From Phycisphaerales bacterium (GTDB taxonomy: Bacteria > Planctomycetota > Phycisphaerae > SM23-33 > FEN-1343): a DNA stretch of 64,000 nucleotides. The notes below the pieces were generated by a model. It ran no database searches, was not told the DNA's origin, and saw only the letters and a list, made by a program, of their open reading frames with translations. Numbering within the stretch: the stretch's first letter is position 1; every line of letters begins with the position of its first letter. Both the position numbers and the translations under genes were made by a program. The stretch lies in the NCBI GenBank assembly GCA_003171335.1, contig PMYD01000082.1, forward strand, positions 1-64,000, given 5' to 3'. Below, one piece after another: positions 1 through 64,000 of the stretch.

Positions 1-8
1 GCACAGGC

Positions 9-80
9 CACAGGCTAAAAGCCTGTGCCACCATCCCTCCGGCCGTTAAATTTGAAATTTGAAATTTGCAATTTGAAATT
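9..80. repeat. word-like inverted repeats at window start
   Basis: Positions 9-27 form a perfect hairpin with arms CACAGGCT and AGCCTGTG around AAA. This is family F5, which recurs at 10497, 13336 and three times inside the gene at 19076. Positions 48-80 hold a short-period run of AAATTTG words. No coding signal is seen before the gene at 277. Confidence 0.8.
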
Positions 81-276
81 CCCCCGACCCCGACCGGAGT
101 TGCGTCCGGCCGGCGACTGTACTCTTGAAAAATGAATAGCGACCTCAAGCGCCACCTTACGCCCCGTACAGGGTTGCGGATAGGCCCAAACAGGGGTATA
201 AGTGGGTGGGTAAATCCTATCGAGCGGGCATGGGGACAGGTGTCCGGCGGTTCCCCACACTGGGCAGGAGAACTGA

Positions 277-2205
277 ATGGTTCAGCGCGCGGCAGTGGGA
301 TTCCTGGTGGCCAGTTGGCTGCTGGGCATGGCCTATGCCGCGCCACCCCTGGCCGACCGCCTGCCGGCCGAGTCGATTTTGTATGTCGGCTGGGCGGGCA
401 GGAACATGGCCTTTGACGGCTCGACTCTGGGCCAACTCCTTGCCGAGCCGAGCGTTACAAGCTCCATCGCCGCCTGGGGCCAGGCCCTCACCGCCGGGGC
501 CAGGCCGGCGATTCGCCAGCAGGTTTTAGAACACGAGTTGACGATGCTGTCCATCGGCTGGAAGCACCGCATGGCCTTTTGCCTGCTGGGGGCCGCCCCC
601 GGCGCAGTCGCCGCAAGAGAGGGCTCGGCCGGGATGATCCTGCTGATCGACCTGGGCAAGGACCAGCCGGCCTTCGCCGAACACTTCGAGGCGCTGCTGC
701 GGCTCGGGGGCGAGAAGCTGGCGATCAGCGAGGCCACGGCCGCCGGCGTGACGTATCGCACGTTTCACCTGCCGCAACTGGCCTGGCCTGTGGCCTACGG
801 GTACGCCGGCGACATGCTCTTCATCACCGCGGGTGAGGATACGCCGGCCCGGCTGATCGCGGTCATGGCCGCGGCGGCGGCGAACCTCACGGGCGCAGGG
901 GCCTTCGCCACCGCGTATGCCGAGGTATCGGGCGAGAACGAGCAGTGGGTGCTTTACGCGGATATGCCCCGGGTGTTGGGCGTGCTGCCCGGCGCGCCGG
1001 CGGAAGCGGCCCAAAGCGGCCCGGCCGCCGGCCCGGCGGAGAAGCTTTTGGAGGCCCTTGGGCTTGACAAGGTAACGCAGGTAGTTGCATCCACGAGAGT
1101 TATAGACCGCGGCATGTACACGCGCATGCGTATCGCCATGCCGCCAGCGCACCGGGGGCTGGCGCTGCTACTGGAGGGCCCGCCACTGGCGGCCGCCACA
1201 GACCTGGCGGGTGCACCCGCTGACACCCAGGCCGTCCTGGCCTGCCGGTTTTCCATCGCGGCGGCGTGGACGCAGGTCCGCCAGGTGCTCTTGGCGCTGG
1301 GGGAACACAGGAGCGATCGGCTCGACTTGTCGCTGGCGGCACTGGATGAGCGGCTGGGTTTGTCCCTTCAGGATGATGTGCTGGCGAATCTGTCGCAACC
1401 GTGGATGATTGTCTCGGCGCCCTCGCTGGGGGGAATGGGCACCGGCACGGCATTCATCGCCACGGTGAAGAGCCCCGACAAGCTGCGCGAGCAACTGGCC
1501 TATCTGCGGGCCTCCTTCGCCCCGGCCAGCCAGCCCAGCACACGCGAACGGGAGCGGCGGGGTGTGCCGGGGGCGCCGTCGATCGTGTCGCAGCCGGCGG
1601 GCAGGACGATGATCACGTACCTGCAGTTGCCCGGCGCGTGGTCGATCGCACCGGCCTGTGCGGTTTACGAGAACCAGCTCATCGGGGCCGGCTGGCCCCA
1701 GGTCGTGCAGGACCTGATCGAGCGCGATGCCAATACGTCCCTGGCCGCACAGCCGGCCCTGGCGGCCGCCTTGCACTACGTTACCGACAAGCCCGTCCTG
1801 CTGGCGTACCTGGACACGCCGCGGATCGCCCCGCTGGCCTACGGCTGGCTCCTGTCGCACTGGACCGATGTCGCCAATCGCCAGTCGCGGGAGGGGACCT
1901 TCCTGCGGCCCGGCTGGCTGCCCAGCCTGAGCCTCCTGACGAGGTTCATCACGCCCAGCGTGCTGGCCGTCAGCGTGGATGATCGCGGCATCCTGATCGA
2001 GGATTACGGCTGGATCGCGGCCATTCCCACGGCGGCGGCGGGCGTTTTCGCGGGGGACTACATGGCGCCGCTGCTGGGCGAGTCGGCGGGGCGGCCGCGC
2101 TCGTTCGGGCCGGTGCTCGAGGAGTTCCTCTCGGACCTGTCGCGCCTGCCGCATCGCCGTCCGCCGGCCTCGCGACCCGCGACGGCGGCCAGCCAGCCGC
2201 ATTGA
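277..2205 (+). CDS. secreted hypothetical protein, DUF3352-like
   Basis: The 642-residue protein starts with a signal peptide: basic start, hydrophobic core and an AYA-AP type cleavage site near residue 22. AGGAG at 266-270 supports the ATG. The mature part opens with a LPAESILYVGWAG motif, which I know from large secreted planctomycete proteins resembling DUF3352, whose function is not established. The rest is a mixed alpha/beta sequence with no catalytic motif I recognise and no C-terminal anchor; it ends in a Pro/Ala/Arg-rich tail. It converges with the TIGR03790 gene across an 11-bp gap. The family assignment is inferred from general resemblance. Confidence 0.75.
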   Translation: MVQRAAVGFLVASWLLGMAYAAPPLADRLPAESILYVGWAGRNMAFDGSTLGQLLAEPSVTSSIAAWGQALTAGARPAIRQQVLEHELTMLSIGWKHRMAFCLLGAAPGAVAAREGSAGMILLIDLGKDQPAFAEHFEALLRLGGEKLAISEATAAGVTYRTFHLPQLAWPVAYGYAGDMLFITAGEDTPARLIAVMAAAAANLTGAGAFATAYAEVSGENEQWVLYADMPRVLGVLPGAPAEAAQSGPAAGPAEKLLEALGLDKVTQVVASTRVIDRGMYTRMRIAMPPAHRGLALLLEGPPLAAATDLAGAPADTQAVLACRFSIAAAWTQVRQVLLALGEHRSDRLDLSLAALDERLGLSLQDDVLANLSQPWMIVSAPSLGGMGTGTAFIATVKSPDKLREQLAYLRASFAPASQPSTRERERRGVPGAPSIVSQPAGRTMITYLQLPGAWSIAPACAVYENQLIGAGWPQVVQDLIERDANTSLAAQPALAAALHYVTDKPVLLAYLDTPRIAPLAYGWLLSHWTDVANRQSREGTFLRPGWLPSLSLLTRFITPSVLAVSVDDRGILIEDYGWIAAIPTAAAGVFAGDYMAPLLGESAGRPRSFGPVLEEFLSDLSRLPHRRPPASRPATAASQPH

Positions 2206-2215
2206 ACGCGACAGA

Positions 2216-3949
2216 TCACGGAGCCGACGAGGAGGCCGGGGCCTGTTCGCTGGGCGGCAGGGCGCCCTCCGGCAGGGGCAACGTCTGCGGATTGGCCGCG
2301 AAGGGGTTATAGAGCGGATCGGCCAGCAGCATCATGCGCCAGCTCACGTGCGGCACCGTCCGCCAGTACGCCTCGGCGATGGTCACCTTGCCGGTGAGCA
2401 GCAGCGAGAAGAAGTCTTCCGCCAGCGGGAAGGCGTGCAGGAACGGCTCATCGCAGGCGCCGATGGTCGCGGCCACGTGATGGGCGATCATCTGCGGCAC
2501 CCATTCCTGGCAGTTGGGGTCGCGCAGGTGCACCGCCTCCCAACTGGCCACGTGGAAGCCCACGGCCCCTTTGACAAAGGTGAAGGCCGGCACGTACTTC
2601 TGGAGGCTGTACCAGCCGATGTACAGCGCCGTGTCGGGGCACTCGTTGGGCTCGAACACCTCCGGTCGGTTGTCGACCTTCACGGGGATATTCGTATGCC
2701 GGCGGACCATATCGGCGATGCTCTGGAAGTGCTGGTTGTACTCGCTGGCGCCGTTGGGGCTGGCGCCGGCATCAATGTAGAACGTGCCGGCCATCTGGCC
2801 GCCGCCCGGCAGGCGGCCGCACAGCCCGGTCTTCTCGGTGGCTATGGAGTCCAGGATCATCCGCATGACGTACTCGACCTTGGGCCCATCCAGCCGGCTG
2901 ACCATGAGCGTCCGCCCGCCGCCGGCCTGTTCCATGGCGGCGCGATTCTTCCGCTCCTGCCAGAACAGCGGGTTGCGCAGGTAGCCGTCGTAGTTATAGG
3001 GTTTCCACAGCAGCAGCGCCAGCTCGCTATCCACGGCGGCCCGGCTGGTGGCGATGTTCTGGTTGCTGATCTGCGCGCTCACCTGCTGATTGAGGCCCCA
3101 GGCGCCTTTGACGGCCCGGAAGGCCACCTCGAGGTCGGCCAGCGATTTAGGGGTGGGCGTGGCCCTCACCAGCATCTCGATCCGCCCGGCCTGATCCTTG
3201 AGCCGGCTTTCGATTTCCGACGTGGGAGGATTGTCTTGGGCCGACGCCATGCGCATGGCGTCGGGCATGCCCTCCAGCCCAAAGGCGTCGTAGGCCAGGG
3301 CCAGCCACTGCCGGTGCGCGAGGGTGGCTTCGGGGCCGGCGCCCAGGTGATGGATTTCCAGCAGCTTATTTTTGGCCAGCACCCAGAAGCGCTCCTGGTC
3401 GGCCGCATCGGCGGTGGCCGGCGCGGTCGTCGGCGCCGGCGCGTCGAACCAGCGGCTGCGGTCGTACAGGTCGCCCGTGCTGGTGACCCGGGCGGGCGCC
3501 GGCTTGGTCACCAGTTCCATCAGCCGCAGGTCTTCCTGGAAGCGCGCGGCGCTGCGGGCGGCGGCGGCCTGGTACCAGTCCAGCAGGATCTGCGAATTGG
3601 GGTCGCGCGGCCGCTCCAGCACGCGGAAGGGCACGCCGCGAATGGTCAGCAGGCAGCGGACGTCGTCCCGGAGCTTGCGCTCCAGCAGCGCCTGGCGCAG
3701 CGGTTTGACCAGCAGGTTGTCGTATTCCTCGGGCGAAATGTCATCGGTGGTGGGCAGACTCAGGGCGACCAGGTTGTTTTCGGGCACGTGGCGCTTCGCG
3801 CAGTAAAACCGGCCCAGGGCCACGGATTCATCCAAGTTGCGATTCACCAGCACGACCACCTGGTTGGGCTCCAGCGCCCAGGCACAGGGGGCCAGTGTCA
3901 GCAGGAGCGCCGCGATGAGAATGACGGGAAGTCTGGACATTTGACTCAC
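2216..3949 (-). CDS. TIGR03790 family secreted protein
   Basis: The 577-residue protein has a signal peptide (hydrophobic residues 8-24, cleavage near CAWA-LE). Its mature start (LEPNQVVVLVNRN, then SVALGRFYCAKRHVPENNL, then CLLTIRGVPFRV) is the hallmark of TIGR03790, an uncharacterised family of extracytoplasmic proteins in planctomycetes, verrucomicrobia and some proteobacteria. Repeated GW/GY-rich strands in the second half (ALYIGWYSLQKYVP, GAVGFHVASWEAVHL) also match. The Pro/Ser/Ala tail is low complexity. No enzymatic role is known. It is transcribed divergently from the cytidylyltransferase. Confidence 0.85.
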   Translation of the reverse strand: MSQMSRLPVILIAALLLTLAPCAWALEPNQVVVLVNRNLDESVALGRFYCAKRHVPENNLVALSLPTTDDISPEEYDNLLVKPLRQALLERKLRDDVRCLLTIRGVPFRVLERPRDPNSQILLDWYQAAAARSAARFQEDLRLMELVTKPAPARVTSTGDLYDRSRWFDAPAPTTAPATADAADQERFWVLAKNKLLEIHHLGAGPEATLAHRQWLALAYDAFGLEGMPDAMRMASAQDNPPTSEIESRLKDQAGRIEMLVRATPTPKSLADLEVAFRAVKGAWGLNQQVSAQISNQNIATSRAAVDSELALLLWKPYNYDGYLRNPLFWQERKNRAAMEQAGGGRTLMVSRLDGPKVEYVMRMILDSIATEKTGLCGRLPGGGQMAGTFYIDAGASPNGASEYNQHFQSIADMVRRHTNIPVKVDNRPEVFEPNECPDTALYIGWYSLQKYVPAFTFVKGAVGFHVASWEAVHLRDPNCQEWVPQMIAHHVAATIGACDEPFLHAFPLAEDFFSLLLTGKVTIAEAYWRTVPHVSWRMMLLADPLYNPFAANPQTLPLPEGALPPSEQAPASSSAP

Positions 3950-4086
3950 TATTGTAAGGGTGCGTGGACTACATTCTTATCTTCGTCGGGCCCGGCAAAG
4001 GCGTTCACTATAAATTAGCCGCCGGGGGCTATCCGGGTACACAAAGAAAAGTGGAGGCGGGCGTTATCGCCGCGAAGAGCGAAGAC

Positions 4087-4815
4087 ATGTTCTGCCTGGG
4101 CATCGTGCCGGCGCGCGGCGGGTCCAAGGGCCTGCCGGGCAAGAACTTGATGCGCGTGGGCGGCAAAACGCTGGTCCGCCGGGCCGTCCAGGCCGGCCTG
4201 GCCAGCGGCTGCTGCTCGCTGCTGGTGTGCAGCACGGATGACCCGGCCATCGCCGCCGAGGCCCGCGCCGCCGGGGCCGAGGCGCCGTTTCTGCGGCCGG
4301 CAACCTTGTCCGGCGATGAGGTGGGGGCGATCGACGTGATCCTGCACGCGCTGGAGCAGGTCGAGGCCCAGCGCGGCCGCCCGGTGGATGGGGTGATCCT
4401 GCTCCAGCCGACCAGCCCCCTGCGGACGGCGGCGGATGTGCGGGCGACAGTCGAGGCGATGCTCGCGGCCGACCCGCCCGCCGACAGCGCCGTCAGCCTG
4501 GTGGAGGCGACCGAGGCCCACCCCCTGTGGCTGCGCCGGGTCGAAGCGGGAATGGCCGTCCCTTATTTCGAATCGCCCGGCGAGCCGGCCCGGCGGCAGG
4601 ACCTCGCCCTGCACGGCCGGCCGTACCGCCGCAACGGCGCGGTGTTCATCACCCGCCGCCAGGTGCTGCTGACCGAGCGGCAGGTCTTCGGCCGCCGCTG
4701 CGCCGCCTACATCATGCCGCCGCAGCGCAGCATCGATATCGACAGCCCCTTCGACCTGGTGTGCGCCCAGGCGCTCTGGGAGCACCTGACCCAAAGCGGC
4801 CAGCCCACGGAATGA
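4087..4815 (+). CDS. acylneuraminate-type cytidylyltransferase
   Basis: This enzyme would activate a nonulosonic or related acid sugar with CTP to give a CMP-sugar for surface glycans. The nucleotide-binding signature PARGGSKGLPGKN lies at residues 8-20, followed by LLQPTSPLR near 108 and the metal-binding IDIDSPFDL near 220, all typical of the NeuA/PseF/KdsB-like family. The length of 242 residues fits. The frame is open upstream to 3964, but the ATG at 4087 puts the signature at the normal distance from the N terminus. An in-frame GTG at 4051 is an alternative. No other nonulosonate genes are nearby, so the exact sugar is unknown. Confidence 0.85.
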   Translation: MFCLGIVPARGGSKGLPGKNLMRVGGKTLVRRAVQAGLASGCCSLLVCSTDDPAIAAEARAAGAEAPFLRPATLSGDEVGAIDVILHALEQVEAQRGRPVDGVILLQPTSPLRTAADVRATVEAMLAADPPADSAVSLVEATEAHPLWLRRVEAGMAVPYFESPGEPARRQDLALHGRPYRRNGAVFITRRQVLLTERQVFGRRCAAYIMPPQRSIDIDSPFDLVCAQALWEHLTQSGQPTE

Positions 4816-4910
4816 AGGTCGCGGCTGAATGAGAGCGCGGCGGGCGGAAAATCGGCATCAATAGCTCGTCAATGGGGGGTTTCTAACATCTTTTCCCGCC
4901 GCTGGCTATC

Positions 4911-4938
4911 TTGCTCATCCGGGCGTCCACCGTATAAT
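4911..4938 (+). promoter_or_regulatory. sigma-70-like promoter of the NifU-type gene
   Basis: TTGCTC at 4911-4916 and a consensus TATAAT at 4933-4938 are separated by 16 bp, about 50 bp upstream of the ATG at 4988. The surrounding region is visibly less GC-rich than the genes on either side. The spacing and the exact -10 box make this one of the two best promoter candidates in the window. Confidence 0.6.
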
Positions 4939-4987
4939 TGATTTGAGGTGATTGAAGAGCACGTGAAGAACTGTTTGGGAGAGTGAA

Positions 4988-5242
4988 ATGTCCGAGCCGT
5001 CAACAACTCCTTCGCTGACCGAACGCATTACTGGACACGTTGAGACGTTGCGCCGCTACGTGCAGGCTGACGGCGGAGACATTGAGTTGGTCAAGGTGGA
5101 CGAAGGCACCGGGGTCGTGAGCATCCGCCTCCAAGGCGCGTGCCGCGGCTGCCCCGGTGCGGCCATGACGTTGAAGATGGGCATCGAGCGGGCCCTGCGG
5201 GAACGCGAGCCCGCCGTGAAGGAAGTGGTCGCCGTCAGGTAA
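4988..5242 (+). CDS. NifU-like Fe-S scaffold domain protein
   Basis: This 84-residue protein consists only of the NifU C-terminal (Nfu) domain. It has the VQADGGDIELV strand near residue 25 and the CRGCPGA motif whose Cys52 and Cys55 bind a bridging iron-sulphur cluster. Such proteins store and hand over [4Fe-4S] clusters in the cytoplasm. GGGAGAG directly upstream supports the ATG, and a good promoter lies at 4911-4938. It seems monocistronic: a repeat element and the GH20 gene follow. No isc or suf genes are seen nearby. Confidence 0.92.
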   Translation: MSEPSTTPSLTERITGHVETLRRYVQADGGDIELVKVDEGTGVVSIRLQGACRGCPGAAMTLKMGIERALREREPAVKEVVAVR

Positions 5243-5411
5243 CGCAATCGCGATAAGCTCAGCGGAGACTGACCCCGCCTCGAAGGCCAGGTCGGCCTTA
5301 ACTCTGAAGATCAAAGTCGCGGTGGGCCGTCTCTGCTGAGCGTGATTCGAAGAGGACGAATGGCGAAATGCCATTCGTCCTCGCTTTTTTGCCCTCTGTC
5401 CTTTCTTACTC

Positions 5412-5521
5412 CCACCAAGACGAACACAAAGAGCACAAAGACCACAAAGATCACGAAGCAAGAGACAAAGTATTTCTTGCCTTCTTTGTGCCCTTCGTGA
5501 TCTTTGTGCTCTTTGTGACCT
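5412..5521. repeat. F1 long inverted repeat (CACAAAGA words)
   Basis: The left arm (5412-5470) is a chain of 9-10-nt words such as CACAAAGACCACAAAGATCA. The right arm (5471-5521) is its approximate reverse complement, so the transcript would form one long hairpin with almost no loop. The same element recurs at 11316, 18868, 24613 and 60985, each time with the A-rich arm first on the plus strand. Confidence 0.85.
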
Positions 5522-5545
5522 CTTGCGGCTCTGGAGAAAGCAAGC

Positions 5546-7378
5546 ATGTCCAATCCGCTGGCGCTGATGATCCCCCCGCGAAAGCGGCGCCAAACCCCGG
5601 GCCGATGGCGGCTGCCCGCCGACATCCGGGTGGCCTGCGAAGAGCCCCAGGACCGGCTGGGCGCTGAGAAGACGGCTGCCCTGCTGCGGCAGATGGGACA
5701 TCGCGTGCGGCTGACGGCCGGCGACGCCGCGGAGATACAGATCCGGCGCAACATGGGAGTTTCCCACGCCGAAGGCTATCGCCTCACCGTCAATCCGGCC
5801 GGCGTCCATATCGCCGCCCGCACCGCCGCCGGTGCATTTTACGGATTGGCCACGCTGCGCGAGCTGCTGCGGTTGCATGGTGCGGCCCTCCCCTGCTGCC
5901 GGATCGAGGATGAGCCGTTCTTCGCCCGCCGCGGCGTGTACCACGACTGCTCGCGCGGCAAGGTGCCGCGGCTCTCGACGCTCAAGGAGTTGGTCGACCG
6001 CCTGGCCGAGTGGAAGATCAACGAGCTCCAGCTTTATATCGAAAACACCTTCCGCTTCGCCCGCCACCCGGCGGTGTGGGCGGGCCAGTCGCCGCTGACG
6101 CCGGCGGAGATTTCCTCGCTCCAGGAGTACTGCCGCGGCCGGCATATCCGGCTGGTCGGCAGCCTGGCGAGCTTTGGCCACATGGAACATATTCTCGCCC
6201 TGGAGGCCTACGCCCACCTGGCGGAGCTGCCGCACGGCTCCACGCTGTGCCCGCTGCTGCCGGAGAGTTTGGCGCTGGTGGCCGAGTTGTTCGCGGAATT
6301 CGTGCCGCTTTTCGAGGCCCGCGATTTCAACATCTGCGGCGATGAGACCGTCGACCTGGGGGCCGGCCGCTCGGCCAAAACCTGCCGCCGCCGCGGCACC
6401 GGGCGGGTGTACCTGGAGTTCCTGCTCAAGCTCGATCGGCTCTGCCGCCGGCACGCCAAGCGCACCAACGCCTGGGCGGATATCGTGCTCAAGCACCCCG
6501 AGCTGCTGAAGGAGTTGCCGCACGATTTGGTAATGCTCCACTGGGGCTACGAGGCCGGCGGCAAGCAGGTGGGCCAGACGCGGGCCATCGCCGAATCGGG
6601 CCTGCCGTTTGTCATGTGCCCGGGCACCAGCACCTGGCAGACGTTGGGCGGCCGCTGGCCCAACGCGCGCCAGAACATTCGCGAATTCGCCCAGGCCGGC
6701 AAGCAATTGGGCGCCGAAGGGCTGCTCAATACCGACTGGGGCGATTACGGACACCGGCAGTTCCTGGCCATCAGCCTGCTGCCCCTGGCCTTCGGCGCGG
6801 CCGAAAGCTGGAACCCCGGTGCGGCGGATGGCGCGGCCTTCCCGCGCTCGTTCGCGGCCGCCTTTTTCGGGGAGCGCTCGGGCCGGCTGGCCCGGGCGAT
6901 TGAGGCCCTGGGGCAAGCGTATCTCCGGCACGGAATTATTCAGTCCAACCGCGACCCGCTGTACCACAACATCGCCGAGCGGCTGGGCGGGCAGGAGGTT
7001 TATCCCACCTGGCGGACCATCGATCGCATCACCCCCGAAGGCCAGGCGGCCCTGCTCGACAGCCTGCCGGCCCCGGCCACCTGGCGCCAGCCGGCGGATG
7101 GGTCCTTTGAGGCCCTGGCGCTGGAGGAGTACGCCGCCTCGGGGCGGCTCATCGAGCTGTACTGCCGGCGCGCCGCCGCCGGCTGGAAACTGGGCCTGGG
7201 ACAGCCGGTTCCCAAGGCGGAGCTTCTTGCCCTGGCGGATCAGACTGACGACATGGCCGGTGAATTTGCCCGCCTGTGGCACGCCCGCAACAAACCCTCG
7301 CGGCTGGCCGACAACCTGCGGCTCTTCCGGCGTGCGGCGGCCCAGGCCCGCCACCTGGCGCGCGGCCGGAGCAGATAG
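5546..7378 (+). CDS. glycoside hydrolase family 20 (beta-N-acetylhexosaminidase-like)
   Basis: The enzyme would release terminal N-acetylglucosamine or N-acetylgalactosamine from glycans. Residues 20-125 look like the GH20 N-terminal alpha/beta domain, with GFYG-type residues in AAGAFYGLATLRELL. The TIM barrel starts at FFARRGVYHDCSRG. The catalytic Asp-Glu pair is D266-E267 in NICGDETVDLG, preceding the substrate-assisted chemistry typical of the family. No signal peptide is evident, so action is probably cytoplasmic on imported sugars. GGAG at 5531-5534 lies 11 bases before the ATG. The C-terminal third is Arg/Ala-rich and less conserved. Confidence 0.85.
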   Translation: MSNPLALMIPPRKRRQTPGRWRLPADIRVACEEPQDRLGAEKTAALLRQMGHRVRLTAGDAAEIQIRRNMGVSHAEGYRLTVNPAGVHIAARTAAGAFYGLATLRELLRLHGAALPCCRIEDEPFFARRGVYHDCSRGKVPRLSTLKELVDRLAEWKINELQLYIENTFRFARHPAVWAGQSPLTPAEISSLQEYCRGRHIRLVGSLASFGHMEHILALEAYAHLAELPHGSTLCPLLPESLALVAELFAEFVPLFEARDFNICGDETVDLGAGRSAKTCRRRGTGRVYLEFLLKLDRLCRRHAKRTNAWADIVLKHPELLKELPHDLVMLHWGYEAGGKQVGQTRAIAESGLPFVMCPGTSTWQTLGGRWPNARQNIREFAQAGKQLGAEGLLNTDWGDYGHRQFLAISLLPLAFGAAESWNPGAADGAAFPRSFAAAFFGERSGRLARAIEALGQAYLRHGIIQSNRDPLYHNIAERLGGQEVYPTWRTIDRITPEGQAALLDSLPAPATWRQPADGSFEALALEEYAASGRLIELYCRRAAAGWKLGLGQPVPKAELLALADQTDDMAGEFARLWHARNKPSRLADNLRLFRRAAAQARHLARGRSR

Positions 7379-7408
7379 TGGCTTAGTGGTGGCTCCCGCT
7401 TTGGGTGC

Positions 7409-7522
7409 CACGGGTGTCCGCACCCGTGCGCTGTGCACTGCGCCAAAGATTATGGTCCCGCGGGTTCCACCGAACCTTCGTTCCGCCCGGGCAGCTCCAG
7501 CGCACGGCTGCAGACAGCCGTG
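7409..7522. repeat. two F6-type hairpins
   Basis: CACGGGTG/CACCCGTG (7409-7428, loop TCCG) and CACGGCTG/CAGCCGTG (7503-7522, loop CAGA) are perfect 8-bp hairpins between the GH20 and tsaB genes. They follow the same CACGG-stem design as the elements at 9291 and 34722 but with different stem words. Confidence 0.75.
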
Positions 7523-7612
7523 GCACCGGGAATGCTGTCGCACCAGCCGACTTTCGCCCGCTTTTCGATTTGCCGCTTGCCGCGCGGCCGGCGGGTGGCA
7601 ATCATTCTGCAG

Positions 7613-8299
7613 ATGCTTTCTCGACCCGTATCCATCGCGCTGGAGACCACGTGCCGCGAGGGCGGCGTGGCCCTGGGTAGCGGCGATGAATTGGTGACCG
7701 TGCTGCCGTTCGACGCCGCCCGGCGCGCCGCCACGCAGGTCGTGGCGCGGCTGGATGAGTTGATGCGCAGCGCGGGTCTGCGCCCGGTGGACATCGACGA
7801 AATCTACATCTCCTGCGGCCCGGGCAGTTACACGGGCACGCGCGTGGGCGTCACCGCCGCCCGCACGCTGGTGCAGGCCGTCGGCTGCAAGTGCATCGGC
7901 GTGCCGACCGTCGAGGCCGTGGCGGCCAATGTCTCCGCCGACGGCATTGAGCATCTGGCCGTGGTCCTCGATGCCCGCCGCGGCCTGATCTACACCGCCC
8001 GCTTCCAGCCGGCCGCCGAGGGCTGGCTGCAGGTCACCGCCGGCCAGACGGTGATGCCCCAGGTGCTGCTGGCCGAGGCGCCGCGCCCGCTGCACGTGGT
8101 GGGCGAGGGTTTGGGCTACTGTCCCGTTGAAGGGCCAGGGGTCGTCGCGGTGGATCGCGCGCTGTGGCTGCCGACGGCGCAGGGCGTCTGGGCCATCGGC
8201 CGCCGGCTGTCGCGCCGGAGGCAATTCACCGAGCCGATGCAGCTTCGGCCCATCTACACGGGTCTGCCCGAGGCCGTGCGCAAGTGGGATAAGGCGTAG
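7613..8299 (+). CDS. tsaB: tRNA threonylcarbamoyladenosine biosynthesis protein TsaB
   Basis: TsaB is the inactive-kinase-fold partner that forms the TsaD-TsaB-TsaE complex needed to place t6A37 on ANN-decoding tRNAs. The protein opens with VSIALETTCREGGVAL and carries the diagnostic SCGPGSYTGTRVG near residues 67-79, followed by the AARTLVQAVGCKCIGVPTVEA helix-strand. At 228 residues it has the usual length when started at the ATG at 7613. The open frame continues upstream to 7433, but that part overlaps repeat hairpins and has no family resemblance. tsaD and tsaE are not in the window. Confidence 0.93.
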   Translation: MLSRPVSIALETTCREGGVALGSGDELVTVLPFDAARRAATQVVARLDELMRSAGLRPVDIDEIYISCGPGSYTGTRVGVTAARTLVQAVGCKCIGVPTVEAVAANVSADGIEHLAVVLDARRGLIYTARFQPAAEGWLQVTAGQTVMPQVLLAEAPRPLHVVGEGLGYCPVEGPGVVAVDRALWLPTAQGVWAIGRRLSRRRQFTEPMQLRPIYTGLPEAVRKWDKA

Positions 8300-8310
8300 C
8301 GAAGGTTATT

Positions 8311-8479
8311 GCTGGGTGCCATGGAGGATTTTGCCTGGGTGCCGTGGCTGCGTTCTTCTGCAGCCACGTGTCACCGAAAAGATGCACCCGCTGCACCCGA
8401 CTTGGCAAGCTCGTTCCGATAACGCGTGGCTGCGAAAAGATGCAGCCACGGCACCCGGCTTTTCTCCACGGCACCGGGT
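8311..8479. repeat. F7 composite inverted repeat (GTGCCGTGGCTGC)
   Basis: The element is bounded by GGGTGCCGTGGCTGC at 8338-8352 and its complement GCAGCCACGGCACCC at 8442-8456. Each end also forms its own small hairpin (TGGCTGC...GCAGCCA), and about 60 bp of unique sequence lies in the middle. Shorter copies of the GGTGCC end lie outside at 8314 and 8466. A second element of the same plan lies at 39841-39985. Confidence 0.8.
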
Positions 8480-8484
8480 TCTTT

Positions 8485-9201
8485 CTACCGCAGCAGCCGC
8501 CACGCCACCGCGGGTATAAGCCCCAGCGCCCCCAGCACGATGCCCAGGATCGGCTGCCAGCGCGTGGGCGAGGTGGGAGGCGCCGGCTGGCGGAAGGACA
8601 GGATGCCGAAGATGATCGCCAGCACCGGCGGCACCACCGTGATGCCGGCCGGCACGCTGATGATGCCCAGGACCAGGCTGGCCAGGCCGAAGTTGCCGGT
8701 GGATTGCGGCGGCGGCCCCTGCTCGGCCCCTTCCAGCGTGAAGGGGGCAGCGCACCGGGCGCAGTTGTTGCGCGTCACCTCGTTGACATGCCCGCAGCGC
8801 GGGCACTGGATCGCCTGCCGGTCATCCGCGAGGCGCAGGATCTTGGGCGCCCGCTGGCCGGCCGCGGCGTAGGCGTGCACCGGCTGGGCGTACTCCTCTT
8901 CCGGCGGCGTGCCGCCGGTGCGGACGGTCTGGGCGTTGGGCGGCGGCACGTGGAACTCGGCCGCACACGTGGGGCACTGGCCCACCTGGCCCACCATGCC
9001 CGTATAGGCCTCCAGCCGGCAGTTGCACTGGCTGCAGCGGAAGGAGAAGACCTTGCCTAGCGGGATCGAGGTGTCGCGCTCGGCGGGGTTGGCCACGGAA
9101 AAGCTGGTCTGGCAATGCGGGCAGCGGGTGGGATGGCCCACCTGCACGGCCATGATGCCGATATTTGCCCGGCACTTGGGGCAAGTGACCTGGTAATCCA
9201 T
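8485..9201 (-). CDS. zinc-ribbon protein with C-terminal DUF4190-like membrane domain
   Basis: The 238-residue protein has six CxxC knuckles arranged as three zinc ribbons: CPKC/CPHC (residues 8-31), CSQC/CPTC (about 55-78) and CPRC/CARC (about 133-151). A Gly/Pro linker follows, then two hydrophobic helices (LASLVLGIISVPAGITVVPP and a second near the C terminus) that resemble the DUF4190 membrane hairpin. It is probably a cytoplasmic metal-binding head on a membrane anchor. Similar proteins are common in planctomycetes and have no known role. The first ribbon resembles the MJ0042-type motif. Confidence 0.8.
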   Translation of the reverse strand: MDYQVTCPKCRANIGIMAVQVGHPTRCPHCQTSFSVANPAERDTSIPLGKVFSFRCSQCNCRLEAYTGMVGQVGQCPTCAAEFHVPPPNAQTVRTGGTPPEEEYAQPVHAYAAAGQRAPKILRLADDRQAIQCPRCGHVNEVTRNNCARCAAPFTLEGAEQGPPPQSTGNFGLASLVLGIISVPAGITVVPPVLAIIFGILSFRQPAPPTSPTRWQPILGIVLGALGLIPAVAWRLLR

Positions 9202-9290
9202 GCCCGCCGCTCCCTGCCATTTTCACGTTGCTGGAAGATAGCACACCGGCCCAGTCGCGTAAAGGAACCGGCCGTCGGGCGGCGGCGTGG

Positions 9291-9418
9291 CACGGGCGTC
9301 TCGCCCGTGAGTGGCACGGCCATCTTGGCCGTGATCCGGCCGTTTCTTGCGGCGTGGCACGGGCGTCTCGCCCGTGATCCGGGCGTTTCTTGCTGCGCGC
9401 CACGGGCGAGACGCCCAT
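9291..9418. repeat. F6 hairpin cluster (CACGGGCG/CGCCCGTG)
   Basis: Four perfect or near-perfect 8-bp hairpins lie at 9291-9309, 9315-9332, 9358-9376 and 9401-9418, with stems CACGGGCG or CACGGCCA and a TCT loop. They fill most of the 346-bp gap between the divergent zinc-ribbon and phosphorylase genes. Nothing else is visible there except an AT-rich stretch near 9425-9480. Confidence 0.85.
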
Positions 9419-9547
9419 GCCACGTTTTCATACACGTTCTTACACTTATTTCGCACGCCCAAAATGCGAGCCTTGTCAATTCTCCCACCCTGGGCCATAA
9501 TGCACTTGCCGATCCGCAGGACCCTCATCTCGAAAAGGATGACCGAC

Positions 9548-10492
9548 ATGACGGCACGCATGGGTTGCTTGGCTGGGCCGGCCGTGTACCGCCTCCGGCA
9601 GCAGGGCACGTTCCGCACGCGGCCGCTGGGCCCGCGGCAAACGCCCTTTGGGCCCAGCGAGATGGTCTTTGAGGTCCACGATGAGGTCTCGCCCTTCTAT
9701 CTCATCTGCCCGCACGGGACCGAGGGCTACCAGCGCTCCGACAGCTTCGTCAACCACCGCGCCAACCTGTACGCCTTCAAGGATCTAGGCATCGAGACCG
9801 TGCTGGGCTTCACCGCCGCCGGCGCGGTCAGCCATAACTACGACATCGGCGACCTGGTGCTGCTGTCCGACGTGATCGACCAGACGACCCGCCGCGCCAA
9901 CACCTTCTTCGAGGGCCAGGGCGTGGGCGTGCTGCGCCAGTTCCCCGTGTTTTGCCCCGACATGCAGAAGCTCATGGCCGAAAACCTCGCCGAGATGCGC
10001 TGCCGGCATCACGAGGGCGGCACGCTGGTGGTTACCGAGGGCCCGCGCCTGGAGACGGCGGCCGAGGTGCGCTTCTTCGCCGCCGCCGGGGGCCAGTTGG
10101 TCTCGCACGCCCTGGCGCCGGATGTCTTTCTGGCCAAGGAGCTGGAGCTGTGCTTCGGCGGCATCGTGTATGTCGCCAACTTCGCCGAGACCGGCAGCAG
10201 CTATCGGCCGTACTCGGCCGAAAACCTTTTTGGCGGCGCCCCGGTGAGCGATCAGAGCCGCCTGGAGCGCGCGGTGGACCTGCTGGGCGAGCTGATCCGG
10301 CGGGTGAGCCGGCTGCTGCCGCGGGAAAACGCCGATTGCCCCTGCAGCCTGCCCATGCGCGACCGGGCCCAGCGCTTCGACCTGCCGGCCGACTGGCGGC
10401 TGCGCTTTGGCAGCCGCCCCCACCCGCCGATGATGGGCGGCTGGTGCCCCACCTGCGAGGTCAATATTCCGCGGCCCAGCGTGAAAGCGTAA
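9548..10492 (+). CDS. MTA/purine nucleoside phosphorylase family protein
   Basis: The protein belongs to the PNP/UDP phosphorylase family 2, and by its motifs it would phosphorolyse 5'-methylthioadenosine or a purine nucleoside. Typical pieces are the histidine in FYLICPHGTEGYQRSD, VLGFTAAGAVSHNYDIGDLVLLSD, and VVTEGPRLETAAEVRFF, the equivalent of the EGPRFSTRAE motif. The usual GM(T)xxPE segment is replaced by SHALAPDVFLAKE. AAAGGA at 9534-9539 sits 8 bases before the ATG at 9548; an ATG at 9539 is an alternative. MtnA, the next methionine-salvage enzyme, lies 37 kb away. Confidence 0.82.
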   Translation: MTARMGCLAGPAVYRLRQQGTFRTRPLGPRQTPFGPSEMVFEVHDEVSPFYLICPHGTEGYQRSDSFVNHRANLYAFKDLGIETVLGFTAAGAVSHNYDIGDLVLLSDVIDQTTRRANTFFEGQGVGVLRQFPVFCPDMQKLMAENLAEMRCRHHEGGTLVVTEGPRLETAAEVRFFAAAGGQLVSHALAPDVFLAKELELCFGGIVYVANFAETGSSYRPYSAENLFGGAPVSDQSRLERAVDLLGELIRRVSRLLPRENADCPCSLPMRDRAQRFDLPADWRLRFGSRPHPPMMGGWCPTCEVNIPRPSVKA

Positions 10493-10496
10493 AGGC

Positions 10497-10515
10497 CACA
10501 GGCTGAAAGCCTGTG
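10497..10515. terminator. F5 hairpin between convergent genes
   Basis: Arms CACAGGCT and AGCCTGTG pair around GAA in the 32-bp gap between convergent stop codons. It is a copy of repeat family F5 and could serve as a bidirectional terminator or 3-prime-end stabiliser. There is no U-tract, so this role is only inferred. Confidence 0.5.
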
Positions 10516-10524
10516 CCACCTGGT

Positions 10525-11298
10525 TCACGCCGGGCCGCCCAGGCCCAGGATCTCCCCGTCGTTGCGCGGGGCGATGGTGGCGCCGGGCGGGACGATCAGA
10601 AAATCCTCATCCCACGGGCCTTCGAAGAGCTTGCGCAATAGCGACCAGTCCCCGCGGCGGCGCTCGAATTCCCAGCCGCGCTCGGCCGCACGGGCCTGGG
10701 AAGTGCGGATCAGTTCCGACTCATCCAGGGTGCCCATCTCGATGTAGCACACGCGGCGGTAGTTCTGCAGCCCATCGCCCAGCGTCTCCAGGATGAACTG
10801 GGCGTTCTCCGCGCCGTACTGCTCGGTCAGCTCCGCCAGGCTGCGGCCCAGGCCCAGGCGGTCGTTGACGCCCTGGCGGCCGGGGATGCGCGGGTTGTTC
10901 CGCTCCACCCAGCCGGAGGTGTGGAAATAGGTGCCCACGTGGGCGTCGAAATACTCCTGGTATGCCCGCCGGCTGCCGAAGAACAGCGTGATGCAGTCGT
11001 GCGCCTTGGGGATGACCAGCGGAATGGACCGGGCCTGTAAACCCACCACGCCATCGCTGCACCGGGCGTAGCCCAGCAGGATGGCCTTATAGGGCCGGTC
11101 GCCCTGGGCGCCGGCGGCGACGTCGATCACACGCTGCAGGTCGGCCCGCATTTCGGCGGTGGGCAGGTCGTGCAGGCCTTTTTGGAGGAATTCCACATCC
11201 ACCTGGTGGCGGCTGGCCGCCGCCAGCGAGCAGGCCTCGCGATACAGCACCTCGCAGCCGATGAACTTCAGCTTGTCGCCGGGGGTCACTTCAATCAT
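10525..11298 (-). CDS. DUF1638 domain protein
   Basis: The 257-residue protein has the DUF1638 start (FIGCEVLYREACSLAA, then VDVEFLQKGLHDLPT), the ILLGYARCSDGVVGL strand and the PRAHDCITLFFGSR-like segment, here IPKAHDCITLFFGS. Conserved Cys15, Cys in GYARCSDG and His in KAHDC could bind metal. The family occurs mostly in methanogens and other anaerobes near corrinoid or methyltransferase genes, and its function is unknown. The gene converges on the phosphorylase and has no pathway partners beside it. Confidence 0.85.
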   Translation of the reverse strand: MIEVTPGDKLKFIGCEVLYREACSLAAASRHQVDVEFLQKGLHDLPTAEMRADLQRVIDVAAGAQGDRPYKAILLGYARCSDGVVGLQARSIPLVIPKAHDCITLFFGSRRAYQEYFDAHVGTYFHTSGWVERNNPRIPGRQGVNDRLGLGRSLAELTEQYGAENAQFILETLGDGLQNYRRVCYIEMGTLDESELIRTSQARAAERGWEFERRRGDWSLLRKLFEGPWDEDFLIVPPGATIAPRNDGEILGLGGPA

Positions 11299-11315
11299 CA
11301 GTTTCTGGCTTTAAA

Positions 11316-11482
11316 CGAAGAGGACACGAAGAGCACAAAGACCACAAAGATCACAAAGGAAACAAAGCGTGAAGAATGCAGAGCCAAAACGAGAATATAA
11401 GCTGCTGTTTTCCCCGCCTTTTACTTTTCCTTCTTCTTCCCTTCGTGTTCTTCGTGATCTTTGTGGTCTTTGTGTTCTGCCT
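11316..11482. repeat. F1 long inverted repeat
   Basis: The A-rich CACAAAGA arm (11316-11372) and its complement (11428-11482) enclose a 55-bp unique loop. The element sits between the start of the DUF1638 gene and the end of the next minus-strand gene. Confidence 0.85.
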
Positions 11483-11497
11483 TGTGTCAAACTTGAC

Positions 11498-13237
11498 CTA
11501 CATTTCCGCGGTGGGAAGATAGACGCTGAAGGTGGCGCCGCGGCCGGCGGCGGATTCGACGTCGATCCACCCGCCGTGCTGGGCGACCACTTCATAGACG
11601 AAGGTCAGGCCCTTGCCCGCCGCACCGGACTTGGTCGTGTAGCCCGCCTGGAAGATCTTCTGCACCAGCGCCGGCTCGATGCCGCAGCCGGTGTCGCGGA
11701 CGCTCAAGGCCACGTACTTGCGGCTGGCATAGGCCCCGTTGGGCGGTTTTTCGTTGGGGTTCTGCGGCCGCGTGGCCACCCAGACGCGCTCGGGGAAGCC
11801 GCGCTCCGTGCGGCGGCGCGCGTGGATCGCATCGCGCGAGTTGGCGCACAACTGCAGCAGCAACTGGCGCAGCCGCTCCGACTGCCCCAGCACGGGCGGC
11901 AGGTTCTGCCCCAGCGCCACGTGCAGGCGGATCTCCGGTCCGACCGCCTCTTCCAGCTCCTTCACGCTACCGCGGATCAGTTCGTTCAGTTCCAGCGGCG
12001 TCGCGCCGGCCCTGGCCTCGGCGCGCGTCTCGGAGTTGAGCCTGGGTCCGGCCACGGAGACCACCGTGGGCCCCTGCGACGATGTGGCCGGCGGGTCAAA
12101 CGCCTCGGCCGCCTCGGAGTCCCCTTCCGCCGGATCGAGTTCCTCGCCGACGGGCATAGCCATCGCGTGGGGCACGTGTTCCAGGCGGGCGCGCAGGTCT
12201 ACTACCTGGCGGCGCAAGCCCTCGGCCTCGGTGTGCAGCCGGCGGGTCCGCCGTTCCACCGCCACCAAAAGCCCGCGCCGCCAGCCGTAAACGCCGACCA
12301 CCAGCACCGCGGCCACGCCCGCGGCAAGGAGCACGGTAGTGAACCCGCTTTCCTGCCAGAAATATCGCAGGCCCAGCTTGTGGGCGAACCACTGCTTGCG
12401 CAGCGATTCCAGTTGCCCGCCCGGGCCGTCCATGGCGGCGATGGCGGTCTGGATCTTCTTGGCCAGCGCTTCGGCGGCCGCGGCGTTGCCGCTGGGCAGG
12501 CCGTTGGCATCCGCCGGCAACGCGATGGCCGGACCCCACTGCCTGATTTCGTAGATGGGCGCGCCGACGAACCGGCCCTCGGTCATGGAGCCCTGGCGGG
12601 CCCCGTAGCGGATGACGTTCTCGTCGGCGATAAACGCCGTGAAGTGCCGGTTGATGACGTACGTGCAGCCGTCGCGACTGCGCCGGACGCTCTCCAGCCC
12701 CAGCGCACGCTCGTTGCCAAGAAATGCCACGACCGGGTCATCGGCCAGTACCGCCACGCGCGTGCCCGCCAGGTTGCGCGGCGTGGCATGCGGGCCAAGC
12801 CAGTCGTTGTCCCGGCTGATGAAGATGCGGTAGATGCGCGGCACCGTGGGCCCGCACAGCTTCCACTGGCTGCGCGGATCGGGCTGGTCGGGCAGCAGCC
12901 CCATGCCGACCACGCCATCGGCCCGGCCCTCGCGGGCGGCGGCCAGCGCCTGTGCGGCGGGCAGGAGTTCCACGTTCACCGGAATGCCCAGCTTCTCGCA
13001 GGCCGCCCGCAGCACGTCCACGTCAAAGCCGGCAGGTTTGCCCTCGCGGTTGAGGAAGCTGAAGGGCTCGTTGTCGCGGTTGCCGACAAACAGCAGCCCG
13101 CCCGCCGGCCGCGTCAGACTCCCCGATGCGGCCGGCTCGGAGGCCGCCGCACTGGCGGCCGGCTGCCCGTAGGCCGCAGCGCCAGCGGCCAGGAAGAGGA
13201 CGGCGACGGCGATCGGGAGTTTGACGTTCTGGCTCAC
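11498..13237 (-). CDS. solute-binding protein / histidine-kinase-like ATPase fusion
   Basis: A signal peptide is followed by a family-3 solute-binding domain (LLFVGNRDNEPFSFLNREGK to about residue 270), one membrane helix (TTVLLAAGVAAVLVVGVYG), a coiled coil (HTEAEGLRRQVVDLRARLEH) and a HATPase_c domain. That domain has N-box QLLLQLCANSRDAI, G1 DTGCGI and G2 GKGLTFVYEVVAQHGG. It should sense an amino-acid-like ligand in the periplasm. No H-box histidine (HExxN or HDxxN) is visible between the coiled coil and the N-box. I chose the GTG at 13237 because it gives a clean signal peptide; an ATG at 13273 adds an acidic N-terminus. Confidence 0.8.
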   Translation of the reverse strand: MSQNVKLPIAVAVLFLAAGAAAYGQPAASAAASEPAASGSLTRPAGGLLFVGNRDNEPFSFLNREGKPAGFDVDVLRAACEKLGIPVNVELLPAAQALAAAREGRADGVVGMGLLPDQPDPRSQWKLCGPTVPRIYRIFISRDNDWLGPHATPRNLAGTRVAVLADDPVVAFLGNERALGLESVRRSRDGCTYVINRHFTAFIADENVIRYGARQGSMTEGRFVGAPIYEIRQWGPAIALPADANGLPSGNAAAAEALAKKIQTAIAAMDGPGGQLESLRKQWFAHKLGLRYFWQESGFTTVLLAAGVAAVLVVGVYGWRRGLLVAVERRTRRLHTEAEGLRRQVVDLRARLEHVPHAMAMPVGEELDPAEGDSEAAEAFDPPATSSQGPTVVSVAGPRLNSETRAEARAGATPLELNELIRGSVKELEEAVGPEIRLHVALGQNLPPVLGQSERLRQLLLQLCANSRDAIHARRRTERGFPERVWVATRPQNPNEKPPNGAYASRKYVALSVRDTGCGIEPALVQKIFQAGYTTKSGAAGKGLTFVYEVVAQHGGWIDVESAAGRGATFSVYLPTAEM

Positions 13238-13335
13238 GTGCAACAGTATCGCTTCTGACCCGTCAAGCATCAAGGCTGTAGCTCAAGAGTGGAAACCGGA
13301 ACTGGGGAATGGGAGCACATCCGGAATCAGGAAGA

Positions 13336-13354
13336 CACAGGCTGAAAGCTTGTG
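13336..13354. repeat. F5 hairpin copy
   Basis: A copy of the CACAGGCT-GAA-AGC(C/T)TGTG hairpin with one mismatch lies in the roughly 100-bp gap between two minus-strand genes. Confidence 0.7.
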
Positions 13355-13371
13355 CCACCTTGTCGGCTGCT

Positions 13372-14025
13372 TCACGCCTTCAGTTTGCCCGGCTCGCCCA
13401 CCTGAGGCCCCAGCAGTTTGTTGGCGCCCAGCTCGGCGGTGGCGGCCAGCTTGAGGACTTCCTCGACAGACAGGTTGACGGGCTCGAGCGTCTGGACCGG
13501 CACGTACAGCATGAAGCCGCCCAGGTTGTAGCTCATGGGCAGCCAGATGGCGACCATGCCGGCCGCTTGATCTTCCCGCAGCGCCATGGGCCGATCATTG
13601 GTGACGATGGCCAGCATGCGGAAATCCGAGCCGCTGGGGCGGTACAGGGCCACCCGCCCGCGCGACTGCTCGGCGCCGCCGAAGAATCGCAGCACGTCCC
13701 GGATGGACGTGTACACGGTTTTCACCAGCGGCACGCGTTCCAGCAGGTGTTCCAGGCGGGCCAGCAGGCGCGCGGTAAACCAGAAGCGCGCCGCCAGGCC
13801 GATCAGCAGGATGACCACGACGAAGGCCACCACGATGATCACCAGCCCCAGGCCCGTCGTGAGCAGATCGGCGGCGCGGGGCCAAACCAGGCCCACCGCC
13901 CGCACCGCCAGGCCGTTGAGCCACGCCCCGGCCTGCACCACGATCCAGAGCGTCATGATCAGCGGAATGCCCACAGCCAGGCCGGCCAGGAACGTCTTGG
14001 ACAGTTGCTTCATGGGCAGTTTCAT
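13372..14025 (-). CDS. DUF502 family membrane protein
   Basis: The 217-residue protein has two membrane helices (TFLAGLAVGIPLIMTLWIVVQ and LGLVIIVVAFVVVILLIGLAA). The DUF502 core follows: ERVPLVKTVYTSIRDVLRFF, then FRMLAIVTNDRP and MLYVPVQTLEPVNLSVEEVLKL. The family is widespread and uncharacterised. Its ATG overlaps the stop of the upstream STAS gene in an ATGA arrangement, so the two are translationally coupled and probably work together at the membrane. Confidence 0.9.
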   Translation of the reverse strand: MKLPMKQLSKTFLAGLAVGIPLIMTLWIVVQAGAWLNGLAVRAVGLVWPRAADLLTTGLGLVIIVVAFVVVILLIGLAARFWFTARLLARLEHLLERVPLVKTVYTSIRDVLRFFGGAEQSRGRVALYRPSGSDFRMLAIVTNDRPMALREDQAAGMVAIWLPMSYNLGGFMLYVPVQTLEPVNLSVEEVLKLAATAELGANKLLGPQVGEPGKLKA

Positions 14026-14387
14026 GCCGTGTAGATATCCCAGGCCGCCAGGGCCTCTTTCTCGCCGTCGTAAAAGCGGAACAGCCGCTCCAGGTTCATG
14101 ATCTTGAACACGCGCCTCAGTTCCGCGCGCAGGGCGCAGATGGCCAGCTCGGCGCCGATGGCGTCGGCCTTCTTCTTGAGCGTCAGCAGCACGCTGACGG
14201 CCTGGCTGGCCAGGAACCGCACGTTCGCGAAATCCAGCACAATGCGCTTGGCCGCCTTCTGATCCACCAGCGCGTACAGCTCCTGCCCCACCTGCTCGAT
14301 CACGCCCGAATCGAGCATCGTCGAGGCACCGAAACTCACCACCGTCACACCCTGCATCGTCTGCACCATCAGGTGCGAATGGCTCAT
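14022..14387 (-). CDS. STAS domain anti-sigma-factor-antagonist-like protein
   Basis: The 121-residue protein is one STAS domain (VTVVSFGASTMLD, then RIVLDFANVRFLASQAVSVLLTLKK, then LRRVFKIMNLERLFRFYD), the fold of SpoIIAA/RsbV-type antagonists. These bind a kinase/anti-sigma partner and are switched off by phosphorylation of a serine after the FxxV strand. Here the usual DSSG loop reads LASQA, keeping one serine. GGAGG 8 bases before the ATG at 14387 supports the start. No anti-sigma kinase is adjacent; DUF502 follows with a 4-bp overlap. Confidence 0.88.
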   Translation of the reverse strand: MSHSHLMVQTMQGVTVVSFGASTMLDSGVIEQVGQELYALVDQKAAKRIVLDFANVRFLASQAVSVLLTLKKKADAIGAELAICALRAELRRVFKIMNLERLFRFYDGEKEALAAWDIYTA

Positions 14388-15038
14388 GGCACTCCTCCAT
14401 CGTCGGCGCGGCCGGCTGCGCGGCCGCATTGTAAACAAATCGGCATCCGCGGGGCACAGGAATAGCCCGCAAAACGCCAACGGCCGTTTCCGCCTGCCGC
14501 GGCCGCGGTGCGGCTCGGGGGGGGGTGTCAGCTTCAGTGGCACTGGGCTAACGCCCGCCTGAGGCAAATGCCGATGAACCCCAGTAGCTTACTACTGGGC
14601 GCCCGCACCTCAAGTCGCCTTTTTTGTGTTGTGGCAAACGAGGTGCGAAGCACCGCGATGTCTGCCCCTTGTGCCCCAGCAGTTTGGGAGCGGTCGCCTG
14701 CCAGCGGCCCTGATGACAATTTGGTGAGAACCGTAATATCGCGGATTATCTGGAATTTCTCTAGACGCGGCGATTCGAAACCATTGCAATAGTGGCGCTT
14801 GCGTGGACAAGCGGATTCTCAGCGACGTTGCCGTGCAGTTCAAGGGCCCGCGGGGGGAGCTGCCGTTCCTTGATTCGGCGATTTTTGACGGATTCAAGTT
14901 GTCGACCTGTCCCAGCCAACGTTGTAAAAGTTGTGTATGATGCGTCATCGTCGCTCCGTGTCGCGGGAATGATTACGAATGTCATGAGGGATGTGCCGGA
15001 AGGCCGTTGGGGCGTGGGGAGATTAAGGACGCAGACAA
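14388..15038. other. 650-bp divergent intergenic region
   Basis: No open frame here has a ribosome site or a family resemblance. The part after 14590 is clearly less GC-rich than its surroundings. A perfect 8-bp hairpin (CCCAGTAG-CTTA-CTACTGGG) lies at about 14580-14599. TATGAT at 14936-14941 could be a -10 box for the gene at 15039, but no good -35 box is seen. The region separates two divergently transcribed signalling genes and is long enough for regulatory sites or a small RNA. Confidence 0.5.
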
Positions 15039-15599
15039 ATGGCCCGCAGTCTGTCGACGTTTAAGATAGCGCACCTACTGGATGTGAATCCAAGTTCCGT
15101 GGCCAACTGGGTCGACCAGGGCCTGTTGGCGGCGCACCGGACGCCCGGCGGCCACCGCCGCGTGGCGCTGGAAGACCTGGTGAGCTTCCTGAAAGAGCAC
15201 CGCATGCCGGTGCCCAAGGACCTGGAAGTGCCGCCCACGCGGATCCTGGTCGTCGACGATGAGCCGGCCCTGTGCCAGATGATCGCCCGCACGCTCCGCT
15301 CCTCCAATTCCGAATATGAGGTGATCGAGGCCCGCGACGGTTTTCGCGCCGGCCAGATCGTGGCCACGCTGCGGCCCGACGTGGTGATTCTCGATCTGCG
15401 CATGCCCGGCATGGACGGCTTTGAAGTGTGCCGGCAGATCAAGAGCCAGGATCAGACCAAGCGGTCCGTCGTCATCGCCATGACCGCCTTCCCCTCGCCG
15501 GAAAACGAGCAGCGCATCCGCGACTGCGGCGCCGACGCGTTCTTCCCCAAGCCGCTGGATATGGACGCCCTGCTTGGCAAGATCAAAGAGGTGGTGTAG
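15039..15599 (+). CDS. MerR/excisionase-type HTH fused to response-regulator receiver
   Basis: Residues 6-52 form a winged-helix excisionase-type HTH (FKIAHLLDVNPSSVANWVDQG, then AHRTPGGHRRVALEDL). Residues 66-186 form a complete receiver domain with acidic pocket D73-D74, phosphoacceptor D119 in VVILDLRMPGMDG, T149 and K171 in FFPKPLDMD. The protein is therefore probably a phosphorylation-controlled DNA-binding protein. The domain order, HTH before receiver, is the reverse of the usual response regulator. AAGGA at 15025-15029 supports the ATG. No kinase is adjacent, though a histidine-kinase-like gene lies 1.8 kb away on the other strand. Confidence 0.88.
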   Translation: MARSLSTFKIAHLLDVNPSSVANWVDQGLLAAHRTPGGHRRVALEDLVSFLKEHRMPVPKDLEVPPTRILVVDDEPALCQMIARTLRSSNSEYEVIEARDGFRAGQIVATLRPDVVILDLRMPGMDGFEVCRQIKSQDQTKRSVVIAMTAFPSPENEQRIRDCGADAFFPKPLDMDALLGKIKEVV

Positions 15600-15612
15600 C
15601 GGAGGAGGGCGT

Positions 15613-15658
15613 TTGCCCAGGAGATCAGGTCGCGCTGCTAAGCGTTCCTTGGGCAACC
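15613..15658. terminator. imperfect hairpin between convergent genes
   Basis: TTGCCCAGGA near 15613 and TCCTTGGGCAA ending near 15657 can pair across the 62-bp gap between convergent stop codons. There is no U-tract, so a terminator role is only suggested by position. Confidence 0.35.
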
Positions 15659-15661
15659 TTC

Positions 15662-17011
15662 CTACCGGGTCAGCCGCCCATCTTCCCAGCGCAGCGTGAG
15701 TGATGACTTGCCTTGCAGAAATTCGGCCACGAACCGCCCCACCAGTTGCTCGCGCCATCCCTGGAAAAGCGAAACGCCTTCCATCTTTTTCCCTTCCCGC
15801 GCGCTTTCCAGCACGCGGTGGATCTCATTCCGCGTGGCCACCAGCGCCGGATCGACGCCCTGGCTGTGGCACAGCCCCTGCACCAGCGCCCACAGGCTGT
15901 CAACCGCCACGCGCTGGGAAGGCGGCTCGGGCCGCCGTGGCGAGGCAGACTCCAGGGCCGGCGATTGCTGGCCCTGCCGCACCGCCTCCAGCAGCGCAGC
16001 GCCGTACGCCTGCTCCACGGGGCGCGGCAGCCCGGTGAATGTCTTCAGTTGGGCGATGTCGGTCGGCTGGCGCTTGGCCAGGCCCACGAGCACCTCATCA
16101 CGCAGCAGCGAACGAGCCGGCACATCCTGCTGCCGGGCCGCCTGGTCGCGCACCGACACCAGCTCGCGCAGCACCGCCAGCTTCCTGCCTGATAGCGCCG
16201 AGCCGCCCTTGACCCGCCCTACCTGGGCCTCCAGGTCGAAGGCGTAGCTCTCCAGCCGGCAGAGTTTCTCGCATTCGGCCGTGACCCACGCCCCATGGCC
16301 CCCCGCCTCCAGCCGCCGGCGGATTTCCTCCCACACGGCCGGCAGGTACCGCACATCGTCGGCGGCGTATTCCAGTTGCATGGCCTCCAGCGGCCGGCGG
16401 TCCCATTCCGTGAAGGTGGCCCCCTTATTCACGTTGGCCCCGGCCAGCTCGCGAACCAGCTCGCGCAGCGACAGCGGGTATGGCAGGCCGATAAACCCGG
16501 CGGCGATCTGCGTATCCACCACATTTTGCGGCGGCTGGCCGAGCTGCCGCGCCACGGGCTCCAGGTCCTGCTGGCCCGCGTGGACGATCGTCTGCACCTG
16601 GGGCTCGGCAATGGCCCCCCACAGGCCGCTCAAATCCAGCCCCGCCAAGGGATCGACCACCATCACCCGCTGCGTCGTGGCCAACTGCACCACGCACAGC
16701 CGCGGGTAGTAGGTCCGTTCACCAATGAATTCGGTGTCGTACGCAAAGCGGCCCACCTGGCGAATATGCGCCACCGCCTCATCCAAAGCCTCCTGCGTCT
16801 CAACCAGTTGCGGCGACTGCGCGGGGATCAACGGATGGCTGGGCACCGGCGATCGCGCCAAACCTTCATGCTCGAGCTGGGCCGCCGAATGCTGCTGGCG
16901 GCGCATCCGCCCGTGGTAGGCGTGCAGCCCGCGCGTGAAGCGGCTCATGGCGGAGGCCGGCTGGTCCTCTTCCCGCTTTTGCTGGTCTGATGCTCGCTTT
17001 GAACACATCAC
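15662..17011 (-). CDS. rnd: ribonuclease D (DEDDy exonuclease plus HRDC)
   Basis: The 3'-5' exonuclease would trim tRNA and other structured RNA ends. DEDDy residues are visible: D92 and E94 in AYDTEFIGER, D149 in HAGQQDLEP, and Y215 with D219 in YAADDV. A first HRDC-like region follows near 255-325 and a second near 355-430. The length of 449 fits RNase D with an N-terminal extension of about 65 residues that has no family match. A TATAAT-like box lies only 12 bp before the ATG at 17011, so the true start may be the in-frame ATG at 16948 or 16906. Confidence 0.9.
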   Translation of the reverse strand: MMCSKRASDQQKREEDQPASAMSRFTRGLHAYHGRMRRQQHSAAQLEHEGLARSPVPSHPLIPAQSPQLVETQEALDEAVAHIRQVGRFAYDTEFIGERTYYPRLCVVQLATTQRVMVVDPLAGLDLSGLWGAIAEPQVQTIVHAGQQDLEPVARQLGQPPQNVVDTQIAAGFIGLPYPLSLRELVRELAGANVNKGATFTEWDRRPLEAMQLEYAADDVRYLPAVWEEIRRRLEAGGHGAWVTAECEKLCRLESYAFDLEAQVGRVKGGSALSGRKLAVLRELVSVRDQAARQQDVPARSLLRDEVLVGLAKRQPTDIAQLKTFTGLPRPVEQAYGAALLEAVRQGQQSPALESASPRRPEPPSQRVAVDSLWALVQGLCHSQGVDPALVATRNEIHRVLESAREGKKMEGVSLFQGWREQLVGRFVAEFLQGKSSLTLRWEDGRLTR

Positions 17012-17155
17012 CTGCTATTATAAGCCCCTTACTCCGCAGGCCGCCAGTAAACAGAAAGGACTAACGCCAAAACAGAGAGTGCGGCCACGAGCGGTTCTGG
17101 CCACTAGTTGATCTTCTGTGCTCTGTTTTCTACTCTCTGTTCTCTTTCTTGTGCC

Positions 17156-17713
17156 ATGCCGCCCAAACCGAGCGATAAAACGACGCCGCCCAAGGCCAAC
17201 CCGGCGCTGGCAGGCCTGTTGGCCTGGCTGGTCCCGGGCGCGGGCCACTTGTACCTCGACCGCCCCGTGCGGGCGGCGGTGCTGTTTATCGTGATTCAGG
17301 GCCTGTTCTGGTCCGGCGTGGCCGTCGGCGGCGTCTTTACGATCAATCCCCGCCAGGAAGTCTGGTGGACCCGCGCGCAGTTGCTCACCGGCCTGGGCGG
17401 CGTGGTGAGTTACCAGCGGCAAAAGACGAGATACAACGAATACTTCCGCGCCATCCTCCACGATGAGCCGCGGCTCACCCAGCCGCAGCGCGATGCCGCC
17501 GTGGATGAGCTCCTGGCCAGGGACCACCTGGCGCTGGTGCAGCCCACCAGCGGCGTGGCGTACGTGCTGTCGGGCGTGGCGGGCATGCTCAACCTCATGT
17601 GCATCTTCGACGCCGTGATGCTGGCCCTGCTGGGCCAGATGGGTGAGCCGGCCGAGGCGGCCCAGGAGGGGCAGGCCAGCGCCACCCCGGCGGCCCCAAA
17701 GGGTGTGTCATGA
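17156..17713 (+). CDS. DUF6677 family membrane protein
   Basis: The 185-residue protein begins with a Lys/Pro-rich segment followed by LAGLLAWLVPGAGHLYLDRP, the signature of DUF6677 and TM2-like membrane proteins. About three hydrophobic helices follow (AAVLFIVIQGLFWSGVAVGG near 45 and two near the C terminus). The function is unknown. The ATG at 17156 was preferred to the longer frame from 17108, which runs back into a repeat. Its stop overlaps the next ATG by 4 bp. Confidence 0.82.
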   Translation: MPPKPSDKTTPPKANPALAGLLAWLVPGAGHLYLDRPVRAAVLFIVIQGLFWSGVAVGGVFTINPRQEVWWTRAQLLTGLGGVVSYQRQKTRYNEYFRAILHDEPRLTQPQRDAAVDELLARDHLALVQPTSGVAYVLSGVAGMLNLMCIFDAVMLALLGQMGEPAEAAQEGQASATPAAPKGVS

Positions 17714-17931
17714 ACCTGCTGGCCACGCTGTTTATACATCCCCAGCACATCGCCGACAACGGCCTGTGGATCGTCGTGCCGCTCAGTATCGCCGTGGCCG
17801 CCGCGTACAAGGCCATCCGCACCGAATCCATCCGCCAACTGCCGCGCGAGATCTTCATGCTCACGCTCTACATCCTGGGCGGAGTCGTCGCCCTGATGAT
17901 CGCGGGATGGGTGATTGTCTCGCTGAAGTAA
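17710..17931 (+). CDS. small two-helix membrane protein
   Basis: The 73-residue protein has two predicted helices (GLWIVVPLSIAVAAAYKAI and IFMLTLYILGGVVALMIAG). A short basic segment (RTESIRQLPRE) lies between them. Its ATG overlaps the stop of the DUF6677 gene (ATGA), so the two are translationally coupled and probably form one membrane complex. I do not recognise a family. Confidence 0.75.
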   Translation: MNLLATLFIHPQHIADNGLWIVVPLSIAVAAAYKAIRTESIRQLPREIFMLTLYILGGVVALMIAGWVIVSLK

Positions 17932-17950
17932 CTCGCAAGCGGCTGCGCCG

Positions 17951-18110
17951 AAATCCCAAATCCCAAATTCCAAATCCCAAACAAATTCCAAATTCCAAGC
18001 TCCAAACTCCTATTTGATCAATTTCTTCGAAACGGATCGTGCTCTATTCTTCTTTGGAATTTGGTGCTTGGGATTTGTTTGGAATTTGGGATTTGGGATT
18101 TGGGATTTCG
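17951..18110. repeat. F2 long inverted repeat (AAATCCC words)
   Basis: The left arm (17951-18009) is a run of AAATCCC/AAATTCC words. The right arm (18055-18110) is the approximate complement, with a 45-bp loop. The C-rich arm comes first on the plus strand, as at 28898 and 36093. Confidence 0.88.
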
Positions 18111-18196
18111 TTGGCGACGAGGCTTCCGGCTTTTCGGGAAAATTCTCGACCCCGAACCCCGCCTCTGCCCTGCCGTAGAATATCTTGGGTGTAAGT

Positions 18197-18853
18197 ATGG
18201 AAAAACAACCCATCTTGATGGACATTCAGGTGCAGCGGGACATCTTCGTCCCCGGCGGGTCGCTCTATCGCCCCGAGCACCGCAAAGCGGCGGCCAACAT
18301 TTACCGGCTGTTCGACTGGGCCAAGGCGGGGGGCGTACCCGTCATCAGCTCGGTGCTGCTGGTTCGCCTGGGCCGGCGCGGGCCGCTTTCGGACAAACCC
18401 CACTGCGTGGAAGGCACGCCCGGCGAGCAGAAACTCGCCCGCACGCTGCTGCCGCGGCGGGTGAACCTGGGCTTCTCGCACAACGCCGACCTGCCACGCG
18501 ATGTCTTCTCGCAGATGCAGCAGGTCATCTTCGAGAGCCGCGATGTGGACCTCTTCAACCACGCCCGCTTCGAGCGGCTGATCACCGAGTTGCCCGAGCC
18601 CTTCGAGTTCGTATTGTGCGGGGCCTCCATCCCCCTGGGCATCAAGCAGGCGGTGCTGGGCCTGCGCAACCGCCACCACGGCGTGGTCATCGCCGAGGAT
18701 GCCGTCGTCGACCTGGGCCACCCGCTGGCCGAAATGAGCTGGCTGCAAATCCTGGCCAAGAGCTCGCGACCGCTGCCCACCGTGCAGATCATCCACGAGC
18801 TGCCGCTGCCGCGCAGGAAGGTGTCGTTCGTGCAGCACGCGACCAGTGAATGA
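18197..18853 (+). CDS. isochorismatase-like cysteine hydrolase
   Basis: The protein has the isochorismatase (cysteine hydrolase) fold. D9 lies in LMDIQ, the nucleophile C141 lies in FEFVLCGASIPLGIKQAV where the family has its G(V/A)CT motif, and the cis-peptide-like region follows. The usual catalytic lysine near residue 112 appears as Ser-Arg in IFESRDVDLF, so activity is uncertain. The substrate is not predictable. The ATG at 18197 gives 218 residues; a TTG 12 bases earlier is possible. Confidence 0.75.
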   Translation: MEKQPILMDIQVQRDIFVPGGSLYRPEHRKAAANIYRLFDWAKAGGVPVISSVLLVRLGRRGPLSDKPHCVEGTPGEQKLARTLLPRRVNLGFSHNADLPRDVFSQMQQVIFESRDVDLFNHARFERLITELPEPFEFVLCGASIPLGIKQAVLGLRNRHHGVVIAEDAVVDLGHPLAEMSWLQILAKSSRPLPTVQIIHELPLPRRKVSFVQHATSE

Positions 18854-18867
18854 GGGCCTTCTCGAAA

Positions 18868-19041
18868 ACAAGGCTGAACACAAAGATCACGAAGACCACA
18901 AAGAGCACGAAGTAAAGACGAGAGAGAGCAACGGCCGGATGTTTTCCTGCTTTTGCTCTCTCTTTTTCCTGGTCTTTCTTAGCTCTACTTTTCTTCTTCC
19001 TTCGTGTCCTTTGTGATCTTTGTGGTCTTTGTGTTCGCTGT
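18868..19041. repeat. F1 long inverted repeat
   Basis: The CACAAAGA arm (18868-18917) and its complement (18985-19041) enclose a loop that itself contains GAGAGAGC...GCTCTCTC. The element ends just before the amidohydrolase ATG, so it lies in that gene's 5-prime leader. Confidence 0.85.
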
Positions 19042-19075
19042 TTTCTTCAGACCGACCACCCATTACGCTACCCGC

Positions 19076-20722
19076 ATGGCAAACCCCACATTAGCCATCC
19101 TCAACGGCCGTATCTGGTCCAACGGGCCGGCCACCGCCATCGCCCTCGCGGGCGATCGAATAGTCGCCGTCGGCAGCGATCGCGAGATCCGCTCGCTGTG
19201 CAGCGCCGAAACCCGCATCCTCGACGCCGCCGGCGGCAGCGTTCTGCCCGGTTTCAACGATGCCCACGTGCACCTGGAATCTTCCGGCGGCAACCTGCTT
19301 GGGATCGACCTGCGCGAGGCCCGCGATGAGGCCGATTTCGCCCGCCGGCTGGGCCGCTACCTGGCCGACCAGCCCGCCGGCCGCTGGATCCGGCGGGGAA
19401 TCTGGGACCACGAAAACTGGCCTTCGCACCGCCTGCCCACACGGCAAGTGCTCGATCCGGTCAGTCCTCGCCACCCCGTCTTCCTCAGCCGGCTGGATGG
19501 CCACGTGGCCGTGGCCAACAGCCTAGCCCTGGCAGCGGCGAAGATCGACCGCCATACCGCCGACCCGGCCGGCGGCCGCATCGGCCGCGAGTCCGACGGC
19601 ACGCCCAACGGCCTGTTCTTCGACACCGCCTTGGCGCTGATCCGCCAGGCAATGCCGGCGGCGACGGAATCCGACCGGCTGGAGGCGATCGAAACCGGCC
19701 TGCGGCACGCCGCCGCACACGGCCTGACCAGCCTCCAGGCGATGTGCGGCACCGGCGAATACGACCTGCTGCGCCGGCTGGAACAATCCGGCCGCCTGCC
19801 CATCCGCGTGAGGGCGATCTTGCCGCCGGAGGTCCTGGATGGTGGCACAGGCTTTCAGCCTGTGGCCGGCCGGCAGGAAGAGAATCCACAGGCTGAAAGC
19901 CTGTGCCACCTCAAAAAAAGCCCACAGGCTGAAAGCCTGTGCCACCAGGGATTTCTTCGCACCGGGGCGATCAAGCTCTTCGCCGATGGCTCCTTCGGCG
20001 CCGCCACGGCGCTCCTCTTTGAGCCCTACGACGACCGCCCCGACTCTTCGGGCCTGGCCATTTACGAGCCGGGCCAGCTCGAGGAGTTGATTGGCCGCAT
20101 CGACGCCGCCGGCCTCCAGGCGGCGGTGCACGCCATCGGCGACCGCGCCGTGGACAGGGTGCTGACCGCCTTCGAGCGTGTGCTCGCCGCCGGCGGCCGC
20201 CGGCAGGCCCGCCACCGCATCGAGCACGCGCAGATGGTTCGCCCGGCAGACCGCGCCCGCTTCGGAGCCGCCGGCCTGATCGCCTCGATCCAGCCCTCGC
20301 ACTGCATTGACGACCTGCGCTGGATTTCCAACCGCCTCGGCGGCCGCTGCCGCATGGCCTACCCCTACCGGTCGCTAGCGGCCGCCGGCGCGCCCATCGC
20401 CTTGGGCACCGATTGGGACGTCGAACCTCTAAACCCGATGCTCACGCTCTACGCCGCCATCACCCGCCAAACCACCGCCGGCGACCCGCCGGCCGGCTGG
20501 TTTGCCGATGAAACGGTGACACTCGCCCAAGCCATCCGCGACTACACCTTCGGCTCGGCCTACGCCGAATTCGCCGAGGCCGACAAGGGCACGCTCGAGC
20601 CCGGCAAGCTCGCCGACCTGGTCATCCTCTCACGCGACATCGCCGCCTGTGCGCCCGCCGAATTGCTCGCCACCCGCCCGCGCGCGACCATCGCCGGCGG
20701 GCGCGTGGTGTTTGAGGCGTAG
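19076..20722 (+). CDS. amidohydrolase family 3 (YtcJ-like) with repeat insertion
   Basis: This metal-dependent hydrolase has GFNDAHVH (residues 59-66, the HxH site), IKLFADGSFGAAT, HAIGDRAV, RHRIEHAQ and LGTDWDVEPLNPM, which together give the YtcJ subgroup of amidohydrolases. The substrate is unknown. Codons 257-289 are made of three copies of the F5 hairpin repeat read in frame (TGFQPV, then QAESLCH twice). They sit just before the IKLFADG strand, between conserved blocks, so the insertion probably forms a surface loop. The long frame before 19076 is repeat sequence. No signal peptide is seen. Confidence 0.87.
   Translation: MANPTLAILNGRIWSNGPATAIALAGDRIVAVGSDREIRSLCSAETRILDAAGGSVLPGFNDAHVHLESSGGNLLGIDLREARDEADFARRLGRYLADQPAGRWIRRGIWDHENWPSHRLPTRQVLDPVSPRHPVFLSRLDGHVAVANSLALAAAKIDRHTADPAGGRIGRESDGTPNGLFFDTALALIRQAMPAATESDRLEAIETGLRHAAAHGLTSLQAMCGTGEYDLLRRLEQSGRLPIRVRAILPPEVLDGGTGFQPVAGRQEENPQAESLCHLKKSPQAESLCHQGFLRTGAIKLFADGSFGAATALLFEPYDDRPDSSGLAIYEPGQLEELIGRIDAAGLQAAVHAIGDRAVDRVLTAFERVLAAGGRRQARHRIEHAQMVRPADRARFGAAGLIASIQPSHCIDDLRWISNRLGGRCRMAYPYRSLAAAGAPIALGTDWDVEPLNPMLTLYAAITRQTTAGDPPAGWFADETVTLAQAIRDYTFGSAYAEFAEADKGTLEPGKLADLVILSRDIAACAPAELLATRPRATIAGGRVVFEA
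19846..19941. repeat. three F5 hairpins inside the amidohydrolase gene
   Basis: Perfect CACAGGCT/AGCCTGTG hairpins lie at 19846-19864, 19888-19906 and 19923-19941. The first is in the opposite reading orientation to the other two. The inserted DNA contains no stop in the gene's frame. Confidence 0.9.
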
Positions 20723-20735
20723 CATGGGCCGCGTC

Positions 20736-21042
20736 TTTTCGGAAGCCCGCAGGGCATAACGATATGCCGAGCTATTGACGTGCCGTGCTTCTTATGATCC
20801 GTCCCTGCATTTTCCGGGAGCCCGCAGGGCGACTGAAAGTAGCCCCTGGCGCTGGCCGACGCGCAGCGCCGGCCGAGCCTGGGGAAACGCGGGACGGATT
20901 GATCATCCCGTCTTTTTCGGGAGCCCGCAGGGCGACTGATAGTAGCCCCTGGCGCTGGCCGACGCGCAGCGCCGGCCGAGCCTGGGGAACGCTAGACGGA
21001 TTCATCTTCCCCATCTCTTCCGGGAGCCCGCAGGGCGACTGA
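20736..21042. repeat. REP-like repeats, left side of the transposase
   Basis: Two near-identical units of about 72 bp lie at 20813-20885 and 20918-20988. Each has a short hairpin (GCCC-GCA-GGGC) and then a GC-rich imperfect palindrome from CCCCTGGCGCTGGCC to GAGCCTGGGG. A unit truncated after the first hairpin lies at 21018-21042, and a degenerate fragment at 20736-20756. The region fills the gap before the transposase gene. Confidence 0.85.
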
Positions 21043-21047
21043 GCCGC

Positions 21048-21500
21048 TCAACCCCACATCGTCTCGGGATCAAACGGAATGTGGTGCCGTTTCAGGAACG
21101 CAATGAATTCCTCTTCATACGTCACCTTACGGTGATGCTCCGCCTGGCCGGCAATGTATGATTCCACATCCGGCCGAATGGAATCCGCCACCGTGAACGC
21201 GGCGTAACCCTGTTGCCACTTGAAACGATCCTTGGGCTTGAGCGTTCGATTCACCCATCCGGTCGTGAGGCTCTTGAGCTTCCCCACCGCCGTCGGAACG
21301 CCTATCGGCGGCCTCAACGAGATCAGCGCGTGCAGGTGGTTTTCCGTGCCGCCCAGGGCCAGGGCGCAGCCGAGTTCCTTCTTGGCAACGCCGCCGGCAT
21401 ATTCGTACAGGCGGTGCTGAAAATCCCGCGTAATGAGCGGCCGGCGGTCCTTCGTGCTGAAGATGACGTGATAGAGCAGGTGCGTGAATGTGTGGCTCAT
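21048..21500 (-). CDS. REP-associated tyrosine transposase (IS200/IS605 Y1 type)
   Basis: The 150-residue single-strand DNA transposase has the Y1 fold. H55 and H57 form the HUH motif in ENHLHALISL, and Y115 in ESYIAGQAEHH is the likely nucleophile. The N terminus SHTFTHLLYHVIFSTKDRRP is typical of the branch I know as REP-associated (RAYT). No accessory TnpB is present. The gene is intact and flanked on both sides by inverted copies of a repeat, as expected for a RAYT and its REP elements. Confidence 0.88.
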   Translation of the reverse strand: MSHTFTHLLYHVIFSTKDRRPLITRDFQHRLYEYAGGVAKKELGCALALGGTENHLHALISLRPPIGVPTAVGKLKSLTTGWVNRTLKPKDRFKWQQGYAAFTVADSIRPDVESYIAGQAEHHRKVTYEEEFIAFLKRHHIPFDPETMWG

Positions 21501-21616
21501 GGGGACTCCCGTAAACAGAGTTTGGAACCGGGAGGTTAGCGGGGCGGTCGCGAGGTGTCCACAGAATTGGGGGACTCAATCGCCCTACCGGGCTCCGACC
21601 TCTGGGGGCCTCGGTT

Positions 21617-21690
21617 TCCCCAGGCTCGGCCGGCGCTGCGCTTCGGCCAGCGCCAGGGGCTACTTTCAATCGCCCTGCGGGCTCCCGGAA
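21617..21690. repeat. REP-like repeat, right side of the transposase, inverted
   Basis: A full unit of the same repeat as at 20813 lies here in the opposite orientation (from CCCCAGGCTCGG to GGCTCCCGGA). The transposase gene is therefore bracketed by inverted copies. Confidence 0.85.
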
Positions 21691-21750
21691 GAACGCCCGA
21701 AGAACATAGTTCCTCAACCTCCGCCATTCTCCAGGTTTTCATTTCTTGCT

Positions 21751-23124
21751 CTACCTCTGCCCGATCAACTTCTTCCATCCATCGCCAACAAATTGCATCG
21801 AGCCGTATTCGTCAGTCACAACTGCAAAACCTGTACTTGCAAATATCATCATTGTGACCGGGCGTCTCTTCTCCTGGCCTGTCGGGTTTGGCATCTCAAT
21901 CCGCAATACGTGTGGCGCTAAGCCAGGAAAAGGTTTTCCTAACCCCCCAATTGCAACAGAAGACGATTCGAGCGCTTCAATCAGCAAAGACACATCGCCT
22001 TTCCATACTGCATCGTAAGCCTGATCAATCACCAGAGCAGAATGAGAATCGAGCATGCTCACTATCGCTGTGACTCGGCTTTGCAAAGAAGGAGATGAGA
22101 ATGCTGGATTACTAGCCGGCTGCGATGTGATATGCCGGGCCGGCGCGGAGGCCGCCGCGGCAGGCAGGAAGGTCAGCTCCAGCCGCAGCGTGTCGGCGGG
22201 AAATGCGCCGGGCGGGCTGGGCGGGGTTTGGAGCGTGGCGCAGATCGGCGTGGTCCGCTGGTAGAGGAAGGCCTTGTGCGTGGCGGGGTCCACATCAAGC
22301 GGCGAGAGCTTGGCCCCCTCCAGCGATTCAGGCAACTGGCCCGTGGCGGCCACGCGGCTGTGCAGGGCCTCGGCCACGGCGAGCAGGCGGGCAAGCTGGG
22401 ATGCCCCGATGCTGAAACGCAAGGGCGATTCGAGCGTCGCCTTGGGCGCGGCCGGCTCGGCCTTGATCCCCGCGGAGATATCCGCCAGGGGTGCGGGCAA
22501 TTCCTCCAGCGCGGCCCCAAGGGATGGACAGCCGGGGGTCTGCATCATGGGTTCAACCGTTTCTAGAGCCAGAAGCAGCAGCCGCACGCCCACCACGGCC
22601 TCGATCAGCCGGTCGGATCGCGCCACGTTACAGCCCATGGCCATCACCGCGCCAATGGAGGTGGCGGCGGGGCCGAACTGCCCGCGGGCGATCTGCAGCC
22701 GCGCCCGTAGCACCTCCAGCCGGGCCAGCGTGCGGCCGGCGTCGATGAAATTGGAATCCAGTTGCGTCAAGTCGCACTTGCCGCAGTGCGCGGACTCTTC
22801 CAGCAGTTTTAGCGCGCTAGCGTACTTCGCCAGCACGGTCTCCAGCTCCTGCACCGGCAGCTTTTCCAGTGGCATGCCCAGCCACGCGTAGACCCGCGGA
22901 TCGATCTCCTTGGGCAGCGCATCGGTCGCCTGCGTGTACAGCCGGGCGGCATCGGCGTTGGGGTCGGTCTTGGCCGGCAGGAAATGGATGCCTTCCTTGG
23001 GCGCCGGCCCCGGCGGCGGCAAGGTCAGCCGCATCACCCGCGGCTCTTGGCCCTGGGCGGCTGCAGCCCCGCAGACGAATAGAAGAACGCCCATCACGCC
23101 CGCGAAAGAAAGAGTTGTCCGCAT
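21751..23124 (-). CDS. secreted hypothetical protein, compositionally chimeric
   Basis: The 457-residue protein has a signal peptide (hydrophobic residues 4-22, AAA-QG cleavage). Helical segments follow that resemble an uncharacterised planctomycete family in which a tally of items is derived from database rows (LARLEVLRARLQIARGQFG). No catalytic motif is recognised. The last 125 codons (21751-22125) are much less GC-rich than the rest: 28 of 60 bases in 21781-21840 against 39 of 60 in 22501-22560. The break is sharp near a Ser/Ala/Pro linker. The 3-prime part may be a later replacement; the transposase lies 250 bp away. Confidence 0.7.
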   Translation of the reverse strand: MRTTLSFAGVMGVLLFVCGAAAAQGQEPRVMRLTLPPPGPAPKEGIHFLPAKTDPNADAARLYTQATDALPKEIDPRVYAWLGMPLEKLPVQELETVLAKYASALKLLEESAHCGKCDLTQLDSNFIDAGRTLARLEVLRARLQIARGQFGPAATSIGAVMAMGCNVARSDRLIEAVVGVRLLLLALETVEPMMQTPGCPSLGAALEELPAPLADISAGIKAEPAAPKATLESPLRFSIGASQLARLLAVAEALHSRVAATGQLPESLEGAKLSPLDVDPATHKAFLYQRTTPICATLQTPPSPPGAFPADTLRLELTFLPAAAASAPARHITSQPASNPAFSSPSLQSRVTAIVSMLDSHSALVIDQAYDAVWKGDVSLLIEALESSSVAIGGLGKPFPGLAPHVLRIEMPNPTGQEKRRPVTMMIFASTGFAVVTDEYGSMQFVGDGWKKLIGQR

Positions 23125-23404
23125 TGTTTTCTCCTGATGAAACGCCCCGCCCGCACCGGCGGCCGTACATCAAGGATGCGCCGAGCGCGGGAGAGTTGCA
23201 AACTCGGGACAAAAAAATCCCGGAATTCCTCTAGGCGCCGACCGGAAAGCGCTGTAGGATAGCCACGGTCATTTAATGAAGTATACGGAGTTCTATTCGT
23301 GGCTATGAAGCGTATGGTTCGTTTCTTTGTAACATAAAGACAGTGAAGCCTTGGGAGCAGCGTGCGCCCAGAGGAAAAGAGGCATTGGAAGGGAGAAAAC
23401 TCAT

Positions 23405-24673
23405 ATGTCATTAGAATCGCTGATGTTAAAGCACATTCGCCTGGATGGCGACACGCAGACGCGTGTGAAGATGTCGGACAAGCTGATTGATGAATACGCC
23501 CGCCAGATGGCGGAAGGGGACGACTTTCCGCCCCTGGCGGTCATGTTCGATGGTGTGGACCACTGGCTGTACGACGGTTTTCACCGGTACTACGCCGCCG
23601 TGCAGCTTGGCCGCGAGCGATTGCCGGTCGAGGTGAAGGAGGGCACGCGGGAGGATGCCATCTGGGAGTCGCTGGGGGCAAATAAGACACACGGACTGAG
23701 GTTCACCTCAAAGGACAAGGCCAAGGCGATACGTAAGGCCTTGGAAAATTGGACAGATAGGACGGATGGCTACATCGCCAAGCACATAGGAGTTGACGAG
23801 AAGACCGTGAAGAAATATCATCTGGAGCGGATTTCACGTCCGGAAATTCCGGACGTGAACCCCCGCCCAGATGCCTCAACTGAGGAATTTCCGCAGTTCG
23901 AGTTCGATGGAAGGCCCTCACGTCCGGGAATTCCGGACGTGAACCGCCGGCCAAATGCCTCAACTGAGGAATTTCCGCAGTTCGCGGTCGATGGAAGGCC
24001 TTCACGTCCGGAAATTCCGGACGTGGACCCCCGCCCAAGTACCTCAACTGAGGAATTTCCGCAGTTGGCGGTCGATGGAAGGCCTTCACGTCCGGAATTT
24101 CCGGACGTGACTCACGCGGAGAAATCCCCAACTGCGGAAATTCCGCAGTTGACCCGGCGTCTTGGGGCTGACGGCAAGTGGTACAAGCCTCGAAACAAAC
24201 CCATCATCGGCCCGGATCGCCGGCCGGCGCCGCCCGAGCCGGGGGCTCTGGCCAAGGAGCCGCCCGAGCGGGACATGCTTGGCCGGCCGTTTGAAGGCCC
24301 GCACGCCGAGCGGATGCGGCAGGTGTTCTCGTTTCAGCCGCGGATTGCCCAGCAGGTGCATCTCTTGGGCAGCCTGGGCGGTTTCATGCGCGACATGGCC
24401 GGCGATGGGCACCTAGTGTACGGGAAGATCGACCTGCCGCGTTTTCACGCTGGGCTCCGCCGGGCCATGAGCGCCCTCATGCGGATCTGCCCGCACATCA
24501 TCTGCCCGCGCTGCCGCGGAGCCGGCTGCCAAGTCTGCCGCGGCTGGGGCTGGATTGATCAATGGGGCTGGCTCTCCTACGGCCGGCGGGGGCGAGTTGG
24601 TCCAGCTCAAGAAAACGGCGAACACGAAGACCACGAAGATCACAAAGAGCACAAAGAAAGGCCAAGAGAATGA
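23405..24673 (+). CDS. ParB-like N-terminal domain protein with internal palindrome array
   Basis: Residues 1-90 are a ParB/sulfiredoxin-like domain (ETLRL-type start LMLKHIRLDGDTQTRV, core DGVDHWLYDGFHRYYAAVQLG). Residues 95-140 are an HTH (LGANKTHGLRFTSKDKAKAI, then IAKHIGVDEKTVKKYHLERI). Then come nearly four 28-residue repeats (RPEIPDV, then TEEFPQ) and an LGADGKWYKP motif, which I know from ParB-like proteins of planctomycetes and their mobile elements. The C-terminal domain ends with a zinc knuckle (CPRCRGAGCQVC). The last 15 residues (HEDHEDHKEHKE) are translated F1 repeat. A purine-rich site near 23390 supports the start. Confidence 0.82.
   Translation: MSLESLMLKHIRLDGDTQTRVKMSDKLIDEYARQMAEGDDFPPLAVMFDGVDHWLYDGFHRYYAAVQLGRERLPVEVKEGTREDAIWESLGANKTHGLRFTSKDKAKAIRKALENWTDRTDGYIAKHIGVDEKTVKKYHLERISRPEIPDVNPRPDASTEEFPQFEFDGRPSRPGIPDVNRRPNASTEEFPQFAVDGRPSRPEIPDVDPRPSTSTEEFPQLAVDGRPSRPEFPDVTHAEKSPTAEIPQLTRRLGADGKWYKPRNKPIIGPDRRPAPPEPGALAKEPPERDMLGRPFEGPHAERMRQVFSFQPRIAQQVHLLGSLGGFMRDMAGDGHLVYGKIDLPRFHAGLRRAMSALMRICPHIICPRCRGAGCQVCRGWGWIDQWGWLSYGRRGRVGPAQENGEHEDHEDHKEHKERPRE
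23834..24151. repeat. 84-bp tandem array with two alternating palindromes
   Basis: Palindrome A (arms TCACGTCCGGAA and TTCCGGACGTGA, one-base centre) occurs at 23834, 23918, 24002 and 24086. Palindrome B (arms AACTG(A/C)GGAA and TTCCGCAGTT) occurs at 23877, 23961, 24045 and 24129. The period is exactly 84 bp for both. Two A copies and the last B copy are perfect dyads; others have one mismatch. The array lies within the ParB-like coding sequence and keeps its frame. Confidence 0.95.
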
Positions 24674-24757
24674 GGTTTTTTGGCATTCTCTTATCCCTGC
24701 CCTTGTTTTTCTTCCTTCGTGCCCTTCGTGATCTTTGTGGTCTTTGTGGTTGGCCTT
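24613..24757. repeat. F1 long inverted repeat overlapping a gene end
   Basis: The left arm (24613-24662) encodes the last residues of the ParB-like protein. The complementary right arm (24708-24757) lies in the leader of the TauE gene. Confidence 0.85.
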
Positions 24758-24815
24758 TCTTTGCGGCGGCGGCTGCCATGACGAACAGGCCTTGGGTTTT
24801 CGACCCGAATCGTCC

Positions 24816-25649
24816 ATGATATTCATCATGCAATACCTGTGGCTGGTACCCCTGGGCGTCTTCATCGGCGCGTTCGGCACGCTGATTGGCGCTGGCGGCG
24901 GGTTTATGCTCGTGCCGATCCTGCTGCTGGTGTACCCGCAGGAGCAGCCCGCCACGCTGACGGCCATCTCGCTGGGCGTGGTGTGCTTCAACGCCACCAG
25001 CGGGTCCATCTCGTACGCGCGGATGGGGCGGGTGGATTTTCGCTCGGGCCTGTTGTTCCTGCTGACGGGCATTCCCGGGGCGATCGCCGGTGCGTATCTC
25101 GTGCACTACATCCCCCGGCACACGTTTGAAGTGGTTTTCGGCTGCCTGATGGTGGCGGCCGGGGCGTTCATTTTCTTCCGCAGCTATGGGCCGCACGAGC
25201 GAACCCGGGCCGGGCAGATGGGGTTTCATCGCGAGCTGATCGACGCCGAGGGCCATAGGCACGAGTGGTCGTACAACCTGGCGGCGGGCATGACGCTCAG
25301 CGCGTTTGTGGGCCTGGCCTCCAGCATCCTGGGCATCGGCGGGGGCATCATTCACGTGCCGGCGATGGTGAGCCTGCTGAATTTCCCCGTGCATTTCGCC
25401 ACGGCCACCAGCCATTTCATCCTGGCGGCCATGTCGCTGGCCGGCACCATCGAGCACATCGCCGATGGCACGTTGGGCCGGCCGCAGGCGGCCCGCCTCG
25501 TGGCGATAGGCCTGGGTGCGATGGTCGGGGCGCAAATCGGGGCGCGGCTGTCGCGGCGGATTCACGGCCGCTGGATCATGAAGAGCCTGGCCGTGGCGCT
25601 GGGTCTGGTCGGCGTGCGGATTCTCGTGGCGGCGGCGATGAGCCGCTAG
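24816..25649 (+). CDS. TauE/SafE family sulfite/anion exporter
   Basis: The membrane protein has seven to eight helices and the two repeated TauE motifs: GTLIGAGGGFMLVPILLLVYP near residue 20 and GLASSILGIGGGIIHVPAMV near 165. Between them lies a hydrophilic loop (YGPHERTRAGQMGFHRELID). Members export sulfite, sulfoacetate or similar anions. The 277-residue length is typical. The start could be the ATG at 24816 or 24828; neither has a strong ribosome site. No sulfur genes are nearby. Confidence 0.88.
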   Translation: MIFIMQYLWLVPLGVFIGAFGTLIGAGGGFMLVPILLLVYPQEQPATLTAISLGVVCFNATSGSISYARMGRVDFRSGLLFLLTGIPGAIAGAYLVHYIPRHTFEVVFGCLMVAAGAFIFFRSYGPHERTRAGQMGFHRELIDAEGHRHEWSYNLAAGMTLSAFVGLASSILGIGGGIIHVPAMVSLLNFPVHFATATSHFILAAMSLAGTIEHIADGTLGRPQAARLVAIGLGAMVGAQIGARLSRRIHGRWIMKSLAVALGLVGVRILVAAAMSR

Positions 25650-25754
25650 GCTGTAGACTATAGACTGTAGGCTGTAGGCTGTAGGAACGACCGGAGCGAG
25701 CGGACTTGCTTCTTCCGCAGTGCCTCCGCCTAAAGCCTACAGCCTATAGCCTGC
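25650..25754. repeat. F4 inverted repeat (CTGTAGG words)
   Basis: The left arm (25651-25686) is a run of CTGTAGGCTGTAGA words. The right arm (25731-25754) is the complement (CCTACAGCCTATAGCC). It lies between convergent genes. Other copies are at 47733 and 48967. Confidence 0.85.
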
Positions 25755-26099
25755 CTAGTAGTTGTAATTAAACGGCTCGGGCTCGCTGTTGGACTCCACG
25801 ACGGCGCGTTCCAGCCACATGCGGGCGCGGTCGTGGGCCGGGTCGGAGTCCAGGCAGGAGCGGTAGTAGAAGATGGCCTGCGGCAGGTTGCCTTCCTTGT
25901 GGGCGATGCGGCCCATGGCGTAGAACGCCTCGGCCTCATCGGGGTAATAGTACAGCGTGCGCTGGAAGGTGGCCTTGGCCTGCTCGGCGCGGCCGGCGAT
26001 GAACTGATTCTTGCCCGTTTCGAGCAGTTCCTGGCGCGAAGGCGCGCAGCCCATCATCAGACCGGCCAGCACAGCCGCGGCGAGTATCGCTTTGCCCAT
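25755..26099 (-). CDS. TPR lipoprotein
   Basis: The 114-residue protein has a lipoprotein signal (AILAAAVLAGLMMGC, with Cys18 as the lipidated residue). Two to three tetratricopeptide repeats follow (FIAGRAEQAKATFQRTLYYYP, EAFYAMGRIAHKEGNLPQA, IFYYRSCLDSDPAHDRA). It is probably an envelope scaffold. GGAAAGGA upstream supports the ATG at 26099. A longer frame to 26252 is not supported. Confidence 0.85.
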   Translation of the reverse strand: MGKAILAAAVLAGLMMGCAPSRQELLETGKNQFIAGRAEQAKATFQRTLYYYPDEAEAFYAMGRIAHKEGNLPQAIFYYRSCLDSDPAHDRARMWLERAVVESNSEPEPFNYNY

Positions 26100-26120
26100 T
26101 GATGCATCCTTTCCTGCCTC

Positions 26121-26141
26121 CAGGAGGCCTGAGGCCTCCTG
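26121..26141. repeat. 9-bp palindrome upstream of the TPR lipoprotein gene
   Basis: CAGGAGGCC-TGA-GGCCTCCTG is a perfect dyad directly upstream of that gene's ribosome binding site. It could be an operator or another word-like repeat. Confidence 0.6.
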
Positions 26142-26333
26142 TGTCCCTTTTGCTCTGCCTTCCGATTGGCGAGAACGTCTTGCCTCAGGCCAGAAAGTAG
26201 AAAGTAGACCGCAGGAGGCAACTGCACTATTGCGGCGCCGGCGGCGGGGCAATTCCGGCCGTCTGCTCTACTCTCTCCTTTCCGCTTTCTCCTGCTCTAG
26301 CTCGCTGCCGAGCAGCGAGCTAACATAGTACCG

Positions 26334-26750
26334 ATGGAATGTCCGTTTGTCATCCAATTCCACGCCAGCCCGCGCGGAGATCATTTTGACCTGATGATCG
26401 CCCAAGGCAAGACCCTGGCCACGTTTGAATTGCCCTGCCCGCCGGCCAAGCTGGCGCGGGGTGAGCCGCTGCTCATCCGCCGGCTGGCCGATCACCGGAT
26501 GGACTATCTCACCTACGAGGGCGAAATCTCCGGCGGCCGGGGAAGCTGCCGCATCGTCGATCGCGGGCTGGCCGTGGGCGAATTTGAGGGGCCGCGCTGG
26601 CAGTTCGAGCTGCGCGGGCAGGGGGAAAGTTCAAGCTTCAGCCTGGAATCGCTGGCCGATGGGCAGTGGCGGCTGGTCAAGCTCAAAGAATCAACCACAG
26701 AGGACACAGAGGAAGAAGAGAGTAACGGCCAAAGAAAAAGCGCGGACTGA
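26334..26750 (+). CDS. stand-alone LigD 3'-phosphoesterase-like domain protein
   Basis: The N terminus (FVIQFHASPRGDHFDLMIAQGKTLATFELP) matches the shape of the DNA ligase D phosphoesterase domain (FVxQxHxxxRxHxDLxLxxG), including H10 and H17/D19 where the family has its metal ligands. In the bacterial LigD end-joining enzyme this domain trims 3' ends. Here it is 138 residues and stands alone, with no ligase, polymerase or Ku beside it. The last 20 residues (TTEDTEEEESNG) are translated F3 repeat rather than family sequence. The assignment is by motif resemblance only. Confidence 0.6.
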   Translation: MECPFVIQFHASPRGDHFDLMIAQGKTLATFELPCPPAKLARGEPLLIRRLADHRMDYLTYEGEISGGRGSCRIVDRGLAVGEFEGPRWQFELRGQGESSSFSLESLADGQWRLVKLKESTTEDTEEEESNGQRKSAD

Positions 26751-27050
26751 GAGACCACAGAGCCTGGGGAGAGAACGCAGAGAGGAAAAGCACGGTGACG
26801 GCCGAACGCAGGGTGCAAAGGCACGGTGACGGCCAAAAGAGCCGGCTGCCGCCATGACGACAACGCTCTTGACGACCCTCCGAAGCCGCCATGTCCTCCT
26901 CTGGGGCCGTTTCTTTTCCAGCCGTTCCTCTCTCTTTACCCCGTGTCCTCTGGCTGCCTTTTCTTCCTCCGTGCTCTCTCTATCCGGCCGTTTCTTCTCC
27001 GGCCGTCACTCTCTTTTCCTCTGTGTCCTCTGTGGTTGCCTTTTCTTCGT
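26690..27050. repeat. F3 inverted repeat (CACAGAGGA words)
   Basis: Purine-rich left-arm words (ACCACAGAGGACACAGAGG) run from 26690 to about 26835. Complementary words (CCTCTGTGTCCTCTGTGG) run from about 26905 to 27050. The arms contain internal GGCCGTTACTCTC-type spacer words. The left end is read as the C terminus of the gene at 26334. This fills the 303-bp gap to the next gene. Confidence 0.8.
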
Positions 27051-27053
27051 TTT

Positions 27054-27983
27054 TCATTCTGTCGCGCCCGGTCTATCCAACGCCGCCAGCTCCAGCGTGC
27101 AGCGGCCCTCTTCCAGCGTGATGCGGCGGATGCGGACGTTGCCGAAATGCTGGCGGATATCGAGCGAGACGGGTTTGCCATCCAGGGCGGCGGCGATGCC
27201 GGTGGCGGCGCGGCCAAAGATGGCGATCGCCTCCTGGCCGCCGCTGGCAGGCGCGGCGCTCAGGCGGCCGGCCTGGTCCCGGAGGCGGCGGATGAGCTGG
27301 GCCTTGTACTGCCGCAGCGCGGCCTCGGGCAGGGGAATGCGGCCGATGCGGGCGGAATCGATCTGCACGGTCATCTGCCCCATGTCATCGAAATTCAGCG
27401 ACACATCCACGCCCACCACCGCGGCCAGCCGGTCCAGCCGGCCGTAGAAGGTCAGCCGGCCGGGGCCAAAGGCGATCGCCGGCTGGCTGAGCCCCTGGGC
27501 CGCCAGCGGGCCGGCCACCTGGCCGGAGGCGGCCGAAAGCCACTGGTTCACTTCCTCCTGGGTAATCGTAAACGTGCCGGCGACCGGCGCGGCCGGATCG
27601 GGTGCGGCATCGACGGCGGAGGTGGATACGGTCGAGCCATTCGCGGCCGATGTGGCACGGCCGCCCTCGGCCGTGGAGCTCAAATTGGCCTCGGCACAGC
27701 CGGGGTCGGCTGTGCCACTCCCGGAGGCGGCGTGCGGGTGGTGCGCGCGGCCGGCCTGGCGCGGGTCCCAGCTACCCACCTCGCCAGCCAGCGAGCCGAA
27801 TTGGAACAGCCGCTGGTTCATCGCCTGTCGCACCAGGTCGCGGTCTTCCAGGCTCAGCAGGATGGGCGTGTAGTCGTGCGGCTGGCCGCTGGCCTCCAGG
27901 TACAGCAGCACGCCGGCCACCACGAGCGCTGTCAGCAGGCCGGCGGTGGACCACAGGATGATGCGTCGGGTTCGTTTTTCCAT
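27054..27983 (-). CDS. membrane-anchored hypothetical protein with repeat insertion
   Basis: The 309-residue protein has one N-terminal helix (IILWSTAGLLTALVVAGVLLYL) and a periplasmic domain with beta-rich repeats (FGPGRLTFYGRLDRLAAVVGVDVSLNFDD, QIDSARIGRIPLP). This resembles lipid-transfer-like DUF2993/LmeA proteins, but that is only an impression. Codons for residues 90-110 contain two perfect hairpins of the F6 family read in frame (27656-27675 and 27693-27716), giving a Gly/Ser/Ala-rich insertion. The ATG at 27983 precedes the membrane helix. Confidence 0.72.
   Translation of the reverse strand: MEKRTRRIILWSTAGLLTALVVAGVLLYLEASGQPHDYTPILLSLEDRDLVRQAMNQRLFQFGSLAGEVGSWDPRQAGRAHHPHAASGSGTADPGCAEANLSSTAEGGRATSAANGSTVSTSAVDAAPDPAAPVAGTFTITQEEVNQWLSAASGQVAGPLAAQGLSQPAIAFGPGRLTFYGRLDRLAAVVGVDVSLNFDDMGQMTVQIDSARIGRIPLPEAALRQYKAQLIRRLRDQAGRLSAAPASGGQEAIAIFGRAATGIAAALDGKPVSLDIRQHFGNVRIRRITLEEGRCTLELAALDRPGATE
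27656..27716. repeat. two F6-type hairpins inside a coding sequence
   Basis: CACGGCCG/CGGCCGTG with loop CCCT lies at 27656-27675. GGCACAGCCG/CGGCTGTGCC with loop GGGT lies at 27693-27716. Both are perfect and keep the host gene's frame. Confidence 0.88.
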
Positions 27984-28024
27984 GAGGTACCGGCCGGCGA
28001 TTGTACCGCGGCGGAGGGGGATAA

Positions 28025-28310
28025 GAAAAAGCAACCACAGAGCTCACAAAGAGAAAAAGAGAGTAACGGCCGGAAGAAAGACCGGAGTGAGAGAACACAG
28101 AGAAAAAGGGGAAAGGCAACCACTGAGTTCACAAAGTGAGAAGAGAGCAAGAGGCCGCAAAAAAAGACCGGATTGGGAGAACATAGAGACCGAAGGAGCA
28201 AGCCTCCGCGTTCTCATGCTGGCCTCCGTGTGCTCCTAGTCCGGCAGTTTGCTTTTCCGGCCGTTACTCTCTTCCTCCTCCGTGTCCTCTGTGGTTGCTT
28301 TTCTTTCGTG
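28025..28310. repeat. F3 inverted repeat
   Basis: Several left-arm blocks (ACCACAGAGC, ACACAGAG and ACATAGAG words, 28029-28205) are followed by complementary blocks (28207-28310). This accounts for most of the 450-bp gap between the divergent genes at 27983 and 28434; 28311-28430 shows no recognisable feature. Confidence 0.8.
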
Positions 28311-28433
28311 CCGAACCGGAACGGCCCTTACAGCCGGCAAAGCCGGCATAAACGGACCACAAGGTGTCTGGCCGACCGGAATCGCCGGCCCGGATCGGCT
28401 GGCCAGGGGTAAAATCACACCAGAGGACGAGAG

Positions 28434-29075
28434 ATGGAGTCGGACTTTTTCGCCATCCTGCAGTTGCGCCCAGGCCGCTACCAGAGGGACGCAATCGATC
28501 GGCAGTACCGGTCGGTGAAGCGGCAAATCCTGCGCCTCGGCGGCCCGGAGCGCCAGCGGCGGCTGGATGATGCCTTAATCGCCCGGTGCGTGCTGGCCAA
28601 CAGCGGCCAGCAGGCGGCGCTGCTGCGCCGGCACATTGTTGCCATCCGCCGCCAGATACCGCGCGGGCCGGCCGCGATTGCGGTGCCCCGGCGCCGGCCA
28701 GTCCGACCAGCGATGGCGCCGCCGATCGGTGCGGCTGTCGGCGACGTTCATGCCCAATTCGCCCAGCGCGTAGCCGGGCAAATGGAGGATGGGCTGCTGC
28801 GCTTCACCGCCCGGCGGAGATTGCTGGAAGCGGCTGGCGAGTTGGGAATCGCGCCCTTTAAGGCGAACTTGATCATTGCCGAAGTCATTCATGAACGGCA
28901 AATTCCAAATCCCAAATCCCAAATCCCAAACAAATTCCAAGCACCAAATTCCAAAACTCGGAATGAAGAACTCGCGGGTCGGCCGCACGGCGAGCATTAC
29001 GGCCTGCGCCTCTTGATCGCGCTGGTGCTTGCCACGGCCGGTGGCCTCGCGCTGACGGTCTGGTTGGTTCGATAA
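28434..29075 (+). CDS. membrane-anchored hypothetical protein with F2 repeat insertion
   Basis: The 213-residue protein starts with SDFFAILQLRPGRYQRDAIDRQYR, which recalls the first helix of a J-domain. No HPD tripeptide follows, so I do not call it DnaJ-like. The C terminus is one membrane helix (LRLLIALVLATAGGLALTVWLV). Between them, residues 155-180 (QIPNPKSQIPNKFQAPNSK) are the left arm of an F2 repeat read in frame. AGAGGACGAG before the ATG supports the start. Function unknown. Confidence 0.68.
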   Translation: MESDFFAILQLRPGRYQRDAIDRQYRSVKRQILRLGGPERQRRLDDALIARCVLANSGQQAALLRRHIVAIRRQIPRGPAAIAVPRRRPVRPAMAPPIGAAVGDVHAQFAQRVAGQMEDGLLRFTARRRLLEAAGELGIAPFKANLIIAEVIHERQIPNPKSQIPNKFQAPNSKTRNEELAGRPHGEHYGLRLLIALVLATAGGLALTVWLVR

Positions 29076-29182
29076 ACGTCCCTTCTGCGGCAAGACCTGG
29101 ATCTTTCCATGTGCGCGCTTCCTCGTTTGGTGCTTGGTGCTTGGGATTTGTTTGGGATTTGGAATTTGGGATTTGGGATTTC
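28898..29182. repeat. F2 inverted repeat with one arm in a gene
   Basis: The left arm (28898-28957) lies inside the gene at 28434. The right arm (29126-29182) lies after its stop, so the 170-bp loop contains the codons for the membrane helix. Confidence 0.88.
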
Positions 29183-29238
29183 TTCTTCTCCCGCCCGCAT
29201 TGACTCTGCTGGCGCAAGGCAGGTAGCATCTGGGCACC

Positions 29239-29814
29239 ATGATTGTCCTGATCGACAATTACGACAGCTTCACGTACAACCTGGTGCAGCGGATCGGCGA
29301 GCTGGAGGGCAGCCCCCCGGTGCAGGTTTTCCGCAACGATGCGGCCACGCCGCAGCAGGTCGAACAGGAATGCCAGCCGACGCACCTGATCATCTCGCCG
29401 GGGCCCTGCACGCCCAATGAAGCCGGGCAGAGCATGGCGTTCATCCGCCATTTTCACGGCAAGATTCCCATCTTGGGCGTATGCCTGGGCCACCAGTGCA
29501 TGGGCCAGGTCTTCGGCGGCAAGGTGGTGCGGGCCGGCCGGCTGATGCACGGCAAGACCAGCGAGATCCGCCACGACGGCAAGGGCGTGCTGGCGGACCT
29601 GCCCAACCCGTTCACCGCCACGCGCTATCACAGCCTGGTGGTGGACCCGGAAGGCCTGTCGGCGGACTTCGAGCAGACCGCTTGGACCACGGACCAGAAC
29701 GAGCTGATGGGCATTCGCAGCCGCACATGCCCCACCGAAGGGGTGCAATTTCACCCTGAGAGCTTTCTGACCGATGTGGGCCCGCGGCTGTTGATGAATT
29801 TCATCCGGCAGTAG
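29239..29814 (+). CDS. anthranilate/aminodeoxychorismate synthase glutamine amidotransferase
   Basis: This class I glutaminase would supply ammonia to chorismate for tryptophan (TrpG) or folate (PabA) synthesis. The catalytic triad is visible: C82 in ILGVCLGHQ, and H172 and E174 in VQFHPES. The oxyanion segment IISPGPCTPNEAG and the start MIVLIDNYDSFTYNL are canonical. No trpE/pabB subunit is adjacent, so the TrpG or PabA role cannot be settled here. A strong terminator follows at 29877. Confidence 0.93.
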   Translation: MIVLIDNYDSFTYNLVQRIGELEGSPPVQVFRNDAATPQQVEQECQPTHLIISPGPCTPNEAGQSMAFIRHFHGKIPILGVCLGHQCMGQVFGGKVVRAGRLMHGKTSEIRHDGKGVLADLPNPFTATRYHSLVVDPEGLSADFEQTAWTTDQNELMGIRSRTCPTEGVQFHPESFLTDVGPRLLMNFIRQ

Positions 29815-29876
29815 GCTGGGAATGCCGGCCGGGCAGAAGCGGCCCCAAACGAAAGCACGTGGTGATGTCCAAAAAC

Positions 29877-29925
29877 AGCTTCCCGGCCGGGGCTTCAAGC
29901 GAAACCCCGGCCGGGAGCTTTTTTT
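29877..29925. terminator. strong bidirectional intrinsic terminator
   Basis: The arms GCTTCCCGGCCGGGG and CCCCGGCCGGGAGC pair with a single bulge. Seven T residues follow on the plus strand and AAAAAC precedes on the left, which gives a T-tract on the minus strand too. It lies between the convergent amidotransferase and PEP-CTERM genes. Confidence 0.9.
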
Positions 29926-29940
29926 CAACTCCGATTCACC

Positions 29941-31764
29941 CTACCGGCGCCGACGCAGAGCGGCCAGGCCGCCCAGTACCAGCAGGCCAATTGTGGCCGG
30001 CTCGGGCACAGGGCCGTAGTTATTCGGATAGTACGTGTTGCTCAGAACCGGATAAGCCGACTGCCACTTCAGGAAGTCCACGCCGTCAATCTTGTTATCC
30101 CAAGTGCACTCGCCGTTGGAGTAGTTGATGTTGAACGGCGGATTGGTCTTGGGATAGCCAGACTGCCACGCCAGGAAGTCGACGCCATCAACCATGCCAT
30201 CCAGATTGAAGTCGCCCACCTTGGTGTGCAGGATCTTCGTAATCAGGTACACTTTGTCGTTGCTGTCGACGATGCCGTCACCGTTCCAGTCCGTCGTGTT
30301 GTTGGAGACGTCGTAGCCGTCGATCTTGCCATCGCCGTTCACGTCGCCATAGGCGGTGATCCCGGTAATGTTGGCCAAGCCGGCGCTCTTGACGATCACG
30401 TTGGGGAAGTTGACCTGCGTGGCGGGGACACCGATAATGCTTACCCCGTTGGCGTCCACGCCGGTCTTGGTCCAGTTGACCGCGCGGATCGCCTTGTCGA
30501 CCAACCCGGTGTAGGTGTTGTCGCCAACCACGAAGTTGTTCAGCGTGCCGTACGTGCCGGTGAAGCTGGGCGTCGTGGTCAGGTCGTACGTGGCGCCATC
30601 GCTGGTGACGATGTTGACCGCACGCTTCATGGTGCCGCCGTTGCCGTCATTCGCAAAGGTGTTGTGGTTGATCCAGATATTGCTGGCGCTGGTGCCGGTG
30701 CACAGGGTCACGCCGATCCCGGCCTCACCCAGCAGCGTGTCGGCCCAGGGATGCGGGGTGGGGTCGCTTGGCTCCTGGGCCAGGTAGCCGCAGTCCTTGA
30801 ACGTGTTGGACATGATCAAGAAGTTGCTGACCGAGGCGTCGGCCGTGGCCGCCGTCCAGTGGCGGGGATAAAACTCAATGCCCACGTTGCCATAGCAGTT
30901 GTAGTTGTCGATGCCGGTGGCCTTGGACATGTTGACGAACACGTTGTTGGTGATGGTCCAGTTGTTGGCCTTGTAGGCATTGAAGACTATGCCGGACTTC
31001 ATGTTCTGGAAGGTGCAGCCATCCACCAGGCCGTTGTTGTTCACCGGCCCGGTGCCGGAGATGCGCAGGCCAAACATATCGCCGCCGGTCTGGGGCGTAT
31101 TGCCGCCGCCGTCAAACAGGCAGTTCTGGATGATCAGGGCGTTGGTGCTTTCCTTGGACGTGATGCCGTCGCCCCAGCCGGGTGTCGTCAGGCCCGTCGG
31201 TCCAATAAATAAGTTGCGAGAGGCAGCACGGACGAAAGCCATGTTGTTGAACGTGAAGCCGGGATGCACGGCCGAGCCGGCCACCCCGCCACTCACCTCA
31301 ATCATGTCGGCACCACTGTCCTGAACGCGGAAATTCTTCAACGTCATGTAGCCAGGGCCCTGGAGAGTGAGGAACTCGAGGGTGAAGCATTGGTTGTTCG
31401 CATCGCGCACGCCCTGCCAGACCGTGTTGGTGTTGGGGTCAGCGGCGCTGCCCGAACCGTACAGATTGATCGATTTGGTCCAACACCACTGGGGCGAGGC
31501 CGGGGAGTTCCCTTGGGCGGTGTTCCACTCCTGGTACAGGCCCGGACCCATCAGCAGGGTGTCGCCCTCGCTGGCCCAGCCATAGGCCTCGAGGACGGAG
31601 CCGTACTCAAGGCCCGTTGACGCAACGCACACCGCGTTTGGGCCCAGCGTGTCGAGCAGGATGGGGTTGACCACATCGGGCACATTGCCCACCCAGGCCG
31701 CCATGGCGCTGGTACTTACGATCAGCAACGCCGCTACTGCTCCGATTCCTCTCATCGCTCGCAT
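29941..31764 (-). CDS. secreted beta-helix protein with dockerin-like repeats and PEP-CTERM
   Basis: The 607-residue protein has a signal peptide (AVAALLIVSTSAMAA) and a long right-handed beta-helix region of pectate-lyase or parallel-repeat type (many short N/G-rich coils such as NNMAFVRAASRNLF and VDGCTFQNMKSGIVF, residues 120-430). EF-hand dockerin-like repeats follow (GDVNGDGKIDGYD, DWNGDGIVDSNDK, GDFNLDGMVDGVDF). It ends with the PEP-CTERM sorting signal VPEPATIGLLVLGGLAALRRRR-type tail. It is probably exported, sorted to the envelope and may bind or cut polysaccharide. GGAAGGAGG before the ATG at 31764 is a strong ribosome site. Confidence 0.9.
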   Translation of the reverse strand: MRAMRGIGAVAALLIVSTSAMAAWVGNVPDVVNPILLDTLGPNAVCVASTGLEYGSVLEAYGWASEGDTLLMGPGLYQEWNTAQGNSPASPQWCWTKSINLYGSGSAADPNTNTVWQGVRDANNQCFTLEFLTLQGPGYMTLKNFRVQDSGADMIEVSGGVAGSAVHPGFTFNNMAFVRAASRNLFIGPTGLTTPGWGDGITSKESTNALIIQNCLFDGGGNTPQTGGDMFGLRISGTGPVNNNGLVDGCTFQNMKSGIVFNAYKANNWTITNNVFVNMSKATGIDNYNCYGNVGIEFYPRHWTAATADASVSNFLIMSNTFKDCGYLAQEPSDPTPHPWADTLLGEAGIGVTLCTGTSASNIWINHNTFANDGNGGTMKRAVNIVTSDGATYDLTTTPSFTGTYGTLNNFVVGDNTYTGLVDKAIRAVNWTKTGVDANGVSIIGVPATQVNFPNVIVKSAGLANITGITAYGDVNGDGKIDGYDVSNNTTDWNGDGIVDSNDKVYLITKILHTKVGDFNLDGMVDGVDFLAWQSGYPKTNPPFNINYSNGECTWDNKIDGVDFLKWQSAYPVLSNTYYPNNYGPVPEPATIGLLVLGGLAALRRRR

Positions 31765-32100
31765 AAATGCGCCTCCTTCCAAAGGTGTAAGAAAAACGCC
31801 GCAGCGGAAAAAAGGGGGCATGACAAGCACGTCGGGAGCCCTGCCGCTGCGAAACCTCAACTACAAAGCGATCACTGAGCTGATGGCAAGAGTGACCGAA
31901 AGACGTGTAAAGCGGATGCGCGATCTTTGGCTTCCTTCTCCTTTCCTCCGGCACGGCGCGAGCTTGCTGACCCAAAAGACGCTGATCACCCGCCCTTTGC
32001 AGACCAGGCTACTGAGGTGCAATCCAAAGTCCGCGCCTGAATCATATCCTATCACGGTTTGGGTTTTTGACAAGCCTTTTTTGCCCTGCCGCCCGCCCCA

Positions 32101-32128
32101 TTGACGCCCCGCCGGCCAGAGGTAGAAT
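32101..32128 (+). promoter_or_regulatory. sigma-70-like promoter of the gene at 32184
   Basis: TTGACG (32101-32106) and TAGAAT (32123-32128) are 16 bp apart and lie 56 bp before the ATG. The rest of the 419-bp divergent gap (31765-32183) holds only pyrimidine-rich and T-rich stretches with no gene. Confidence 0.55.
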
Positions 32129-32183
32129 CGCTCCCTGCAATTGCGCCCTGCCCCGCACCTAACTGCAATTGAAGGGATGTACG

Positions 32184-34712
32184 ATGAAAGCCATCCGCCT
32201 TGCCGGATCCCTCGCCGCCGCCTGCGTTCTCCTGGTTCTCACCGCCGGTCGCTGTCTCGGCGATGCCGGCCGGGAGATTCCCGTTCCCGCCGGCGGCTAT
32301 CCGAAAATCCAACCGGTCAAGGCGGGCGATGCCCAGCCGCGGATCAAGAGCGGCCAGCCGGTGAAGGTGCCCACGTACACGGTGGCCGACGCGGGCTCAT
32401 TTGACGCCGACGCCAGCGTGGTGCTCAACTCCTTCGATTCGGTCCGCGGCTTTGAGACGGTGTATATGGGCATCTCCTCCAGCGATCCCAAGCGCGGCGC
32501 CCGCGTGGCGGTGTATTCGTTCGCCTCGCGCAAGGTCGTCACGCTGCTGGCGGATGTAAACACGCTGATCGAGGGCGCCGCCGGCAACGAGCGGCTCAGT
32601 CAGAGCACCATCGCCGGCGATTTCTGCCGCTTCCAGAACGGCCAGAAGGTGTACTTCGCCACCGGGCAGACCAAACCCAAGCCGGAATTTGCCGGCGGGC
32701 ACCTGATCGAGTTTGACGTGGCCTTCAAGAGCTTCCGCGACCTGGGCATCCTTGCCCCCGGCGGGTCGGTGAAAAGCCTGGCGGGGCTGGACCGCACGCA
32801 CCTGCTGGCGGTGGTGGAGATGGCCGGCAGCGGCGAAACACGCGTGTACCAGGTCACGCTGGTCGGCGGGGTTCAGTCGCGCGGCGGGCGCAGCATGATC
32901 TACGAGCCGACGCCGCAGTCGCAGCCGGCGGCCACGATCGAGGTCGAGGACACCCAGGTCCGCGATGTGGTGGATTTCTGGCCGGCCGGGCAGAACGCCT
33001 GGTATCTCAGCGGCCGCCAGGCGCCGCTGCGGATCTGGCACACGGGCGAGGACCGGCCGGCGGAGAATCCCCAGCCGGTGGCGATCCACTCCGGCCCCGA
33101 TGGCCAGGACCCCGCCAAACTCGGCCCGGCCTACTGGATTACCGGCTTTGACCGCGGTTTTTTCCCCGGCCAGTCGGTGCTGCTGGAGGCCCAGGATGGA
33201 CCCTATTCGCTGGTGGCGGCGCCCAAGGAGCTGGCACCGCTGATCGCCGACACGCGCCCCGAATGTGTGGCCTGGATTCGCTGCCGCCACTGGGTCGGCC
33301 CGGCCTATCCGGATAGCCCGCAGCGCCAGGGCGTGCTGTACATGGCCCGCAGCGGCCAGGCCGGTGCGGCCGACCTGGCCGTGTACGCGGCGGCGGAAAA
33401 GACGCCGCGGCATTACCCCATCGTCGATGCCGCCAGCGGCAAGCCCATGCAAAAGCCGCTGGGCATGGTCTTGAATACGCTTAACGACCTGCTTGTCGTC
33501 GGCGAGGTCAACGGCCAATTGCGGGCGGCCGAGGTGGATGATGTGTTCCTGGATGAAGTGATCGCCATGGACGATGCCCTGGCCCAGAAACTGGCCGCGG
33601 CGGATGGCCGGCCCATCGTTAAGGTGACCGCCTACAGCCTCACCGCCCTGGATGTGGCGCAGGACCGGCCGTACGATGCGCTGACCGTCGCCTCCGACGG
33701 CACGGTGTACGGCGGCACGATGCCGCACCACCCCACCGCCAGCACGCTGATCGTCCGCTACGACCCCAAGGCGGAGGCGCTGGAGAACCTGGGCTACATC
33801 GATGCGCTGGCCGGCCAGAACAAGCCCACGGATGTGCCCAGCATGATGCACTCGGCGCCGGTGCAGGTCGGCCAGTACATGTGCTTCACGGGCCAGGACC
33901 CCTTCTACGGCTCCGCCTGGCGCTTCCCGGAACTGCCGGCCAAGAACGCCTACGCCGGCTCGCACGTCATCGGCTTTAACCTCAAGACACACGTCCTGCG
34001 CGACTTTGGCATTCCGGAGGCCGGCTTGTCCATGTTCTGGAACGGCGCCGACGCCAACAGCGACTGGCTGTACCTGCGATCGTTCTACGAACGCGGCCCG
34101 ATGTACCGCATTAACCTGGCGACGGGCAAGGTGGACGACCTGGAGCTGAATTGCCCATCGCACATCTTCATCATCGCACCCGATGGCACGTTGTATTACT
34201 CCGACCACGGCTCACTGATCGCCTTCGACCCGCAGACGCACCAGAAGGAACCGATCCTGGACTCGTGGGATGCGCAGTGGATGAAGGGCCAGGATGGCCA
34301 GGAGGAGGCCCTGGCCCTGGCAGGCGATCAGGTGGTCAGCTTCAACACGAAGACCCACGCGGTCCGCAAGCTCATGAAAATCGAGATGCCCAATGCCCTG
34401 GGCGGCGATCAGGCCAGCGGATACGGGGTGATCTGCCAGGCCCACATCATCCGTCCCCAAGGCATGCGGCTGACGCACCTGGTGACCGCCCGCCTGGAAG
34501 ACAAGGACAAGAAAGACCATGGTTTCCTGATGGACCAGAAGGGCCGCATCTGCAGCGAGATCAATGCCGTGGCCATTGGCAACGACAACACGATCTACGC
34601 CATCGGCCAGTTCTGGCCCAAAGTGGGCGACCCGGTGGCGCTGCGCGAGCGGCCGCCGTACCGCGATCTGGGCGATGATTGCTTCATCGTGGTCAAGGGG
34701 CTAAAGCCGTGA
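32184..34712 (+). CDS. secreted beta-propeller-like hypothetical protein
   Basis: The 842-residue protein has a signal peptide (AIRLAGSLAAACVLLVLTAG). Its many repeated strand pairs of the type HLIEFDVAFKSFRDLGILAP, GFNLKTHVLRDFGIPEAGL and SFNTKTHAVRKLMKIEMP suggest an eight-bladed propeller of WD/SMP-30-like type. No catalytic residues are evident. GAAGGGA upstream supports the ATG and a promoter lies at 32101. It is divergent from the PEP-CTERM protein gene, so they may be co-regulated. Confidence 0.75.
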   Translation: MKAIRLAGSLAAACVLLVLTAGRCLGDAGREIPVPAGGYPKIQPVKAGDAQPRIKSGQPVKVPTYTVADAGSFDADASVVLNSFDSVRGFETVYMGISSSDPKRGARVAVYSFASRKVVTLLADVNTLIEGAAGNERLSQSTIAGDFCRFQNGQKVYFATGQTKPKPEFAGGHLIEFDVAFKSFRDLGILAPGGSVKSLAGLDRTHLLAVVEMAGSGETRVYQVTLVGGVQSRGGRSMIYEPTPQSQPAATIEVEDTQVRDVVDFWPAGQNAWYLSGRQAPLRIWHTGEDRPAENPQPVAIHSGPDGQDPAKLGPAYWITGFDRGFFPGQSVLLEAQDGPYSLVAAPKELAPLIADTRPECVAWIRCRHWVGPAYPDSPQRQGVLYMARSGQAGAADLAVYAAAEKTPRHYPIVDAASGKPMQKPLGMVLNTLNDLLVVGEVNGQLRAAEVDDVFLDEVIAMDDALAQKLAAADGRPIVKVTAYSLTALDVAQDRPYDALTVASDGTVYGGTMPHHPTASTLIVRYDPKAEALENLGYIDALAGQNKPTDVPSMMHSAPVQVGQYMCFTGQDPFYGSAWRFPELPAKNAYAGSHVIGFNLKTHVLRDFGIPEAGLSMFWNGADANSDWLYLRSFYERGPMYRINLATGKVDDLELNCPSHIFIIAPDGTLYYSDHGSLIAFDPQTHQKEPILDSWDAQWMKGQDGQEEALALAGDQVVSFNTKTHAVRKLMKIEMPNALGGDQASGYGVICQAHIIRPQGMRLTHLVTARLEDKDKKDHGFLMDQKGRICSEINAVAIGNDNTIYAIGQFWPKVGDPVALRERPPYRDLGDDCFIVVKGLKP

Positions 34713-34721
34713 AAGCCGTAG

Positions 34722-34835
34722 CACGGGCGTCTCGCCCGTGAGTAGCACGGCCATCTTGGCCGTGTTTTCGGCAGTCTTTCTTCGATTCGCCACGGGCGAG
34801 ACGCCCGTGGAACTCATGGGCGAGACGCCCATGCT
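34722..34835. repeat. F6 hairpin cluster
   Basis: Perfect CACGGGCG-TCT-CGCCCGTG and CACGGCCA-TCT-TGGCCGTG hairpins are followed by two inverted copies, in the same order as at 9291. After it, 34840-34985 is AT-richer and holds a short TTCTTAAGAA palindrome (34877-34886) and no gene. Confidence 0.85.
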
Positions 34836-34987
34836 ACGCCGCAATTCCGGCATCGGCCAGACCGGAAATTCCATTTTTTCTTAAGAAAAACTAACATTTT
34901 TGTTCTTCCTTCCGCCTCAGCCCAGTAACATGCAAAAGCCTACCTGCCATAGGAGCGGTTCCTAGGCGAAGGAAGTTTGGTGTTGCG

Positions 34988-36091
34988 ATGTCCGCTACAC
35001 GCATAGCCACGTTTTCCCTGATATCGCTGTTCGCGTTGCGGTTCTGCGCGTTGGCGCAGGGACCGGCGACGCCGCCGCCGGCCAGCACGCAGCCGGCGGA
35101 CCAGGTGAACCCGTGGGTGGCGGCGGCGCCGGCGCCGGGGCCGGAGCTGTGCCAGTGCGAATCCGCCGAGTGCACGTCGCTGTCGCAGATTTCGTCGGTG
35201 GCGCTGCATCCCTTCGCCAGCGAGCACTTCGTGGTCCTCCACGCCGCCCAGGATACCTGGGGCCGCCGCGTGGCCGGACTGCTGGAAAAAGCCAACACCG
35301 AGTTCTACGCCTCGATCCGCAAGGCGGGCTACGATGCCCAGCCGCTGCCCAACCGGCTCATTTGGGTCTGTTTCCGCGGCATGGACGATTTTGAGCAGTA
35401 CAGCCGGCAGAATGACCAGATCGATATGTCGTGGACGGATGGGTACTATTCCGCCCGCACCAACCGCGTGGCGCTGATGCTGCCGGCCGGTGCGGCTGTG
35501 CGCCAGGGCGACGGCGTCGAGGTGGCCGCCGCCGCCCGCGTGGCGCAATTCGGTCCCCAGCCCGACACGCGGCCGGCCGGCGAGGACCGGCTCGACCAGC
35601 GCTGGATCACGCATGAGCTGGCCCACCAGTTGTCCTTCAACTACGGCCTGCAGAAACGCGGCGTCATGTACCCGCTGTGGCTGTCGGAGGGGCTGGCCAC
35701 GAATTTCGAGGCCGACAACCAGGGCCGGTTTGGCTTTGGCCGCGACAACACCCCGCGCCGCCGCTCGCTGCTGAGCGCCTACACGCACGGCCGGCTGACC
35801 CCGCTGCGCCGCTTCGTCGCGATGGACCGGCTGGAGTCTTCCGGCGAGGCGCAGGCCCGCCAGGACTACGCCGAATGCTGGGGCCTGTACCGCTTCCTCA
35901 GCCAGCAGCGGCCCGACCAGTTGCGGCAGTACCTGCTGACGCTCAAGGCGCTCGACAGCGGCAACCGCGAGGGCGCCGTGCTGCGCCGCGAGTTCGTCGA
36001 GGCCTTCGGCCCCATCGAGCAGATGCAAAGCGATTGGGAAGACTGGCTGGATGGTTTAGTAGTCGCAGCGGCCAAGAACGCCAAGCCGTAA
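34988..36091 (+). CDS. DUF1570 secreted zinc metallopeptidase-like protein
   Basis: The 367-residue protein has a signal peptide (FSLISLFALRFCALAQG) and a gluzincin-type active site H209-E210-x-x-H213 in WITHELAHQLSF. A second acidic ligand lies 21-28 residues on in WLSEGLATNFE (E234 or E241). The region after the signal is Pro/Ala-rich. DUF1570 members are exported metalloprotease-like proteins of unknown substrate, abundant in planctomycetes. The C terminus has a helical TPR-like segment. It seems monocistronic, with an F2 repeat after it. Confidence 0.87.
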   Translation: MSATRIATFSLISLFALRFCALAQGPATPPPASTQPADQVNPWVAAAPAPGPELCQCESAECTSLSQISSVALHPFASEHFVVLHAAQDTWGRRVAGLLEKANTEFYASIRKAGYDAQPLPNRLIWVCFRGMDDFEQYSRQNDQIDMSWTDGYYSARTNRVALMLPAGAAVRQGDGVEVAAAARVAQFGPQPDTRPAGEDRLDQRWITHELAHQLSFNYGLQKRGVMYPLWLSEGLATNFEADNQGRFGFGRDNTPRRRSLLSAYTHGRLTPLRRFVAMDRLESSGEAQARQDYAECWGLYRFLSQQRPDQLRQYLLTLKALDSGNREGAVLRREFVEAFGPIEQMQSDWEDWLDGLVVAAAKNAKP

Positions 36092-36092
36092 C

Positions 36093-36257
36093 GGCAAATC
36101 CCAAATTCCAAATCCCAAATCCCAAACAAGCACCAAATCCCAAGCTCCAAACGCTGCGCCGATAGTCCTGCTTGATTCCAGCGGAACGCTCGCGGGCAAA
36201 GTTTGGAATTTGGTGCTTGGAATTTGTTTGGGATTTGGGATTTGGAATTTGGGATTT
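36093..36257. repeat. F2 long inverted repeat
   Basis: The left arm (36093-36152, AAATCCC words) and right arm (36199-36257) enclose a 45-bp loop. It follows the DUF1570 stop within 2 bp and fills most of the gap to the PRC-barrel gene. Confidence 0.9.
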
Positions 36258-36404
36258 GCCTCTACGCGGCACCTTTCCGTTTGCCTGGCCCCTTCAGCGC
36301 TACACTTCCCTGATGGGAACGAGTCCCCCCTCAGACGGACCTATGAGGCGGCCGAGTGGCCGCCGTGGGGACAGGGGACGTTGTCTAACGAAAGGGAACA
36401 CGCC

Positions 36405-38294
36405 ATGCGTACGTGGAGCAAGAGGCCTGCCCGGTGGATGGTCATCTTCGGCTTGCTGATAGCCGCGATGGCCGCCTACACCGTGTACGGCCAGGAGACC
36501 GGCCGCCCAAGCGGCCAGATGTCGGGGCAGCCGGGCATGACTGGCCAGGCCGGCACGGCCGGACAGCCGGGCATGACCGGCCAGGCGATGCAGTACAGCC
36601 CCAAGCTCGTCAACGCCAATAAAGTCATTGGCAAGAGTGTGCAGGACAACAAGGGGCAGAAGATCGGGACCGTCGAGGATGTCGTGCTGGACAACAACCG
36701 GCAACGCGTCAACTTCGTGGTGCTCTCCACGGGCGGCGTTCTGGGCATGGGCGAGAAGTACTTCGCCGTGCCGTGGCATGCGGTAAGCATTCCGCAGGGC
36801 GATGGGCCGGTGGTGCTCAACGCCTCCAAGGACCAGGTGAATGGCGCCCCGCAGTTCGACAAGGGCCACTGGCCCGGCAGCGGCGACCCGCTGTGGCGCC
36901 AGTCCATGCAGTATTGGCACCAGCAGATGGGCATGACCGGCGGGATGACCGGCGGCAGGATGGGCGGGCGTGAATGGAAAGGCGGCCAAAGCAGCGGCGG
37001 CTCCTCCTCCGATTCCGGCTCCGGCGGCAGCGCGGGTGCTGCGGCTGGCGGAACAGCCGGCCAGAGTGGCATGGGCGCTGGCGGAACCACCGGTGACCAG
37101 AGCGGCATGGGAACTGCCGGAACCTCCGGCGGCCAGAGCGGCATGGGTACCGGCGGAACCTCCGGTGACCAGAGCGCCAAGGGCACCGGGGGAACCTCCG
37201 GCGACCAGAGCGGCGTGGGAAGCGCCGGAACCTCCGGCAGTCCCAGTGGCATGGCCGGCAAGTCGGGCACGTATGGCGACGTCAATCCGTCAGGCGATTC
37301 CAGCGGCATGTCCAATCGCGGCTGGAGCAGCGAAGATCAGATGGGTATGGAGCAGGGCAACCCAAGCCCGATGAAGTATCGCCGGCTCACCCAGATCATC
37401 GGCCTGAACGTCAAGGACTACCGCGGCGATCAGATCGGTGAGATCGAGAACGTCATGATCGATGCCGATCACGGCGTCGTGGCCTACGGCATCATCGGCC
37501 ACGGCGGCTTCCTGAAGATCGGCGAGAAGATCACCCCGGTGCCCTGGACGGCGGTGCAGGTGAATCCGCAGAACGAGGTGGCCCGCATCTCCACCGATCG
37601 TCAGACGATCGACCGCCTGGCGATCAGCGAAGATCAGCTCAGCCAGCTCTCCAACCCGGATTTCTCCAACAAGCTGGCCCGCGACTTCGGGCAGGAGCCT
37701 TATTGGGTGACCTACGGCTACGTCTCGCCCGAAGGCGGCGGTGCCCAGGGCTCGTTTGATGCCTGGCGCGCGGGTAGCGCCTACAACCGCAACTTCCAGG
37801 CCGGCAAGATCGAGCATTACACCGGCACCGTCGAAGGCGTAGGCACCTTTACGCCCGAGCGCGGAAGCGCCGAAGGCCTGCGCTTGCGCGTCCGCACGGA
37901 CCAGGGCCAGACCATCACGGTTCATGCCGGCCCCTGGGCCTATGCCCAGCAGCAGGGCTTCAGCAGCCTGTATGGCCAGAAGATCACCGTCACCGGCGCG
38001 CGCAGCACGGTCAACGGCCGCGATGTGCTGATGGCCACGAAGATCGAGGCCAGCGGCAAGACCTGGGAGCTGCGCGATGAAAGCGGCACGCCCAAGTGGA
38101 ACGTGGACCAGCTCCAGTCCCAGATGGGCGGGAAGATGGGCGAGCGCTACACCGGCGGCCGCACAGGGGAACAGATGACCCCTGGCGGCAGCGCCAAGCC
38201 CGGTGATCAGGCGGCGCCCGGTGGTTCGAGCGACCAGGGCACCGGCGGCAGCACCGGCAAGACCGGCAATGCCAGCCCCTGGAGCGCCGGCTGA
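36405..38294 (+). CDS. exported protein with two PRC-barrel domains and OB-like tail
   Basis: The 629-residue protein has a signal peptide (MVIFGLLIAAMAAYTVYGQE). PRC-barrel one runs from about 65 to 125 (VIGKSVQDNKGQKIGTVEDV) and PRC-barrel two from about 325 to 385 (IGLNVKDYRGDQIGEIENV). A DUF5666/OB-like strand region follows near 465-560 (TGTVEGVGTFTPER, GQTITVHAGPWAYAQQQG). A Gly/Ser linker built from five 12-residue repeats (37083-37262) joins the barrels. PRC-barrel proteins often act in stress or envelope processes. AAAGGGA before the ATG supports the start. The yqjD-like operon follows. Confidence 0.82.
   Translation: MRTWSKRPARWMVIFGLLIAAMAAYTVYGQETGRPSGQMSGQPGMTGQAGTAGQPGMTGQAMQYSPKLVNANKVIGKSVQDNKGQKIGTVEDVVLDNNRQRVNFVVLSTGGVLGMGEKYFAVPWHAVSIPQGDGPVVLNASKDQVNGAPQFDKGHWPGSGDPLWRQSMQYWHQQMGMTGGMTGGRMGGREWKGGQSSGGSSSDSGSGGSAGAAAGGTAGQSGMGAGGTTGDQSGMGTAGTSGGQSGMGTGGTSGDQSAKGTGGTSGDQSGVGSAGTSGSPSGMAGKSGTYGDVNPSGDSSGMSNRGWSSEDQMGMEQGNPSPMKYRRLTQIIGLNVKDYRGDQIGEIENVMIDADHGVVAYGIIGHGGFLKIGEKITPVPWTAVQVNPQNEVARISTDRQTIDRLAISEDQLSQLSNPDFSNKLARDFGQEPYWVTYGYVSPEGGGAQGSFDAWRAGSAYNRNFQAGKIEHYTGTVEGVGTFTPERGSAEGLRLRVRTDQGQTITVHAGPWAYAQQQGFSSLYGQKITVTGARSTVNGRDVLMATKIEASGKTWELRDESGTPKWNVDQLQSQMGGKMGERYTGGRTGEQMTPGGSAKPGDQAAPGGSSDQGTGGSTGKTGNASPWSAG
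37083..37262 (+). repeat. 36-bp tandem repeat (five units) in the PRC-barrel gene
   Basis: Five units encoding GTSGDQSGMGTG-like peptides lie in exact 36-bp register. Units differ by a few bases, which suggests an old expansion. Confidence 0.85.
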
Positions 38295-38359
38295 GTAAAT
38301 GGGCCTTGACTTGGATGGCGGTGACCGGAGCGGCTGCCTTTTTGCCCGCGACGATGCGG

Positions 38360-38452
38360 CGCAGGCTTGTGAGCCTGCGTTCCCGGGGGCAAGGCCTAGC
38401 GGCTCGAGGGACTCGTCCCTGGCGGGGAGGGCTTTACCCGCCCTCCCCGCCA
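38360..38452. repeat. three-hairpin cluster before the DUF883 gene
   Basis: Three perfect dyads stand in a row: CGCAGGCT/AGCCTGCG (38360-38379), AGGGAC/GTCCCT (38407-38420) and a 13-bp stem TGGCGGGGAGGGC/GCCCTCCCCGCCA with a 7-nt loop (38420-38452). The last may be a terminator or attenuator, but no T-tract follows. Confidence 0.8.
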
Positions 38453-38512
38453 CGTCGCTGCCAATAATATGAGCGAGTACGGTGGATGGCCGCAAATGAC
38501 GGAGTGAACGAA

Positions 38513-38836
38513 ATGGCCCAGACCGATGACAACGTCGAGGAGGAACTTCAGGCGGTTAAGGAAGACCTGAACTCTCTTCACAAAGATGTCCAGGCGCTAT
38601 TAGGCGCTCTTGGCAGTGAAAAGGAAACCACGATGCGTGACTTCAAAGAGAGATTGGCCGACCGGGCCCGCGTGCGTGCCGAACAGATCCGACGGTCCCT
38701 TGAACAGGCTGCCCGGCATTGCAGCCGGGTCGGCGAAAACATCCAGCGCCACATGAGCCAACATCCGGTGAAGTCGGTACTTATCGCCTTGGCGGCCGGG
38801 GCCTTGCTGGGCCGCCTGATCGGGAGAGAAAGATGA
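38513..38836 (+). CDS. DUF883/YqjD-like ribosome- or membrane-associated protein
   Basis: The 107-residue protein has a long amphipathic helix (EELQAVKEDLNSLHKDVQALL, then a second helical stretch with RARVRAEQIRRSLEQAARH) and a C-terminal helix SVLIALAAGALLGRLI. This is the DUF883 pattern of E. coli YqjD/ElaB, which tether ribosomes to the inner membrane in stationary phase. GGAG 8 bases before the ATG at 38513 supports this start. An ATG at 38486 adds nine residues. It overlaps the next gene by 4 bp. Confidence 0.85.
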   Translation: MAQTDDNVEEELQAVKEDLNSLHKDVQALLGALGSEKETTMRDFKERLADRARVRAEQIRRSLEQAARHCSRVGENIQRHMSQHPVKSVLIALAAGALLGRLIGRER

Positions 38837-39108
38837 GGGCTGTTGCGGACTTGGTGATCCGCCTGGTGGACCTGATCGAGGCCCAGGCCTACAAGATACG
38901 CAAGGACCTGCTCAAGACCGCCTCGGCGCTTATCGCGGTCCGCATGGCCTTCTGGATGCTGTTCGTCAGCTTGAGTCTGGGATTGGCTGCGGCGTTTCTG
39001 GGAATGCTTACGGTGCTGTCGCCGCCCCTGGCGGCCCTGCTGACAGGGGCGGCGGCTTTGCTACTGGCGGGAATCCTGGCGGGAGTGGCCCGATGGCTCG
39101 AGCATTAG
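38833..39108 (+). CDS. YqjE-like membrane protein (phage holin superfamily III-type)
   Basis: The 91-residue protein has two membrane helices (MAFWMLFVSLSLGLAAAFLGML and AALLTGAAALLLAGILAGVA) after an amphipathic N-terminal helix. This matches YqjE/DUF1469, named holin-like but chromosomal. Its ATG overlaps the DUF883 stop (ATGA), and its end overlaps the next start by 16 bp. Confidence 0.82.
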   Translation: MRAVADLVIRLVDLIEAQAYKIRKDLLKTASALIAVRMAFWMLFVSLSLGLAAAFLGMLTVLSPPLAALLTGAAALLLAGILAGVARWLEH

Positions 39109-39359
39109 ACCTGGAGGAGGCCAAGGAGCGATTTCGCCAGGCCGCCGAGAAACTCGGCGACCAAACCCTGGGCGCGTTCCTGAACACGCCGGCGCGCAGC
39201 GCCGTCTGGGCCGCGGTCGGGGCCGCCGGACTGGGTGTGCTCCTGGGCCGCGGCGGCGGATTGCGAAAAACCTTACTGGCCGCCCTGCCCATGCTGCTGC
39301 AACTGGCGGGGCAATTGGAGACGAAGGAGAATGATGCCTCTTCCGAGCGTAACAGCTAA
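39093..39359 (+). CDS. small membrane protein, third gene of the yqjD-yqjE-like operon
   Basis: The 88-residue protein has one or two hydrophobic segments (AVWAAVGAAGLGVLLGRGGG, then TLLAALPMLLQLAGQL) after an acidic-basic helix. It is in the position of E. coli yqjK but I see no clear sequence identity to it. Translation is coupled to the upstream gene by overlap. Function unknown. Confidence 0.72.
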   Translation: MARALDLEEAKERFRQAAEKLGDQTLGAFLNTPARSAVWAAVGAAGLGVLLGRGGGLRKTLLAALPMLLQLAGQLETKENDASSERNS

Positions 39360-39361
39360 TA

Positions 39362-39384
39362 GACATGGAAACAATTTCCATGTC
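39362..39384. terminator. palindrome between convergent genes
   Basis: GACATGGAAA-CAA-TTTCCATGTC is a perfect 10-bp dyad located 2 bp after the yqjK-like stop, with ATTTA on its right. It may be a bidirectional terminator; the U-tract is poor. Confidence 0.6.
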
Positions 39385-39426
39385 ATTTAGTCGTAACGGG
39401 GACTCCGCGGGCACAGCCGCGCAGAT

Positions 39427-39837
39427 CTATTCCCCCATCACGCGAACAATCGCCTTGCGATTCCTGGGCCCGTCGAATTCGCAGAAAAAAACGCCCTGCC
39501 AGGTGCCCAAGACCAGCCGGCCATCCTCCACCAGCAGCGTTTGAGTGCATCCAACCAGTGAGCTCTTGACATGGGCGGCGGAGTTGCCCTCGCCGTGGCG
39601 ATAGAACTCCTGCCGCCAGGGAATGGCCTCTTCCAGGGCCGCCAGAATATCGTGCGGCACATCCGCATCGGCATTCTCGTTGACGGTCACGCCGGCCGTC
39701 GTGTGCGGCACATGCACCACGGCCAGGCCCTGCCTGATGCCGCTGGCGACCACCACCTCGGCCACCTGCGCGGTGATATCGAGCATCTGGGAATGCTCGC
39801 TCGTCCTGACCGTGATCTCTTGCGTGTGCGTCTTCAT
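39427..39837 (-). CDS. YjbQ/UPF0047 family protein
   Basis: The 136-residue protein matches YjbQ: VPHTTAGVTVNENADADV near 43-60 and HVKSSLVGCTQTLLVEDGRL with LGTWQGVFFCEFDGPR near the end. Members have weak thiamine-phosphate synthase activity in E. coli, but the physiological role is unresolved. Conserved His and Asp residues (H20-like and D57-like) suggest metal or phosphate binding. It is monocistronic, with a palindrome after it. Confidence 0.9.
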   Translation of the reverse strand: MKTHTQEITVRTSEHSQMLDITAQVAEVVVASGIRQGLAVVHVPHTTAGVTVNENADADVPHDILAALEEAIPWRQEFYRHGEGNSAAHVKSSLVGCTQTLLVEDGRLVLGTWQGVFFCEFDGPRNRKAIVRVMGE

Positions 39838-39840
39838 GCC

Positions 39841-39985
39841 GGGTGCCGTGGCTGCATCTTTTTGCAGCCACGTGTTATGAGAACGAGCTTACGAATCCAG
39901 CGGCATCTTCTCGCAGCCGCGCTGACGCGCGAGAAGAGCAACCTTCGCCGACGCGTGGCTGCAAAAAAACGCAGCCACGGCACCC
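39841..39985. repeat. F7 composite inverted repeat
   Basis: The ends GGGTGCCGTGGCTGC (39841-39855) and GCAGCCACGGCACCC (39971-39985) repeat those at 8338 and 8442. Each end hairpins on itself. The inner part has its own AT-rich and GC-rich dyads (CTTCTCGC...GCGAGAAG, 39907-39935). Confidence 0.82.
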
Positions 39986-40035
39986 AGCAATTCTCTTTTT
40001 ACCCAAGGGTGCTCGGCGTGGCGCGACCTTCGGCG

Positions 40036-40067
40036 CCTCCAGCCTCCAGCCTCCAGCCTCCAGCCTC
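40036..40067. repeat. tandem CCTCCAG repeat
   Basis: Four copies of the 7-bp word CCTCCAG stand in tandem directly before the end of the kinase gene. A degenerate copy lies at 53090. Confidence 0.8.
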
Positions 40068-40922
40068 TCACTTCCTCCATGTCGCCTTTTCCGGCTGCCA
40101 GTGATCTTCCAACTCGGCCGAGGGGCTGACGAGCCGGCCGGTTCGGTGCAGCCGCGCCAGCAAGGCCCGCCGCAGGTGCCGCAGCGGCGTGACCAGCCGG
40201 CGATGCAGCGCCGTCAGTACCCCGGGCCGGCGCGAGAGGAGCAGTTCCTCCGGCCGCAGTTCCGCCTTCGCCAGCCGCCGCTTGTGCTTGTACAGGTGGT
40301 ACAGGTCCATCCGCTGGAGGTAGCGGACGATCCAGTAGCTTACGGGCTCCCACGGCCAGAGGGCGTCGGGGTTGTGAACGACGGAGATCTGAAAATCGAT
40401 CAGCCCCGGCTGGCCGGACTCGGTAACCACGATGTTGCTGCGCTTGTTCAAATCGCAGTACGCCACGCCGCGGGCGTGCAGGCGGTCCAGCGTGACCCGC
40501 AGGGAGTCGAAAAACGCGCCCGGCGGCGGGTTTTTCGCCAGCGTGTCCAGCGTCTGGCCGGCCACGTATTCCAGGGCATACGCCGTGTCGGAGATCTTCG
40601 CGTGCCAGCGCTGAATGCCCGGCACGCCGTCGGCCCGCCGGTGGAAGCGTTCTTCCCGCCGCCGCAGCAGCCGGCCGATCCACTCGGTGGGCAGGCCGCA
40701 GTAACTCTGCGTGCGGCCGAATTTCACGACCAGCCGCGCCAGCTCGCCGCCCTCGCCCTGGAGGCGATATAACGCCGTGGCGGCGAAAAAGTCGTGCTTG
40801 AACACCCGCTCCAGCTCATACGGCTGGCCGCGCACGAGTAACCGCGCCGGCGGCGGGGCCGGCAGGGCGAAAAGCTCCGCGCTGGCGCGAGATCGGTTCT
40901 TCACGAAGAAACCTCTATCCAT
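40068..40922 (-). CDS. lipopolysaccharide/Kdo-type kinase
   Basis: The 284-residue protein has the eukaryotic-like kinase fold of the InaA/WaaP/KdkA group. K67 lies in ARLVVKF, the catalytic loop is HARGVAYCDLNKRSNIVV with D157 and N163, and the metal-binding D176 lies in LIDFQIS in place of DFG. The group phosphorylates sugars of lipopolysaccharide or related glycolipids at the inner membrane. The basic C terminus (RRALLARLHRTGR) could hold it there. No LPS gene is adjacent. Confidence 0.85.
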   Translation of the reverse strand: MDRGFFVKNRSRASAELFALPAPPPARLLVRGQPYELERVFKHDFFAATALYRLQGEGGELARLVVKFGRTQSYCGLPTEWIGRLLRRREERFHRRADGVPGIQRWHAKISDTAYALEYVAGQTLDTLAKNPPPGAFFDSLRVTLDRLHARGVAYCDLNKRSNIVVTESGQPGLIDFQISVVHNPDALWPWEPVSYWIVRYLQRMDLYHLYKHKRRLAKAELRPEELLLSRRPGVLTALHRRLVTPLRHLRRALLARLHRTGRLVSPSAELEDHWQPEKATWRK

Positions 40923-40925
40923 TCG

Positions 40926-40976
40926 CGTAACGGATCGCGGACCTCCGACTAAGTCGGAGGTCCATTATCCGTTACG
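40926..40976. repeat. nested palindrome at the kinase 5-prime end
   Basis: The outer arms CGTAACGGAT (40926-40935) and ATCCGTTACG (40967-40976) enclose the perfect dyad GGACCTCCGACT-A-AGTCGGAGGTCC (40939-40963). The right outer arm overlaps the end of the pyrF fragment at 40966-41013. The element spans 51 bp upstream of the kinase ATG and could be a terminator for the gene before it or an operator. Confidence 0.85.
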
Positions 40977-41013
40977 GGCCGCGGCCATGTCCTTGGCGAA
41001 GGCGGCGGCCGCT
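40966..41013 (-). pseudogene. fragment matching the pyrF C-terminus
   Basis: Read on the minus strand, this stretch encodes AAAFAKDMAAARNG followed by a stop. It matches the last residues of PyrF (AAAFAKDIAAAVKG, stop) at 41236-41283. Most nucleotide differences are at third codon positions, so the copy comes from a related pyrF rather than from a fresh duplication. It lies just downstream of the small gene at 41020. Confidence 0.6.
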
Positions 41014-41019
41014 CGCCGG

Positions 41020-41184
41020 TTACAGCTTGGCGATGATCGCCCCGCCAATGAACATGCCGGCGCCGCAGATCGCCAACGGCACAGGCAGCCGCGGATCGCC
41101 CGCAGTTAACGGGGATGCCAACAAAACGCCTACTACCATCAGGAGGATTCCGCAGATGAGGGCCATCTTGGCGAACGATTTCAT
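41020..41184 (-). CDS. small two-helix membrane protein
   Basis: The 54-residue protein has two hydrophobic helices (KMALICGILLMVVGVLLASP and VPLAICGAGMFIGGAIIAKL). AGAAGGAGC before the ATG is a good ribosome site. It sits between pyrF and a fragment that copies the pyrF end, which suggests it was inserted there. I do not recognise a family. Confidence 0.65.
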   Translation of the reverse strand: MKSFAKMALICGILLMVVGVLLASPLTAGDPRLPVPLAICGAGMFIGGAIIAKL

Positions 41185-41235
41185 TGGACCTGCTCCTTCT
41201 GCCAGGGGCGACGAAAGCCGGCGGCGCCGAGCCAC

Positions 41236-42147
41236 CTACCCTTTCACCGCGGCGGCGATGTCCTTCGCAAAAGCGGCCGCGGCCTGAGCGACGATCCCTT
41301 GCCAGGCCATGGACGGGCCATTCTTGAACGCGTAGATCACGCTGCGGCTGGCGTTGACAATGGCGCCGCGGCCCTCCGCGTCGAAGGCCGCCGCACAGTC
41401 GGCCGCCGAGGCGCCTTGGGCGCCGTAGCCGGGCACCAGGAAGATCTGCCGCCGCATCACCGCCCGCAGCCGGCGGGCCTCCTGGGGATAGGTCGCCCCC
41501 ACCACCGCCCCGACGCAGGAGTAGCCGCGCTGGCCGATCAGCTCGGGCCCATCGCCGATGCGGGCCACCTGTTCGGCCATGTGGACGAAGAACTCGCGGC
41601 CGTCGTGCCCGGGAAAATCCTGCACCGCCGCCCCGCCGGGATTGGACGTGCGCACCAGCACGAACAGACCCTTGCCCTGCTCGCGTGCGGCGGCAATGAA
41701 GGGCTCCAGCCCATCCTCGCCGAAGTAGCCGTTGACCGTGATGGCATCCGGCGTGCATGGCCGGCCTTTTTCATCCTGCCGGTTGCGCAAATGCGCCTGG
41801 GCGTACGCCTCGGCGGTCGAGCCGATGTCGCCGCGCTTCACATCGCCGATGACCGTCAGCCCCGCCGCCAGGGCCTCGGCCACAACGTCAAAGTACTCCC
41901 GCAAACCTTCATGGCCGTACTGCTCGAAATACGCGATCTGCGGCTTGACCGCCGGCACATACGGTGCCACGGCGGCGATGACCTGCCGGCAGAACTCCCC
42001 CACCGCCTGGGCCTGCCGGGCCAGCGAGGGCTCCTTTTCGCGCAGCTCCTCCGGCAGCCGTTCGTATGAGGGGTCCAGGCCCACGCACACGGGCGAGCCC
42101 TTGTCGGCGATGCGTTCCAGCAGCGTGTCGGCAAAATGCGGCGCCAT
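41236..42147 (-). CDS. pyrF: orotidine 5'-phosphate decarboxylase, type 2
   Basis: This enzyme makes UMP from OMP, the last step of pyrimidine synthesis. The 303-residue protein is the longer type-2 form, with start FADTLLERIADKGSPVCVGLDPS, the active-site DVKRGDIGSTAEAYA (Asp-Lys-Asp charge network) and IFLVPGYGAQGASA for phosphate binding. No other pyr gene is nearby. Its last 15 codons have a diverged second copy at 40966-41013. Confidence 0.95.
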   Translation of the reverse strand: MAPHFADTLLERIADKGSPVCVGLDPSYERLPEELREKEPSLARQAQAVGEFCRQVIAAVAPYVPAVKPQIAYFEQYGHEGLREYFDVVAEALAAGLTVIGDVKRGDIGSTAEAYAQAHLRNRQDEKGRPCTPDAITVNGYFGEDGLEPFIAAAREQGKGLFVLVRTSNPGGAAVQDFPGHDGREFFVHMAEQVARIGDGPELIGQRGYSCVGAVVGATYPQEARRLRAVMRRQIFLVPGYGAQGASAADCAAAFDAEGRGAIVNASRSVIYAFKNGPSMAWQGIVAQAAAAFAKDIAAAVKG

Positions 42148-42250
42148 GCGACGGATTCTCCTTCCACGAATTGTCCATCTGCCTTATACCGCTGCACGGA
42201 GTCTGCCGCAACCGCCCGTGTCGGGCGGGGAGTAGGGAAAGGTAACGCCT

Positions 42251-43483
42251 GTGAGTCTGCTGCGCCGGTTGTTGCTGTTCACGTTCATCGAAAGCGTCGG
42301 CACGATTTTCATCGAGCGCGGCGAGATGTTCCTGACGAAGGATGTGCTGCACTTCTCCGATACGACCAACCTGTGGCTGGCGCTGCTGTTCGGGGCGGGC
42401 TACGCCGCCGGCTCGCTTTCAAGCCACAAGGTGGCGCAGCGCGTGGGCGAGAAGCGCCTGGTGCAGGCCTGCCTGGCGGGGCAGATCGTGGTGTGTACGG
42501 CCATGGGCTTTCTACTGGACCCGGTCGTGATCTTCGTGGGCTCGGCCCTGCTGGCGGCGATGTACGGCCTGAAGTGGGCGGTCACGGAAAGCTACGTCAG
42601 CGCCGGGCTCGATTCGCGCCAGACGGCTAACGTCATCGGCATTTTCAACATCACCTGGTCGGGGGCCGTGCCGGTGGCGCTGCTGCCCTCAGGCATGATT
42701 ATCCGGCTGTGGCAGCCGGGCCTGTTTTATCTGCCGGTGTTCATCAGCCTGGTTTCCTGGTGGCTGATGCGGCCCGTGCCCGCCAGCCCTCTGCACCGCG
42801 AGTTGCCAGAGCCGAACGTCGAGTCCCGCGCTGTCGCCCGCCGCACCGCCGGCCTGCTCGCCTTCAGCCGCTGGCAACTGCTGGGCAGTTACGCGCTGCT
42901 GTGGATCCTGGCCGCCCTGACGCCGGGCGTATTCAAGCGCCTCGGCTATGACGTGCGGCTGCAAACCGTGCTGGCGGCGATTCTGGACACGATGCGCGTG
43001 GCCGGCTTTTATCTCCTGTATCGCACCATCCGCTGGCACGGGCGCTTTGGGCCGCTGTTTGCGGGAATGCTGCTGATGCCGCTGGGCTTTGCCCTGGTGC
43101 TGCTGGCCCCCAACGTGATGGCCATGCTTGGCGGCCAAGCGGCCGTCGGCACGGCGGTGGCCCTGGGCGGCGAGATGCTCTATGGCCTGGCGGCGGCCAT
43201 GGTGTATTACGCCGCGCTGTATTACGCCATGGTGCACACGAATGCCGCCGTGCACGGCGGCGGCTCGCATGAAGGCGTCATCGGCCTGGGCTTTACGCTG
43301 GGCCCGGCGGCCGGCCTGCTGGGTGCGGCCGTGGCCTCGGCGGTCGGCGGGCTGACCTACGGCACGCTGATCGTCGTAGCGCCGCTGGTGGCGGCCGGCA
43401 TGATCGGCTCGGTCCGCGCCTATCGCGCCACGCGCGCGGCGGCCGCCGGGCAACCTGTTGCTCGGTCAAGCGGCAACTGCTAG
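42251..43483 (+). CDS. major facilitator superfamily transporter
   Basis: The 410-residue protein has about 11 to 12 membrane helices in two halves with a cytoplasmic linker near 185-215 (PLHRELPEPNVESRAVARRTAG). The conserved MFS loop 2-3 motif GxxSSHKxxQRxGEKRL appears in GSLSSHKVAQRVGEKR. The substrate is unknown. A GTG start at 42251 has GGGAAAGG upstream. It is followed by prfB with a 9-bp gap. Confidence 0.85.
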   Translation: MSLLRRLLLFTFIESVGTIFIERGEMFLTKDVLHFSDTTNLWLALLFGAGYAAGSLSSHKVAQRVGEKRLVQACLAGQIVVCTAMGFLLDPVVIFVGSALLAAMYGLKWAVTESYVSAGLDSRQTANVIGIFNITWSGAVPVALLPSGMIIRLWQPGLFYLPVFISLVSWWLMRPVPASPLHRELPEPNVESRAVARRTAGLLAFSRWQLLGSYALLWILAALTPGVFKRLGYDVRLQTVLAAILDTMRVAGFYLLYRTIRWHGRFGPLFAGMLLMPLGFALVLLAPNVMAMLGGQAAVGTAVALGGEMLYGLAAAMVYYAALYYAMVHTNAAVHGGGSHEGVIGLGFTLGPAAGLLGAAVASAVGGLTYGTLIVVAPLVAAGMIGSVRAYRATRAAAAGQPVARSSGNC

Positions 43484-43492
43484 GATTGTGAT

Positions 43493-44627
43493 ATGTCACA
43501 AGAAAATCTTGCTGCCTTCATCGAGTCCCTCACGGCCCGGATCATCTCGATCCGGGACTCTCTTTGACCTGCCCGCACGCCAGGGCGAAATCACCGAGAT
43601 TGAAAAGCAGATGAGCCGCCAGGGCTTCTGGGATGACCCGGATTCCGCCCAGCAGGTGGTGGCGCGGCTAAAGGCCCTCAAGGCTATCGTCGTGCCGGTG
43701 ACCGCCGCACTGGCGGGGCTGGAAGATCTGCACGCGCTGTTCGAACTGGCCACCGAAGCTGACGACGCCGCCGCGCTGAACGAAGCCGAGGCCGAGGCCG
43801 CCAAGCTCACCGAGCAGGTGGACCGGCTGGAACTGGCCACGCTGCTGACGGGTCCGCACGACCGCGCGGCCTGCTACTTCTCCATCCAGGCCGGCGCCGG
43901 CGGCACCGACGCCCAGGACTGGGCCGAGATGCTGCTGCGGATGTACCTGCGCTACTTCGAGCGCAACGGCTACAGCGTCGAGCTGATCGACCGCGTGGAC
44001 GGCGAGGAGGCGGGCATCAAGTCGGCCTCGCTGCACGTCTCGGGCCCGTACGCCTACGGCTACCTCTCCTGCGAGCGCGGCGTGCACCGCCTGGTGCGCC
44101 CCAGCCCCTTCAACGCCGACAACAAGCGGCAGACCTCCTTCGCCGCCGTCACCGTGCTGCCCGAAATGGACGACATCGAGATCGAGGTGGACTGGGACAA
44201 GGATATCCGCGAAGACACCTACCGCGCCCAGGGTGCCGGCGGCCAGCACGTGAACAAAACCTCCTCCGCCGTGCGGCTGACGCACCTGCCCACGAACATC
44301 GTCGTGGCCTGCCAGAATGAGCGCTCGCAGCACCAGAACCGCGCCACCGCCCGCAAGGTGATGATGGCCCGCCTGTATGAGCAGGAGCAGCGCAAGCGCG
44401 ATGCCGACCTGGCCAAGCTCTACAGCGACAAGGGACAGATCGCCTGGGGAAACCAGAGCCGCTCGTACGTGCTGGATGACCGGCGGGTGAAGGACCACCG
44501 CACGGGGGTCGAGACGTTCAACCCCGACAAGGTGCTGGATGGGGATATCCAGATGTTCATCGACTCGTACCTGAGGAAGCGGGCGGAGAAGAATCAGGCG
44601 GCGGCGTCCAAGGCACCTACCGCCTGA
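43493..44627 (+). CDS. prfB: peptide chain release factor 2 with programmed +1 frameshift
   Basis: RF2 releases the nascent chain at UGA and UAA. The ATG at 43493 opens a 24-codon frame that ends CTT TGA C at 43562-43568. A +1 slip over the first T of TGA enters the main frame at GAC 43566, giving 377 residues. The slip site CTT-TGA-C is the RF2 autoregulation site known from E. coli; the upstream purine stretch is GGGAC instead of AGGGGG. The stop-codon recognition motif SPF is in RLVRPSPFN and the catalytic GGQ is in GAGGQHVN. Part of the 3-prime end (44572-44603) is repeated at 46251. Confidence 0.95.
44572..44603. repeat. 32-bp direct repeat, copy 1 (prfB end)
   Basis: These 32 bases encode the RKRAEKNQAA segment of RF2 and are identical to 46251-46282. 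The sequence before and after differs between copies. Confidence 0.92.
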
Positions 44628-44758
44628 GCCGCGCCGGCTGGCATTGTGCCATCACGTTCCTTTGCGAATGCCGGCAATCGTGTGCCTTTCCCGGCGTCTA
44701 TGACGAGAGCACGAAAAGCCGCCGTGCCTTTTTTGGGGAAACAAAGGTGGATTTGCAT

Positions 44759-46294
44759 ATGCAACAGCCGTTGCGTGCGCATCGCTCGGGTCGTAGCCGA
44801 ATCGTGGTATTCGCCCTGCTCGCCCTTGCAGCCGTGGCCACCGTAGCCTTCTGGTACCACTGGCGCCAAGGCGGCGGTCCGACCGACTCGGTCAGCTTTA
44901 CCCTGCAACGGAGTGACAACCAGCAGGTGCTGGACCTGCAGACGGGCCAGATGATTTCTCTGGTCGAAGCGTACAAAGAGGAGCGGCCGTTCCTGGGCTT
45001 CGGCAGCTCTGAGCTCACGGGCGTCCGAAGGCGGTTGTTCGGACTTGTCCCCCCAAAGCTCAAATGTAAGGCCCAGCTCAAAGTCTTCAATGCGGACCTG
45101 TGGTTCGCCCCCGACGCGAACAACGGGCGCAAGGGGGAGGATTTCTGGGCCGACACCGATGCGGCAAAGTGGCCTGGGTTGACCCCGCGGCAAACCTCTC
45201 ATTACCTATGGACAATCGCGCCGACAGACTACCTCCGCCCCATCCTGTTCAGGACGGCCGACGGCACGCAGGGACTGTTACGGGTAACCGGTGCGAACTT
45301 CAATGAGATTCTCCTGGAGCGGCGGCTCCTGCCGCCCGCCCCGGCACCCCGGAGCCAGCCGGCCACGCCGCGCACCTTCAGCGTGACGATGTCCGATGGC
45401 ACATACGTCGAAATCCTGGGCCTTTGCCACCATCCACTTTCCGGCCAAGCCTGGTGGAAGCCCGATGGCAGCCCCCTGGCCCGAGCGCCTTACTTGATTG
45501 ATCCCAAAGTAAGGCTAATGACTCTGAACGATGATCGCAAAACCATCGAGATGGCCTTCATCACCATCGCACCGCAGAAGGTGGTCAAAACCGTTACCGG
45601 GAATCGCACAACGGTCACTTTATCCCAAGGAAGCGTTACTCGCTTCGGGGTCGAAGGTAACAGCGGCGCAGGTTCACACTCCATTGTCGATGAGTTCGGA
45701 AACAGGTCCATGGTGCCGTTCAATACTGGGGAGATGTATGTCTTCGACAAGGACCGTATGACCACTTCCGTGCGCTTCGGCTTTGCTTGCGAACCCTGGA
45801 CCATGGTGCTGTCTTCCAGCGCTGGCAGCCAAAGCACCCAGGGCGCCGGAGGTCTGGTCAGCTTTGGCCCGCTGAACTGGGAGAATGGAAGGCCGGCCGT
45901 TGACGTGATTCTCTCCAATGGCTGGGGCAACTTCGCCGTCCGCGTCGTGGCACTCGACAGCGCCGGCAAGTCCTATAACCTGGATTTTAACCAAATAAAA
46001 GCCGTCGAGCCGTCCAGCCTGGAACAAACGCGATACCACTACACGGTATCGAGCGACCTGCGTCAGAATTGGCCGGCGGACATTGCGGAGCTGCGCCTCG
46101 AGGCGACCGGTTTTACGGATCTTGTATTCGAAAATGTTTCCCTGGAAGCAGGGCAGATCACGGATGTGAAGACCCGGCAGGAACCCCCGCCGCCGGTGGC
46201 GTTGCCGGCTAGTCAGCCCTCAAAGGGGGCTCTCATCATCAACCCCGCGATGAGGAAGCGGGCGGAGAAGAATCAGGCGGCGACAAAAGCATAG
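44759..46294 (+). CDS. membrane-anchored hypothetical protein carrying the prfB tail
   Basis: The 511-residue protein has an N-terminal helix (RIVVFALLALAAVATVAFW) and a large extracytoplasmic part with beta-rich segments (FGVEGNSGAGSHSIVDEFGN, FGPLNWENGRPAVDVILSNG). I do not recognise the family. The last residues (RKRAEKNQAATKA) copy the RF2 C terminus, encoded by a 32-bp repeat of it. The gene is less GC-rich (33 of 60 bases in 45541-45600) than prfB (46 of 60 in 44041-44100), so it looks acquired. The ATG at 44759 was preferred to a GTG at 44747. Confidence 0.72.
   Translation: MQQPLRAHRSGRSRIVVFALLALAAVATVAFWYHWRQGGGPTDSVSFTLQRSDNQQVLDLQTGQMISLVEAYKEERPFLGFGSSELTGVRRRLFGLVPPKLKCKAQLKVFNADLWFAPDANNGRKGEDFWADTDAAKWPGLTPRQTSHYLWTIAPTDYLRPILFRTADGTQGLLRVTGANFNEILLERRLLPPAPAPRSQPATPRTFSVTMSDGTYVEILGLCHHPLSGQAWWKPDGSPLARAPYLIDPKVRLMTLNDDRKTIEMAFITIAPQKVVKTVTGNRTTVTLSQGSVTRFGVEGNSGAGSHSIVDEFGNRSMVPFNTGEMYVFDKDRMTTSVRFGFACEPWTMVLSSSAGSQSTQGAGGLVSFGPLNWENGRPAVDVILSNGWGNFAVRVVALDSAGKSYNLDFNQIKAVEPSSLEQTRYHYTVSSDLRQNWPADIAELRLEATGFTDLVFENVSLEAGQITDVKTRQEPPPPVALPASQPSKGALIINPAMRKRAEKNQAATKA
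46251..46282. repeat. 32-bp direct repeat, copy 2 (end of the inserted gene)
   Basis: It is identical to 44572-44603 and supplies codons for the end of the gene at 44759. The two copies lie 1679 bp apart and bracket a low-GC segment. Confidence 0.92.
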
Positions 46295-46317
46295 GCAGCC
46301 TCACGGAGATGGTAGCC

Positions 46318-46674
46318 ATGAAATGGGCCGACATGAAAGCTGCGGCTTTCTGGACAGGGGTCTCAGGTCTGGTGACATCGCTAATCGGCAATACTTACAT
46401 TGCTATTTCAATCGTTCGTTCAATTTCACGAGTTCCCCTCGGGACAACGGGCTATAGGCCGTATGGGCTCGAGCTGGCGGTTGCCATCATAGCGTTTGCC
46501 GTGGCGGGAATGGGAATCATGTGCGGGCTTTGGTGCGTTGCCTTGGGCTGGCGACGTCCGAGGAACTGGGTGATTGGATGCCTAAGCGTTGCAGCAGGTG
46601 CAGCAGCTTGTCCGCTCATGCGACTAGTTTTTCAGATGATGTGTGAGTCCCGGAATATCACCATGGGTGACTAG
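46318..46674 (+). CDS. small membrane protein, low GC
   Basis: The 118-residue protein has three predicted helices (AAFWTGVSGLVTSLIGNTY, ELAVAIIAFAVAGMGIMCGL and VIGCLSVAAGAAACPLMRL). The local composition is unusually AT-rich (24 of 60 bases G or C in 46381-46440), unlike the neighbours, which suggests recent acquisition. GGAG 9 bases before the ATG at 46318 supports this start; an ATG at 46309 is less likely. No family is recognised. Confidence 0.65.
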   Translation: MKWADMKAAAFWTGVSGLVTSLIGNTYIAISIVRSISRVPLGTTGYRPYGLELAVAIIAFAVAGMGIMCGLWCVALGWRRPRNWVIGCLSVAAGAAACPLMRLVFQMMCESRNITMGD

Positions 46675-46682
46675 CTGGCAGA

Positions 46683-47687
46683 TCAGGCCCACTCCGCATC
46701 TTCACCCTTGGGCGCCCGCATCATCAGCCCCGCAATGGCCTCTCTTGGCGACTGGCCTTCGAAGAGCACCGCATGCACGGCCTGCGTGATGGGCATTTCC
46801 ACGCCGTGGCGGCGGGCCAGGGCCAGGACGCTCTTTGTGGTGGCGACGCCCTCGACGACGCTGGCGGTGGCGGCCAGGGCCTCTGCAACGGAGCGGCCGC
46901 GGCCGACGGCCTCGCCGAAGGAGCGGTTGCGGCCGTGCGGGGAGACGCAGGTGGTCACCAGGTCCCCCAGGCCCGCAAGGCCCATGAAGGTCTCGCGCCG
47001 AGCCCCGAGGGCCACGCCCAGCCGCGCGATCTCCACCAGCCCGCGCGTCAGCAGCGCCGCCTTGGTGTTGTCGCCGGCCTCCATGCCGTCCAGAATGCCG
47101 GCGGCGATGGCCACAACATTCTTCAGCGCCCCGCCCAGCTCCACGCCGATCAAGTCGGGATTGGTGTACACGCGGAAATACGCGGTGGAGAAGAGCTTTT
47201 GCACCAGCTTGGCCAGCCCCGGATCAGCCGAGGCGACAGTGGCCGTGGCCACTTTGTGCTGGGCGATCTCTCGCGCGATATTCGGCCCCGAGAGCGCCGC
47301 CAGCGGGTTGCGGCCGCCGGTGACCTCCGCCAGCACCTCCGTGGGGCGCAGGCATGTGTCATTTTCGATGCCCTTGGCGGCGCTCACAATCGGCAGGCCC
47401 GCCGGGCAGTGCTTCCCCAACCGCCGCCAGCTCGGGCGGATGTACTGCGTGGGCATGCCGGCCAGGACCAGCTCGGCCCCGTCAAACGCCTCGGCGACAT
47501 CGGAGGTGAAGCGGACACTTTGGGGAAACGCCACGCCCGGCAAATACCGCGTGTTCTCGCGCCTGGCCGCCAGCTCGGCGATCTGCTCGGGGAAGAACCC
47601 CCACACGCGCACGCGATGGCCATTGTCGGTCAAGATGATCGACGAGACCGTGGGCATCGCGCCATCGCCGAGGATCGTTACGTTCAT
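46683..47687 (-). CDS. gpsA: NAD(P)-dependent glycerol-3-phosphate dehydrogenase
   Basis: GpsA makes sn-glycerol 3-phosphate for phospholipids from DHAP. The 334-residue protein has SGPNIAREIA and VELGGALKNVVAIAAGILDG, which holds the catalytic lysine in LKNV, then MGLAGLGDLVTTC and HGRNRSFGEAVG. The N-terminal Rossmann loop reads ILGDGAMPTVSS instead of the usual GAGxWGTxLA. The aligned Gly and Trp are replaced, which may alter cofactor binding. It is monocistronic on the minus strand. Confidence 0.93.
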   Translation of the reverse strand: MNVTILGDGAMPTVSSIILTDNGHRVRVWGFFPEQIAELAARRENTRYLPGVAFPQSVRFTSDVAEAFDGAELVLAGMPTQYIRPSWRRLGKHCPAGLPIVSAAKGIENDTCLRPTEVLAEVTGGRNPLAALSGPNIAREIAQHKVATATVASADPGLAKLVQKLFSTAYFRVYTNPDLIGVELGGALKNVVAIAAGILDGMEAGDNTKAALLTRGLVEIARLGVALGARRETFMGLAGLGDLVTTCVSPHGRNRSFGEAVGRGRSVAEALAATASVVEGVATTKSVLALARRHGVEMPITQAVHAVLFEGQSPREAIAGLMMRAPKGEDAEWA

Positions 47688-47732
47688 GGCACATGCCAGA
47701 ATAGCCGGGCGGCCTGCGGCTGTCTATGCGCC

Positions 47733-47886
47733 TTGAGGCTGTAGGCTGTAGGCTGTAGGCTGTAGGCTGTAGGCTGTAGGGCTGTGGCCGACGGTCTTTC
47801 TGATAGCTTTCGGTTGGCAGCCTGAAAGATATGCCGTTTTGAGTTCTGGTCTTACCTATGGCCTACAGCCTATAGCCTAAAGCCTC
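47733..47886. repeat. F4 inverted repeat (CTGTAGG words)
   Basis: The left arm (47733-47780) has seven GGCTGTA words in tandem and the right arm (47860-47886) is the complement. It spans the gap between divergent gpsA and mtnA and ends just before the mtnA ATG. Confidence 0.88.
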
Positions 47887-47888
47887 TC

Positions 47889-48968
47889 ATGAGCACAAAA
47901 CCAATCACAATCACACCTCCCGCAACCGTTGTGGAATGGGTCGGCGGTGCGGCCGACGGGCACGTGCGCCTGCTGGATCAGACGGTGCTGCCGACCCAGG
48001 TGGGATATATCGACTGCCGCAGCACGGAAGAGCTGTGGGACGCGATCAAGCGGCTGGCCGTGCGCGGCGCGCCGGCGATCGGCGTGGCGGCGGCCTACGG
48101 CATGGTGCTGTCAGCGCGCGAGGCGGCCCATGAGGCCAAGATGTCCGGCCGGGCGTTCCGCGAGGTGCTCGCGGAGAAGGCCGAATACCTCAAGAGTTGT
48201 CGGCCCACGGCGGTGAATCTGGCCTGGGCGGTGGAGCGGGCCCGGCGCGCGGCCAAGGGCGTGGCCGCCGAGCGCGCGGCCGAGAAAATCCTTACGGAGG
48301 CGCGCGAGATTCACCGCGAGGATGCGGCCATGTGCCGGGCGATCGGCGAGCATGCCGCCGCACTGATTCGCCGCTGCTCGGGCGTGCTGACGCATTGCAA
48401 TGCCGGGGCCCTGGCCACGGCGGGCATCGGCACGGCCACGGCGGGCATGTACGTCGCCCATGCGGCGGGACATGCCTTCTGCGTGTACTGCGATGAGACG
48501 CGGCCGCTGCTCCAGGGCAGCCGGCTGACGGCGTGGGAATTGTCGCAGGCGGGGATCAACGCCGTGGTCATCACCGACAACGTGGCCGGCCAGGTGATGC
48601 GCGAAGGCCGCGTGCAACTGGTGATTACCGGGGCCGACCGCATCGCCGCCAACGGCGACACGGCCAATAAGATCGGCACGTACGGCCTGGCGATCCTGGC
48701 CCGCCATCACGGCATTCCCTTCTACGTGGCGGCGCCGGTCAGCACGTTTGACCTGTCGCTGGAGGATGGTTCAGGAATTCCCATCGAGCAACGCGATGCG
48801 GAGGAAATCACCGAGGGCCTGGGTCGACGCACCGCCCCCGACGGCATCGCCGTCTACGCCCCCGCCTTCGACGTGACGCCCGCCGGCCTGATCACCGGCA
48901 TCATCACCGACCGCGGAATCATCCAGCCGGTCACGGGGGACAAGATCCGGGAGAAGATCGGGCTGTAG
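47889..48968 (+). CDS. mtnA: S-methyl-5-thioribose-1-phosphate isomerase
   Basis: MtnA isomerises methylthioribose-1-phosphate to the ribulose form in methionine salvage. The 359-residue protein has RGAPAIGVAAAYGM, LTHCNAGALATAGIGTA with the catalytic cysteine, and ITGADRIAANGDTANKIGTY with the catalytic Asp, all as in MtnA and unlike eIF2B relatives. The phosphorylase at 9548 could provide its substrate. It is flanked on both sides by F4 repeats. Confidence 0.95.
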   Translation: MSTKPITITPPATVVEWVGGAADGHVRLLDQTVLPTQVGYIDCRSTEELWDAIKRLAVRGAPAIGVAAAYGMVLSAREAAHEAKMSGRAFREVLAEKAEYLKSCRPTAVNLAWAVERARRAAKGVAAERAAEKILTEAREIHREDAAMCRAIGEHAAALIRRCSGVLTHCNAGALATAGIGTATAGMYVAHAAGHAFCVYCDETRPLLQGSRLTAWELSQAGINAVVITDNVAGQVMREGRVQLVITGADRIAANGDTANKIGTYGLAILARHHGIPFYVAAPVSTFDLSLEDGSGIPIEQRDAEEITEGLGRRTAPDGIAVYAPAFDVTPAGLITGIITDRGIIQPVTGDKIREKIGL

Positions 48969-49083
48969 GCTTTAGGCTGTAGGCTGTAGGCTGTAGGCTG
49001 TAGCAACGGCGGGAAAAGACGGGATGCGCCTGCGTGTCTCTCTCCGGCCGTTCCTACAGCCTACAGTCTACAGCCTAAAGCCT
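48967..49083. repeat. F4 inverted repeat overlapping the mtnA stop
   Basis: The left arm (48967-49004) begins within the stop codon of mtnA, and the right arm (49064-49083) is its complement. It lies between convergent genes. Confidence 0.87.
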
Positions 49084-49090
49084 TCTCCCC

Positions 49091-49732
49091 TCACGCCGCC
49101 TCGCCCCAGACATCCAGCAGATTCGCCGCGCGGACCACGCGGCCGTCGAACTGCTCGCCCGCGCCGCGGGTCAACTCGGCCAGGGCCTCAGCCCGCGTGC
49201 GGGCACGGGCGTAGGGACGGTCGGAGGTCATGCTGACCAGGGCGTCGGCGGCCTGGACGATGGCGGCCTGGAGCGTGAGGGAGTCCTCCCCGGTGCGGCC
49301 GGCGGCGGCTTCCCAATGGTGGTGAAGCGCGACGATCCGGGCCAGGCCGGCATCGCCGGTGATCGCCAGCGTGTAGCGGGCGCCCAGGACGGCATGCTGG
49401 TTGATGATTCGCCGCTCGGTGGCCGTCAAGGGGCCGCACTTTGCCAGCAGGGCCTCGGGGATGGCGCATTTGCCGATATCGTGGAACAGCCCCGCAAGGC
49501 CAGCGCGCTGCACCGCCGTCGCCGGCAGCCGCATCGCTACGCACAGCCGAAAAGCCATCGTGCTGACGGCCTGGCAGTGAGTCGTCAGGTGCTCGCGCTG
49601 GGTCGGACCCAGGGTCCCCCAGCAAGCGCGGAGGAAATCCAGCCGCCGGGCCGCCGCATCATGCCGGCTGCGGGCAGGTTCGCGCGGCGTTAACTTCGGG
49701 AAGATCACATCCACATCCAGTCCCTCGATCAC
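49091..49732 (-). CDS. HD-GYP-like phosphohydrolase domain protein
   Basis: The 213-residue protein is an HD domain with H52, H84-D85 and K88 in GLFHDIGKCAIPE, H113, H137-H138 and D163 in AADALVSMTSDRPY. The layout matches HD-GYP cyclic-di-GMP phosphodiesterases, but the GYP signature is degenerate (HHHWEAAAGR). It may be an altered or inactive member. No receiver or sensor domain is attached. A GTG start at 49732 follows AGAGGG. Confidence 0.83.
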   Translation of the reverse strand: MIEGLDVDVIFPKLTPREPARSRHDAAARRLDFLRACWGTLGPTQREHLTTHCQAVSTMAFRLCVAMRLPATAVQRAGLAGLFHDIGKCAIPEALLAKCGPLTATERRIINQHAVLGARYTLAITGDAGLARIVALHHHWEAAAGRTGEDSLTLQAAIVQAADALVSMTSDRPYARARTRAEALAELTRGAGEQFDGRVVRAANLLDVWGEAA

Positions 49733-50182
49733 GATAAAACCCTCTTGAGGCTCGCGTCACATCCGCCGTATGGCCGCACGCGCTGGCGTGCCTGGCTATG
49801 GATTCGTCCTGCGAGGCAAGAGGCTTTATCGCCAGCCCTGTGAAAAGGACAAAATGACCGCCGGCAGCGCATGACATCCGCCACAGCCGACCCCGTCATC
49901 ACAGGCCGAACAACCCGTCAACTTTCGCTATGCCGCATGATCTTTCCAGTCGTGCCGCACAAACAATACAGGTGGCGCAACCGGCACGCTCAGCCTGCAT
50001 TGCGCCATCTGAGGCTCAAAGGCCAATCGTTGACGGCAGCAACGCCGGCCATCGCGCAAAGCGGAGGAAGTGCCACTATAATCAAGTTTGTGGACGGCGG
50101 CGCGGGCATGACGCCGCCCGCGGGTTACCGGCGAACTGATGCCAGGAAAATGAACTTCTACTGCATCGAAAGGAGCATCCTC
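49733..50182. other. 450-bp intergenic region upstream of superoxide reductase
   Basis: The region separates the divergent HD and superoxide reductase genes. An open frame from 49871 joins the SOR frame but lacks a ribosome site and resembles no protein. A GC-rich imperfect hairpin lies near 50096-50126. No promoter stands out. Confidence 0.5.
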
Positions 50183-50599
50183 ATGGCAACAAACGTTGCT
50201 GAGCCTATGGTCAGCGAGGCCATTCAAACGGCCGACTGGAAGAAAGAAAAACACGTGCCGATCATCGAATGCCCCGACACGTTCACCAAGGACCAGATGA
50301 CTGATGTGAAGGTGACCCTGGGCAAGGAGATCGCCCACCCCAACACCACCGAGCACCACATCCGGTGGATCGATCTGTACTTCCTGCCCGATGATGGCAG
50401 CAAATTCGCCTTCCAGATCGCCCACTTCGAGTTCACGGCCCACGGCGAATCGGTCAAAGGGCCAAACCAGGGGCCGGTTTACACCCACCACAGCGGGGCC
50501 ACCAGCATGAAAACCGCCGTCGGCGGTACGCTTCAGGCCCTGGCCTTCTGCAATATTCACGGCCTGTGGCAGTCGACCAAGAAGATCTCGGTGCAGTAG
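50183..50599 (+). CDS. superoxide reductase (neelaredoxin/desulfoferrodoxin C-terminal type)
   Basis: The enzyme reduces superoxide to peroxide without forming oxygen and marks anaerobic or microaerophilic life. The 138-residue protein has the Fe(His)4Cys ligands: H24 in EKHVP, H52 and H58 in HPNTTEHHIRW, C123 and H126 in CNIHGLW. E22-K23 is the gating pair of the one-iron class. There is no N-terminal rubredoxin-like domain. AAAGGAG 7 bases before the ATG at 50183 is a strong ribosome site, so the longer frame is rejected. Confidence 0.92.
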   Translation: MATNVAEPMVSEAIQTADWKKEKHVPIIECPDTFTKDQMTDVKVTLGKEIAHPNTTEHHIRWIDLYFLPDDGSKFAFQIAHFEFTAHGESVKGPNQGPVYTHHSGATSMKTAVGGTLQALAFCNIHGLWQSTKKISVQ

Positions 50600-50629
50600 A
50601 TGGGCTGAGGCAGGCATCGCGTGTTGCTG

Positions 50630-50873
50630 TCAGGTGTCCGCGACGGACACCTGAGGCGGGGAATTCAACTGTCCGCGGCGGACAGTTGAACCGGGGCCAC
50701 GGAATCCGCATAAGTGTTACATTCTTCTTCATTTGCGGACGAGTGTAACACTTAAATCGAGAAGACCTCAGGTGTGCGCGGCGCACACCTCTGATTTTGG
50801 ATCGCACCTTTAAACCGTTTAAAGGTGAAAGCGCCTATTAGTAATGATAAGGGTCACGTGCGCAATTGCGCAC
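50630..50873. repeat. cluster of six different perfect dyads
   Basis: P1 TCAGGTGTCCG/CGGACACCTGA is at 50630-50654. P2 TTCAACTGTCCGC/GCGGACAGTTGAA is at 50664-50690. P3 TAAGTGTTACA/TGTAACACTTA is at 50711-50754 with a 22-nt loop. P4 AGGTGTGCGC/GCGCACACCT is at 50770-50790. P5 CACCTTTAAA/TTTAAAGGTG is at 50805-50827. P6 GTGCGCAA/TTGCGCAC is at 50858-50873. All are perfect and each has a different sequence. After them, 50874-51056 is AT-rich and leads to dnaK. Confidence 0.95.
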
Positions 50874-51056
50874 CTGCCTTGACCCGACCTGTCAAAATGC
50901 GCGCGCGGGGCACTTGGACTGCCTAAACTGTCATTAGGGCGGATATGGGCTGATTTTGATAATGATAACATTAGCAATAACTTATGCTTTCCAGGCATGC
51001 TTATTGCATAATGCCATTAGCAAGAATTCATACGCGATACCAGGAGTTTAAGAACA

Positions 51057-52988
51057 ATGGCAAGCAAGAAGATCATCGGCATTGACCTTGGCACCACCAA
51101 CAGCGTCGTGGCCCTCATGGAAGGCAGTGCCCCCAAGGTACTTATCAACCAGCAGGGCAGCCGGCTGACCCCCAGCGTGGTGGCCCTCACGGATAAGGGC
51201 GAGTGGTTAGTAGGCCAGGCGGCCAAACACCAGCAGGTGACCAACCCGAAGAACACCGTCTTCTCGATCAAGCGCTTCATGGGCCGGCGGCACAATGAAG
51301 TGGCCACGGAAGAGAAGATGGTGCCCTACGAGATCGTCGGCGGGCCCGACGAGCTGGTGAAGGTCCGCATTCGCGGCAAGGATTACACGCCGCCGGAAAT
51401 CTCGGCGATGATTCTCCAGGATCTCAAGAAGACCGCCGAGGACTACCTGGGCGAGAAGGTGGAGCGCGCCGTCATCACGGTGCCGGCGTACTTCAACGAT
51501 GCCCAGCGCCAGGCCACCAAGGATGCCGGCGAGATCGCCGGGCTGAAGGTCGAGCGCATTATTAACGAACCCACCGCCGCAGCGCTGGCCTATGGGCTCG
51601 AGAAGAAGCGCAACGAGAAGGTGGCCGTTTTCGACTTCGGCGGCGGCACGTTCGACATCTCGAACATGGACATCGGCGACAACGTCTTTGAAGTGCTCTC
51701 CACCAACGGCGACACGCATCTTGGCGGCGATGACCTCGACGAGGTGCTCATCCACTACATCGCCGATGAGTTCAAGAAGCAGGAAGGCGTGGACCTGCGC
51801 ACGGACCCGATGGCCCTCCAGCGGCTCAAGGAAGCCGCCGAGAAGGCCAAGTGCGAGTTGTCCACGGCGATGGAGGCGAGCATCAACCTGCCCTTCATCA
51901 CCGCCACGCAGACCGGCCCCAAGCACCTGACGATGACGCTGACCCGGGCCAAGCTGGAGCAGCTCTGCGGGCCCGTCTTCGACCGGCTGGTGGGCCCGTG
52001 CAAGCAAGCCTTGGCCGATGCCAAGGTCACCCCCGAGGATGTGGACGAGGTGGTGCTGGTCGGCGGCTCGACACGCATTCCGCGCGTCCGCCAGATCGCC
52101 AAGGACATTTACCGCAAGGAGCCCAACAAGAGCATCAACCCCGACGAGGTGGTGGGCCTGGGCGCCGCCGTCCAGGGCGGCATCCTGGCGGGTGAAGTGG
52201 AAGAGCAGATGGTGCTGCTGGATGTCACGCCGCTGTCGCTGGGCGTGGAGACGCTTGGCGGCGTGATGACCAAGCTCATCGAACGCAACACCACCATTCC
52301 CACGGAGAAGAAGGAAACCTTCTCCACCGCCGCCGACAACCAGACCGAGGTGACCATCCACGTGCTCCAGGGCGAGCGCGATTTCGCCCGCGACAACCGC
52401 ACGCTGGGGCGCTTTAATCTGACCGGGCTGCCGCCGGCGCCGCGCGGGCTGCCGCAGATCGAGGTGACGTTCAATATCGACGCCAACGGCATCCTGAACG
52501 TTTCCGCCAAGGACCTGGCCACGAGCAAACAGCAGTCCATCGAGATCAAGGGCTCTTCCGGCCTCAACCAGGCCGAGATCGACCGCATGAAGAAGGATGC
52601 CGAGGAGCATGCCGCCGATGACAAGCAGCGGCACGAACTGATCGACCTGAAGAACCAGGCCGATCACCTGGCCTGGACGGCCGAGAAGACGCTCCGCGAG
52701 CAGGGCGAGAAGGTTTCCGCCTCCGATCGCTCGAATATCGAGTCGGCCATCACCGCCGTGCGCGAGGCCAACAAGGGCGATGACGCCGAGGCCATTCGCC
52801 GCGCCATGAGCCGCCTGGAGCAGGCCAGTCACAAGCTGGCCGAGGCCATGTACGAGCAGGTCAAGGGCCAAAAAGCCCAGCAGGCCCCGCCCGGCCCCCA
52901 GCCGCAGGGCGAACAACCCGGTGGCGAAGGCCCCAAGAAAGGCGGCGGCGACGACGTGATCGATGCGGAATATGAAGTGAAGGAATAG
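51057..52988 (+). CDS. dnaK: chaperone protein DnaK
   Basis: This Hsp70 binds unfolded protein under ATP control. The 643-residue protein has all signature regions: [38 protein letters not shown] and the substrate-binding [16 protein letters not shown]. The C terminus has a Gly/Pro/Gln-rich tail ending in [17 protein letters not shown] about 10 bases before the ATG supports the start. No grpE or dnaJ is adjacent. I looked for a CIRCE element and did not find one. Confidence 0.97.
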
Positions 52989-53007
52989 GGTTTTGTCGAA
53001 AACACCG

Positions 53008-53040
53008 CCCGCGCGCCAGGTGAATATTGGCGCGCGGGCC
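53008..53040. terminator. hairpin downstream of dnaK
   Basis: GCCCGCGCGCCA and TGGCGCGCGGGC form a perfect 12-bp stem with a 9-nt loop. The following bases (CTGCTTTC) give only a weak T-tract. It lies 20 bp after the dnaK stop and before the end of the convergent GH13 gene. Confidence 0.7.
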
Positions 53041-53106
53041 TGCTTTCAGGCCGGCTTAAGAAGGTTCATCTCCGGCGTCTCTTCAACCCAGCCTCCAGCC
53101 TTCGTC

Positions 53107-56100
53107 TCACGGCGCCGTATTCCAGTCCGCGCTGAATTCATACCAGCGATTTGAACTCAGCGAGGCGGCAGCGCCGTCCAGCAGTGTGAAAAACAGGGAG
53201 CGGCCCCGCATAAACAGATGACAATCGGTTTCGCTGGGCATGTGCAGGTCCTGCAACACCAGCACGTCAGAGAATCGGATTTCCGCCGGCAAGTCCGGCC
53301 CATTCGTTTGGCCGATACGCAATTCGCCATCCTCAATCTCGCCGCTCAGCTTGCCGAAAGTGAATTTCTCGCCGCCGACGCGGCCTATGCAGAAGGCGAG
53401 AAGTGCATCCTGGTCGTGAAAATCCTGTTCGGTGCGGAACGCCCATCGCTCGGTGAAACGCGCTGAGTCGGTGAACGCAAACTCATTGCGATAGAACAAG
53501 GCGGGGCGTTTGAGGGCGAAACGATCGACGCCGCGAATCTGGCCGGTGAAGCTCAAGTGAAGGGCCTCGCCCTCGCGCCAGAGGCGGATTCCGCTTTCGA
53601 CGTCCTCCGAGGCGCGCATGCCCCCCCACGCCGGGAAATACGCGCGTTCGCCGTACAAATCCTGATTCTCCGCCACCACGCCATGCGCTGTGCGCAGTTG
53701 GCGAATCATGCCGCCCTGCCGGCGCAAGGTGACCGAGTAATGCCGGTTGGAGATGATGTACTCGGAGCCGACGCAGCGCGATGTCACACCGCCCATCGCC
53801 ACCGGCGCCGTGGGGTCGGGCGCGGGCGGCAACTCGGCAATTTCAACCGGACTTCCGCTTGCCCCGCTGATGCGGCCCGGCGCCAGCAGCCGCACATCAT
53901 CCGTTACAGGGCCGCTAAACCGTGTTATTTCCCAGCGGCCGTCCGCGCCTTTGGTGCCGAGCTGACCGGCGAGCGGCAGCATCTCATTTGACCACCAGGC
54001 GCCGCCGCATTGCGGGCGCCAATAGATGCCGCTGCGGTGCGGCCCCGAGATGATTTGGGGCGACACATCGAAGCGGTCGCACAGCCGGCCTTCTACGGTG
54101 TCGACGAACCATTCGGCATCGTTCCTCGCCGGGATGTCGGCCTCCGGCAGCAGGGTATAGCCCAGCGGGCCAAGTGTGACGGTTGCACGGCCCTGCGGCC
54201 AGGTGAGATTGGCCGTGATGGGCTGGCGATTGAAGTTGATGACCACGACGCTGGCCGCCTGGCCCAGTTGCCGCAGGCACGTGAACACGCCGGGAACATC
54301 GCACTCTACGGCGCGATAGTTCGCCAGACCGCGGCTCAGTTCCGGCCGGCGGCGGCGGATCTCGTTGATGCGGGCCAGCTCGGCGCTGTGCCCGATTTCC
54401 ATGCCGTGATAGATCATCGGAATGCCGTCGATCCAGGCGCTCAGGGCGTAGAACGTCTCCATGCCGCGCACGCCGTACCAGCCCTGGGCGCGCAGCGAGT
54501 CATGGCTCTCGATATGGCGCAGCCGCACCGTGCCGCGCGGTTCGCTGAGGCGCTGTTCTTCGAGGTAATCCTGTAAGGCCGTCACAAATTCCGCCGCCTC
54601 CATCTTCCGCCAGTTCTGGCAGACGGTGTAGCAGAAGCCATAATCGTAGATGGCGTCGGATTCGGCGGCGTGCCGCGCGCTTTCCACTTCCGCCAGGATC
54701 GCCCCGGCCGGCTTGAACTGGCGCACGGCCGCGCGAAGGGCGTGCAGCATGCCCAGGCCGCCGTTCAGATCCGCCAGGCTGGCCCGGGCGTAAGGAATCT
54801 TTTCATTCCAGTTGAACTCCTTGCTGCCGTACGCGGCGTCGACGCGGTAGCCGTCGATGTCGTACTGCCGCACATAGTGGCCGGCCACGTCGGCCAGATA
54901 CTGCTGCCACGCCGGCCAGGCGAAATCGTTGAGCCAGTATTTGAGCGTCGAGCCGTCCTCGCGGCGCAGCATGAATTCCGGATGCTGCTGGTTGTGAAGG
55001 GCCGAGGGAGCCCCGCCGTGCGGGACCAGGTCCTGCAATACCTTGAGCTTCAACTCGTGGGCCCGCGCGACCAGCCGCTTGTACTCATCGCCCGTGCCCA
55101 GGCCATCCATGAAGCGGTAGTAATCCAGGGGCCAGTACGGCTTTTGGTACTCGACCGGCAGGATCCAAATGGCATTGACGCCCAGTCGCGGTAGCGTCGG
55201 CAGCAGTTTCTCCGTAGCGGCCGCGAAGCCGCCAAGATCGGTAAAGTCGCTGGCGATGGTGCCGCCGGGATGAAAGGAGTACAGGATCGCCTCGCGAATC
55301 CAGGCAGGCTGATCCTCCGGCACCTTCAGGCCGACCGAATCCATCCAGTCCCACAATCTCGCCAGGGCCGCCCAGTAATCGCCGGGCAGGACCTCCAGGC
55401 TGACAAAACCGATTTCCTGCGGTTCATCGGGGCGCAGATAGCCGGCGGCCTGCACGGTCTGGCGCAAGTCGAACGTGCCGCTCGCCTCGGTGATCTGGCA
55501 GCCTGGCGTGTCTTGCGTATAACTGGCCCACAGCAAGGTGCAGTCGGCCGCCAACTGCGCCAGGCCCGGCGCGATCGAGCCGCGCCCGTACTGTTTTCGC
55601 CCCGGCTGCATTGCCGTGAAGTCGTGATTCCGGGGCGGCCACACCATGGGCAGCCGGTAAAACCCCTCCCCCTTGGCCATAATGCCCGACAGGCGGAAGG
55701 CCACTCTGCGCAACTTCACCGTTTCTGCGCCGCGGTTGATCAACCGCAAAGACCGGTCCAGTCGCGGCGGGCCATCGAGGAGCCGATGCGTTTCCACCCA
55801 TTCGAACTGGCCGGCGGCCAGAGTCAGTTCCAGCGTATCCGGCGCCGGGCGGGCCTGTTTGAGCAGCTTGGGCGCCGGCGTCATCTCTTCCAGCCAGGTG
55901 AGCTTATCCGGCGCCGGGCCGATGCCAAACGTGATCGAAGGCACGCTGGCCTGGCTGCGTGCAATTTCACGCAGGCCGGCTGTAAACCGGAGCAGCGCCC
56001 CGGTGTTCTCGTCAAACGTCAGGGTCAGCGCTCCGCGCTGAAACAGAATCGGCTCGCCGCGTGCCGGTGTGGACAGTGCCATAACGGATACCCCAAGCAA

Positions 56101-56124
56101 GAACAGGGATATTACGAATCTCAT
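53107..56124 (-). CDS. large GH13-like alpha-amylase family protein
   Basis: The 1005-residue exported protein has a signal peptide (FVISLFLLGVSVMALSTPARG), a beta-rich N-terminal domain (25-260) and a GH13 barrel (about 275-600). The barrel has R427 and nucleophile D429 in DIDGYRVDAAYG, acid/base E479 in AILAEVE and third carboxylate D542 in IESHDS. C-terminal beta domains follow (about 620-1005; HIYWRPQCGGAWWSNE-like and RWAFRTEQDFHDQD segments). The catalytic triad is complete, so it is likely an active alpha-glucan enzyme. The domain layout is unlike the common amylases I know. Confidence 0.82.
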   Translation of the reverse strand: MRFVISLFLLGVSVMALSTPARGEPILFQRGALTLTFDENTGALLRFTAGLREIARSQASVPSITFGIGPAPDKLTWLEEMTPAPKLLKQARPAPDTLELTLAAGQFEWVETHRLLDGPPRLDRSLRLINRGAETVKLRRVAFRLSGIMAKGEGFYRLPMVWPPRNHDFTAMQPGRKQYGRGSIAPGLAQLAADCTLLWASYTQDTPGCQITEASGTFDLRQTVQAAGYLRPDEPQEIGFVSLEVLPGDYWAALARLWDWMDSVGLKVPEDQPAWIREAILYSFHPGGTIASDFTDLGGFAAATEKLLPTLPRLGVNAIWILPVEYQKPYWPLDYYRFMDGLGTGDEYKRLVARAHELKLKVLQDLVPHGGAPSALHNQQHPEFMLRREDGSTLKYWLNDFAWPAWQQYLADVAGHYVRQYDIDGYRVDAAYGSKEFNWNEKIPYARASLADLNGGLGMLHALRAAVRQFKPAGAILAEVESARHAAESDAIYDYGFCYTVCQNWRKMEAAEFVTALQDYLEEQRLSEPRGTVRLRHIESHDSLRAQGWYGVRGMETFYALSAWIDGIPMIYHGMEIGHSAELARINEIRRRRPELSRGLANYRAVECDVPGVFTCLRQLGQAASVVVINFNRQPITANLTWPQGRATVTLGPLGYTLLPEADIPARNDAEWFVDTVEGRLCDRFDVSPQIISGPHRSGIYWRPQCGGAWWSNEMLPLAGQLGTKGADGRWEITRFSGPVTDDVRLLAPGRISGASGSPVEIAELPPAPDPTAPVAMGGVTSRCVGSEYIISNRHYSVTLRRQGGMIRQLRTAHGVVAENQDLYGERAYFPAWGGMRASEDVESGIRLWREGEALHLSFTGQIRGVDRFALKRPALFYRNEFAFTDSARFTERWAFRTEQDFHDQDALLAFCIGRVGGEKFTFGKLSGEIEDGELRIGQTNGPDLPAEIRFSDVLVLQDLHMPSETDCHLFMRGRSLFFTLLDGAAASLSSNRWYEFSADWNTAP

Positions 56125-56189
56125 TGCGGCATTCCTGATACTCCCCCCGTAGGCCACTGGCGAAATGCCTGCGGCTTGGCCGGGCCAGC

Positions 56190-57506
56190 TTACTTCTTGC
56201 GGTGATCGATGACGCGCACCGCCTTGCCGGCCGAGCGATCCAGGGTCTGCGGTTCGACCAACTCGACGTTCACGCGGATGGTGGTGATGGAGTGGATCTC
56301 GCGCGAGATCTTCTCGCGCAGGGCCTCCATCTGGCTCATCCGGTCGGAGAAATCCTGCGCCCGCACCTCGACCTTGACGGTCACCTCGTCCATCTTGCCG
56401 GGTCGGTCCACCTCGATGAAGTAATGCGGCGCGGCGCCTTCGACGCGCAGCAGCGCCTCCTCGATCTGCGAAGGAAACACGTTGACGCCGCGGATGATGA
56501 GCATGTCATCCGTCCGGCCCACGATGCGGCTCATTCGCACGCCCGTGCGGCCGCACGGGCAGGGGCTGGGGTCCAGGTGGGCGATGTCGCGCGTGCGGTA
56601 GCGGAGGATCGGCATGGCCTGCTTGGTCAGCGTGGTGAGGACCAGCTCGCCGCGCTGGCCATCTTCAACCGGCTCCAGCGTGTCGGGGTCCAGGCATTCC
56701 ACCAGGAAATGGTCCTCGCTGATGTGCATGCCGTTGCGCGCCACGCACTCGCCGCTGACGCCCGGACCCATGACCTCGGACAACCCGTAATTGTTGAAGG
56801 CCATCAGCCCCAGGCCGGCCTCGATCTGGCGGCGCATGTCTTCCGTCCACGGCTCACCGCCGAAATGGGCGAATTTGAGCGAGAGGTCCTTCGGCTTGAC
56901 GCCCTGGCCTTGGGCCACCTCGGCGATGTTCAGGGCGTAGCTGGGGGTACAGACCAGCACATCGGCCCCCAGGTCCTTCAGCAGCATCACCTGCCGGGGC
57001 GTGTTGCCCGAGGCGGCCGGCAGCACGGCCGCCCCGACGCGCTCGCAACCGTAGTGCAGACCGAAGCCGCCGGTAAAGAGCCCGTAGCCGAAGGCGATGT
57101 GCACCGTATGTTCGCTGCGCAGGCCGCCGGCGGTGAGAAAGCGGGCGCACAGGTCGGCCCAGGTATTCAGGTCGTGGCGGTTATAGGCGACGAAGATGGG
57201 TTTGCCCGTCGTGCCCGAGGAGCAGTGAAATCGCGCCACTTGCGCGCGTGGAATCGCGAGGAAATCCAGCGGGTAGCCATCGCGCAGGTCCGCCTTGGTG
57301 GTGATGGGCAGCCGGCGGACATCCTCGAGCTTTCGAATGCTTTGGGCTGTGACTTTGGCCTTGGCCAGCGCCTTCTTGTAGAAAGGCACGCACGCCGCCC
57401 GGGCCACCGCCTCGCGCAGGCGCTGAAGCTGCAATGCCGCCAGCTCCTTGCGCGGCATGGCTTCGGCGGGATCGAATACCTTGTTTTCGAAAGGAAATGC
57501 GTTCAT
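56190..57506 (-). CDS. paaK: phenylacetate-CoA ligase
   Basis: This AMP-forming ligase would convert phenylacetate or a related arylacetate to the CoA thioester, or run in reverse with ATP gain. The 438-residue protein has the P-loop HCSSGTTGKP near residue 94, FGYGLFTGGFGLHYG, YRTRDIAHLDPSPCPCGRTG and the C-terminal FPSQIEEALLRVEGA. It is the last gene of the minus-strand operon and a paralogue of 58478-59821. A 73-bp gap to the ACT gene contains an F4 arm (57560-57582). Confidence 0.9.
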   Translation of the reverse strand: MNAFPFENKVFDPAEAMPRKELAALQLQRLREAVARAACVPFYKKALAKAKVTAQSIRKLEDVRRLPITTKADLRDGYPLDFLAIPRAQVARFHCSSGTTGKPIFVAYNRHDLNTWADLCARFLTAGGLRSEHTVHIAFGYGLFTGGFGLHYGCERVGAAVLPAASGNTPRQVMLLKDLGADVLVCTPSYALNIAEVAQGQGVKPKDLSLKFAHFGGEPWTEDMRRQIEAGLGLMAFNNYGLSEVMGPGVSGECVARNGMHISEDHFLVECLDPDTLEPVEDGQRGELVLTTLTKQAMPILRYRTRDIAHLDPSPCPCGRTGVRMSRIVGRTDDMLIIRGVNVFPSQIEEALLRVEGAAPHYFIEVDRPGKMDEVTVKVEVRAQDFSDRMSQMEALREKISREIHSITTIRVNVELVEPQTLDRSAGKAVRVIDHRKK

Positions 57507-57579
57507 ACGACTCCGTACCAGAGCGACCGGCAGATGGATGCCCTCTTGCTTCTCCCGTCTCCAGCCTACAGCCTAAAGC

Positions 57580-58020
57580 CTATTTCCCCGCCCGCTCATA
57601 CAGCTCCACGCTGCTGATCACATTCATGCCCTTGGCCTGAATGGCGCGGATGCCGGCGTCGGGGTCTTCGAAGCGGAAGACGATAATCGCCTTGTCTGCG
57701 CGGCGGAAGGTGAAGGCATACATGTATTCCACGTTCAGGGCCGACTTCTCGATGGCCATCAGCACATCGGCCAGCCCGCCGGGCCGGTCGGGCACCTCGA
57801 TGGCGATAACCTCCGTGAGGTTGACCACGCAGCCGGCCGCCTCCAGCGCCTTCTTGGCCTTCTGCGGCTCCTTGACGATCAGCCGCATGATGCCGAACTG
57901 ATGCGTGTCGGCCAGCGACAGCGTCAGGATGTTGATTCCCGCATCCGCCAGCGCCCGACACGGATGGCTCAGGCGGCCCGGCTTGTTCTCCAGGAACACA
58001 GACAATTGCGTGATCTTCAT
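57580..58020 (-). CDS. tandem ACT domain protein
   Basis: The 146-residue protein is two ACT domains (ITQLSVFLENKPGRLSHPCRAL, then VIAIEVPDRPGGLADVLMAI). ACT domains bind small ligands such as amino acids. The place between a ligase and IOR genes, common in archaeal and anaerobic clusters of this kind, suggests it senses an aromatic amino acid or its product. Its ATG overlaps the stop of the C_GCAxxG gene. Confidence 0.9.
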   Translation of the reverse strand: MKITQLSVFLENKPGRLSHPCRALADAGINILTLSLADTHQFGIMRLIVKEPQKAKKALEAAGCVVNLTEVIAIEVPDRPGGLADVLMAIEKSALNVEYMYAFTFRRADKAIIVFRFEDPDAGIRAIQAKGMNVISSVELYERAGK

Positions 58021-58481
58021 GGTTTTTCCCCGTGTTCGTCGAGAGGAAGGAGTTGCTCAAGGATCTCCACCGCATCGCGGACGAAGCCCGCGCAGCGGGT
58101 GCGAAAGACGCCCGCCTGGCGCGCTGCCTCATAGGCCTCGGCATCGTCAAAACTGAATCCCAGGAGCGACCGGCAATCCAGGTACTCATTTTTAGCCTTA
58201 AAGCGCCGGGCGAACTCGGCCACCAGTTCGTACGCCCGCTGCTTGGCGGCGTCCTGGTCTTTTTCCAGGCGGGCATGGACCAGGCCGATGGCCATGAACG
58301 CGCCGGTCACCGCCCCGCACGTGAGGCCCAGGTGGCCCATGCCGCCGCCCATGCCCTGGGCAATTTTGAGGGCCGCCTGGCGCGGCAGGCCCAGGGGCTC
58401 CCCCACCGCCGAGAGCACCGCCTGGCAGCAGTTGAAGCCGTCGGCGAAGGTGCGGCTGGCGCTGTCGGTGAGCTTGCTCAT
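58017..58481 (-). CDS. C_GCAxxG_C_C family redox protein
   Basis: The 154-residue protein has the family cysteines: CC in FNCCQAVL near 18, C in GLTCGAVTGAF near 55, C in YLDCRSLLG near 102 and C in TRCAGFVRDAV near 131. The family is found mostly in anaerobes and is thought to carry a metal or disulphide redox centre. It overlaps both neighbours by 4 bp, so it is firmly part of the operon. Confidence 0.88.
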   Translation of the reverse strand: MSKLTDSASRTFADGFNCCQAVLSAVGEPLGLPRQAALKIAQGMGGGMGHLGLTCGAVTGAFMAIGLVHARLEKDQDAAKQRAYELVAEFARRFKAKNEYLDCRSLLGFSFDDAEAYEAARQAGVFRTRCAGFVRDAVEILEQLLPLDEHGEKP

Positions 58482-59821
58482 GCCTCGGTCTTCTCATTGC
58501 GGCGGTCGATGAGCCGCTTGGCCTTGCCCATGCTGCGCTCGATGGTGTGCGGCTCGACCAGACTCACCTTGACGCGCAGGCCCAGCGTGTGCTCGATGGC
58601 GCTGCTCAGCCGGTCGTGCAGCGACTCCAGCGCGCTGACCTTGTCGCTGAAGAACGCCGCCGTCACCTCGACCTGGACGTCCATCTCGTCCAGCCCTTTC
58701 TGGCGGGTTAAAACGATCTGGTAATGCGGCAGCGTGCCCTCCACGGCCAGCAGGGCCGCCTCCACCTGGGAGGGGAAGACGTTGATGCCGCGGATGATGA
58801 ACATGTCGTCGCTGCGCCGGCCGATCCGCCGGATCCGCCGAATCGTGCGGCCGCACGGGCACGGCTCGGTGATCAGGCTGGTGATGTCGCGCGTGCGGTA
58901 GCGGATCATGGGCATGGCCTTCTTGGCCAGCGTGGTGAGCACCAGTTCGCCTTCGCCGCCGTCGGGTACGGGTTCGAGCGTCTGCGGATTGACGATCTCG
59001 GGGTAGAAATAATCCTCGAACACGTGCAGGCCCGACTGCTCGCGGCACTCGCTGGCCACGCCGGGGCCGATGATCTCCGTCAGGCCGTAAATGTCGTACG
59101 CCTTGATGCCCGCGGCCTTCTCCATGTAGGCGCGCATGGCGTCGCTCCAGGGCTCAGCGCCGAAAACGCCCGCGCGGATCGGCAGTGCCTTCAGGTCCAC
59201 GCCCATCTCGCCGGCGCGCTCGACAATGTGCAGGAAATAGCTGGGCGTGCAGCAGATGGCCGTGACGCCGAAATCCTGCATCACCATGATCTGCCGATCC
59301 GTGTTGCCGCCGGAGATGGGAATCACGGTGGCCCCCAGGCCCTCGGCGCCGTAGTGGGCGCCCAGGCCGCCGGTGAACAGGCCGTAGCCGTAGGCGTTCT
59401 GGATGATATCGCCCTCGGCGCAGCCGCAGGCGGCCAGAGTGCGGACCATCACGTTGGTCCACACCTGTACATCCTCGGCCGTGTATGCCACGACGATGGG
59501 CTTGCCCGTGGTGCCGCTGGAGGCGTGCAGGCGGACCACATCGCGCATGTCGCTGGCGAACAGGCCGAAGGGATACGTGTCGCGCAGGTCGGCCTTGACG
59601 GTAAAGGGCAGCCGGGCCACGTCCGAAAGGCATTTCATATCCTGCGGCTTGCACTTGCGCTCATCCATGCGCTGACGGAAGAGGCTCACGTGGTTATACG
59701 CGCGGGCCACCATATTTTGCAGCCGCTCGAGCTGGAGGTGCTGCAACTGTTCGGCGGGCAGAAAGTCAGGCGTGCTTGCCGGGTGGAACACGCACGCCGC
59801 CGGTTTGACGTTGGTCGTCAT
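58478..59821 (-). CDS. paaK: phenylacetate-CoA ligase, second copy
   Basis: The 447-residue protein has the same motifs as the ligase at 56190: HASSGTTGKPIVVAYT, YGYGLFTGGLGAHYG, YRTRDITSLITEPCPCGRTI and FPSQVEAALLAVEG. Two ligases in one operon may differ in substrate (phenylacetate against indole- or hydroxyphenylacetate). CAGGAG before the ATG at 59821 supports this start, so the 73-residue upstream extension to 60040 is not used. It overlaps the C_GCAxxG gene by 4 bp. Confidence 0.9.
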   Translation of the reverse strand: MTTNVKPAACVFHPASTPDFLPAEQLQHLQLERLQNMVARAYNHVSLFRQRMDERKCKPQDMKCLSDVARLPFTVKADLRDTYPFGLFASDMRDVVRLHASSGTTGKPIVVAYTAEDVQVWTNVMVRTLAACGCAEGDIIQNAYGYGLFTGGLGAHYGAEGLGATVIPISGGNTDRQIMVMQDFGVTAICCTPSYFLHIVERAGEMGVDLKALPIRAGVFGAEPWSDAMRAYMEKAAGIKAYDIYGLTEIIGPGVASECREQSGLHVFEDYFYPEIVNPQTLEPVPDGGEGELVLTTLAKKAMPMIRYRTRDITSLITEPCPCGRTIRRIRRIGRRSDDMFIIRGINVFPSQVEAALLAVEGTLPHYQIVLTRQKGLDEMDVQVEVTAAFFSDKVSALESLHDRLSSAIEHTLGLRVKVSLVEPHTIERSMGKAKRLIDRRNEKTEA

Positions 59822-59949
59822 AGATGCGCTCCTGCTGCCTTTGGCCTCACTGGCCGCGACAAAACCCAATGTGGCATGGATTGTCCGCGGACGGGCCGGC
59901 GAATTCAAGCTTTTGCAGCCAGCCACGCCCGAACCGGCGATGGCCCGCC

Positions 59950-60447
59950 TCACGCCACTCCATGCGCCGCCTTGTACAAGTTCCACGTCAAATGCATCTG
60001 CCCCTGGTGATGAGCCTCGTGGAACGTCAGCAGGACGCATGATTCGCCGATGGTGCGCTTGACGTTATTGGGGAAAACGATGGCGCGCTCGATCTCCGAA
60101 GGCGCCAGCGCGCGAAAATAGTCCCGGGCGTGGGTGTAGTGCTTCTCCAGGGTCCGGCGGATCGTTTCCAGGTCCGGCACGTTCTGGTCGGAAGGCGTGC
60201 TGCCGCCGCCGAAGCGCTGGTTCAGCTCCGGATCGCTCACGGGCTTCTGGCACAGCCGCTCGTTAATGTATCGATCGTGCGTGGCGGCCATGTGCATGGC
60301 CTGCCAGGCGATGTGCGCACGGCCGGAGCCGGGCCGCCAGGCCAAAACTTTCGAGGGGTTCTGCCCGCTCTTGGCGATCGTGTCCAGCGTGCCGATTACG
60401 CGTACGCGGGTGAATTCCATCGCGGCCAACAGGGTTTCTTTATCCAT
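59950..60447 (-). CDS. DinB family metalloenzyme
   Basis: The 165-residue protein is a DinB-like four-helix bundle with metal-binding histidines in GRAHIAWQAMHMAATHD and FHEAHHQGQMHLTW. DinB members are often thiol-S-transferases that use bacillithiol or mycothiol; the thiol is not known here. It sits between iorB and paaK with gaps of 29 and 128 bp, so co-transcription is likely. Confidence 0.85.
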   Translation of the reverse strand: MDKETLLAAMEFTRVRVIGTLDTIAKSGQNPSKVLAWRPGSGRAHIAWQAMHMAATHDRYINERLCQKPVSDPELNQRFGGGSTPSDQNVPDLETIRRTLEKHYTHARDYFRALAPSEIERAIVFPNNVKRTIGESCVLLTFHEAHHQGQMHLTWNLYKAAHGVA

Positions 60448-60476
60448 CGTTCGGTTCCTTTCCTTTGCGACGCCAG

Positions 60477-60953
60477 CTATTTAAGCGAACGCCCATATTC
60501 GAACGCCGCCAGATTCGCCCCGTGCGCCGCCGGCGGCAGATTGGCCCGCACGGCCGCCACAAAATGCTCCACCGGCAGGTCCAGGTGGGCGCTTAGAAGC
60601 CCCAACATGGCGATGTTGAGGCTGCGCGGGCTGTTCAGCTTGCTGATATCAATCTGCCCGGGCCTGAGCACGGCAGCGTCCTCGCCCAGGACCTCGCGGT
60701 TCACCTCCACCTGCGAGTCTTCCAGGGCCAGCAGGAAATGCGCCCTGCCGGCGGGCACCATGGGGCTGAGCACCTCGCGGCCAAAGCGCACATCGCTGCG
60801 GACGGAGCCGCCGCGCTGGCTCATGCCGTGCACCTCGGCCTTCTTCACATCGAGCCCCGCGGCAAACGCCGCCTCGGCCAGAATATCCGACGCCTTCAGC
60901 ACGCCCTGGCCGCCCAGGCCGACCACCACGATGTTCACCACGCCGTCAGGCAT
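60477..60953 (-). CDS. iorB: indolepyruvate:ferredoxin oxidoreductase, beta subunit
   Basis: The 158-residue protein has the gamma-type domain of 2-oxoacid:ferredoxin oxidoreductases: IVVVGLGGQGVLKASDILAE, then KKAEVHGMSQRGGSV and NIAMLGLLSAHLDLP. It pairs with IorA at 61135 to oxidise aryl-pyruvates from tryptophan, phenylalanine and tyrosine. A gap of about 180 bp holding an F1 repeat separates the two genes, unlike the usual tight coupling. The ATG at 60953 fits; the longer frame to 61001 is repeat. Confidence 0.92.
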   Translation of the reverse strand: MPDGVVNIVVVGLGGQGVLKASDILAEAAFAAGLDVKKAEVHGMSQRGGSVRSDVRFGREVLSPMVPAGRAHFLLALEDSQVEVNREVLGEDAAVLRPGQIDISKLNSPRSLNIAMLGLLSAHLDLPVEHFVAAVRANLPPAAHGANLAAFEYGRSLK

Positions 60954-60984
60954 TTGCGCTCGCTTTGCGGAAGGCACGTAACAA

Positions 60985-61130
60985 GAAAACGACAGACACA
61001 AAGATCACAAAGGCCACGAAGGTCACAAAGCAAGATCAGGGTAAAGGCAACACTGGCGTCCTTCTTCGTCTTTGCACTATTTGTCTCTCTTTGTGCCCTT
61101 TGTGATCTTTGTGGTCTTTGTGTTCCGCTT
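60985..61130. repeat. F1 inverted repeat between iorA and iorB
   Basis: The CACAAAGA arm (60985-61032) and the complementary arm (61064-61130) lie inside a two-gene operon. The transcript of this operon would contain a long hairpin between the subunits. Confidence 0.85.
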
Positions 61131-61134
61131 TGGT

Positions 61135-62733
61135 CTAAGACTGTCCCGGCTGGACCTGCCGGATCCGCTTGGCCGCCAGCGGGCACGGCCGGCGGATGAT
61201 AATGACGTTGAGCCGGCCGTTGGCCAGGCTCTCCTCCAGCAGCCCCCGCAGGCGATCGCGCTGGCTGATCGGGTCGATCACGGCCACGCAGGGCACGCCT
61301 ACCGCCTTGGCCAGGGCCTCGATGGAAAGCTGCGCCGCCGGGCCATGGTCCAGGCGGCGGCCGGTGGCCGGATGCTCCTGCAAACCGGTCATGGCGGTTG
61401 TGCCATTATCGAGGATGATCACCACGTGCCCGGTGGCCGGCGGGTTATACACCATCTCCACCAGGCCGGTGATGCCGCTGTGCACAAACGTGCTGTCGCC
61501 AATGACGCTGACGACCCGCCGCGCCTGCTCCTCGCCCAGCACGTGCCGCAGGCCCAGCCCCACGCTGATGGAAGCGCCCATGCACACGCAGGTGTCCATC
61601 GCCTCAAAGGGCGGCAGCACGCCCAGCGTGTAGCAGCCGATGTCGCCGGCGACCACGCAGCCCAAGTCGCGCAGGGTCTCGAACGTCAGGCGATGCGGGC
61701 ACCCGACACACAGTTGCGGCGGCTTGCCCTTGGCCGGCTGGGGCTCCGCGCTGCGGTCGTTCGCCAGGATTCGCGCCACGCGCTCGACGGACAGTTCGCC
61801 AAAGCGGTACATCTCCGGCTGGGCATCCACCGCGATGCCGGCCGCACGAATCGATTCGGCCAGGTACGGATCGCCCTCCTCGATCACCAGGCAGCGTTTG
61901 ACCGAGCGGGCAAAGCGGGCGATCTTGCCCACGGCCAGCGGATACGTCATGCCCAACTTGAGCACGGCCGCCGCCGGCGCCGCCTCGCGGGCGTGCATCG
62001 TGCTGATGCCCGAGGTGATGATGCCCAGCTCGCCGCCGGGTGAGCCGGGCGAATAAACCTTGTTCAGCTCCGCGGTCTCGCTCCACTGGGCGATCGCCGC
62101 GAGCTTGGCCCGCAGCCGGCGGTGGGCCAGACGGGCATAGGTGGGGATCATGACGCGACCTTGAACATCCCGTTCATAATGCGGTGCGGCGGCGGGCCGA
62201 TTCAGCGTTCGGCGCTGCACGATGGTCTTGGAGTGGCACACCCGCGTGGTCACGCGCAGCAGCACCGGGATGGACCAGCGCTCGGAAATTTCGATGGCGG
62301 CGGCGGTGAAATCGTACGCCTCCTGCGAGTCGGCCGGCTCGAGCATGGGCAAACCCGCGGCGACGGCATAGCGGCGGTTGTCCTGCTCGTTCTGGCTGGA
62401 GGCCAGGCCCGGGTCATCCGCCGAGACGACCACCAGCGCACCCGTCACGCCCGTATAGGCCGCGGTGAATAGCGGGTCGGCGGCGACGTTGAGACCCACA
62501 TGCTTCATCGTCGCCACGGCCCGCGCGCCGGCGAACGCGGCCCCCAGCGCCACCTCCAGCGCCACCTTCTCATTGGGCGACCACTGGGCGTAACCACCCA
62601 GCGATGAGAAAACCTCCAAGATCTCCGTCGACGGCGTGCCCGGATAGCCCGCCCCCAGGGCCACGCCGGCGTCCAGGGCCGCGCAGGCGATGGCTTCGTT
62701 GCCACTCAAGAGTTTACGGTCAGGCTCACTCAT
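61135..62733 (-). CDS. iorA: indolepyruvate:ferredoxin oxidoreductase, alpha subunit, lacking ferredoxin domain
   Basis: The 532-residue protein has the pyrimidine-binding start LSGNEAIACAALDAGVALGAGYPGTPST, the CVGCPHR motif, and the TPP-binding set GDIGCYTLG, GASISVGLGLRHV and VIGDSTFVHSG with DNGTTAMTG. Known IorA proteins end in a domain with two [4Fe-4S] clusters (two CxxCxxCxxxC motifs). Here the protein stops at IIIRRPCPLAAKRIRQVQ with no such cysteines, and no frameshifted remnant is seen before iorB. Electrons must leave through another protein, or the enzyme is altered. Confidence 0.9.
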   Translation of the reverse strand: MSEPDRKLLSGNEAIACAALDAGVALGAGYPGTPSTEILEVFSSLGGYAQWSPNEKVALEVALGAAFAGARAVATMKHVGLNVAADPLFTAAYTGVTGALVVVSADDPGLASSQNEQDNRRYAVAAGLPMLEPADSQEAYDFTAAAIEISERWSIPVLLRVTTRVCHSKTIVQRRTLNRPAAAPHYERDVQGRVMIPTYARLAHRRLRAKLAAIAQWSETAELNKVYSPGSPGGELGIITSGISTMHAREAAPAAAVLKLGMTYPLAVGKIARFARSVKRCLVIEEGDPYLAESIRAAGIAVDAQPEMYRFGELSVERVARILANDRSAEPQPAKGKPPQLCVGCPHRLTFETLRDLGCVVAGDIGCYTLGVLPPFEAMDTCVCMGASISVGLGLRHVLGEEQARRVVSVIGDSTFVHSGITGLVEMVYNPPATGHVVIILDNGTTAMTGLQEHPATGRRLDHGPAAQLSIEALAKAVGVPCVAVIDPISQRDRLRGLLEESLANGRLNVIIIRRPCPLAAKRIRQVQPGQS

Positions 62734-62756
62734 GCTTGAAAATGTAACGGGAAAAA

Positions 62757-62812
62757 TCCCAAATCCCAAATCCCAAATCCCAAACAAATCCCAAGCTCCA
62801 AATTCCAAACGA
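62757..62812. repeat. F2 half element (single arm)
   Basis: Only the C-rich AAATCCC arm is present. No complementary arm is seen within 300 bp on either side, so this is a solo arm. Confidence 0.85.
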
Positions 62813-62826
62813 AACAATAAAAAACA

Positions 62827-62854
62827 GCGGGCCGCCTTTTGAGGGGCGGCCCGC
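62827..62854 (-). terminator. intrinsic terminator of the porin gene
   Basis: Arms GCGGGCCGCC and GGCGGCCCGC pair around an 8-nt loop. On the minus strand a T-rich run (TGTTTTTTATTG) follows. It lies 28 bp after the porin stop codon. Confidence 0.88.
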
Positions 62855-62881
62855 CGCGATGTTCGAACTACCGGCTTGGGC

Positions 62882-64000
62882 TTACCAGGTGAAGACCAAC
62901 TCGTAGCGGCCGAAGAAGGCCACGTCGTTGGCGGCATCAGAGTAGTAGTTGCCCGGGAGGAACACTTCGCCCTGCAGGTGGCCGGCGATGTGCTCGTTGA
63001 ACTGGTACTTCATCAACGCGGTGAGCAACTGGCCGCGGAAGTGGCCTTCCGAGGTCGTCGAGGCGTTGTCCACGTTGTTGTTATAGGCAAACAACAGGTG
63101 ATAGTTGGCCTGGAAGGTCAGCGGCTTACAGGGCGTGAAGCCGGCGCCGACGTACAGGCGGTGCAGGTCGGACGAGGCGGCCGGCCGGCCGTCGATCGTG
63201 TCCATGTAGCCGTTGTACAGATCGCTCCACTGCGGATAGCGGCCCCACAGGATGTTGAAGTCCTGGGCCGGATCCTTGCCGCCGGAACGAACTTCGTAGC
63301 CCGCCCAGGCGGCCGTGTCGTAGTCATCGTGGAAGTTGTAGGTCAGCCGGCTGTTGAGGCCCCAGGCGCCGCAAACGCTGTGCGAGGTGGCTTCCGGCGT
63401 GAACCCGGAACCGATCTGGCTGTTGCCGAACTGGAACGCGCCTTCCGCGCTGCCCTGGATGTTGTCCGTCATATCGCCCGCCACGCGGGTACCCAGCGTG
63501 TAGATGTCGGCGAAGCTGCCGTCTTCCTCCACGCCCGGGGCGCCTTCCAGCGCGCCGGCGTGGTAGTAGATGAAGTACGGTTCAATCGTGGTGCTCTGGA
63601 TCGACTTGTTCGAGGCATACAGGATGATGCCGCGCTCGTTGTTCTCGGCGATGTACCGGCCCTTGACGCCCGCCGCCATGGTATCGTTGAAGTTCGGGAT
63701 CATGCTGTCCTGGGAGTCGGCGCGATTCTCGATGTACACCGCGTCAAACGTGGTGTTCATCTCGTCGGCCTTGTACGTGCCACGGATGGCGTCGAAGTAC
63801 ACGGTCCGCGAGCCATCGCCCGGCGTGCCTTCGAAGACCAGCCAGCCATCGCCGAAGCGCATCTGCTGGCGGCCAACCGTCACGGCCAGCGGCATGTCCG
63901 CAATGTTCGCCCAGCGGACATTCAAATCATCCACCGTCACCACGGTATCCGGGGTACTGGGCCCGGTGTCCGGCCTGCAAATCTCCCACCATTCCCAGAC
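62882..64000 (-). CDS. alginate-export-type beta-barrel porin (5-prime end outside window)
   Basis: This is the C-terminal 372 codons of an outer-membrane protein; the frame is open to the window edge. Sequence such as DDLNVRWANIADMPLAVTVGRQQMRFGDGWLV and many alternating strands ending in a terminal aromatic (FFGRYELVFTW) match the AlgE-like alginate-export family found in planctomycetes. The barrel would pass sugars or small polymers through the outer membrane. The signal peptide and N-terminal part are not visible. A good terminator follows. Confidence 0.82.
   Translation of the reverse strand, partial: VWEWWEICRPDTGPSTPDTVVTVDDLNVRWANIADMPLAVTVGRQQMRFGDGWLVFEGTPGDGSRTVYFDAIRGTYKADEMNTTFDAVYIENRADSQDSMIPNFNDTMAAGVKGRYIAENNERGIILYASNKSIQSTTIEPYFIYYHAGALEGAPGVEEDGSFADIYTLGTRVAGDMTDNIQGSAEGAFQFGNSQIGSGFTPEATSHSVCGAWGLNSRLTYNFHDDYDTAAWAGYEVRSGGKDPAQDFNILWGRYPQWSDLYNGYMDTIDGRPAASSDLHRLYVGAGFTPCKPLTFQANYHLLFAYNNNVDNASTTSEGHFRGQLLTALMKYQFNEHIAGHLQGEVFLPGNYYSDAANDVAFFGRYELVFTW

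Follow-up and report, generated by a model that had tools for sequence, protein, structure and literature searches.

The window, by which we mean the whole 64,000-nucleotide stretch of Phycisphaerales DNA analyzed here, contains an intact gene, tnpA, for an HUH/Y1 transposase. The gene lies on the minus strand amid two direct repeat units, a lone head hairpin, a fragment, and one inverted unit. The parts of the locus are as follows.

20745..20755, plus strand: head hairpin h standing alone (GCCCGCAGGGC), left over from a further unit (from the sequence; direct-repeat family D1)
20820..20884, plus strand: full unit 1, consisting of head hairpin h1, linker, GTAG, and long palindrome P (CCCC...GGGG)
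20923..20987, plus strand: full unit 2, in tandem with a period of 103 (covariance model R1, 26.4 bits, E 4.6e-6)
21026..21036, plus strand: inner h2, the third head hairpin, immediately adjoining the tnpA stop on its 3' side (D1 copy 21010-21042)
21048..21500, minus strand: tnpA, HUH/Y1 single-strand DNA endonuclease/transposase of 150 aa, subclass 1.2 type
21582..21593, minus strand: inner head h2', a degenerate hairpin (minus-strand sequence GCCCGGTAGGGC; from the sequence, repeat D5)
21618..21682, minus strand: inverted full unit upstream of tnpA, with the outer h1' at 21672-21682 (covariance model R1, 25.2 bits, E 1e-5)

In each of the three full units, a linker joins a small head hairpin (GCCC-GCA-GGGC) to GTAG, which forms the foot of a long, imperfect palindrome, P (CCCCTGG...CCTGGGG). 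A repeat search recovered the same arrangement: 77-nt copies at 20810-20886 and 20913-20989 are 97% identical with a period of 103, a partial fourth head copy (20729-20761) precedes them, and an inverted repeat, I1 (21614-21690), is 97% complementary. The Y1 reading frame is intact (150 aa, ATG at 21500, HLH at residues 55-57, Y115). The earlier note's description of an intact Y1 transposase, with two full units, a truncated one, and a fragment on one side and an inverted full unit on the other, is thus borne out by both the sequence and the repeat search, as is its view of the unit as a short hairpin joined to a longer palindrome. What it took for a truncated unit is the head at 21026..21036, and an inner h2 is a regular part of such cassettes elsewhere; the degenerate head at 21582..21593, absent from its list, occupies a position that fits h2 of other cassettes.

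A covariance model derived from other loci recognized each of the three full units of the window, with E values from 5e-6 to 1e-5 (25.4 bits and E 8.7e-6 for unit 1), and no other match in the window fell below E = 0.2. The folding energies of single units did not differ significantly from those of shuffled sequences (z of -1.1 to -1.6), because the sequence is very GC-rich; the support for the window units is comparative and not thermodynamic. The neighbors of tnpA encode an amidohydrolase and an unknown protein, and no TnpB lies alongside. The highest-scoring protein matches point to a host within Planctomycetota.

The protein matches PF01797 with 72 bits and the NCBIfam IS200-type model NF033573 with 56.7 bits (cutoff 55). 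It carries the motifs NHLH, WQ (W95, Q96), and YIAGQAEHH, and Y115, Q119, H122, and H123 were invariant in alignments of 21 and 46 homologs. Y---Q--HH is the signature of TnpA_Y1 subclass 1.2, whereas class-2 TnpAREP/RAYT proteins have Y---NP (Quentin et al. 2018, PMC6006769, Table 1), which is not present in the window TnpA in the alignments of homologs. According to the same table, WQ in the W motif is common to most REP-associated subclasses, while IS200 has W[TS]. The length of about 148-150 aa, the low copy number, and the divergence of the paralogs are likewise those of subclass 1.2 (PMC6006769). Against NF047646 (REP_Tyr_transpos; cutoff 80), the window TnpA gave no match at E 1e-3 and its paralogs scored 13-27 bits or gave no listed match, compared with 179 bits for E. 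coli RayT; with the IS200-type NCBIfam model, the paralogs reached 50-68 bits. BLAST detected no significant similarity between the window TnpA and E. coli RayT. In a profile search of solved structures, the significant matches were all IS200/IS605-type TnpA, and in a fold comparison of the AlphaFold2 model (pLDDT 89), 29 IS200/IS605-type TnpA chains came first and TnpAREP 4er8 came 30th. A small tree set four class-2 proteins apart at 100/98 and placed IS200 in its own group at 93/97; the subclass-1.2 set did not come out as a single clade. Motifs, profiles, fold, and tree together thus argue for a subclass-1.2 TnpA rather than a class-2 RAYT.

The earlier note had regarded the locus as a classical class-2 RAYT (TnpAREP) with ordinary GTAG REPs, a reading that the GTAG foot, the inverted flanking units, and the dispersed extragenic pairs described below would fit. 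Since the protein has Y---Q--HH instead of Y---NP, fails to match the model that detects E. coli RayT, is nearer in fold to 29 IS200/IS605-type chains than to TnpAREP, and is separated from class 2 in the tree, and since units elsewhere mostly carry ATAG or TTAG and an extra GNA hairpin, we consider this reading highly improbable. In the strict sense, the label RAYT has to be given up.

The repeat is by no means confined to the locus. BLAST with one window unit found at least 33 places in the genome (40 of the 100 candidates were scored). A covariance model of the 45-nt core, based for the most part on flanking sequences from other genomes, gave at least 161 matches at E <= 1, and merging these with the BLAST family brought the number of units to about 163 at least. 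The genome has seven subclass-1.2 tnpA genes, namely, that of the window and six others, whose products are single, divergent paralogs with 92, 58, 47, 42, 38, and 32-35% identity to the window protein. All seven are bracketed by inverted h-P-h units that belong to several sequence families but share one layout; the closest, on contig C45 (92%), is bracketed by an almost identical unit. Most of the dispersed units are attributable to a single tnpA family.

Among neighboring units within 300 nt of each other, 61 of 66 pairs are inverted and oriented as around the gene, about 2 pairs being expected by chance, and the gaps of the inverted pairs cluster in two narrow classes of 92-121 and 143-159 nt. 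When genes were called simply from GC3, 89 of 118 units proved to be extragenic; genes cover 82% of the sequence, so 18% would be expected to lie outside them. Their gene context is tandem in 49 cases, convergent in 29, and divergent in 10, and the sequence beyond h1 is not conserved among dispersed units. The gene-less inverted pairs would therewith represent REPIN-like miniature versions of the cassette. The earlier note had proposed a REP-generating arrangement, to be checked by a genome-wide count and a search for intergenic inverted pairs, and the flanking inversion, the genome-wide dispersal, and the predominance of extragenic inverted pairs all agree with that proposal.

These findings also bear on the possibility of an ordinary IS200/IS605 insertion sequence whose ends are alike by chance, toward which the nearest profile and fold might seem to point. 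Such elements have asymmetric subterminal hairpins, but the ends here are copies in inverted orientation; no TnpB adjoins; the paralogs are single and divergent instead of near-identical and multicopy; gene-less units far outnumber genes; and a close full-length relative occurs in only 2 of 72,556 plasmid records. Of the alternatives that we weighed, this is the least probable.

A comparison with 37 other genomes of the order, 27 with the gene and 10 without, addressed whether relatives lacking the transposase carry as many copies, which the earlier note had named as an outcome speaking against it. The median number of units was 34 in carriers and 0.5 in noncarriers (p = 1e-4, kinship ignored), and the association persisted at p = 5e-4 once two flanking units per gene were subtracted; the difference runs against that outcome, with the caveat that members of one order share ancestry and do not count as independent data points. 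Units are nevertheless present in three genomes in which no gene was detected (G028, 36; G012, 9; G036, 7), and these could be incomplete assemblies or decayed systems. G028 is an 86% complete assembly of 790 contigs, in which the gene may have been lost, may not have been assembled, or may be absent while the units are kept. Planctomycetes bacterium Pan216 (G042), an isolate with a complete genome, has 84 units, which are therefore no metagenome artifact. At C1:5288001-5289234 of Pan216, inverted unit pairs stand in tandem, four in a row, with a period of 346 nt.

The architecture extends well beyond the order. A scan of genome contigs provided 80 named loci from Planctomycetota, Verrucomicrobiota, Acidobacteriota, Bacteroidota, Desulfobacterota-type, Calditrichota, Chlamydiota, Nitrospirota, Chloroflexi, and other phyla (Cyanobacteria not among them), and a strong inverted flanking repeat was present in 61 of the 79 with usable flanks. 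The order within the cassette is a 5-bp GNA-loop hairpin, a 9-nt linker, TAG, a hairpin of 8 bp with a 4-nt loop, about 23 nt, and a second GNA hairpin. TAG with a directly adjoining 8-bp hairpin occurred in 131 of 212 flank arms from our own, related, and named loci, compared with 1.0 expected in first-order Markov-shuffled flanks and 3 of 195 windows about 1 kb away. The loop of P is 4 nt in 138 of 157 instances, the tag points toward rather than away from the gene at a ratio of 157:32, and its variants are GTAG (54), ATAG (51), TTAG (37), and CTAG (7). Upstream of the tag stands a 5-bp hairpin with a 3-nt loop (5-3-5 head); among the 77 arms with such a head, the linker to TAG measures 9 nt in 56 and 10 nt in 16 (72/77). 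The second hairpin lies about 23 nt beyond P, and both h1 and h2 carry a GNNNG 3' motif. An alignment of 54 units showed a GNA head loop in 44 of them and a P loop of the form GNNA in 39 or TNNA in 15, the final A of this loop never varying. Covariation counts on this material (alignment A2) are descriptive only and partly circular, because the arms were chosen for complementarity.

GNA and GNNA loops with G-C closing pairs form extraordinarily stable DNA minihairpins, as described by Hirao, Yoshizawa et al. and cited in PMC4686876. Such loops point to single-stranded DNA as the working form of the unit. DNA energies calculated with ViennaRNA scored h1 equally on both strands and were uninformative regarding strand preference; the strand argument therefore rests on loop identity and the literature. 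As a cleavage site, C|T or C|A within the GNNNG motif was rejected: only 13/52 and 20/52 arms have C[AT] at nt 3-4. We therefore claim no cleavage position.

The generality of the full unit is narrower in Bacteroidota, the group from which subclass 1.2 was originally described and where TAG-P was present in only 8 of 60 subclass-1.2 arms, so that the double-hairpin unit is characteristic of other phyla and not universal. At loci L240-L269, from the phylum of a Bacteroidetes metagenome-assembled genome (MAG), several genes show inverted head hairpins, with GGTAG or ATAG about 10 nt further on, but no P (e.g., L247, L249, L254, and L255), which reads as a reduced or ancestral form of the unit. 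That many Bacteroidota members have only the head and TAG agrees with the published classification, which lists subclass 1.2, mainly from Cyanobacteria and Bacteroidetes, as having no REP (PMC6006769). Unlike published subclass 1.2, most members in Planctomycetota, Verrucomicrobiota, Acidobacteriota, and others are flanked by units.

Across 59 loci, the identity of the proteins to one another is correlated with that of their units (Mantel r of 0.34, 0/2000 permutations), and the left and right arms within one locus agree at 84%, versus 57% between loci. Units could in principle be preexisting hot spots into which TnpA cassettes insert, rather than products of TnpA, since gene-less units exist and some occur in genomes without the gene. 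Against this stand the separate unit family of each tnpA family, the co-variation of protein and unit, and the scarcity of units where the gene is lacking; we rate the hot-spot explanation as very unlikely, if a little less so than a class-2 RAYT.

The paralogous loci, and not the window alone, brought to light a link with Rfam family RF01687, Acido-Lenti-1. Units of the paralogs on contigs C168 and C16 and of Pan216 exceed its gathering score at the same coordinates but on the opposite strand (51.6-56.7 bits for the C168 and C16 units; threshold of 37 bits); for example, the unit C168:38941-38985 on the minus strand corresponds to the RF01687 match C168:38941-38986 on the plus strand. The window units themselves did not match RF01687 at E <= 1, the window stretch giving chance matches only; their enlarged imperfect P leaves them below the RF01687 threshold, yet the broader covariance model matches them. 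In two further sets of tnpA loci, RF01687 matches occur at 17 of 20 (chosen for clean arms) and at 8 of 18 (more divergent), nearly all of these matches adjoining the gene. The host genome has 83 matches, and 14 control genomes have none. Within the order, genomes that carry the gene have a median of 22 copies and those that lack it 0 (p = 3e-4). The phylum of the Bacteroidetes MAG (G041) was represented by 248 genomes; the gene is present in 18 of the 22 that have an over-threshold match, compared with 87 of the 226 others (Fisher p = 9e-5). Read on its opposite strand, the canonical unit is the "Acido-Lenti-1 RNA" of Rfam, the same 45- to 46-nt DNA at identical coordinates.

Acido-Lenti-1 was proposed in 2010 as a probable noncoding RNA, its function not being known (PMC2864571), and in a 2026 Tannerella paper it is still described as little known, with its matches read as regulatory RNAs (PMC13298647). 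The units might accordingly be functional structured RNAs, either Acido-Lenti-1 RNAs or terminators, beside which a transposase merely inserts; Rfam does class the family as an sRNA, and the units are rarer between divergent genes, as are RNA 3' elements and also REPs. Because the units come in inverted pairs, half of them would then sit on the wrong strand, and it is the strand opposite to the Rfam model that bears the GNA (44/54) and GNNA (39/54) loops typical of ultrastable DNA minihairpins (PMC4686876); moreover, flank position, spacing, and unit family co-vary with the protein. Although it is the likeliest of the alternatives, we still hold it to be very unlikely. Acido-Lenti-1 is instead probably not primarily an RNA but a putative single-stranded DNA recognition unit of widespread subclass-1.2 REPtrons, serving a transposase element as its end or REP. 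The two hairpins of this substrate, a GNA minihairpin and an NTAG-footed hairpin at a fixed 9-nt spacing, would form a combination that is not used by described TnpAREP or IS200 systems. The Acido-Lenti-1 literature, as far as its text was accessible, contained no link to a transposase; the supplements of PMC2864571 might hold an earlier hint.

Taken together, our results make it likely that the locus is a REPtron-like selfish element, in which a subclass-1.2 TnpA is bracketed by inverted cognate units of the form h1-linker-TAG-P-spacer-h2, with mobility and cleavage attributed to it by inference. Its architecture, the dispersal, inverted pairing, and extragenic position of its units, the co-variation of protein and unit, and the association with the gene across genomes were computed directly. 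In the literature searched, we found no description of such a subclass-1.2 REPtron-like element. The earlier note was thus right about the kind of system and wrong about the family, and the finding extends beyond a single RAYT locus.

Binding, cleavage site, single-strand intermediate, and mobility can be envisaged by analogy with the biochemistry of TnpAREP and IS200 (PMC8266576). When the strand turns single-stranded, for example, as lagging-strand template, two hairpins would fold, P and the minihairpin h with its GNA loop, and TnpA may recognize P and its TAG foot, located at a fixed 9-nt distance from h1, with TAG possibly serving as the guide in the manner of GTAG in TnpAREP. Tyr115 might then cleave near the head-linker, after which the ends would be rejoined. 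Copying or shuffling of units could give rise to h-(P-h)n tandem arrays (e.g., 20745-21036) and to dispersed inverted pairs, and gene-less inverted pairs would be REPIN-like miniature derivatives of the cassette.

Class-2 RAYT/TnpAREP systems with their REPs and REPINs (subclasses 2.2, 2.4, 2.5, 2.7, and 2.8; PMC6006769, PMC3116915) resemble this element in having an HUH/Y1 protein, inverted tagged palindromes that bracket the gene, dispersed extragenic inverted pairs, a cognate family per gene, and low-copy chromosomal genes; REPINs in particular share the short palindromic, gene-less inverted pairs. The present lineage differs in belonging to class 1 with Y---Q--HH, in its NTAG tag, which is not only GT[AG]G, and in a unit that adds a 5-bp GNA hairpin on the tagged side, with a fixed 9-nt spacing, and another behind P. 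IS200/IS605 TnpA (IS608, ISDra2) is nearest in fold and profile and has ends in which a 4-nt guide precedes a hairpin on the 5' side; unlike these elements, the window cassette has no TnpB, has inverted near-identical ends, and is accompanied by many gene-less units. A study of the GTAG repeats, REPtrons, and TIRtrons of Rhodopirellula baltica (PMC3733652) noted planctomycete Y1 genes flanked by repeats, among which there may be members of the present group; its available text describes neither a double-hairpin cassette nor an NTAG tag and gives no subclass and no link to RF01687.

The element adds a REP-making transposase lineage that the standard classification counted as REP-free. The results suggest that subclass-1.2 REPs could be missed because the search required GT[AG]G, two thirds of the tags being ATAG, TTAG, or CTAG. 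The orphan Rfam family RF01687 gains a concrete, testable identity, and its matches should not be taken for regulatory RNAs, as in the Tannerella paper (PMC13298647). The fixed hairpin-linker-hairpin geometry and the DNA-specific GNA loops would offer a compact, regular substrate for HUH recognition and the spread of REPs, and the seven parallel gene/repeat systems in one genome are natural tests of specificity.

The earlier note had also suggested the window transposase as a candidate mover of other repeat families in the window. This is not supported: the palindrome family that was checked, GTGGCACAGGCTTTYAGCCTGTG (6 matches in the window), has a class-2 candidate mover of its own on contig C118. 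There, at C118:26-779 (L048), copies of the GTGGCACAGGCT palindrome (26-48 and 53-75, plus strand; 757-779, minus strand) enclose a class-2 Y1 domain (NHAH...YMCDNP), and we regard this gene as a candidate mover of the GTGGCACAGGCT family; the window TnpA was rejected in that role, the family having a different tag and its own class-2 gene. The class-2 Y1 domain on C118 seems to continue into a leucyl-tRNA-synthetase-like frame, which is either an odd fusion or a question of the gene start. The genome holds 135 copies of GTGGCACAGGCTTTCAGCCTGTG (67 + 68), of which 6 match in the window, and a reversed-pattern control gave 0; it looks like a GTGG-tagged class-2 REP that invades coding sequence. 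Three GTGGCACAGGCTTTCAGCCTGTG palindromes at 19842-19945 of the window lie in frame inside the amidohydrolase open reading frame (19004-20722), with the peptides GTGFQPV and PQAESLCH. Further class-2 Y1 genes at C137:56112-56345 (L049), C137:62716-62931 (L052), and C88:14199-14363 (L050) are bracketed by other inverted repeats (GGTGCCACGGCTG..., GTGGCATGCCC...). Subclass-1.2 and class-2 systems, each with its own inverted repeats, therefore coexist in one genome.
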